Source: a virus
DNA: 26,852 nt
Virus record (IMG/VR): IMGVR_UViG_3300037584_002685
Location: 1 to 26,852 of that record
Reading direction: 5' to 3' (one strand)
A program made the translations under genes and the position numbers. This document shows, piece by piece, positions 1-26,852 of this stretch (positions are counted from its first letter, which is position 1; each line of letters begins with the position of its first letter). The notes under the pieces are model-generated. The model made no database searches and had not been told where the DNA came from. It saw nothing but the letters and a program-made list of their open reading frames with translations.

Positions 1-6
1 AAACTT

Positions 7-50
7 AAATTTGCCTTTATGAAATTTGCCTTTATGAAATTTGCCTTTAT
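7..50. repeat. Tandem array, 15-bp unit containing TTTGCCT
   Basis: Three head-to-tail copies of AAATTTGCCTTTATG start at 7, 22 and 37; the last lacks its final G. The TTTGCCT cores lie at 10, 25 and 40. The array is at the window edge, upstream of the plus-strand operon. It shares its core and orientation with the 17-bp array at 1784-1843. No spacers are present, so it is not CRISPR. It could be an iteron-like protein-binding array or a repeat at a junction; the function is unknown. Confidence 0.85.
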
Positions 51-70
51 TTATAAATATCAAACTTATG
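50..70 (+). promoter_or_regulatory. 21-bp shared upstream element (copy 1)
   Basis: These 21 bases, ending in TATCAAACTTATG, recur exactly in inverse orientation at 16965-16985 upstream of the tail-fibre gene. Here they lie 67 bp before the first plus-strand gene (start 137) and point the same way as that gene. A TATAAT lies at 83-88, but no good -35 box is visible, so the conserved block may be an activator or phage-regulator site. A 17-bp element (ATGTATGTTAATTATAA, 103-119) follows. The exact repeat is certain; a promoter role is inference. Confidence 0.6.
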
Positions 71-136
71 ATTGTATATTTATATAATTATATATATACT
101 ACATGTATGTTAATTATAAATAAGGAGTTAAATAAC

Positions 137-466
137 ATGAAAGTAAATACAAAAAAAAATATTAAGAAAATATCTGCTGAGGGTATTTTTATAAATAAGG
201 AAACTTTAACAAGATTATTAAAGGTAAGAAATATAGCTATTAGCCTAGTTGATGGTTTGTTAGAGGGTGATTATGCGACTGTAAAAGAGGTACACGATTT
301 AAAAAATCGGCTGAAATATTGTGGCGTCTATGAAGACTCGCTAGATGATGTTTTAGGCTTTGTTCCTGCAAGCTATACAGATGAAGATGGTGATACTAGA
401 CCTTTGCATTATTCGGATTATGTTTTTAAAGATGATAAAAGAGCATTTATTGAGGAGCAAGACTAA
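137..466 (+). CDS. Hypothetical protein, first gene of plus-strand operon
   Basis: A 109-aa protein of unknown function. I chose the ATG at 137 because TAAGGAG lies 9 bases upstream; an upstream in-frame ATG at 41 would run through the repeat array and the AT-rich leader and has no ribosome site. The N-terminus is lysine-rich (MKVNTKKNIKK), the middle looks helical, and the C-terminal third is acidic and aromatic (YTDEDGDTRPLHYSDYVF). There is no signal peptide or membrane segment. It overlaps the next gene as TAATG, suggesting translational coupling. It starts the only rightward operon in the window, so it may belong to an accessory or early-expressed cassette; that is inference. Confidence 0.7.
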   Translation: MKVNTKKNIKKISAEGIFINKETLTRLLKVRNIAISLVDGLLEGDYATVKEVHDLKNRLKYCGVYEDSLDDVLGFVPASYTDEDGDTRPLHYSDYVFKDDKRAFIEEQD

Positions 467-621
467 TGGATATATTAATTAGAGAAAAAAGAACTTTATA
501 TGGTGGCAAAAAAGTCGCTATGACTAAAGAACAACAATTAAGACTTAATAGATATTTAAACAAATATTTTAGAGAGTTCTGGCAACAAGTTAAACCAACT
601 AACGAGCAAGATAATGGATAA
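466..621 (+). CDS. Small basic hypothetical protein
   Basis: A 51-aa ORF whose ATG overlaps the previous stop codon (TAATG at 464-468) and whose end overlaps the next start by 8 bases. The product begins MDILIREKRTLYGGKK and is strongly basic and probably helical, with an aromatic patch (KYFREFWQQV). It shows no transmembrane segment and no recognised family. The tight coupling on both sides is the main argument that it is real. It might be a small nucleic-acid-binding or host-takeover protein, but nothing in the sequence decides this. Confidence 0.6.
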   Translation: MDILIREKRTLYGGKKVAMTKEQQLRLNRYLNKYFREFWQQVKPTNEQDNG

Positions 622-922
622 ATCAAAAGTATGGGAGTATGGCTTTGACGATAAATATATGGGAGATCATAAGGGCGAATGGGATGCATGGTTTATAAGC
701 GATTTGCTTTGTATTATAAATGGCAATGTTGTTTGTACTGCTAAAGATTATGTGGAAGTAGAAACAGACAATTTCAAAAAAAGAATTTGCATTTATATCG
801 ATCAAATGAGATTTGTTTGTTATGTAAGTGAAAAGCATGAATATTCAGCAAAAGACCATTTAGCTTTTGAGGGATTTTGTGCTAAATATAATCTTGATTA
901 TGAGGAATGGTCTGATGAGTGA
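614..922 (+). CDS. Hypothetical acidic protein
   Basis: A 102-aa protein beginning MDKSKVWEYGFDDKY, rich in acidic and aromatic residues and ending DYEEWSDE. Its pattern of alternating hydrophobic residues (VVCTAKDYVEVE, RICIYIDQMRFVCYV) suggests a small all-beta or alpha/beta fold. No catalytic motif, signal peptide or membrane helix is seen. Its start lies inside the end of the 51-aa gene and its end overlaps the next start by 8 bases, so it is the third member of a four-gene coupled unit. I do not recognise the family. Confidence 0.65.
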   Translation: MDKSKVWEYGFDDKYMGDHKGEWDAWFISDLLCIINGNVVCTAKDYVEVETDNFKKRICIYIDQMRFVCYVSEKHEYSAKDHLAFEGFCAKYNLDYEEWSDE

Positions 923-1103
923 ACAAGAAAAAATATTGTCAAATATCTTTTATGATCTTATGTTTATAGATTGTATAACAGAGATAGAAGATAAGATTAA
1001 TACAGCTATTGACTGTGAAGAAGAAGCTATAGCTAGAATATTATTTAATTTATTACAAATAAAAAAATTAAACAATGCAAGAATTAAAGAGCTAAAAAAT
1101 TAA
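915..1103 (+). CDS. Small helical hypothetical protein
   Basis: A 62-aa, probably all-helical protein that starts with MSEQEKIL at 915. The open frame extends upstream to an ATG at 867, but 915 fits the 8-base overlap style of this operon. The sequence is acidic in the middle and basic at the end, consistent with a short helical hairpin or coiled coil. Its stop overlaps the stop of the convergent minus-strand gene at 1100 by four bases (TTAA). No terminator hairpin is obvious at this convergent junction. Function unknown. Confidence 0.6.
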   Translation: MSEQEKILSNIFYDLMFIDCITEIEDKINTAIDCEEEAIARILFNLLQIKKLNNARIKELKN

Positions 1104-1765
1104 ATTGCGCCTTTTCTGGCAATTCTTTTTTGCCATTGCTTATTAAATTCTTTATACATATTGTTTTTAACAACTTTAATATTTAACTTTTCCCAACTTA
1201 ATAACTTTTTATGATTAATAAATGGGTTAAAAGCTACAAGAAGCTCTAAGCTCTCTCTTCCGCCTTTACCTTTTCTTTCCCATACACCATAAGTGCTTCC
1301 ACCTTTTGGTTTACCTATAAATCTTGCCCCGCTTTTAGATTTTCTTGTTGATTTAGTTGCATTGAGAGAAGCCTTTAATCCTTTTTTACTAACAAGTATA
1401 CCGCCGAACTTATCCCGCCTTCTCCAACCCTCTCCAACTGGTGATGCTTTTGCGCTTTTTTCACCATATTCTTTAGCTCCTGTATATGCATATTTTAAAT
1501 AACCAGAAGTTTTATCTTTAACAACTACTGTAGCTTTTAGACCTGTTTTAGTAGCTTTAGCAAATTGAGACATTACTACCGCTTTTACTGTGAATGGCTT
1601 TGGTCTATCCAGTTTTTTAAATATCTGGTTACGTTGTACATTTACGACTAACTCAGCAGTATGGTTGATAGTGTCTTTTGTAATTTTTAAAAATTGTTTT
1701 TGTTCTTTAACACCAAATTTTTTTTGAATATCTTTTAAGTTTGTTTTTATTGTAATGCCACTCAT
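1100..1765 (-). CDS. Tail-completion / minor structural-like protein
   Basis: A 221-aa basic protein. The pattern DRPKPFT (residues 53-59), then SGYLKYAYTGAKEYG, a KG-rich segment, GGSTYGVWERKG, a LLVAFNPF strand and a late LLSWEKL matches a phage virion protein type, loosely HK97 gp10-like, often found among head-tail joining genes. The assignment is from memory of the family pattern, not a search. Its placement is odd: it lies at the far end of the leftward gene series, after the early genes and about 22 kb from the other connector genes. The 17-bp TTTGCCT array sits just upstream, where a promoter or leader would be. A DNA-binding role for this basic protein is an alternative. Confidence 0.55.
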   Translation of the reverse strand: MSGITIKTNLKDIQKKFGVKEQKQFLKITKDTINHTAELVVNVQRNQIFKKLDRPKPFTVKAVVMSQFAKATKTGLKATVVVKDKTSGYLKYAYTGAKEYGEKSAKASPVGEGWRRRDKFGGILVSKKGLKASLNATKSTRKSKSGARFIGKPKGGSTYGVWERKGKGGRESLELLVAFNPFINHKKLLSWEKLNIKVVKNNMYKEFNKQWQKRIARKGAI

Positions 1766-1783
1766 ATTTTTCCTAATTATAAA

Positions 1784-1843
1784 TTTGCCTTAAAACAGTA
1801 TTTGCCTTAAAACAGTATTTGCCTTAAAACAGTATTTGCCTTA
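1784..1843. repeat. Tandem array, 17-bp unit containing TTTGCCT
   Basis: Three perfect copies of TTTGCCTTAAAACAGTA start at 1784, 1801 and 1818, followed by a partial copy (TTTGCCTTA) at 1835. It fills the gap between the HTH gene stop (1841) and the start of the gene at 1765. The core is the same as in the 15-bp array at 7-50 and has the same orientation. As leftward mRNA it reads AAGGCAAAT four times, so it could act as DNA (iteron or operator) or RNA. Confidence 0.9.
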
Positions 1844-2002
1844 TAGATTTACCCAATAGCTAGTATTTTTAAATTTTAATCCTAACTCGTCAGCTTTACG
1901 CAAAATTGTTGATTTGCTTTTACCTAAAGACATAACAACCTCGTTAAGTGATTTGCCTTTTGCGATTTGCCTTTTTAATAAACTTTCTTCTTTCTTATCC
2001 AT
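1841..2002 (-). CDS. Small helix-turn-helix protein
   Basis: A 53-aa ORF read by hand, beginning MDKKEESLLKRQIAKGKSL and ending SYWVNL. The stretch from SLNEVVMSLGKSKSTILRKA to DELGL has the spacing of a homeodomain-like HTH (LNEVVMSLGKSKSTILRKADELGL type, where residues after the turn contact DNA). It carries two in-frame AGGCAAA motifs and ends directly in the 17-bp array. A small DNA-binding protein encoded beside a tandem array is a natural candidate to bind it, but this is inference. There is no strong Shine-Dalgarno; the ATG is embedded in a 17-bp element shared with position 11666. Confidence 0.65.
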   Translation of the reverse strand: MDKKEESLLKRQIAKGKSLNEVVMSLGKSKSTILRKADELGLKFKNTSYWVNL

Positions 2003-2017
2003 GTTTGTTAATTATAA
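2001..2017 (-). promoter_or_regulatory. 17-bp repeated upstream element
   Basis: TTATAATTAACAAACAT (minus strand) is found exactly here and at 11666-11682, each time just upstream of or overlapping a leftward gene start. A one-mismatch copy lies at 103-119 in the opposite relation to its gene. It may be a -10-like or regulator-binding sequence; no transcript data are available. Confidence 0.4.
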
Positions 2018-2236
2018 ATTTTTATATTCTTCTATCAATCGATTCAAATAGAAATTTGCCTTTTCTAAATCTTGTATGTTTGCATCTTTTAGCTTATGTC
2101 TATGCATATATTTCATTACAGAGGCTTCTAAAAAGGATATAAAACCCTGCTTGCCTAGTTGTTGTTTTAAATAAACTAAAAACTCTATGCTTCCATTGTT
2201 GTAATGCGGTGGATTATTAATCATATCTACACTCAT
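2012..2236 (-). CDS. DUF3310 family protein
   Basis: A 74-aa protein with the DUF3310 (SaV-like) signature: NPPHYNNGSIEFLVYL near the N-terminus, a central FLEASVMKYMHRHKLKD matching the family's GNxxKYxxRxxxK segment, and a C-terminal LEKANFYLNRLIEEY helix. The family is common in phages, often among nucleotide-metabolism and replication genes; its biochemical role is not well established. The start at 2236 has an excellent ribosome site (GGAGGAATAA). It lies at the downstream end of the early cluster. The family assignment is by motif and I consider it reliable. Confidence 0.85.
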   Translation of the reverse strand: MSVDMINNPPHYNNGSIEFLVYLKQQLGKQGFISFLEASVMKYMHRHKLKDANIQDLEKANFYLNRLIEEYKNL

Positions 2237-2321
2237 TTATTCCTCCTGGATAATTTGTTTGCGGTTCTTTGAAATGATATTTCCAATAACCTATCTATTA
2301 ATTTGCTTATACACTTAAACA

Positions 2322-2507
2322 CTAATTCTTATATCTCCTAACAATTTCTCGTTTACATTTTTCTCTTACCTTTGGCTTGGTGTTAGATGCTTTAATAACA
2401 TCTTCTAATTCTTTTAACCGCATTGTTTTTAAATAAAAATGCTTAATAGTAAATTTGCCTGTAGCTTTACTTCTTATCTTTTGGCTTGGTTTTAGTTTTA
2501 TTGGCAT
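2322..2507 (-). CDS. Small conserved phage protein (MPIKLKPS type)
   Basis: A 61-aa basic protein starting MPIKLKPSQKI, with FTIKHFYLKTM in the middle and a C-terminus of the form KPKVREKCKREIVRRY. This layout (an IKLxPS start, a HxYxKxxxxxEL core and a RxKxxxExxRR tail) recurs in many short early phage proteins of unknown function. I chose ATG 2507 because AAGGATAAAAAGG precedes it and because the family starts there; the frame stays open to 2564, but that part overlaps the previous gene. It overlaps the upstream 50-aa gene by 41 bases in another frame. No catalytic residues are apparent; a nucleic-acid-binding role is possible. Confidence 0.65.
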   Translation of the reverse strand: MPIKLKPSQKIRSKATGKFTIKHFYLKTMRLKELEDVIKASNTKPKVREKCKREIVRRYKN

Positions 2508-2619
2508 CCTTTTTATCCTTTTTGTTTCCAAATATTGCTTCAAAATTCTTTTCAAATTGCTCATTGCTTATTTGCATAGGTCTTTTTTTACTCCCTTTAC
2601 CGCCTTCCCATTGACTCAT
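2467..2619 (-). CDS. Small conserved phage protein (WEGGKGS type)
   Basis: A 50-aa ORF read by hand, beginning MSQWEGGKGSKKRPM, followed by an ISNEQFEKNFEAIFG helix and a lysine-rich tail. The GGKGSxxRP motif followed by a [FY]xxxxxxIFG segment is a recurring small phage protein of unknown function found in marine and T7-like phages. Its ATG overlaps the preceding stop as ATGA (2616-2619), and its last 41 bases overlap the next gene in a different frame. The conserved motif makes this frame credible despite the size. Confidence 0.7.
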   Translation of the reverse strand: MSQWEGGKGSKKRPMQISNEQFEKNFEAIFGNKKDKKDANKTKTKPKDKK

Positions 2620-3113
2620 TTATATTCAATCCTCATAAAACTTACATCTTTAGACTTTTCAGCTAATATGCCTCTAAAGTGCATAAAATCTTTTGGTATA
2701 CATCTAAACAGTTCTTCTACTGAAAAAAACAATGTATTGGGTTCGTTTTTATGTGCATGACGTAATCTTGGTAACTGAGCATCAAGATCACAAACAAGAG
2801 CTAATTTATCATCATTAAATTTATAACATCTATATTCATCTTTTAATTCCGAATACCCTTGACTTTTAGCATCTTCAATTAGTGCATCGTAAGCCCTGTA
2901 CATCATGTCAATCATGTTAATAACTTTTTTAGGCATATCTTTTTTTAAAGATTCTTTAAACAAATATTCTGCTTTACCAAACTTCATACCCAAATTTACA
3001 CTTACTAAATTTTCCAACCTTTTCTTTCCACCCCAATTAATATCTATAGAAGATTCAAAATCTCTATATTCTTTTAACTTTATTTTTAAATTTTCTTCTA
3101 TATAATTTTTCAT
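2616..3113 (-). CDS. Hypothetical protein
   Basis: A 165-aa soluble protein with no recognised domain. The N-terminal half is helical and basic (EENLKIKLKEYRDFESSID, then FGKAEYLFKESLKKDMPKK), the middle has a long amphipathic helix (INMIDMMYRAYDALIEDAK), and the C-terminal part contains LALVCDLDAQLPRLRHAH, a possible alpha/beta core. Its start at 3113 has no clear Shine-Dalgarno and follows a 118-bp intergenic stretch with a hairpin and octamer repeats, so it is probably the first gene after a regulatory or origin region. The downstream stop overlaps the WEGGKGS gene. A replication accessory role is suggested only by position. Confidence 0.6.
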   Translation of the reverse strand: MKNYIEENLKIKLKEYRDFESSIDINWGGKKRLENLVSVNLGMKFGKAEYLFKESLKKDMPKKVINMIDMMYRAYDALIEDAKSQGYSELKDEYRCYKFNDDKLALVCDLDAQLPRLRHAHKNEPNTLFFSVEELFRCIPKDFMHFRGILAEKSKDVSFMRIEYK

Positions 3114-3145
3114 TCAATTTTTTAATACATATAGTGTGTATCTGT

Positions 3146-3162
3146 GTAGTCCTACGGACTAC
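3146..3162. other. Perfect 7-bp hairpin
   Basis: GTAGTCC (3146-3152) and GGACTAC (3156-3162) form a perfect inverted repeat around TAC, extendable by TGT/ACA with one bulged base. It lies in the 118-bp gap downstream of the Toprim-helicase. There is no T-run on either side, which makes an intrinsic terminator unlikely; an origin or cruciform element is an alternative. Confidence 0.55.
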
Positions 3163-3192
3163 TACACACACAACACACTTATATAATGTATG

Positions 3193-3238
3193 CCTACACA
3201 CCTACACATGCCTACACACTTGTTTACACACCTACACA
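3193..3238. repeat. CCTACACA octamer cluster, candidate origin iterons
   Basis: Exact CCTACACA octamers lie at 3193, 3201, 3211 and 3231, with a variant TTTACACA at 3223: five units in 46 bp. The last one includes the stop codon of the helicase gene. The cluster is 30 bp from the hairpin at 3146-3162 and an AT-rich flank. Direct repeats, a hairpin and an AT-rich flank next to a primase-helicase gene resemble a phage origin; this is inference. Confidence 0.6.
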
Positions 3239-5163
3239 AGATCATGTTCTTTAAACTCCTTTAAACGATATCCCTGATGGGTTTCAACGCCTGTAACAGC
3301 TTTCTTTTGCTCTACTAAATTTGCCTTAACTAGACGTTTTAATGAATTATTTATTGTGTGTCTGCCAAAATCCTTTCCAGAAGAGCTGTAAACGGCATGA
3401 TGACCAAATTTACTAGCTGTAAACCATTCTTCTTCTGGCGCTTCTTTGTCTTTTGCAAGAAAATATAAAAGGTTTAAAATCTTTTTATCTACTAAATTAT
3501 CCATTTCTTTTGTAGTAAAAATCTCTTCTTCAGTTTCAATTAACAGTCCAGAAGTAACTTGAAAGCCCTCGCCTATTAATTCTTCTTCGTGAAACTCAAA
3601 TTTCTTTTCAGCCATACCCATGCCATCTTTGTTTTTAGTTTGCTTCATTGTTACTAACATAGAGTTTTCGTTGTCTGCTTTAGTACCTTTTCTCTCAACA
3701 ATAAACTCACCGTCAATACTTGCATCTAGCACAGAAGAGCCTCTTGCTCTATTTGTATTGCCTCTTCCTGTATGGTGAACCATAAGAACGGTGCAATTAA
3801 ATGTTTGAATTAATTGATCGCAAGCCTTAATAAACTTATTAACCTCTGACGCTGAATTTTCATCACCTGAATAGCATCGTTGAAACGTATCTAAGATAAT
3901 TAAACCTATGCTTCCTACCTCTTTCTGTAATAGTGTTATCTCTGTTTCTAGCTTTTGTAATTCATCAGCTTCATTAATTCTTGAACCCCTGTTAGATAAA
4001 AATAATGGCGCACCAGCTAATTTACCGCCATATTCTGACTGGTTATAAGCGCCAAGACGAGCGCGTATACCAGAGATTCCCTCGCCTGCAAGATAGACTA
4101 CAGGTGCTTTTGTTGCTTTGTGTCCATAAAATGAGCCACCTCTAGCAATAGCACACGCCATAGCTATTGCTATAAAAGATTTGCCTGATTTTGGCGCTCC
4201 AAATACTGTGATTAACTTTTCTTTTTCAAAACAATCTTCAATTAGCCAGTCTGGGTTTTCAATTTGTGATAACACATGATCTGCTCTTTGAAATCGCAAT
4301 GCACCTTTTGGTAATTTTTCTTTTTGCTTGTATACAAACATCTCTAGACTTTTAGAGCTTGCAAAGTATTTGTTTTCGTATGCATCATATAGATCATCTT
4401 TTTCAGCAAAATCATCTGGCGGAGTTATCACTTTAACTTTTGTACAGTTATTTGCTCTTAAGTGGTCTGCTATCTGAACAGCAACCTTTTTACCAGCTTC
4501 ATCGTTATCAGCCCATATCCAAACTTCTCTTTCGTATAACTTAGACCAATCTTGCTTTTCAATAGCATTGACCCCACCATGCCAGCAAGCTACATCGCCT
4601 TGATATATTTGCGATGCTCCCATACAGGCTTTCTCGCCTTCATTTAATATAACTGGCTTGTCTAGGTACTTATCTGTGCAATAAATAGGAAGCAAGCCTT
4701 CAGGTCGCTTCATAGACCAAGTTCCATCAGGATTAAGTGAGAATGGTGCATATTTCATGCTAATTGCATGACCTTCAGGAAACCTCATTACCCAAAAGTT
4801 ATTTGCATATTGCACCTTAATTAATGCCTGTGAATGTAGCTCCCACATTTGTTGTTTTGTAAAAGACCTGCCATTACTTTTTTGGGAAGGGGGATTCCCT
4901 AATAAGGAGCTATTATGTTGTAATGGCAAGTCGTAACCAAATTGTTTAACAATGTCGTTTATGTCTTTACCTAAATGTTTTATCAGCCAGGTTACGCCAC
5001 CACCCTCTCCTGATTCAAAATCATAAAAAGTGCCAGCGCTAACATTAAAAACTAATGATCCTTTATTCCCATATCTCCATTCATCAGTTTTTTGTACTTT
5101 AGGCTCACCTAGTAGTTGTTTAGCTACATCAGGCGCTATTTTTTGCCAATCATGGTCTTGCAT
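3232..5163 (-). CDS. Bifunctional Toprim primase-helicase
   Basis: A 643-aa replication protein expected to prime and unwind DNA at the phage fork. Residues 1-75 resemble the N-terminal part of phage primases (GNKGSLVFN, FYDFESGEGGG) but carry no zinc-binding cysteines. A Toprim domain follows with the glutamate in LNEGEKA (172-178) and the acidic WADNDEAG (217-224). A RecA-like RepA/AAA_25 helicase domain has Walker A GAPKSGKS (322-329), Walker B LIILD (421-425) and VHHTGR (462-467). The C-terminal ~70 residues look like a winged helix. The ATG directly abuts the previous stop (TAGATG) with no Shine-Dalgarno, so translation is probably coupled to the SSB-like gene. I see no DNA polymerase gene in the window. 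Confidence 0.92.
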   Translation of the reverse strand: MQDHDWQKIAPDVAKQLLGEPKVQKTDEWRYGNKGSLVFNVSAGTFYDFESGEGGGVTWLIKHLGKDINDIVKQFGYDLPLQHNSSLLGNPPSQKSNGRSFTKQQMWELHSQALIKVQYANNFWVMRFPEGHAISMKYAPFSLNPDGTWSMKRPEGLLPIYCTDKYLDKPVILNEGEKACMGASQIYQGDVACWHGGVNAIEKQDWSKLYEREVWIWADNDEAGKKVAVQIADHLRANNCTKVKVITPPDDFAEKDDLYDAYENKYFASSKSLEMFVYKQKEKLPKGALRFQRADHVLSQIENPDWLIEDCFEKEKLITVFGAPKSGKSFIAIAMACAIARGGSFYGHKATKAPVVYLAGEGISGIRARLGAYNQSEYGGKLAGAPLFLSNRGSRINEADELQKLETEITLLQKEVGSIGLIILDTFQRCYSGDENSASEVNKFIKACDQLIQTFNCTVLMVHHTGRGNTNRARGSSVLDASIDGEFIVERKGTKADNENSMLVTMKQTKNKDGMGMAEKKFEFHEEELIGEGFQVTSGLLIETEEEIFTTKEMDNLVDKKILNLLYFLAKDKEAPEEEWFTASKFGHHAVYSSSGKDFGRHTINNSLKRLVKANLVEQKKAVTGVETHQGYRLKEFKEHDLV

Positions 5164-5760
5164 CTAAAAAGGTATATCATCAGTTGTAATAGGCTTTCTA
5201 TTTTCTTCTGCTTGCATTTCCACAACAGCACTTGGCGCATCATCTGTAGCCCACTCAGGCAATATAAACTCAGCTTTTCTAGGCTTAAAATCTACAAATT
5301 CAAATTCTATTTCTGAACTAAATCCAGCGCCAACAGATACCTTTTTTGAACCTGTATATTTAATAGTAGGTAAAGTGTCCTTTGGTGCATTTGCTAAATC
5401 GTTCCAAAATAGCGGTAATATTTTATTAAAAGATTCTCTTTCACCCCAAGAATGTCTTTGCCATATAACAGGTTCATCCCATCCATCTAAAAACAACCAT
5501 ACGCTAAAAGCCCTTTTCCAGGTAACATCACCTATAGGTGCTGGTTGAGGTGATCTAACACCCAACTTTTCATCCCAAACATGGTCGTAACCGCTTTGTG
5601 GTGTATAAACACCCCAACCGCTTTGTATTGTGCTTGTATCAATTTGCATATAGTTAAAATCAACCACACTCTCGTTATTAATCCACCAATCTTGTGAATT
5701 TGTTTTAAAACTTAAAAAATTCATTGAATTTCCACCACTACTTACTCCTAAAATATCCAT
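5164..5760 (-). CDS. Predicted ssDNA-binding protein with SSB-like C-terminal tip
   Basis: A 198-aa protein. I chose ATG 5760, preceded by AAAAGGAGATAAAA, rather than an upstream in-frame start at 5793 that would overlap the neighbouring gene. The first 160 residues are rich in tryptophan and aromatic residues (DWWINNESVVDFNY, GWGVYTPQSGYDHVWDE, FSVWLFLDGWDEPVIW), as expected of a fold that stacks on bases. The C-terminus is an acidic linker ending TTDDIPF, nearly the canonical bacterial SSB tip (DDDIPF) that recruits SSB-partner proteins. It lies directly upstream of the helicase. The call rests on the tip, composition and context; I do not see a standard OB-fold SSB signature. Confidence 0.6.
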   Translation of the reverse strand: MDILGVSSGGNSMNFLSFKTNSQDWWINNESVVDFNYMQIDTSTIQSGWGVYTPQSGYDHVWDEKLGVRSPQPAPIGDVTWKRAFSVWLFLDGWDEPVIWQRHSWGERESFNKILPLFWNDLANAPKDTLPTIKYTGSKKVSVGAGFSSEIEFEFVDFKPRKAEFILPEWATDDAPSAVVEMQAEENRKPITTDDIPF

Positions 5761-5773
5761 TTTTATCTCCTTT

Positions 5774-5962
5774 TTAATGTATTGTTTTGTCAATACTGTT
5801 TAAATAATCAGTTTCAAGTTTTGCATAACACCTAATCTTAAAACTGTTGTAATCCTCGTCATTTGTTATGTATAAAACATCACAAACTCTTTGGATTTTC
5901 TCGTAGGCGCTCCTACAAAAATTCTCAAAATCTTCTTCATCTTTTATGCTATTTATAGTCAT
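5774..5962 (-). CDS. Hypothetical small protein
   Basis: A 62-aa acidic, probably helical protein (MTINSIKDEEDFENF at the start) with two cysteines and no membrane segment. Its start overlaps the end of the PD-(D/E)XK nuclease gene by 14 bases, and it is followed after 13 bases by the start of the SSB-like gene. Nothing identifies a function; it may be a small partner of the neighbouring DNA-processing proteins. Confidence 0.6.
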   Translation of the reverse strand: MTINSIKDEEDFENFCRSAYEKIQRVCDVLYITNDEDYNSFKIRCYAKLETDYLNSIDKTIH

Positions 5963-6371
5963 TTGCCCTTCTTACTACCTCTTCTAACCTTTCGCATATA
6001 TCAGCCAAAGGACACATATACACGCTTTGCCAATTTGGTTTTTCATTGTCGCTAAGTAAATATAATGGCAATGCACACATGACTTTTTTTCTATCAAATT
6101 TATAAATAAGCATTGGTATAAACTTATTGCCAGCGCTATGTACTACCTGATCCCACCAGGCGCTTTTATACATATTGCTACTGCCTTTACCGTATCTTTT
6201 ACACTCAATAGCTATGTTGCCCCAATAAATGTCTGCCAAACCTTTTACAAATGCCTGGTCTAAATTTCTTTTAACTCTAGTTTCAGATTCTTGGGACTCT
6301 AAATAGGTGTTGATCTTATTAACTATAAGTCTTTCAAAAGCAGCACCTTTAGTTCTACTGTTAATCGGCAT
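5949..6371 (-). CDS. PD-(D/E)XK nuclease, Holliday-junction-resolvase-like
   Basis: A 140-aa protein with the layout of small PDDEXK_15-type or Hjc-like nucleases: RTKGAAFERL with the conserved glutamate E13, a basic RVKRNLDQAF segment, then GLADIYW with D47 and IECKRYG with E56 and K58, giving a complete D-Ex K active site. Such nucleases resolve branched DNA made during phage replication and recombination, which fits the SSB-like, helicase and YqaJ neighbours. The start overlaps the previous gene by 11 bases. Junction resolution rather than another DNA cleavage is inferred from size and context. Confidence 0.75.
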   Translation of the reverse strand: MPINSRTKGAAFERLIVNKINTYLESQESETRVKRNLDQAFVKGLADIYWGNIAIECKRYGKGSSNMYKSAWWDQVVHSAGNKFIPMLIYKFDRKKVMCALPLYLLSDNEKPNWQSVYMCPLADICERLEEVVRRANDYK

Positions 6372-6552
6372 TATAGGTAGTTGATTGGATTACAGTTCTT
6401 CCACTTTTATAACCAATTTGCATATAAGAGCAATTAACATTCTTTTGCATATAAATGTATTTAACATCCTGATCTAGCTTTTCAGCTTCTAGCTCTAATC
6501 TTCTTTTTTCAACTGCTGCTTTATTCTGCGCCATTCTTTTTCTCAAGCTCAT
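6361..6552 (-). CDS. Hypothetical small basic protein
   Basis: A small protein with a charged N-terminal helix (MSLRKRMAQNKAAVEKRR and LELEAEKL) and a polar C-terminal half. Three starts are possible: TTG 6567, ATG 6552 and ATG 6534. The last has a weak GAGAAAAAG upstream and would give 57 aa; 6552 gives 63 aa. The upstream RHH gene overlaps it in another frame. No family is recognised. Position in the replication module and the basic helix are the only clues. Confidence 0.45.
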   Translation of the reverse strand: MSLRKRMAQNKAAVEKRRLELEAEKLDQDVKYIYMQKNVNCSYMQIGYKSGRTVIQSTTYNAD

Positions 6553-6694
6553 GGGCGCATATACCAAGTTTTATTAGAAACTGAGTTGCTTTTTCAAAAC
6601 TCATATTATTTATTGCTTTAAATATTTCTAGTTCTTTATGAAGCTCGGGGCTTACCCATAATGCTTTTTTGTCGTTATTTATTTGTTCATTCAT
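6521..6694 (-). CDS. Ribbon-helix-helix-like regulator
   Basis: A 57-aa ORF read by hand, beginning MNEQINNDKKALWVSPELHK. The KALWVSPELHKELEIF segment (a short strand followed by a helix), then NNMSFEKATQFLIKLG (second helix) fits the Arc/CopG ribbon-helix-helix fold, in which the strand enters the major groove of DNA as a dimer. The ribosome site is AGGAGAG at 6711-6717, somewhat far from ATG 6694. An inverted repeat, AACTAT-N7-ATAGTT, lies 49 bp upstream, after a terminator that isolates this gene from the exonuclease gene. This pattern suggests a self-regulated transcription unit; regulation is inferred. Confidence 0.6.
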   Translation of the reverse strand: MNEQINNDKKALWVSPELHKELEIFKAINNMSFEKATQFLIKLGICAHELEKKNGAE

Positions 6695-6742
6695 ATTTTT
6701 ATACTCTCCTGTTTAATATTAATTGTTTTTAAGTATCAATTC

Positions 6743-6761
6743 AACTATAAGTTTGATAGTT
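6743..6761 (-). promoter_or_regulatory. Inverted-repeat operator, related to the 21-bp element
   Basis: AACTAT (6743-6748) and ATAGTT (6756-6761) form a 6-bp dyad with a 7-bp spacer. On the minus strand the sequence reads AACTATCAAACTTATAGTT and contains TATCAAACTTAT, the core of the 21-bp element at 50-70 and 16965-16985. It lies between a terminator and the RHH gene, so it is a candidate promoter/operator. Confidence 0.5.
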
Positions 6762-6770
6762 ATAATATAT

Positions 6771-6838
6771 AATCAAAAAGTAAGGGCAATAGTTAGTAAT
6801 CTCCATACTCAATACTCTCTAACTAACTATTTGCCCTT
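6771..6838 (-). terminator. Rho-independent-like terminator after YqaJ exonuclease gene
   Basis: AAGGGCAA-TAGTTAGT (6782-6797) pairs with ACTAACTATTTGCCCTT (ending 6838) with a single bulge, giving about 16 bp of stem around a 25-base loop. On the minus strand the stem is followed by ACTTTTTGATT. It begins just after the stop of the gene at 6843. The loop is long for a strong terminator. Confidence 0.55.
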
Positions 6839-6842
6839 GCTT

Positions 6843-7787
6843 CTAACCTACATCCTTAATCGTGATTGTTTTTCTTCTAATACTATACGCTTCTTTAGGC
6901 GGTATAACTTTCTCAGGTTGAGCTTTAAAGTTCGTCATACCCCAAGTTAATTTATAGTTAGCTGCCCTAGCCTTTGAATAGTTACCCATGTGCATCATTA
7001 TCTTTGCATGTATAACGTCTGCTGTTTCTTCTGCCTGTTTAGCCAGCTTCTTATAAGTCATATATTCATCTATATCATCTACAGCTTCAGCATCGAGGAT
7101 AAGCTCATTTTCATCATCCTCAACCTCTTTGTGCATTATGTATGCATCTGCGCTAATTTCAGGTGGGTAGTAATCTTCTGCTTTAACCCTTCTATCAAAA
7201 TCTTCTACCTTTTCTTTTAGTTGATCTGCAAATTCAGGATTTCTTTTATATACATAGATGCGTAGGTCTGTTGATTGATAAAGCACAATCAAAACTCCAT
7301 ATTCAGCTTCAACTATTTCCATAGAAGATTGCAGTTGTAAGACTCCAAGATATTTAGGTGGTTCAACTGGATCAGGGTATGTAGAACTACATTTACACTC
7401 AATAACAACCTTGCCATTCATTTTATATTTACTGCCATGCGGTAAATAAATTCCAATATCTTCATTTGCTTCAACCAAAAGATTATCAGCTTCCGCTATA
7501 CCATCTAGGGATGCTTCTAAAGGTAAGAATGGGTGGCTTACTTTATAGTCTACATCTGCATTAACATTAGTTAATCCAAGCCTGTTGCAAGCCTCTTGTA
7601 TTAATACAGGCTCTAATAAGTCCCCTGTTCTTTGCCTGTTGTTTTGTTCAAACCTAGTGTTTTCGCCGTTCTTTGATCTTATGCATCTATCTAATGCTTC
7701 TTGTTTGCTGAAAAATTTGCTTTCATCAAATAAGGCACAAACTATAGAACTTGTACATATATCATCTCTTGTTAATTTACCAACCAT
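6843..7787 (-). CDS. YqaJ-type viral recombinase exonuclease
   Basis: A 314-aa exonuclease of the lambda-exonuclease/YqaJ PD-(D/E)XK family, which degrades dsDNA ends to leave single strands for annealing. Motifs are in order: RTGDLLEP (residues 53-60, helix I acid), LEASLDGI (90-97, catalytic Asp), VIECKC (128-133, the E-x-K pair) and LQLQ (150-153). The C-terminal 100 residues are acidic and then basic, outside the nuclease core. It starts at ATG 7787 behind AAGGAGCTAAA. A terminator follows its stop. The usual partner, a single-strand annealing protein (Bet, Erf or RecT), is not recognisable next to it; the SSB-like protein at 5164-5760 may be part of the pathway. Confidence 0.88.
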   Translation of the reverse strand: MVGKLTRDDICTSSIVCALFDESKFFSKQEALDRCIRSKNGENTRFEQNNRQRTGDLLEPVLIQEACNRLGLTNVNADVDYKVSHPFLPLEASLDGIAEADNLLVEANEDIGIYLPHGSKYKMNGKVVIECKCSSTYPDPVEPPKYLGVLQLQSSMEIVEAEYGVLIVLYQSTDLRIYVYKRNPEFADQLKEKVEDFDRRVKAEDYYPPEISADAYIMHKEVEDDENELILDAEAVDDIDEYMTYKKLAKQAEETADVIHAKIMMHMGNYSKARAANYKLTWGMTNFKAQPEKVIPPKEAYSIRRKTITIKDVG

Positions 7788-7788
7788 T

Positions 7789-8118
7789 TTAGCTCCTTAT
7801 ATTATTTATAATATCGTTTATTTCACTTAGGCTTTCCCTTACTGCTACTGGCTCTTGACCAGCAACTTGTATAAAGGTATTCCCATATTCCTCTTTGAAA
7901 AATGATTGAAGTTTATTAATATTAAATGTTAAAGTATTAGACGAACCTAGTTTGTTAAACTTAACCAATCTCTTAGGTTTGTCTGATAATTCTAATTTAT
8001 GTAAATTTCTAGCAGGTTTGCTGAATTTGATATTATATATATTATGCGAAGTAATAGGTGCATTAAAGTTAAACTCTAATTGTAAAGTCCCTTTGTTATG
8101 CGTCTTGTACCCTTTCAT
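7789..8118 (-). CDS. Hypothetical protein upstream of exonuclease
   Basis: A 109-aa basic protein beginning MKGYKTHNKGTLQLEFNFNA. It is asparagine- and lysine-rich with short beta-like segments (LQLEFNFN, NIYNIKFS, NTLTFNIN) and a helical C-terminus. No domain or membrane segment is recognised. The stop (7789-7791) lies within the exonuclease ribosome site, one base before that ATG. A GAGGAG lies upstream but too far (about 17 bases) for a good ribosome site. By position it could be a partner of the exonuclease, but it lacks any annealase signature. Confidence 0.55.
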   Translation of the reverse strand: MKGYKTHNKGTLQLEFNFNAPITSHNIYNIKFSKPARNLHKLELSDKPKRLVKFNKLGSSNTLTFNINKLQSFFKEEYGNTFIQVAGQEPVAVRESLSEINDIINNIRS

Positions 8119-8173
8119 AATTTATATCTATTAAGCTCCTCTGTTTATAAACTTCAAACTACATCCTGCCATG

Positions 8174-8422
8174 TTAGGTAGCACCTTTGTAACGAAACTC
8201 TTTATTAGCTTCATTAGGATTAGCTGCTGCCTTTAAGGCACGATGGGTATAATTAATAGCAACCTGCATTAAAAACACCTTATCACTCTCTGAGTATGGT
8301 GATCGTTGCATTTTTTTTGCATAAACTAAAAGTTCAGCCAGCTCAACAGTTAAGTTATCTAAATGTTCCCTCTTATCCATTGGGATCGTCATTCTTACTG
8401 TTGATTTAACATTTATAACCAT
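8174..8422 (-). CDS. Hypothetical helical protein
   Basis: An 82-aa protein beginning MVINVKSTVRMTIPMDKREH, followed by two probable helices (LDNLTVELAELLVYAKKM and SDKVFLMQVAINYTHRALKAA). The first 12 residues could be a beta strand, so a ribbon-like dimeric fold is possible but not shown. ATG 8422 is preceded by GAGTGAGAG, a weak ribosome site; internal ATGs exist at residues 11 and 15. It is the first gene after an AT-rich 90-bp gap. Confidence 0.5.
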   Translation of the reverse strand: MVINVKSTVRMTIPMDKREHLDNLTVELAELLVYAKKMQRSPYSESDKVFLMQVAINYTHRALKAAANPNEANKEFRYKGAT

Positions 8423-8512
8423 ACTCTCACTCTATAGTATTTATATTTATTTATATGTCTATAGCTAAATGTAAAATATATATACATATTAGTAGCACAT
8501 AATTAGGGTAAT

Positions 8513-9082
8513 TTATTTAGGGTAATTGTTTGCGGGTATTTGGTTATGTGCCAACCACTCTGCAAACAAGTCTGAATCTTCATACCCATACTTAGTTTGT
8601 TGGTGAAAGTATAAAATCTCATTATTGGGCTTGTAACTAGGGTATTTGTGCATGTTATTTGCCTCAAATAGCTTATAAGCACTTTTCTCAAATAAAAGCC
8701 TTATTCTTTCAGATTCATCAAAGTAGGTTTTAGCTCGCCTTACTGCATCGCCTTCAAATACCCATTTCGCAGCATGTGTTGGATAAAGTAAAGTTCTGCG
8801 CTTATCTTTAGGATCAGTTTCTAAATATAATAAACCTTGATATTCAAGGTCTTTAATCTTTTTTCTTAATGCGTTTTCAGACATTGCAAGCAAATTACTC
8901 AATTCACCCATAGACACCTTTAAATTCTTTAGTGATTGAACATATACATATCTGTTAATAAATTCAGCTACAGGATCAATTTTCTCATTGTGTAATTCAG
9001 CCCATCTAATTTTATCGAACCTTACATGAATCTCAACAGCATTAACAACCTCAGTAAACCTTTCAAGTGTCATGGTTTGCAT
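8513..9082 (-). CDS. Winged-helix DNA-binding protein
   Basis: A 189-aa protein. I chose ATG 9082 (MQTMTLERF) because AAGGAT precedes it and it follows the previous stop by two bases; the longer frame to 9142 would run into the recombinase-like gene. Residues 50-105 form a MarR-like winged helix: VSMGELSNLLAMSENALRKK (helix-turn-helix), DLEYQGLLYLE, and a wing with DPKDKRR. The C-terminal half is charged and aromatic, with no recognised domain. It could be a regulator or a replication initiator. Its 3' end carries two direct copies of TTAGGGTAATT (8503-8513 and 8517-8527), the first including part of the stop codon. Confidence 0.6.
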   Translation of the reverse strand: MQTMTLERFTEVVNAVEIHVRFDKIRWAELHNEKIDPVAEFINRYVYVQSLKNLKVSMGELSNLLAMSENALRKKIKDLEYQGLLYLETDPKDKRRTLLYPTHAAKWVFEGDAVRRAKTYFDESERIRLLFEKSAYKLFEANNMHKYPSYKPNNEILYFHQQTKYGYEDSDLFAEWLAHNQIPANNYPK

Positions 9083-9084
9083 TT

Positions 9085-9792
9085 TTATATCCTTAGCTTT
9101 GTAGCTCGTTTTAATATGTTTGAGACACCTGCTGGTGTCCACGTATCCTTCCCTCTCCTAGTTTTAAGACCTCTTTGCATAAGTGCGTTTGCTATTTGCT
9201 GCAAAGTAGTTTGATCGTAAGACTGTATCTCCCTTATGGTCTTAATAATGTTTTTGGTATATTCATCTGCTAGTTCTTCCCTAGCCTTACTAGCATTAAT
9301 GGTAGCCCTATCCAACTGAGGATTGCCAGCCTTCCAGCCAGTAGCTTTTTTTCTTGCAATACCATCACGCTTATTTTGTGCGCTACGTTTTAATATATCT
9401 TCTGCTGTAGTTAGCATTGTTGAAATATACATTTGCCTAAATTCTGTTTTATGATTCCACCTACCCAATACCGCAATATAAGGTCTATTTTCTATCCGCA
9501 TAAATTCTGTTATTGCAGTTATATTACGTGATAGGTAATCAGGGAATGGTATTAATAAAAGCCTGTTTGCTTTTTGATTAGTTTTATCTACAGCCTTAAC
9601 CAGCTCAGGCTTAGAGTTTTTTCTTGAAGTTTCCTCAATGTATTCAGCTATAACCTTAGAATCCCTTAATGTTGTCATAGCTTCTTCAGCTAATGCCCTA
9701 GCCTTCTTAACATCCCTTTTATTCTTAATATACAGAACACAATGTTTGCCACTTGGTCTATATATATTGTGCATATTAAATTTGTCGTTCAT
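9085..9792 (-). CDS. Serine-recombinase-like protein with degenerate catalytic site
   Basis: A 235-aa protein starting at ATG 9792 behind GGAGAGAG. The C-terminal part matches the small serine resolvase layout: a long helix, GNP at 156-158, IIKTIREIQ, then an HTH-like LQQIANALMQRGLKTRRG and TWTPAGVSNILKRA. The N-terminal domain keeps the fold pattern (VLYIKNKRD for YxRVSTxxQ; LLLIPFPDYLSRN for LxxxxLDRLSRN). However, the catalytic serine position reads lysine (K25), the preceding arginine is lysine (K23) and the first arginine of the DRLxR motif is tyrosine (Y86); R89 remains. Strand cleavage is therefore unlikely, and a DNA-binding or regulatory role is more plausible. No attachment site was seen. 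Confidence 0.7.
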   Translation of the reverse strand: MNDKFNMHNIYRPSGKHCVLYIKNKRDVKKARALAEEAMTTLRDSKVIAEYIEETSRKNSKPELVKAVDKTNQKANRLLLIPFPDYLSRNITAITEFMRIENRPYIAVLGRWNHKTEFRQMYISTMLTTAEDILKRSAQNKRDGIARKKATGWKAGNPQLDRATINASKAREELADEYTKNIIKTIREIQSYDQTTLQQIANALMQRGLKTRRGKDTWTPAGVSNILKRATKLRI

Positions 9793-9960
9793 ACTCTCTC
9801 CTATAAATATCAATCTCTTATATTATATAAAAATATAAATTAATACAAATTACAAATATATAAAGACCGATATTTATATTACTTCGTTACCTTTATTAAC
9901 ATACATACAAGTATATATATTTATATATAAATAGCAAATATAAGTTTGAAGTTTGTATAA

Positions 9961-10404
9961 TTAGTCTAAAAGGCTATTAAGAATAGGGATTGAAGATAGT
10001 TTATTTAATGCTTCTTGGAAGCTATCTATCTCCATATCTTTTTTGATATGTTTTTTTGAGTAGATGTAATATTGTTGGCTGGCGGTATTTGCTTTGAAGT
10101 AAATTCGCTTGCTGGGTAAGAATACAAAAGCAAGCAACTCACAATGATAATTGGCGTGTGTCTTTGATATTTTTCTATGAGATTCAATGGGAAAAGTAAA
10201 TTTGCCCTCTTTGCTTGGGTTTCTTGATTTAACCTGGACTTTATATAAAGCACTTCCTAATTCCACTATTAAGTCTGCTGGGTGTGAATCGCAAGTTGGA
10301 TAACAAAAATCAGCGTGTTCTAACAAAAATGCTTGAACTAATGTTTCGCCTAGTATTCCTAGTCGCTTGGCTTGGTTTTGTTGTTCGTTGGATTTTTTTG
10401 GCAT
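9961..10404 (-). CDS. PD-(D/E)XK endonuclease-like protein
   Basis: A 147-aa protein resembling the PDDEXK_5 (pfam11645-like) or resolvase-type nucleases. GILGETLVQAFLLEH carries the helical glutamate E20, HPADLIVEL the catalytic D44, and KVQVKSRNP the Q57-x-K59 pair, in which glutamine replaces the usual glutamate as in several families of this fold. The rest is basic, with an aromatic C-terminal half. It overlaps the lysozyme gene by 46 bases in another frame, with only a distant AAGG upstream. Its role (host DNA degradation, anti-phage competition or recombination) cannot be told from sequence. Confidence 0.65.
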   Translation of the reverse strand: MPKKSNEQQNQAKRLGILGETLVQAFLLEHADFCYPTCDSHPADLIVELGSALYKVQVKSRNPSKEGKFTFPIESHRKISKTHANYHCELLAFVFLPSKRIYFKANTASQQYYIYSKKHIKKDMEIDSFQEALNKLSSIPILNSLLD

Positions 10405-10805
10405 AAAGCTAACAACCTTGAATTATCTTCACTTCTTCTTGGTAGTTGAATATGATATTTGCTTCTTAACAGCTCCTCACTTGCTGCTAACCATTCTCCA
10501 TTCTCCATATAATAACGTGTTCTTGAAAATCGCATAAATCCAGTTATACCAAGATTAAAAACCAAATCTACACACACCATCTGAGCATCGGCTGGAAAAG
10601 TACGCCATACTTCCCATTGCTGATCCAGCTCTTCTAAAACTCTTTTAATATCATTATCAAGCATATACATAGCTTCGTCTTCTGATATGCCATTAACCTG
10701 GATATTGCGCCCTATACCCAGGCTGAGATAATCCTCAGAACATTTATAAGGAAAAAGCGCTAACCCTTCTGCTTTAATTAACCTATCTTTTATTTCTTTT
10801 AGCAT
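10359..10805 (-). CDS. Endolysin, T4-type lysozyme (GH24)
   Basis: A 148-aa muramidase that would cut the N-acetylmuramic acid to N-acetylglucosamine bond of peptidoglycan. ATG 10805 lies one base after the holin stop; the frame stays open upstream but inside the holin gene. KAEGLALFPYKCSEDYLSLGIGR aligns with the E11-D20-T26 active site of T4 lysozyme (DEG...YKDTEGYYTIGIGH): the glutamate is kept, the aspartate is cysteine and the threonine is serine. Many phage GH24 enzymes have cysteine there. The C-terminal VFNLGITGFMRFS is the usual FNxG[x]F motif. There is no signal-anchor segment, so release needs the holin. Confidence 0.85.
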   Translation of the reverse strand: MLKEIKDRLIKAEGLALFPYKCSEDYLSLGIGRNIQVNGISEDEAMYMLDNDIKRVLEELDQQWEVWRTFPADAQMVCVDLVFNLGITGFMRFSRTRYYMENGEWLAASEELLRSKYHIQLPRRSEDNSRLLALCQKNPTNNKTKPSD

Positions 10806-10806
10806 A

Positions 10807-11199
10807 TTATCTGCTATGTATGCCTTTTGTTTTTTCCCAAGTTCTAAGTGAGGACATCCCCAAAAGCGACAAAAGAATTGTAGTAAGTTGTGAAAAATCA
10901 AATTGTAAAGTTTCTAGCTGTAAATTGGTTCCGCTTAATACAGCTATCCAAGTTGCAATAGGCAATATAATGAAGTGTACGCAAAGAGCAAAACCACAAA
11001 CATATCCAATAAGAGGTCGCCACGATGAAGCAAACCAATTTCCGCTTTTGGCTTCTTCAGCATTGAGTTTAATTTGCTCTTTATCCAAAGATATAAGCTC
11101 TTTTTGTAAGTCATGTGATAATTTCTCTTTTAAATCTTTATCTTGGACGAACTTATCCAAGACATTATTTGCCACTTCCGCAATTTTATTAATACTCAA
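10807..11199 (-). CDS. Holin, GTA 3TM type
   Basis: A 130-aa holin. A soluble, charged N-terminal half (about 50 residues, lysine and glutamate rich) precedes WRPLIGYVCGFALCVHFIILPIA (first membrane helix, with the family's WRP motif), a second hydrophobic segment around TWIAVLSG and a third (LTTILLSLLGMSSLRTWEK). This is the layout of the GTA_holin_3TM (pfam11351-like) family. It would form inner-membrane pores that let the lysozyme out. It is followed directly by the lysozyme gene and preceded by a small membrane protein gene with an ATGA overlap. Confidence 0.85.
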   Translation of the reverse strand: MSINKIAEVANNVLDKFVQDKDLKEKLSHDLQKELISLDKEQIKLNAEEAKSGNWFASSWRPLIGYVCGFALCVHFIILPIATWIAVLSGTNLQLETLQFDFSQLTTILLSLLGMSSLRTWEKTKGIHSR

Positions 11200-11396
11200 A
11201 GTGAACCTTTAATCATAATAGTAACTAAAGAAACAATAATTGTTGTAAGACCACCTAATAACCACAGCTTCATACTATTGACTGACTCTTGTAAGCTATC
11301 AGTTTTTTTAAAAATTGTGTGCCATCTTTCCATGCACATTTTTTCATGCACTCTAAGATCGGCAGCTACATCATTAGCAGTCTTACGAGCAGGCAT
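11196..11396 (-). CDS. Small XhlA-like membrane protein
   Basis: A 66-aa protein with an amphipathic N-terminal part (MPARKTANDVAADLRVHEK, then WHTIFKKTDSLQESV) and one C-terminal membrane helix, LWLLGGLTTIIVSLVTIMI, ending in a lysine. This order (short coiled coil, then C-terminal helix) is that of XhlA-type hemolysin proteins encoded next to holins. It may assist or regulate the holin. It overlaps the next gene as ATGA and the previous one as TAATG. The family name is suggestive rather than sure. Confidence 0.6.
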   Translation of the reverse strand: MPARKTANDVAADLRVHEKMCMERWHTIFKKTDSLQESVNSMKLWLLGGLTTIIVSLVTIMIKGSL

Positions 11397-11647
11397 TAGC
11401 CCTCTCCTTCTTCCTCTTCTGTTTCAGATTCAATTTCATCCTCTTCAATCATTCCCTTAAGTTGGATTTTTTGAAACTCTACTGCGCTAACAGCTTTAAC
11501 AGCCTGGTATTTTGCTTCCTGAGCCTCTTTTTCCATTCTTTGTATAGATACAAAAGATTCTGCAACTCTTTGTGTAAGGTTTTTAGTTTTATAAACCTTG
11601 TCAAACATAGTTACTTCTTCTATAACATTATTTTCTTTATTTTCCAT
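11396..11647 (-). CDS. Acidic coiled-coil protein in lysis cassette
   Basis: An 83-aa protein that starts MENKENNVIEEV, has a central helical region (SIQRMEKEAQEAKYQAVKAVSAV) likely to form a coiled coil, and ends in a run of glutamates. There is no membrane segment. ATG 11647 has AAGAGAGTG upstream and a 17-bp repeated element at 11666-11682. It is the first gene of the four-gene lysis unit (overlap with XhlA-like gene: TAATG). Function unknown; the position suggests a lysis regulator or a late structural accessory. Confidence 0.6.
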   Translation of the reverse strand: MENKENNVIEEVTMFDKVYKTKNLTQRVAESFVSIQRMEKEAQEAKYQAVKAVSAVEFQKIQLKGMIEEDEIESETEEEEGEG

Positions 11648-11665
11648 ATATAAACACTCTCTTAT

Positions 11666-11682
11666 ATGTTTGTTAATTATAA
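11666..11682 (-). promoter_or_regulatory. 17-bp repeated upstream element (second copy)
   Basis: TTATAATTAACAAACAT on the minus strand, identical to the element at 2001-2017, lies 19 bp before the first lysis gene. It sits in an AT-rich intergenic gap (11648-11696). Promoter or regulator-binding site is inference. Confidence 0.4.
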
Positions 11683-11696
11683 TTTAAGATTATATA

Positions 11697-12011
11697 TTAA
11701 TTTTCTATGGTTTTGGTTACAGATGTTGGATTTTTTTGATCTTCTATTTGATTATCTAACGATGCTTCTAAAGCAGTAACAGCTTCTTCACCCATAGCAT
11801 CTTTAACCCAACCTTCTATCATTGCTGAAGTTACTTCATCAAAAGGTTTAAAGTCTTGTATATCTTCTGTATTCAAAGACTGAGTACCATAAGATGATCC
11901 TACATAGTCTCCATCTTCTTTTGATACACGCCAATGCACATTCCAAATTACTTCTTCATGTCCATCTTGTTCATGTGTATATACGTCTACTGTTTTGCAA
12001 TCCCAATTCAT
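11697..12011 (-). CDS. DUF7936-like protein
   Basis: A 104-aa acidic protein. The N-terminal half has strands (VDVYTHEQDGHEEVIWNVHWRV) and a SYGTQSL segment; then FKPFDEVTSAMIEGWVKDAMG, a helix and an IEDQKNPTSV tail. This order (a beta unit, FxPxxxxTxxxxxxWVK, and a C-terminal IxxQxxPT) matches a small family common in marine phages next to tail-fibre genes. It starts at ATG 12011 behind AAGGAGAAATAAA, which lies inside the end of the upstream 57-aa gene. Its function is unknown; a virion-associated role is inferred from position. Confidence 0.6.
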   Translation of the reverse strand: MNWDCKTVDVYTHEQDGHEEVIWNVHWRVSKEDGDYVGSSYGTQSLNTEDIQDFKPFDEVTSAMIEGWVKDAMGEEAVTALEASLDNQIEDQKNPTSVTKTIEN

Positions 12012-12012
12012 T

Positions 12013-12186
12013 TTATTTCTCCTTTCTGTTTATAGTTATTTTAAAATTTAATGCTAATAAGTCTATGTAGCCTAATAGCTTATCAATCCATATATCATCT
12101 TTTTTAGATTCAGTAAAAGCTGCGATAATTGATGCTGCTGTTACTATATATGTTATTTTTGTTATCGTTTCTAATATAAAATCCAT
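12013..12186 (-). CDS. Small membrane protein after tail fibre
   Basis: A 57-aa ORF read by hand, with a strong ribosome site (AAAGGAG, 5 bases before ATG 12186). It begins MDFILETITKITYIV, followed by a hydrophobic segment (YIVTAASIIAAF) probably inserted in the membrane, then KKDDIWIDKLLGYIDLLALN and a basic end. Short proteins of this form, with one hydrophobic N-terminal helix and a [DW]xxxLxxxIDxxALN segment, are common near lysis genes of marine phages. A holin-like or antiholin role is possible but unproven. Confidence 0.65.
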   Translation of the reverse strand: MDFILETITKITYIVTAASIIAAFTESKKDDIWIDKLLGYIDLLALNFKITINRKEK

Positions 12187-12187
12187 T

Positions 12188-15100
12188 TTATTCTCCTTTA
12201 AGTTCGTCTATTTCTGCTTTTAATTCTTCTATTTGTGTTTGTTGTTCTTGTATAGCCTTAACTAATGTAGGAATCATATCACCCATTTTTACAGACTTAG
12301 CATCATCTAAATCATCATGCTTAAAATCTCCTATTAAATTAGGTAAAACTGTTTCTACTTCTTGTGCTATAAAACCAGTAACATTTTTTTCATTACTACC
12401 TTCGCCTTCTTTCCAATCAAAATTTCTAGGTTTAAGAGCTATTATTTCAGACAAACCAGTATCTATATCTTTAATATTTTCCTTTAATCTTTCATCTGAT
12501 AACGAGGATATTGATGTAGTTACAGCATTAACTGTACCAGCACCAGATACATAAAAAGTATAAGAACTGCTGTTTGTACTTCTTACAAGATATGTATTAC
12601 CTGCATCTGCAATAGTCATAATAGCTTCACCACCATCTATGTAACCACCAGCAACATTAACACTTGTAGATGTTTTCTTTAGCAACAACACGCCTGAAGA
12701 ATCGATACGCATCCTCTCAGAACCTGCGTTAGTATGAAACATAAGATTTCTTGAACCATCGTATGACATACCGCCATCGTAGGCATCAGTGTTATTTGCG
12801 TTATCTCTTGAAAAAGCGTACCAACCTAATCCAGTTCCTACATAGTTAGCTATACCGCCAGCACTACCATTACCAACCACTAAATTATTAGCGTTAGCGT
12901 GGTTATTTGATGGTGTTGTATTTGCAATTCCGACCTTGCCTGAAGAATCAATACGCATTCTTTCTGTTCCACCAGTAATCAACTGTATTCTATCTGATTC
13001 AGGTAAATTTATTCCTGTATTAATATCGCCTTCACAATTAAATGTAGGTTGTCCTGTAGAACCTGCACCTGCTGATATTCTTCCATCTGTTTCTATTTTG
13101 TTACCACTTGTTCCTGATGTTTTTCCAACTAATACATGTCCTGAAGAATCTATACGGAGTCTTTCTGATCCACCTGTAACAAATTGCAAAGTATCACCAG
13201 TTGGTCTTGTCATACCCGTGTTTGAATCATTTGAAAAGGCGTAAGTAGGAGTAGATACACCAAGAGGTGATGCTTTAAGTTGTCCACCTGCTGACATATC
13301 AAGGGTAAGAGCAGTTACTTCTGAACCACCATCGTTACCTTTGAATATCAAATCTTTATCAGAAAATTCAGATTTTATTACTACATCACTTGAACTAAAT
13401 CCACCTATCGTTCCAATAAGAGTTCCATTATCTTTTAATAGTATATCTCCACCATCTGCATCAAGAGTGATGTCTCCTTCTACATCTAGTGTTAAATCTC
13501 CACTACTCGTAATAGCCCCTGAGTTAATAGTTCCTGCAAGGTGAAGGTCTTTGAATCTTGCTCCTGAAGAACCTAAATCTATAGCATTATCATTATTAGT
13601 TCCATTTCCATTAGCAGGAGTTATTGTATCTGTAGCGTTTGCAAACTTTAAAAAAACATTACCTTGTCCAACTTGTATTGCACTGCTATAAGCACTAATA
13701 CTTCCAACAACTGTGTCATCTTTTGCGAAATGAACAATTTCTCCATCAGATGTGTTTCTATTAAAATGTCCAGAATAATTACCATCAGCACAAAAGAAAT
13801 TTCTACCATCAGCGCGTAGACTTGCGCCTACAGTTCCACTGCTTGCAACTGTTTGCCCCACTAACACATTGCCTGAACCATCTATACGCATGGCTTCTCC
13901 ACCAGATGTATCAAAACTTAGTACATCTGTTGAAGTAATAAGTGAAGCACTACCTGAAGTTGCAAATAATGAAGCTCTTAATGTGTTTGAGCTTTCAATA
14001 TCAAGCCTACCATAGGTTGCGCCATTAATAGTAAGAGTGGTTTGATTAGAATAAGCGTTTGGATTATCAGTTCCAATTCCAACATTACCATCAGCTTTAA
14101 TACGCATTCTTTCTGTATTATTAGTAAAGAAAACAGCAGAACCATTACTTCTATTTAAGAAAAAAGAATCATTAGAATAATGTAAAAGTTCTAATCCTTT
14201 AGTTGTAGCAGTTCCATCATTAGCATCTGTTAATCTTACGCTAGAACCACTAGCAGTACCATGAACATGCAGAACTGTACTGTACGCACTATTTTTAACT
14301 GGACTCGTACTAATACCAACATCTCCTGAAGAATCTATATATACCCTTGATGCCCCACCTGAAATCAATGAAAGCAAATCTGTTGAATGGGTATAAGCTA
14401 TACCACCTTTATACTGTTCACTTCCTGAAGTGCCATCAGCGAAATATAAAGCACCTGTAGTATTATTTGCTGTCACTACGCTTATTCCTGCTTCTCCACT
14501 TGCTTGTGATACAACTAAGTTATCTGCTCCTGAATAATAAGAAGTAGGACTAGCAGTCCCCAAGCCAAGATTGCCTGAAGAATCAATACGCATTCTTTCA
14601 GACCAAGAAATAGTCGCATCTGCTGTTCCTGAAGCTGCTGTGTACCAAGTGTGAATTCCAGTATTTTGTTGTAAATATAATGAAGCTGGTGCTGAAGCTA
14701 TATATTTATTGCCATTAGTAAAAGTATTGCCAGTTACTCTTTGATTAGTTGATATAGCAGTTCCAAAAGTTGTACCACTTGCATACGCAGCAAAAGCACT
14801 TCCTGTATTTAATTGTAAGGCTTTATAATTTGAGTGCCAGTCTGTTTCAGGAGTAACTCCAATACCTACATTGCCTGAAGCGTCTATACGCATTCTTTCT
14901 GTAGAATTGGTTTTAAATAATTGTATGCCACTTACATCGTAAGTAAAATTACCAGTTCTCGTCATGCTACCAGTAGAAAATGATAAAAACTCAGTACCAT
15001 TATCTTTAAATCTAACTTCTCCACCATCTGCATCTAATATGATGTCTCCTACAACGTCTAGTGTTAAATCACCTGAAGTGTTAGATATGTTTCCTGTAAC

Positions 15101-16936
15101 AGCTATGCCTGCATTAGATACTGAAAATTTTTCAGCAGCAGAACCATTAAATACAATTAAACTTTTAGTAGAATCTGCTCCTAAATAACCTCTTATTGTA
15201 CTTGCTTGTTTTAGCTCTATAAGAGCAGTAGCACCGCCTGTTCTATCAACACTTAAAGTTGTTCCGCTATGACTTAAAGTTGTAGCACCAGCAACTGTTA
15301 AGCCTGTAAGAGTTCCAACACTCGTAATAGCTGTTTGTGCTGCACCTGTTACTGTAGCGGCTGTTCCTGAAACATTACCTGTAACATCTCCTGTTACATT
15401 TCCCTCAAGATTAGCTACTAAAGTTCCAAGTGAAGCTAAAGTTATATTGCCTGTAGAAGTACCATCTGCTGTTGTAAGTCCCATTGTGAACTTATCAGCA
15501 GATTCATCCCACATAAATACGCCATTGTTTTGATTGCCACGATTAATAAGCATACCGCTATCATTAACTGGCGATCCTGTTAAATTAGCATTAAGTTCAA
15601 ATAGGTTATCTTCTATTTTTAAATTAGTAGTATCTAGGTAAGTTAAATCACCATTAACAGTAAGATTTCCTGCTACTGTTAGGCTATCTGCTATTTGTAC
15701 ATCATCTGGTAATGACAATGTTACGCCTGCTGTTTCGCTTCCTGATCCTGATACAGAAACCTTATTTGCTGTACCAGTTATTGTTGCTACATAATCACCA
15801 GTAGTATCAGTTCCTAAAGCTACTGAGTTAGCTTGTATTGTACTTGATATGGTTACATCTGAAGTTCCATCAAATGAAACTGAGCCTGCCACATCGCCAC
15901 TTAAAGCTATAGTTCTAGCTGTTGCTAAAGCTGTTGCAGTATCAGCTACAACGCCACTTAAATTGTTAATAAAGGTATTAGTAACTCTAGCATCAATAGC
16001 TGAATTTGCCCTTGCATCTGTATAGTAAAGATTGCTTGATCCTTCGCTTACTGTATCTGTATCACCTTGAGTATAAGTTAAAACACCTGTTCCTGAGTTA
16101 TAAGATAATTGTGCTGAGTTTTCGCTAATTGAAGCCCTTGCCCTTGCATCTGTATAGTAAAGATTAGAGCCTTCAGTTAAATTTGATGTGGTTTTAGATG
16201 CAAGCCTTGTATCAAACCTAGCATCTGTATAGTAAAGATTACTAGAACCTTCTCCAATATCATCTGTATCTAAAGTAATATTTGCTGAACCATCAAAACT
16301 AACACCTGATATAGTTCTTGCTGTTGCTAAAGTTGTTGCTGTACTAGCATTACCAACTAATGCACCTGTAACCTGATTAAATACTACATTGTCTGAAGTT
16401 CCTACTGATTGACCAATAGCAAAAGTTACACCATTGCCTGAAGCGGTACTTGTAATACCAGTTCCACCTAATAAAGATAAGGTTTCAGAATCAAGATCAA
16501 TAGCAATAGTAGAACTACCATCACTTATATCTAAATCTTGCGCTGTTACTTGGCTATCTACATAAGCCTTAATTGATTGTTGAGTTGCTAATGCTGTTGC
16601 AGAATCACTACTTAAATTATCTTCATCTAATATGGATGCTACTGTAACACCTGAACTAAAACTTAATGAGGTAATACCATTAACAGTACCAGCATTAATA
16701 TCAAAAGTATTAGATGCAGTAATGCTAACACCAGTAGTTAGCCATGCATTGTTAGCAGCGTTTCTTATCTTTAATACATTGCTTGACGTATCTACCCATA
16801 ATTGATGAGCATACATAGTAGTTGGTTCGCTAGAACCACTATTTAAACTAACAGATGCAGCTAGAATTTCATTTAATTCTGCTCTAAAGTCTGCGCCTGT
16901 TTGGTTTGCTAAATTGTAATCTGTTGCCTGTGCCAT
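12188..16936 (-). CDS. Tail fibre/tailspike with S74 intramolecular chaperone
   Basis: A 1582-aa repetitive fibre, probably a trimer that contacts the host surface. After a short N-terminal part (ATDYNLANQTGADFRAELNE) come three NLYYTDAR repeats (about residues 230-320), a beta-rich middle, and eight units of the type ERMRIDSSGNVGIG spaced irregularly through residues 690-1450. The C-terminal 103 residues are a Peptidase_S74 chaperone (SDERLKENI, LKPRNFDWK, GFIAQEVE) with a closing coiled coil; this family cleaves itself off in front of the serine, here S1480. ATG 16936 has AGAGGAA upstream. An 80-bp promoter region with the 21-bp element and TATAAT precedes it, so the fibre can be transcribed separately from the tail block. 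Confidence 0.9.
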   Translation of the reverse strand: MAQATDYNLANQTGADFRAELNEILAASVSLNSGSSEPTTMYAHQLWVDTSSNVLKIRNAANNAWLTTGVSITASNTFDINAGTVNGITSLSFSSGVTVASILDEDNLSSDSATALATQQSIKAYVDSQVTAQDLDISDGSSTIAIDLDSETLSLLGGTGITSTASGNGVTFAIGQSVGTSDNVVFNQVTGALVGNASTATTLATARTISGVSFDGSANITLDTDDIGEGSSNLYYTDARFDTRLASKTTSNLTEGSNLYYTDARARASISENSAQLSYNSGTGVLTYTQGDTDTVSEGSSNLYYTDARANSAIDARVTNTFINNLSGVVADTATALATARTIALSGDVAGSVSFDGTSDVTISSTIQANSVALGTDTTGDYVATITGTANKVSVSGSGSETAGVTLSLPDDVQIADSLTVAGNLTVNGDLTYLDTTNLKIEDNLFELNANLTGSPVNDSGMLINRGNQNNGVFMWDESADKFTMGLTTADGTSTGNITLASLGTLVANLEGNVTGDVTGNVSGTAATVTGAAQTAITSVGTLTGLTVAGATTLSHSGTTLSVDRTGGATALIELKQASTIRGYLGADSTKSLIVFNGSAAEKFSVSNAGIAVTGNISNTSGDLTLDVVGDIILDADGGEVRFKDNGTEFLSFSTGSMTRTGNFTYDVSGIQLFKTNSTERMRIDASGNVGIGVTPETDWHSNYKALQLNTGSAFAAYASGTTFGTAISTNQRVTGNTFTNGNKYIASAPASLYLQQNTGIHTWYTAASGTADATISWSERMRIDSSGNLGLGTASPTSYYSGADNLVVSQASGEAGISVVTANNTTGALYFADGTSGSEQYKGGIAYTHSTDLLSLISGGASRVYIDSSGDVGISTSPVKNSAYSTVLHVHGTASGSSVRLTDANDGTATTKGLELLHYSNDSFFLNRSNGSAVFFTNNTERMRIKADGNVGIGTDNPNAYSNQTTLTINGATYGRLDIESSNTLRASLFATSGSASLITSTDVLSFDTSGGEAMRIDGSGNVLVGQTVASSGTVGASLRADGRNFFCADGNYSGHFNRNTSDGEIVHFAKDDTVVGSISAYSSAIQVGQGNVFLKFANATDTITPANGNGTNNDNAIDLGSSGARFKDLHLAGTINSGAITSSGDLTLDVEGDITLDADGGDILLKDNGTLIGTIGGFSSSDVVIKSEFSDKDLIFKGNDGGSEVTALTLDMSAGGQLKASPLGVSTPTYAFSNDSNTGMTRPTGDTLQFVTGGSERLRIDSSGHVLVGKTSGTSGNKIETDGRISAGAGSTGQPTFNCEGDINTGINLPESDRIQLITGGTERMRIDSSGKVGIANTTPSNNHANANNLVVGNGSAGGIANYVGTGLGWYAFSRDNANNTDAYDGGMSYDGSRNLMFHTNAGSERMRIDSSGVLLLKKTSTSVNVAGGYIDGGEAIMTIADAGNTYLVRSTNSSSYTFYVSGAGTVNAVTTSISSLSDERLKENIKDIDTGLSEIIALKPRNFDWKEGEGSNEKNVTGFIAQEVETVLPNLIGDFKHDDLDDAKSVKMGDMIPTLVKAIQEQQTQIEELKAEIDELKGE
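16013..16241 (-). repeat. Direct repeats encoding NLYYTDAR units
   Basis: A 20-bp block (GCATCTGTATAGTAAAGATT on the plus strand) occurs three times, near 16016, 16149 and 16222, inside the tail-fibre gene. Each encodes LYYTDA in the same frame. The conserved DNA suggests recent duplication or gene conversion between fibre units. Confidence 0.75.
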
Positions 16937-16958
16937 TTTAAGTATTCCTCTATTAAGT

Positions 16959-16985
16959 ATTATACATAAGTTTGATATTTATAAA
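16959..16985 (-). promoter_or_regulatory. Candidate promoter of tail fibre with 21-bp element (copy 2)
   Basis: The minus strand carries the 21-bp element (16965-16985), identical to 50-70, directly followed by TATAAT (16959-16964). It ends 22 bp before the fibre ATG and its ribosome site. The -35 region is weak (GATTTA at 17-bp spacing), as expected if an activator or a modified polymerase recognises the 21-bp block. The repeat is seen; the promoter is inferred. Confidence 0.6.
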
Positions 16986-17016
16986 TCCAAGAAACAAACT
17001 TTATAACAAGTTAATA

Positions 17017-17397
17017 TCATTGAGGTAAGTTCGGAAATATAACTTCGTCAATATTATCAGTATCTTGATAATCTGCTGGTAAGTCCCTTAATGCTTGTCT
17101 ATATGTTTGCCATTCTATTTTTTTATTATCAGATAAAGGACTATCAGCACCCTGAGTCCAATCTGAATCTTTTAATCTTACATTTCTTATTTTTCTTATT
17201 AATTCTGTTGTTTCATCTTCTGTAATATTGCCATTAATTATTTGATTATTTACAACCCTTGCGTTATCTATTATTTCAGGACAACCCTCTATCCAATCTA
17301 AATTATCTTCAGGTGCGGATATATCTTCTAAACCCTGTTCACAATTTTGAACAAACTTTATATTTCCATCATTGTCATACCAGCTTATCTTTCTCAT
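17017..17397 (-). CDS. Tail-fibre assembly chaperone-like protein
   Basis: A 126-aa protein. The C-terminal half has IRNVRLKDSDWTQGADSPL followed by WQTYRQALRDLP and FPNLP, the diagnostic RxxRLxxSDWTQxxD and YRQxLRDLP motifs of the phage tail assembly chaperone group (pfam16778-like). The N-terminal half is beta-rich and variable. Such proteins help fold or attach fibres. ATG 17397 lies two bases after the hub gene stop (TAATTATG), so translation is probably coupled; the fibre gene itself starts further downstream after an 80-bp gap. Confidence 0.8.
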   Translation of the reverse strand: MRKISWYDNDGNIKFVQNCEQGLEDISAPEDNLDWIEGCPEIIDNARVVNNQIINGNITEDETTELIRKIRNVRLKDSDWTQGADSPLSDNKKIEWQTYRQALRDLPADYQDTDNIDEVIFPNLPQ

Positions 17398-17399
17398 AA

Positions 17400-20012
17400 T
17401 TATCTGTAGGTTGTAAATACTTGTAAAACAGAAGCACCAAAACTTCTTGTTTGTCCGCCTATTGTTGATGTTCCCTGTGTTTGTAATGTCATTTTATATT
17501 GATAGAAATGCTCTGCTGTATAGCTATCACTATCACTTATTGTTTGTATTGCTTCAGCACTATCACCAAACATTTTATAGTCTGCTATGTTTATATAAGT
17601 TGCTGAAGATACGCCATTGCTTGTAGATGCGCTTCTTCTAAACAGCTTTAGCCTAACAAAGTCTGAAGATGATCCTGAGTTAGCCACAATAGCAGTATTG
17701 CCAATAACCGCAAATGGATTATCTGTATTTGCTGGGGCTTGAAAAACCGCGCTTGTAACTATAGCTGTTTCAGGTAAGTTATCTTGAAACCAAAAGGTTT
17801 TTGCTCCAGTAGCTACAACAAAAGAACTAACAGCTTTTGTTGCTATTTTAATTGTACTAACAGCAGCATCTTGAACATCACCTGTATATATAGGTTCTTC
17901 TGCTACAGAGAATGGGTATACATCAGAAGGATTGCTTTCAGAACCAACACTATTAATTGCTGTAACTGTTGCTGTATAACTTCCCACAGCTAATAAGTCT
18001 AAATAAACATAGTTATCGTTTACTATTTTATTAACTACTGGTCTTGAGCTGCTATCTAATACTGTTGCTCTATATTCATCAACAGGATAATCAGTATTTT
18101 CAGTCCATTCTAAAAATGCTCTAGGGTTAGAACTACTGCTATCTGTAAAAGCTAATCCTGTTGGTACTACTAATTCAAAACCTGTGGGCGGATCAGATTT
18201 GGGCGGTACGCTTTCAACTGGTGGTATTTCCCATGTGTAAATATCAATATACTCTATTGCGCTAACAGCTATTAAGCCATTTGCCTGTAAGTCCATAGTT
18301 TCAATTCTAAATAATTTACTTGATAGACCAAGACCAGCATAAGTAACTGTAATAATTGATCCTACATTAACTTTATATAATTCGGGTGTTGCCATAAAGT
18401 TAATAGTAGTTTGATATCTTGATCTAGCTAATACAGCTTTACCCATATTCCAGGCAACATAAGGTGATACTACTAATGGTGCTGACACTTTAACCTCTAG
18501 TTCTTCACCACCATCATCATCTTTATAGGTAGAGGTGTTATTATTGTGATAAATAGTAGCGGTATCTTGTTCATAGCCTTGCGCGCCATTAAAGAACTCA
18601 ACTACAACCTTATTTGCCCTATTATCTTTATTGCCATAATCAATAGATATACCATCTATAATATGATCGTCTGTAACTGTAAATTCTGAAGAACCAGTAT
18701 CTTCAATTAATAATTCATATTTACCATCAACATAATTTAAAATACCGCGCATATTACCAAGTAACTCTTTAGCATTTTCCATTACGTTTTTATTAGTATC
18801 TATTACACCATTGCAATGAAATCGTTTTGATTTTACTAATGAAGTACCGCCTTCATCATCATAATCATCATCAAATTCATCATCTATAATTATTATGTTT
18901 TGTTGGGTTTGACCATAAAAAGCATTTCTCTGAATATCAGTAATTGTTTTTTCATCTATGATTAAAGTTCCGCTACTATCTTTTAAAAATAAAGTATCAC
19001 CTAGTTTATATTTAGACCATTGAGATTCATTAGAAAATGTAACTTGATTTGAGCCATTGCTTGCACTCCATGTTGTAGAAGCATAAGAACCATTAAAATC
19101 AGGTGTATCAACCAATGTATCAGTTAAGGCTGCTGCTACTCTAAATGATTCTAAATCTAAATCACTAGCTGTTAAACCTTTACCATATTCATCGTTAGTT
19201 AAATAATTAAGGAAACAACAAGCAGCATTATCATTCCAAGCATAAGTAGATGGTGTTGCTAATCTTTGTGAACCACTACCACCTGTAACTGTTGAGTCTA
19301 ATCTAGGATCGTAAACCTTTTTTCCTTTTACAACTACAGTTAATTGCGGAACTGATCTAAACATAGCTTTAGTGTCATACTCATACGATGCTGCTATGTA
19401 AGTTATGCCATTTAGTTTATGCGCTGTAGTCCATTGACTACCTACTGAAGCTCTAAGCATTGGATCAGCAGTTTGTGTGGCTTCTCCATGATGCAAATTA
19501 AATACAGCTCTATATCTTTTAGTTGGATCAGTCCCACCACCGCCAGCACTAGCAGTTCCATTGTTAGTTCCAACTTGAGATGCGGTATTAAGACTTCCTG
19601 CACCTGAATTAATCTTATCTGAACCTATATACCAACCATCTCTAAATCTATTTGGATCAGTAATAGGGTTACCATCAAGCTCTATTGTTCTACCTTCTAT
19701 TTGTTCACATTCGCCAACTGATAAAGCATAAACAATAAATAAATCTTTACTTCTATTAGAAGCGGTGTCCATATATACAATTTGCGCGCCAACTCTACGT
19801 CTACCATAGATAACAGGTATCTTCCCACCAGCTGCTGTTTTGTTTGCAAGTATGTCTTGACCTCTAGCCAGTAAGTCTCTTGCTTGAAAGAAGCCTTTAA
19901 CTCCAATAGCTAAAGTAGCTGCTTGAAAAACCATATTTATTTTTTGAAATATTGTTGCAGTTTCCCAAGCGCTTTTAATAGCACTGCCAATAGTTGCAAA
20001 TATCTTAAGCAT
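17400..20012 (-). CDS. Tail-tip hub protein, J-like, with FN3 domain
   Basis: An 870-aa tip protein expected to close the tail and bind the host or position fibres. The N-terminal hydrophobic segment (residues 1-50) is followed by KIPVIYGRRRVGAQIVYMDT, the usual start of the lambda J / phage-tail_3 type hub, and then DPNRFRDGWYIGS and YNDNAACCFLNYLTN-like regions. Residues about 605-705 (PPTGFELVVPTGLAF, LEWTENTDYPVDEYRATV, GSYTATVTAINSVGSES) make one fibronectin type III domain. The C-terminal 160 residues are beta-rich. It overlaps the preceding gene by one base (TGATG). A receptor-binding role is known for J; here it is by analogy. Confidence 0.85.
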   Translation of the reverse strand: MLKIFATIGSAIKSAWETATIFQKINMVFQAATLAIGVKGFFQARDLLARGQDILANKTAAGGKIPVIYGRRRVGAQIVYMDTASNRSKDLFIVYALSVGECEQIEGRTIELDGNPITDPNRFRDGWYIGSDKINSGAGSLNTASQVGTNNGTASAGGGGTDPTKRYRAVFNLHHGEATQTADPMLRASVGSQWTTAHKLNGITYIAASYEYDTKAMFRSVPQLTVVVKGKKVYDPRLDSTVTGGSGSQRLATPSTYAWNDNAACCFLNYLTNDEYGKGLTASDLDLESFRVAAALTDTLVDTPDFNGSYASTTWSASNGSNQVTFSNESQWSKYKLGDTLFLKDSSGTLIIDEKTITDIQRNAFYGQTQQNIIIIDDEFDDDYDDEGGTSLVKSKRFHCNGVIDTNKNVMENAKELLGNMRGILNYVDGKYELLIEDTGSSEFTVTDDHIIDGISIDYGNKDNRANKVVVEFFNGAQGYEQDTATIYHNNNTSTYKDDDGGEELEVKVSAPLVVSPYVAWNMGKAVLARSRYQTTINFMATPELYKVNVGSIITVTYAGLGLSSKLFRIETMDLQANGLIAVSAIEYIDIYTWEIPPVESVPPKSDPPTGFELVVPTGLAFTDSSSSNPRAFLEWTENTDYPVDEYRATVLDSSSRPVVNKIVNDNYVYLDLLAVGSYTATVTAINSVGSESNPSDVYPFSVAEEPIYTGDVQDAAVSTIKIATKAVSSFVVATGAKTFWFQDNLPETAIVTSAVFQAPANTDNPFAVIGNTAIVANSGSSSDFVRLKLFRRSASTSNGVSSATYINIADYKMFGDSAEAIQTISDSDSYTAEHFYQYKMTLQTQGTSTIGGQTRSFGASVLQVFTTYR

Positions 20013-20560
20013 CAGCTACCCCACCTTACATCTGATTTTGTTTGTGTTGCATACTCAAGACCTTTATCGCCTGAAGAAAAGTTTTGTTGAGATTCATCTG
20101 AATAATGTCTGCCTTTTGTTAAGTTCCAATTACTCCAATGATTAGCAACCACAATACTAACTGTAGAATCTGTAGTGCTTTCAGCTATAGAGACTGATCT
20201 AATTTTGCCTGTAAAGTAATTAATAGCTCCAACCAAAGCATCACTAGAATCCATAAAGGCTATATAAACATTTACAGATTTATCTACATAAGCACCAGTA
20301 TTAATTAATGCTCTAACTTCATCTGTAACATTTGAGAATCTAATATTAATTTCATCAACCTTTAATTCACCTGTCTCTTGCGTTGTATCTACAGTTAAAT
20401 AAGAACCGCCAGCTTGATATGTTTCTGAGTCATAAGTTATGTCTGTATAAAAGTCTGTAGCTCTAATAACTGTTGATAAATTTAACTCAACAAGAAAAGC
20501 AATTTTATTAGCTTCTGCTGATACTTGAGCTTGCAGAGCTGTAGATAAGCTCCTACCCAT
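20012..20560 (-). CDS. Tail-tip protein, DUF2163-like
   Basis: A 182-aa beta-rich protein starting MGRSLSTALQAQVSAEAN. It has FLVELNLSTVIRATDFYTDITYDSETYQAGGSY, a strand-turn pattern with a Y-x-AG-x-Y type loop, and IRSVSIAESTTDSTVSIVVANH, typical of the small tail proteins (DUF2163 or baseplate hub domain) encoded between tape measure and J in siphophages. Starts as TAATG and stops as TGATG with its neighbours. A structural role at the tail tip is inferred from this position and fold pattern. Confidence 0.65.
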   Translation of the reverse strand: MGRSLSTALQAQVSAEANKIAFLVELNLSTVIRATDFYTDITYDSETYQAGGSYLTVDTTQETGELKVDEINIRFSNVTDEVRALINTGAYVDKSVNVYIAFMDSSDALVGAINYFTGKIRSVSIAESTTDSTVSIVVANHWSNWNLTKGRHYSDESQQNFSSGDKGLEYATQTKSDVRWGS

Positions 20561-21159
20561 TAGACTACAACCTCGCGCACTTCAAATGAGATGCTGTAAA
20601 AGCCTGAAGCATCTGTTGAATAGCTAATTTCTCCTGTAGATAAGTAAACTGTAAATTGTGGCTTGTTTACTGTTATTGCTTCATTATCAGCAACAGCAGC
20701 TACCAATGGTGGAGATATAGTTATAGAAGCAGCTCCGCCACTTGCTGTAATATCATCTGTAACCATATAAACTTTAGAATGATTAGCAAATTTAATTAAA
20801 TCACCTGCTCTTAATGCATTATTGGTGTGAGAAAATCCATCTGAAGCTATATCAGCATCGCCAGCAGATTGTGCGCCATTCACTAAAATATCAGACTCAG
20901 AATGACTTACGCCCTTGTTATTTAATGGGTAACCAATTAAAAATGTCTCAAACATTCCTTTTTGTTTTTGTAAAAATGCAAATATGGCTTGAGCTTCTAA
21001 CTGCTGCATTGGCGGCATTGATACTGTAAAGGTAAAGTATTGACCCCCTATTTGCCTTACTTGTCTTTTACCTGATAAGGTCTGATTTATTAAAGTAGGT
21101 CTGTTGTCTTGAAAGCCTAATGCTCTAAAGTTTGGACTTGTTGGAAATGTACCACTCAT
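20560..21159 (-). CDS. Minor tail protein, distal-tail-like
   Basis: A 199-aa protein. The N-terminus (PTSPNFRALGFQDNRPTLINQTLSGKRQVRQIGGQYFTF) and MPPMQQLEAQAIFAFLQKQKGMFETFLIG form a beta sandwich with a helix, as in distal or minor tail proteins. A middle segment (DLIKFANHSKVYMVTDD) is a ligand- or ring-type insert, and the C-terminus returns to strands (FTVYLSTGEISYSTDASGFYSISFEV). It follows the tape measure directly (TAATG), the usual position of such proteins. The precise homologue is uncertain. Confidence 0.65.
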   Translation of the reverse strand: MSGTFPTSPNFRALGFQDNRPTLINQTLSGKRQVRQIGGQYFTFTVSMPPMQQLEAQAIFAFLQKQKGMFETFLIGYPLNNKGVSHSESDILVNGAQSAGDADIASDGFSHTNNALRAGDLIKFANHSKVYMVTDDITASGGAASITISPPLVAAVADNEAITVNKPQFTVYLSTGEISYSTDASGFYSISFEVREVVV

Positions 21160-23111
21160 TATGTAACTCCCATTCTTCCTCTATTATTCATTGCATTATT
21201 GATAATAGAAGTTATTAAACCTTTTCTTGATGCAAGCAATTCATCAAAGCCTGCTGCATCTACTGTTGATATATTGAAATTAACTGTAGATCCCATGCTT
21301 TGACCCTGAGCATGATCTATAACAGTTTCTTGGGGATGTAATATAGCTGGGAAACCGCCTTTACCATCTATCCCGCCTGCTCTAGCGCCATTACCTGTAT
21401 AACCACCGCCAGCAAAGCCTTGAATTAAACTATTAAAATTACCATTATCCATTGAAGCTACATCTCTTATTTGTGAAATTGTGCCACCCATAGATGTAAA
21501 CATTCTGTCAATAATTAATTTTTGTACTGCTATTCTAATTAACTCTCTTACAACACTAGTTGCAAAGTCTTTAAAACTAGCTTTACCATTTTCTAAGAAA
21601 TCCATAGTTAGATTGGTTAAACCATCATAAGATTTTTTAAATACACCCTGCATTTCTTCTTGCATTGTTTTTATGTTTGAGTGAAATTTTTTAAAACCAT
21701 CTTCTGCATCTTTTAAAAATTTTTCTAAAGCAGTTAGCGGGGTAAAACCAGTACCATCATCTGCATCAGGATCATTAGGATCGCGCCCTAAAAATATGTC
21801 TAAGATTGATCTTCTTTTTACTTTTTTAATAACTTTATTACTAAGTTCTTCTATTTTATTAGCTGTCTTATTTATTTTTTCGTTTAATTCACTATCTTCA
21901 GGCACAAGATTATCTAGTAATGTTATTTTGGGTAAGTTATCTATTCCCAGCCTGTCTTTTATTTTGTTTGGTAATTTATCTATAACCTTATTAACATTTT
22001 CTATAGCAGTATTAAATATTGTAAAAATAAAGTTGGCTGTACCTCTAAATGCATTTCTAATAGGAAGTATAAAACCATCATTTATTGATTTAAAAAGTTT
22101 TAGAAATCCTAACTTTATTTTTTTTGTAGCTATATTTGCTTCATGGAACATGATCTTAAACCCATGTATTATTTCATCTCTAAAAACATAAAAAGCTGTT
22201 AAAGCTGCAACTGCTCCAATAGCAAAAGCAGTAAATGGATTTGCAAGCGCAAATACACCCATAGCTATAGTTGCTTTGGCTATAGCTGCTGTTAGTAATA
22301 CAACTGCTGGTATTAAGATAAGATCAATACTCACAGCAAATTTGCCAACAATAGCACTTAGTGTTGAAAATCCTTCAGTTCCTTTTTGTATATCTCCAAT
22401 CATAAATTGGAAATTATTACGCAAAGCAACACCAGCTTGCCCTAGCGTCATAGGCATTTTTGATATTTGCTCGTTAGTTTCTTTTGTGCCTTGTATAAGA
22501 ATTGGCATTACAGTTTCGGCAGTAAGTTTACCTGCATGACCAAATTCTCTAAGCTCACCAATAGTCATGTTTAAACCATCGGCTAACATTTTTGTTAGGA
22601 TGGTATTGTTTTCCATAACTGAACGTAATTCATCACCTCTCAATGCACCAGAAGCTAAACCCTGGGCTAACTGTCTAGCTGAGTTATTTGCCTCTTGAGC
22701 ATGTGATCCAGCGATAATAAAGGTATTAGCAACTGTTTGTGTTGCATCAGCTACATCTCTTTGAGTTGCGCCTAAATGCTCTGTAGCTAAAGCTAATCTT
22801 GTATAAAGCATTGCTACAGCATCAAAATCAGACCTAGAATCACTAGCGATTCTACGCATGTTATCCATTGCAATACCAGTCTCAGTAGCGCTACCAGTTA
22901 AGGCGTTCATTCTGTTCTCAACGCCAATCATTACGTTGGCAGCTTCAATAATTTCTCTTGCACTAAAAGCAGCAAGAATAGTATTCCTTAATTGAGCTAC
23001 AACTTGATTTGCTCCGCCTACATTCTTTTTAAAACTATTAACAGCTTTAGCAGATTGGTCATTTCCACTTATGGTAAAGAGTAAATTATTTTTTGCTAAC
23101 CCTGAAAACAT
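21159..23111 (-). CDS. Tail tape-measure protein
   Basis: A 650-aa tape measure that sets tail length; at about 0.15 nm per residue it predicts roughly a 100-nm tail. Residues 60-240 are the TMP_3-type domain (VENRMNALTGSATETGIAMDN, ARQLAQGLASGALRGDELRSVMEN, MPMTLGQAGVALRNNFQFMIGDI). Hydrophobic helices follow at about 255-310 (LILIPAVVLLTAAIAKATI and ANPFTAFAIGAVAALTAF), probably for membrane insertion. The C-terminus has glycine-rich GGGYTGNGARAGGIDGKGGFPAILHPQE, a common tape-measure signature. Its ATG overlaps the stop of the chaperone frameshift product (TAATG), so its translation is coupled to that product. Confidence 0.9.
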   Translation of the reverse strand: MFSGLAKNNLLFTISGNDQSAKAVNSFKKNVGGANQVVAQLRNTILAAFSAREIIEAANVMIGVENRMNALTGSATETGIAMDNMRRIASDSRSDFDAVAMLYTRLALATEHLGATQRDVADATQTVANTFIIAGSHAQEANNSARQLAQGLASGALRGDELRSVMENNTILTKMLADGLNMTIGELREFGHAGKLTAETVMPILIQGTKETNEQISKMPMTLGQAGVALRNNFQFMIGDIQKGTEGFSTLSAIVGKFAVSIDLILIPAVVLLTAAIAKATIAMGVFALANPFTAFAIGAVAALTAFYVFRDEIIHGFKIMFHEANIATKKIKLGFLKLFKSINDGFILPIRNAFRGTANFIFTIFNTAIENVNKVIDKLPNKIKDRLGIDNLPKITLLDNLVPEDSELNEKINKTANKIEELSNKVIKKVKRRSILDIFLGRDPNDPDADDGTGFTPLTALEKFLKDAEDGFKKFHSNIKTMQEEMQGVFKKSYDGLTNLTMDFLENGKASFKDFATSVVRELIRIAVQKLIIDRMFTSMGGTISQIRDVASMDNGNFNSLIQGFAGGGYTGNGARAGGIDGKGGFPAILHPQETVIDHAQGQSMGSTVNFNISTVDAAGFDELLASRKGLITSIINNAMNNRGRMGVT

Positions 23112-23583
23112 TATTTTTCTTCCTTTATTTCAAGATAAGCCAACCAGCCTTGAAACTCCTCTACAGTTATACTTTCAATTTCTGCTAGAGTTTTACCTAG
23201 TTTTTCAGCTAATGCATATTTAATGTAAAGCTGCTTATCTTCTATTACTTTTTTTTAATATCATCCTGCGAAACATTATTCATCACTTCGCTTGATACTC
23301 TTATCAATACGTCTCTATCTACCCTCTCCAATAAGGTCTTCTTATCGGCAATCGTAAATAACTTTTCACCAGACTCGTCTAGTGCTTTATAAATAAGCAC
23401 ATATACAAGCAACTGGACATCATCATCTTTAGCTAGTTTCATAAACTTAGAAGTCTCTGCTAGGGTGATTGGTTTACAGTAAATCACCAATGGATTCTGT
23501 TCATCCTCACCCCACTCAGGGACTTCTATAGTTCTTGTCTCTAATGCATCAAAATGTTTCTTTGCGTTATCTATTGCTGACAT
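23111..23583 (-). CDS. Tail assembly chaperone GT, made by -1 frameshift
   Basis: A 157-aa product made when ribosomes slip by -1 near the end of the 112-aa G frame (23245-23583). The first 112 residues are those of G; after AAA AAG at 23248-23253 the new frame encodes 45 more, starting VIEDKQLYIKYALAEKLGKT and ending in an aromatic EEFQGWLAYLEIKEEK. This is the usual gpT-like tail that binds the tail-tube protein; G covers the tape measure during assembly. The extension has no start codon of its own, lies exactly between the G stop and the tape-measure ATG, and ends in a TAATG overlap. These observations strongly support a frameshift. Confidence 0.85.
23245..23583 (-). CDS. Tail assembly chaperone G
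   Basis: A 112-aa acidic protein beginning MSAIDNAKKHFDALETRTIEV, with an alpha-rich core (ETSKFMKLAKDDDVQLLVYVLIYKALDE and LLERVDRDVLIRVSSEVMNN) and ending in DDIKKK. The helical pattern, size and position between the tail tube and the tape measure fit G-type chaperones. The last codons (ATT AAA AAA AAG TAA) contain the frameshift site, so the unshifted product ends here. A spacing of four bases separates it from the tube gene. Confidence 0.85.
   Translation of the reverse strand: MSAIDNAKKHFDALETRTIEVPEWGEDEQNPLVIYCKPITLAETSKFMKLAKDDDVQLLVYVLIYKALDESGEKLFTIADKKTLLERVDRDVLIRVSSEVMNNVSQDDIKKK
23248..23254 (-). promoter_or_regulatory. Slippery heptamer A AAA AAG
   Basis: The mRNA reads AAA AAA AAG TAA in the zero frame, inside a run of eight A. 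The heptamer A AAA AAG is one of the most efficient bacterial -1 slippery sequences. A weak 5-bp stem (CAGCT/AGCTG) begins about 15 bases downstream; no strong stimulating structure is seen. Confidence 0.85.
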
Positions 23584-23587
23584 TGTT

Positions 23588-23974
23588 CTATGCTGTCGCT
23601 AATGTTAAAGCGCCTGTTCCTTGAACAGAAATACTAGCTTCAACCATTCCATCAAAAGATGCGCTTCTTGTAACACCAGTTACAATAGCTGTACCTGAAT
23701 AATACTTAGCTGTACTTGCAGTTCCTTCTGGATAGAACTTAATAGTTACACTTGTGCCAACAGTTAATGCTATTTGTGCTGTATCTGTTTCATCCCAAAA
23801 AACATCTAAACTTCCTGAGAAGGATGTTAATGATGCTAAATGAGTTCTAGCAGAATCACCCATAGATGTTGTTTCAACTGTATCAGAAGTTTCCTCAACA
23901 GAATAAGACTTAATTTCAGCTATAGCATCTGTTCCAACATGAACAGTACCTTCACTTCCTTTATGTATCGCCAT
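23588..23974 (-). CDS. Major tail-tube protein
   Basis: A 128-aa beta-rich protein starting MAIHKGSEGTVHVGTDAIAEIK. VETTSMGDSARTHLASLTSFSGSLDVFWDETD and GTSVTIKFYPEGTAS, then a GTAIVTGVTRSASFDGMVEASISVQGTG end, are typical of the phage tail-tube fold (phage_tail_2 type). The fold builds hexamer rings around the tape measure. It lies directly before the chaperone gene, as in lambda-like phages. Its start is inside the end of the 53-aa gene (overlap 14 bases). Confidence 0.85.
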   Translation of the reverse strand: MAIHKGSEGTVHVGTDAIAEIKSYSVEETSDTVETTSMGDSARTHLASLTSFSGSLDVFWDETDTAQIALTVGTSVTIKFYPEGTASTAKYYSGTAIVTGVTRSASFDGMVEASISVQGTGALTLATA

Positions 23975-24122
23975 TTTCTTTTACCTCGTTTTTAGTTATT
24001 TTTTTTGAAGAAGATTTTATTGTTTGGGCTGCTTCTTCTTTCCAACCCATATTCATAAATGACTCAACCTTACTAGGGTGTGCATCTATAGAAATATTGC
24101 CATCTGGACTAATCATTTTCAT
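23961..24122 (-). CDS. Small protein between tail terminator and tube genes
   Basis: A 53-aa ORF read by hand, starting MKMISPDGNISIDAHPSKVE with a strong AGGAGAA ribosome site 6 bases before ATG 24122. The pattern ISPDGNISIDAHPSKVESFMNMGWKEE (a short beta motif, then a V-x-x-F-x-x-x-GW segment) recurs in small phage proteins related to the N-terminal FluMu-type domain, where it contacts other virion parts; the tail is lysine-rich. It overlaps the tube gene start by 14 bases. A tail or neck accessory role is inferred. Confidence 0.6.
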   Translation of the reverse strand: MKMISPDGNISIDAHPSKVESFMNMGWKEEAAQTIKSSSKKITKNEVKENGDT

Positions 24123-24135
24123 AATTATTCTCCTA

Positions 24136-24582
24136 TTAAACTGCTACGTCGGGAGCTTGCTCTTTGACGTAATAGTTGGTTAAAAAAATTAGTGAAGCAA
24201 AACATAATGGAGCCTCACCCTCTGCGTTAAAATCAATTTCTGTACTTTGTAAGTAACAGTCTTTTGCTAACCCGCCCAATGTTGGATCAGCAGCTATAGC
24301 CATTTCAACCTCTTTTGCTGAAGTGTCTAAAGTATCATCAAAATTAGATACAGCTTTTACATAAATTTCTACAGCAACAGCTAAATTTCTTGCACTTAAC
24401 CTGTTTGTGCCTATTACAACTGGTTCAGATTCTTCTTCTTTTGTGTATATAAGCAGCGCTGGTGTTCCACCAGTTTCAAGCGGATATACTCTGCTTTGAT
24501 ATACTCTTGTTCCAGTGGTAGTTAAATTGTTAAGAGTAGTACCAAATTTTTCTCTAATTTGCTGTCTTACATGATTTGCCAT
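24136..24582 (-). CDS. Tail terminator-like protein (gpU-like)
   Basis: A 148-aa protein with MANHVRQQIREKFGTTLNNL (helix), a TRVYQSRVYPLETGGTPALLIYTKEEESEPVVI beta unit, then RNLAVAVEIYVKA and a C-terminal DFNAEGEAPLCFASLIFLTNYYV. The alternation of one N-terminal helix and a mixed sheet fits lambda gpU / Gp13-type tail completion proteins, which cap the tube and join it to the head. Order (connectors, this gene, tail tube, chaperone) supports that role. ATG 24582 abuts the previous stop (TAAATG). Confidence 0.7.
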   Translation of the reverse strand: MANHVRQQIREKFGTTLNNLTTTGTRVYQSRVYPLETGGTPALLIYTKEEESEPVVIGTNRLSARNLAVAVEIYVKAVSNFDDTLDTSAKEVEMAIAADPTLGGLAKDCYLQSTEIDFNAEGEAPLCFASLIFLTNYYVKEQAPDVAV

Positions 24583-24939
24583 TTAAAACACCTCCAACTC
24601 TAAAGCTGTAAAACCTGTTCTATCGCTTTGTATGGAAACTACTTTATATGCTTGTGCTGCTTTTAAAGTATTACCATCAACATCTTTTATTGCAGCTACA
24701 GCCATAGTATTTCCATGAGCTATATTTGGTATATCTATACTTCTGCAATATGCAATAGGCTTAGTCGCCTCAACAGCAACGCCTAAAGCATCCTGTTCAA
24801 CATATTCATTATTTAAAATAATATTAATAGTTGTTGAACTGCCGCCGCTATTTGTAAAAACGCATGAAACACCATGACCAAAATTAATATCTAAGTAAGA
24901 AGCCATATCTTCTTCAGTTTCCATTAAATACTGACTCAT
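24583..24939 (-). CDS. Head-tail connector-like protein, paralogue A
   Basis: A 118-aa beta-rich protein starting MSQYLMETEEDMASYLDIN. The stretch TINIILNNEYV... VAVEATKPIAYCRSIDIPNIA ... AVAAIKDVDGNTLKAA ... FTALELEVF aligns without gaps over 82 residues, about 30% identical by eye, with the neighbouring protein at 24939-25340. Small beta proteins between capsid and tail terminator are typically neck or head-tail joining proteins (gpFII-like). The pair therefore probably arose by tandem duplication. The start overlaps the previous stop as TAATG. Confidence 0.65.
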   Translation of the reverse strand: MSQYLMETEEDMASYLDINFGHGVSCVFTNSGGSSTTINIILNNEYVEQDALGVAVEATKPIAYCRSIDIPNIAHGNTMAVAAIKDVDGNTLKAAQAYKVVSIQSDRTGFTALELEVF

Positions 24940-25340
24940 TATTGGGCTTCCAATATTACTGTTACCATTCCAACATTATCAGGGTGTACTTCTTTTATTA
25001 AAAAAGTAGTTTCAGGCGTTAATGTTGTGCCATTGTTGGTTGTTATTGCATTAACAATTAATTTATCTGCTTGTGATATATAAGGAACGTCTGAGCTTTT
25101 AATCATAGCTCTTGGCTGATAACCTTCTACTGCAACTGTATTACCTTGAATATTAAAAAAGTCTTGATCTAAAATAATATTAATACTGTATGCGTCGCCT
25201 GAATCAATATCAAACCAGGTATCAATCAGTCCTGTTCTTTGATCCCATAATATAGATTGAACTTCAAAAAATGTAGCTGTTACTCCACCTATTTGTGAAT
25301 CAACATAAGAGTTAAAATCTGCTGCACTTTCCAAAGCCAT
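24939..25340 (-). CDS. Head-tail connector-like protein, paralogue B
   Basis: A 133-aa relative of the next gene, with MALESAADFNSYVDSQIGG at the N-terminus, FFEVQSILWDQRTGLI as an insert and SINIILDQDFF... VAVEGYQPRAMIKSSDVPYI ... VNAITTNNGTTL ... MVTVILEAQ as the shared core. It is somewhat longer at the N-terminus than its paralogue. The two could be different rings of the neck (for example a stopper and a completion protein) or a decoration pair. ATG 25340 lies two bases after the preceding stop. Role inferred from position and relation. Confidence 0.65.
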   Translation of the reverse strand: MALESAADFNSYVDSQIGGVTATFFEVQSILWDQRTGLIDTWFDIDSGDAYSINIILDQDFFNIQGNTVAVEGYQPRAMIKSSDVPYISQADKLIVNAITTNNGTTLTPETTFLIKEVHPDNVGMVTVILEAQ

Positions 25341-25342
25341 AA

Positions 25343-25558
25343 TTATTTTTTAGCTCTTTTCTTAGGAGCTACAACCTCTGAGGTTTCTAAACCAACGCTT
25401 CTATTAGACTTCTTGGCTTTAGGTTTTTTTGTTGTTTCTTCAGCTTTGTAATAACCTACTAGCTGGTTTCCAATATCTTCGTTTAATTCAACAATATCGC
25501 CAGCATTAACTTTTTGTCCTGCTGCCATAGTGTCTTTTAGTATTAAGTAATTTTTCAT
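25343..25558 (-). CDS. Small protein following capsid gene
   Basis: A 71-aa protein. I chose ATG 25558 (MKNYLILKDTMAAGQ), after a hairpin, rather than the in-frame ATG 25600, which would translate the hairpin itself. It has no clear ribosome site. The N-terminal half (KNYLILKDTMAAGQKVNAGDIVELNEDIGNQLVGYYKAEE) is a beta-type domain common in small phage proteins next to capsid genes; the C-terminus is lysine-rich (KPKAKKSNRS, KKRAKK) and may bind DNA or capsid surfaces. It could be a head-tail or capsid decoration protein; unproven. Confidence 0.6.
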   Translation of the reverse strand: MKNYLILKDTMAAGQKVNAGDIVELNEDIGNQLVGYYKAEETTKKPKAKKSNRSVGLETSEVVAPKKRAKK

Positions 25559-25566
25559 ATTTAAGT

Positions 25567-25586
25567 TGGTGGGGTTTCCCCCACCA
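25567..25586 (-). other. GNRA-tetraloop hairpin after capsid gene
   Basis: TGGTGGGG and CCCCACCA (8 bp) flank the tetraloop GAAA as read on the mRNA strand. It lies 22 bases after the capsid stop and 8 bases before the next ATG. There is no U-run, so it is not a standard terminator. It may stabilise or process the capsid mRNA, or limit translation of the next gene. Confidence 0.7.
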
Positions 25587-25607
25587 TTCCATTTAAGCAT
25601 TAACTAA

Positions 25608-26852
25608 TTAGTCGCTTGATTTACAGAAAGATACCGCATGTCTTACAGCTACATCGCAAGTCTGAAGCGCAACCACTCTGATTGTTCCAGATTTTGAATG
25701 TGTGAAAGGATCAACAGTAATATCAAGTGATCCATAAAGACCAATTAATAAATCTGCAAAGTTACCAAAGTAGTAATCACCAGCAGTAACTTGATTTGAT
25801 CTGATAACATCATAGCCATTAATTTGACCATCACTACCAACTATCATTTGACCAAAGCCACTAGCCTTATCTACAGTTTTTAGGTTACCCCAGTCTGAAG
25901 GTTTAGCAATATACTTTAAGTTACCCTGTAATGCATTATCAGCACTTACAGCCGACTCCATTGCAACTAACTCACCAAAGGTAGGTACAGCAGCAGCAAA
26001 AGTTGTTGTGTTAATACCTGAAGTTGCAGAAATACCAGTAGGTTGTCCTGAAGAACCACTACCAGCTAAAGCACCTAAATCTATTGCAAGAGCAATAGCT
26101 TCAGATAGATCATTTCTTACTAGGTTTTCAACATCTAAGCTAGATTGCTGAAGCATAAGTCTAGTCATTTCAGTATGTCCACCAATTACTTTAGGAGACA
26201 TAGTTACTGAACCAACTGTAAACTCACTCTCAGTACTATTTCCGCCTTCAGTTGCTATCCAAGCAGCAGAAGAAGCAGCAGTTTTCTTAGGTATTACAAC
26301 ATTACCTTGTAATCCTCTAAGCATAGTAGCACCAGCTTGCATTACTGAAGATTTGTTTCTTAATACATCAATAAAATCTCCACCTCTGTAGTCTTGAGCT
26401 ACTAAAGCTGAATCATCTGATGTGTTTAAGTCTCTTTTAACCCATGATCTAAGCATATCTGAAGGCATCATAATACCTTGAGCAGTTTTACCTTGCTGTC
26501 TTGCAGCTTCGTTTGAACATTCAAATTCAAATGCAGCAGCTTCTTGCGCGCGTCTATCTGTTGGGTTTGCTAAAGCGTTGATAGCTCTCACTAGTGAGAA
26601 TTCTCTTACTTCTTTTTCAGTCATTCCAATTTCTGAAGGAGTTTCTAAAGGAGTGTTGTTAGAAATATTTTCTAATAATAAACCTCTAAATTCTTCAACA
26701 GAAACACCATCTTTTATAGCTTGATTAGCTAAATCTCTTTTGTCGTGTCTTGCGCCAAGATCAATGATCTCTTTAGAATTCTTTTGGAATTCTTTTCTAG
26801 CTTCATCCACACTTTGAGTTCTAACTTCATCAAGATTAATTTCTTGTTTTTC
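25608..26852 (-). CDS. Major capsid protein (HK97 fold), 5' partial
   Basis: The frame is open to the window edge, so at least 414 residues are encoded and the true start lies outside. The first visible part (QEINLDEVRTQSVDEARKEF, then LANQAIKDGVSVEEFRGLLLENI) is an amphipathic N-terminal region of the delta-domain or linker type. The rest is the HK97 capsid: MPSDMLRSWVKRDLNTS, GGDFIDVLRNKSSVMQAGATMLRG, VVIPKKTAASSAAWIATEGG, KVIGGHTEMTRLMLQQSSLDV and a GSGSSGQPTGIS loop. The N-terminal text resembles that in proteins where a ClpP-like prohead protease is fused to the capsid, but the protease itself would be off the window. Confidence 0.9.
   Translation of the reverse strand, partial: EKQEINLDEVRTQSVDEARKEFQKNSKEIIDLGARHDKRDLANQAIKDGVSVEEFRGLLLENISNNTPLETPSEIGMTEKEVREFSLVRAINALANPTDRRAQEAAAFEFECSNEAARQQGKTAQGIMMPSDMLRSWVKRDLNTSDDSALVAQDYRGGDFIDVLRNKSSVMQAGATMLRGLQGNVVIPKKTAASSAAWIATEGGNSTESEFTVGSVTMSPKVIGGHTEMTRLMLQQSSLDVENLVRNDLSEAIALAIDLGALAGSGSSGQPTGISATSGINTTTFAAAVPTFGELVAMESAVSADNALQGNLKYIAKPSDWGNLKTVDKASGFGQMIVGSDGQINGYDVIRSNQVTAGDYYFGNFADLLIGLYGSLDITVDPFTHSKSGTIRVVALQTCDVAVRHAVSFCKSSD

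Follow-up and report, generated by a model that had tools for sequence, protein, structure and literature searches.

The window analysed here is the whole 26,852-nt stretch of the virus record IMGVR_UViG_3300037584_002685. Its tail genes are arranged in the order MTP-G-(T)-TMP on the minus strand, i.e., a major tail tube protein (MTP), a short gene G, an extension of G in the -1 frame and a tape measure protein (TMP), with the following features:

23588..23974, minus strand: major tail tube protein, the gene immediately before G
23583..23245, minus strand: G gene, the zero-frame product, an ORF of 112 aa plus TAA with its ATG at 23583
23264..23267, minus strand: AGGA, Shine-Dalgarno-like candidate upstream stimulator, ending 9 nt before the heptamer
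23254..23248, minus strand: slippery heptamer A AAA AAG, in register and within a run of 8 A's
23247..23245, minus strand: zero-frame stop TAA, adjoining the heptamer
23111..23248, minus strand: -1 extension (T-type tail), 45 codons plus TAA, without an ATG or GTG of its own
23206..23233, minus strand: weak hairpin, candidate downstream stimulator, with a CAGCT/AGCTG stem 14 nt after the heptamer
21159..23111, minus strand: tape measure protein, 650 aa, the ATG of which starts on the last base of the extension stop

Reading frames and protein identity

Direct reading of the sequence gives GAT ATT AAA AAA AAG TAA as the 3' end of G. The frames confirm the original prediction that G ends on a heptamer A AAA AAG, found at 23254..23248 in the register needed for tandem -1 slippage, and that a -1 shift opens a 45-codon extension to give a 157-aa fusion. 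The step back after AAG leads into GTA ATA GAA GAT AAG CAG and onwards to a TAA at 23113..23111, and the predicted TAATG overlap with the tape-measure ATG is present as well, one base (23111) being common to both. The gap from the G stop to the TMP ATG is, on the other hand, 133 nt and not 134 as had been stated. The extension was also said to have no start codon; this holds for ATG and GTG, but there is one late TTG (codon 37), useless as its start. The upstream limit of the -1 frame in the window is a TAA directly before the A run, and the shift is therefore possible in the window only on the run itself.

The assignment of G as a tail chaperone is upheld by sequence profiles and by predicted fold. 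G alone matches PHROG 344 (E 4e-8) and PHROG 16513 (E 1.5e-5), both tail assembly chaperones, and the extension alone matches PHROG 337 "tail protein" (E 4e-5). The search of the fusion against chaperone profiles, proposed with the prediction, gave a match to PHROG 16513 across the join (residues 4-152, E 8e-12) that is better than that of G alone. G falls outside the Pfam family PF16459 (Phage_TAC_13), where its score was sub-threshold (16.8-17.1 bits against a cut-off of 28.8); a PDB sequence search with the fusion profile returned a single hit, an unrelated helical protein matched by chance (E 0.03), and an NCBIfam search nothing relevant. Among solved structures, the AlphaFold2 model of G (pLDDT 88) is matched best by the HK97 tail assembly chaperone 2OB9 (Foldseek E 1.7e-3), to which VIA-align superimposes 100 of the 112 residues (Z 9.4, rmsd 3.8) at 14% sequence identity; YqbN (3KLU) is the next structural match, and the chaperone of phage RcRhea is a named match in a viral structure library. 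The neighbouring genes are those of a tail module: the upstream gene matches PHROG 1407 major tail protein (E 2e-19), and the TMP matches Pfam TMP_3 (E 2e-47), Tape_meas_lam_C and PHROG 339.

Conservation of the slip site and of the extension

Scanning IMG/VR with the 157-aa fusion gave 80 closest loci, corresponding to 52 distinct sequences and referred to here as the window clade. Nearly all of the 80 match the fusion over 3n-1 bases, and every one (80/80) has A8G followed at once by the stop, together with an unbroken -1 extension of 45-54 codons. Scans with cultured relatives contributed another two clades, each of 80 loci, as well as two rhizobial loci, the latter being the only relatives found in a scan of genome contigs. 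The IMG/VR clades, the rhizobial loci and 10 cultured phage loci make up the 252 sites that were tabulated, 172 of them forming the more distant set; a match in a Microcystis phage has a different zero-frame architecture and was therefore not counted. Each of the 252 sites has an in-register heptamer at the end of G. It is A AAA AAG in the window clade and in the clade of pelagiphage HTVC112P, A AAA AAC at the roseophage, rhizobial and HTVC026P/202P sites, and G GGA AAC in RcRhea. The zero-frame stop is the codon right after the heptamer in 249 sites and is found 3 nt later in the remaining three. The -1 extension is kept in all 252 loci wherever the contig is long enough, three contigs ending before the stop of the extension. 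Thus no relative that lacks the extension or has its frame broken, which would speak against the original prediction, was encountered among these loci. The slippery heptamer differs even among related pelagiphages, being A AAA AAG in L083 and L089 and A AAA AAC in L086 and L088; as all four infect Pelagibacter strains, the identity of its last base is not dictated by the host alone.

The extension is under purifying selection as a protein in the -1 frame only. In the three clades its dN/dS in that frame is 0.10, 0.15 and 0.10, similar to that of G (0.07-0.10), while its other two frames give values of about 0.8-6 and contain 148-341 stops. For the window clade this amounts to a dN/dS of about 1 or more and about 300 stops in the other frames, against zero stops in 52 sequences in the -1 frame.

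Within the window, 61 in-register X XXY YYZ heptamers were counted in the main genes, and only the one at the end of G adjoins the stop of its gene. A -1 frame of 45 codons without a stop occurs at 11 of 6246 in-gene positions (0.18%) and in 32 of 5000 shuffled versions of the gap (0.64%). The odds for the heptamer and for the open frame are modest when taken alone; it is the conservation in 252 loci that removes chance as a reading.

Probable ribosomal frameshifting and other explanations

The observation behind the original prediction is confirmed, and its interpretation as a G/GT pair is supported by sequence comparison and by the modelled fold. In our view the site is very probably one of programmed -1 ribosomal frameshifting, as in lambda G/GT. 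The majority of ribosomes would translate G as far as its TAA and release the 112-aa tail assembly chaperone. A minority would slip back one base while peptidyl-tRNA and aminoacyl-tRNA are both on A AAA AAG, bypass the stop that follows and continue for 45 residues, giving the 157-aa GT. If lambda is a guide, the G part would coat the TMP, and the small number of GT molecules would recruit tail tube subunits to it. That the slip occurs on the ribosome, how often it does so and what G and T bind are inferences.

There are three other ways to account for the arrangement. First, RNA polymerase could slip on the run of 8 A's and add one A, after which ordinary translation of the mRNA would yield the fusion. 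The protein would then be identical, A8 is invariant in the window clade, and a run of this length is at the lower limit of those linked to slippage in transcription (An, n > 7; cited in PMC3711429). However, homologous sites have only six or seven A's (GCA AAA AAC, GAA AAA AAG) or no run at all (G GGA AAC in RcRhea), and they are always in the X XXY YYZ register, which is needed for slippage of tRNAs and not of polymerase; the invariant final G of AAG also argues against an event in the polymerase. Relatives with short or absent A runs that nevertheless keep the tRNA register favour slippage on the ribosome, and we regard a transcriptional origin as improbable. Second, the extension could be an independent gene, T, that has a start of its own and is translated by reinitiation after the G stop, in line with the annotation of the corresponding region of phage phi3LM21 as an independent small protein. 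Such an arrangement is hard to reconcile with a frame that offers no ATG or GTG and a single late TTG, or with PHROG 16513, which models the fusion across the join. Furthermore, conservation in the -1 frame starts at the slip itself, GTA, the first codon after it, being invariant in the window clade; a separate T is accordingly very improbable. Third, long A runs are prone to sequencing and assembly errors, and G and T might truly be one continuous frame, but this is refuted by the relatives, as the frame relation is common to 52 distinct sequences from many metagenomes and to several cultured phage genomes, and is also found at sites without a long A run.

The ribosomal G/GT reading is known in kind, the mechanism of lambda being textbook knowledge, and what is new here is a well-conserved marine example. 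The lambda heptamer is G GGA AAG. Xu, Hendrix and Duda reportedly described, in 2004, a class of G/GT-type frameshifted tail assembly chaperones, in which G and a low level of GT are said to be made in infection and to be absent from virions, G reportedly binding the TMP and T the tail tube protein. At the present locus two overlapping frames lie between MTP and TMP, an in-register heptamer is found near the 3' end of G, the extension is conserved in the -1 frame, and the product matches tail assembly chaperones in sequence profile and in modelled fold. The likeness to lambda gpG/gpGT extends to the gene order, a short chaperone with a -1 extended form and a shift near the end of G (PMC5009743); here, in contrast, the stop abuts the heptamer and elements resembling stimulators seem to be present, and no sequence similarity to lambda is claimed. 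In lambda, G and GT are needed at about 30:1, and GT links the tape measure to tail tube subunits (PMC5009743).

A closer parallel is provided by the tail assembly chaperone of Rhodobacter phages RcRhea and RcCronus (GenBank KR935216); for the cultured relative RcRhea, the depositors annotated it as a join of two pieces at the corresponding position. There, too, a homologous G (28% identity in RcRhea) lies between the major tail protein and the tape measure, with a -1 shift, a stop adjoining the heptamer and an extension ending close to the TMP start, although the heptamer is G GGA AAC, the genome is GC-rich and there is no upstream AGGA. Homologous G and T are also present in roseophages CRP-811, -821, -822, -823, -831 and -406 and in pelagiphages HTVC026P, 111P, 112P and 202P, with A AAA AAC or A AAA AAG as the site of the -1 shift and a stop next to it. 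In the records of these CRP-822-type and HTVC phages, by contrast, only G is annotated, T being absent or overlain by questionable ORFs, and the paper describing CRP-822 names a tail assembly chaperone but never a frameshift (PMC12629253). HTVC112P gp41 (L083:1906-2052) and HTVC111P gp45 (L089:1906-2058), two reverse-strand hypothetical genes annotated over the conserved -1 extension, are almost certainly spurious; the phi3LM21 record presents the extension (L082:1896-2006) as a protein in its own right. The present analysis completes the tail-chaperone annotation for a marine phage group that is widespread and in whose deposited genomes only G is listed, the -1 domain being omitted or misannotated, and the deep set of relatives makes tuning of the G:GT ratio in AT-rich marine hosts testable.

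Candidate stimulators of the shift

The signal of E. coli dnaX consists of a Shine-Dalgarno (SD)-like element, A AAA AAG and a stem-loop (PMC3711429). The heptamer of the window is identical, and candidates for an SD-like element upstream and a stem-loop downstream can be named, but the motif is only 4 nt long and the hairpin is weak; moreover, the dnaX shift leads to a shorter product at about 50%, whereas here it would lead to a longer one. Synonymous conservation in the window clade is higher over codons -6 to +7, which surround the slip, than in any other 14-codon window of the gene (observed/expected 0.36; 18 of 20000 random column sets were as low). The same test gave a weaker result in the roseophage clade (71/20000) and was not significant in the HTVC112P clade (3523/20000).

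With respect to the upstream element, AGGA ends 9 nt before the heptamer in all 37 distinct contexts of the window clade, short as the motif is, and the CAG codon within it, one of the conserved codons -6 to +7, shows zero synonymous changes in 52 of 52 sequences. GAGG is found in 42 of 46 contexts of the roseophage clade and, ending 7 nt upstream of the heptamer, in 42 of 49 contexts of the HTVC112P clade. The energy of the duplex with the anti-SD in the window clade was -4.3, i.e., weaker than the -5.8 obtained for synonymous shuffles, which is probably an effect of Glu-rich codons, as these form strong SDs on shuffling. As this test went the wrong way, the proposed role of an SD relies on the conserved position of AGGA.

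The downstream hairpin has its left arm inside the conserved codons -6 to +7. Its arms (CAGCTA/TAGCTG) are paired in 99% of cells in 34 window-clade sequences and are nearly invariant, which explains why no covariation was detected among them. The downstream region across the window clade folds more stably than synonymous-codon shuffles, with a mean dG of -7.7 versus -4.6 kcal/mol, but the window's own hairpin is of ordinary stability relative to dinucleotide shuffles (z 0.08). The stem of the HTVC112P clade (GCGACC/GGTCGC), which lies about 6 nt after the heptamer and is 98.7% paired, is better placed than that of the window and is a stronger candidate stimulator. In the alignment of that clade (L173-L252; A3 columns 29-51) it appears as a near-perfect, almost invariant 7-bp stem 5-6 nt after the heptamer, with Ser encoded by AGC in one arm and by TCG in the other. 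For the roseophage (CRP) clade RNAalifold found no common structure, and a hand-named hairpin displayed modest covariation, with 26 double-changed cells versus 15 expected by shuffling.

These patterns are suggestive of stimulation of the shift by the upstream AGGA and the downstream hairpin, as at E. coli dnaX. It is tempting to speculate, although we hold it to be slightly less probable than the contrary, that in the marine family a dnaX-like three-part stimulated signal (an SD-like motif, A AAA AAG/C abutting the stop, and a hairpin), as opposed to a bare heptamer, sets the G:GT ratio, in phages whose public genomes omit the T domain.

The phage itself has a GC content of 34% in the window and probably belongs in or near the CRP-822-type marine group, as its major capsid protein is 65% identical to that of roseophage CRP-811. 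Three other genes on the minus strand of the window may be mentioned. A basic 221-aa protein (1100-1765), far from the head-tail module and near the contig end, had no Pfam match. Positions 12188-16936 encode a repetitive tail fibre of 1582 aa that carries a Peptidase_S74 intramolecular chaperone at its C-terminus. A serine-recombinase-like protein (9085-9813; Recombinase, weak Resolvase) hints, from its sequence, at a temperate past or at site-specific recombination in this marine phage.
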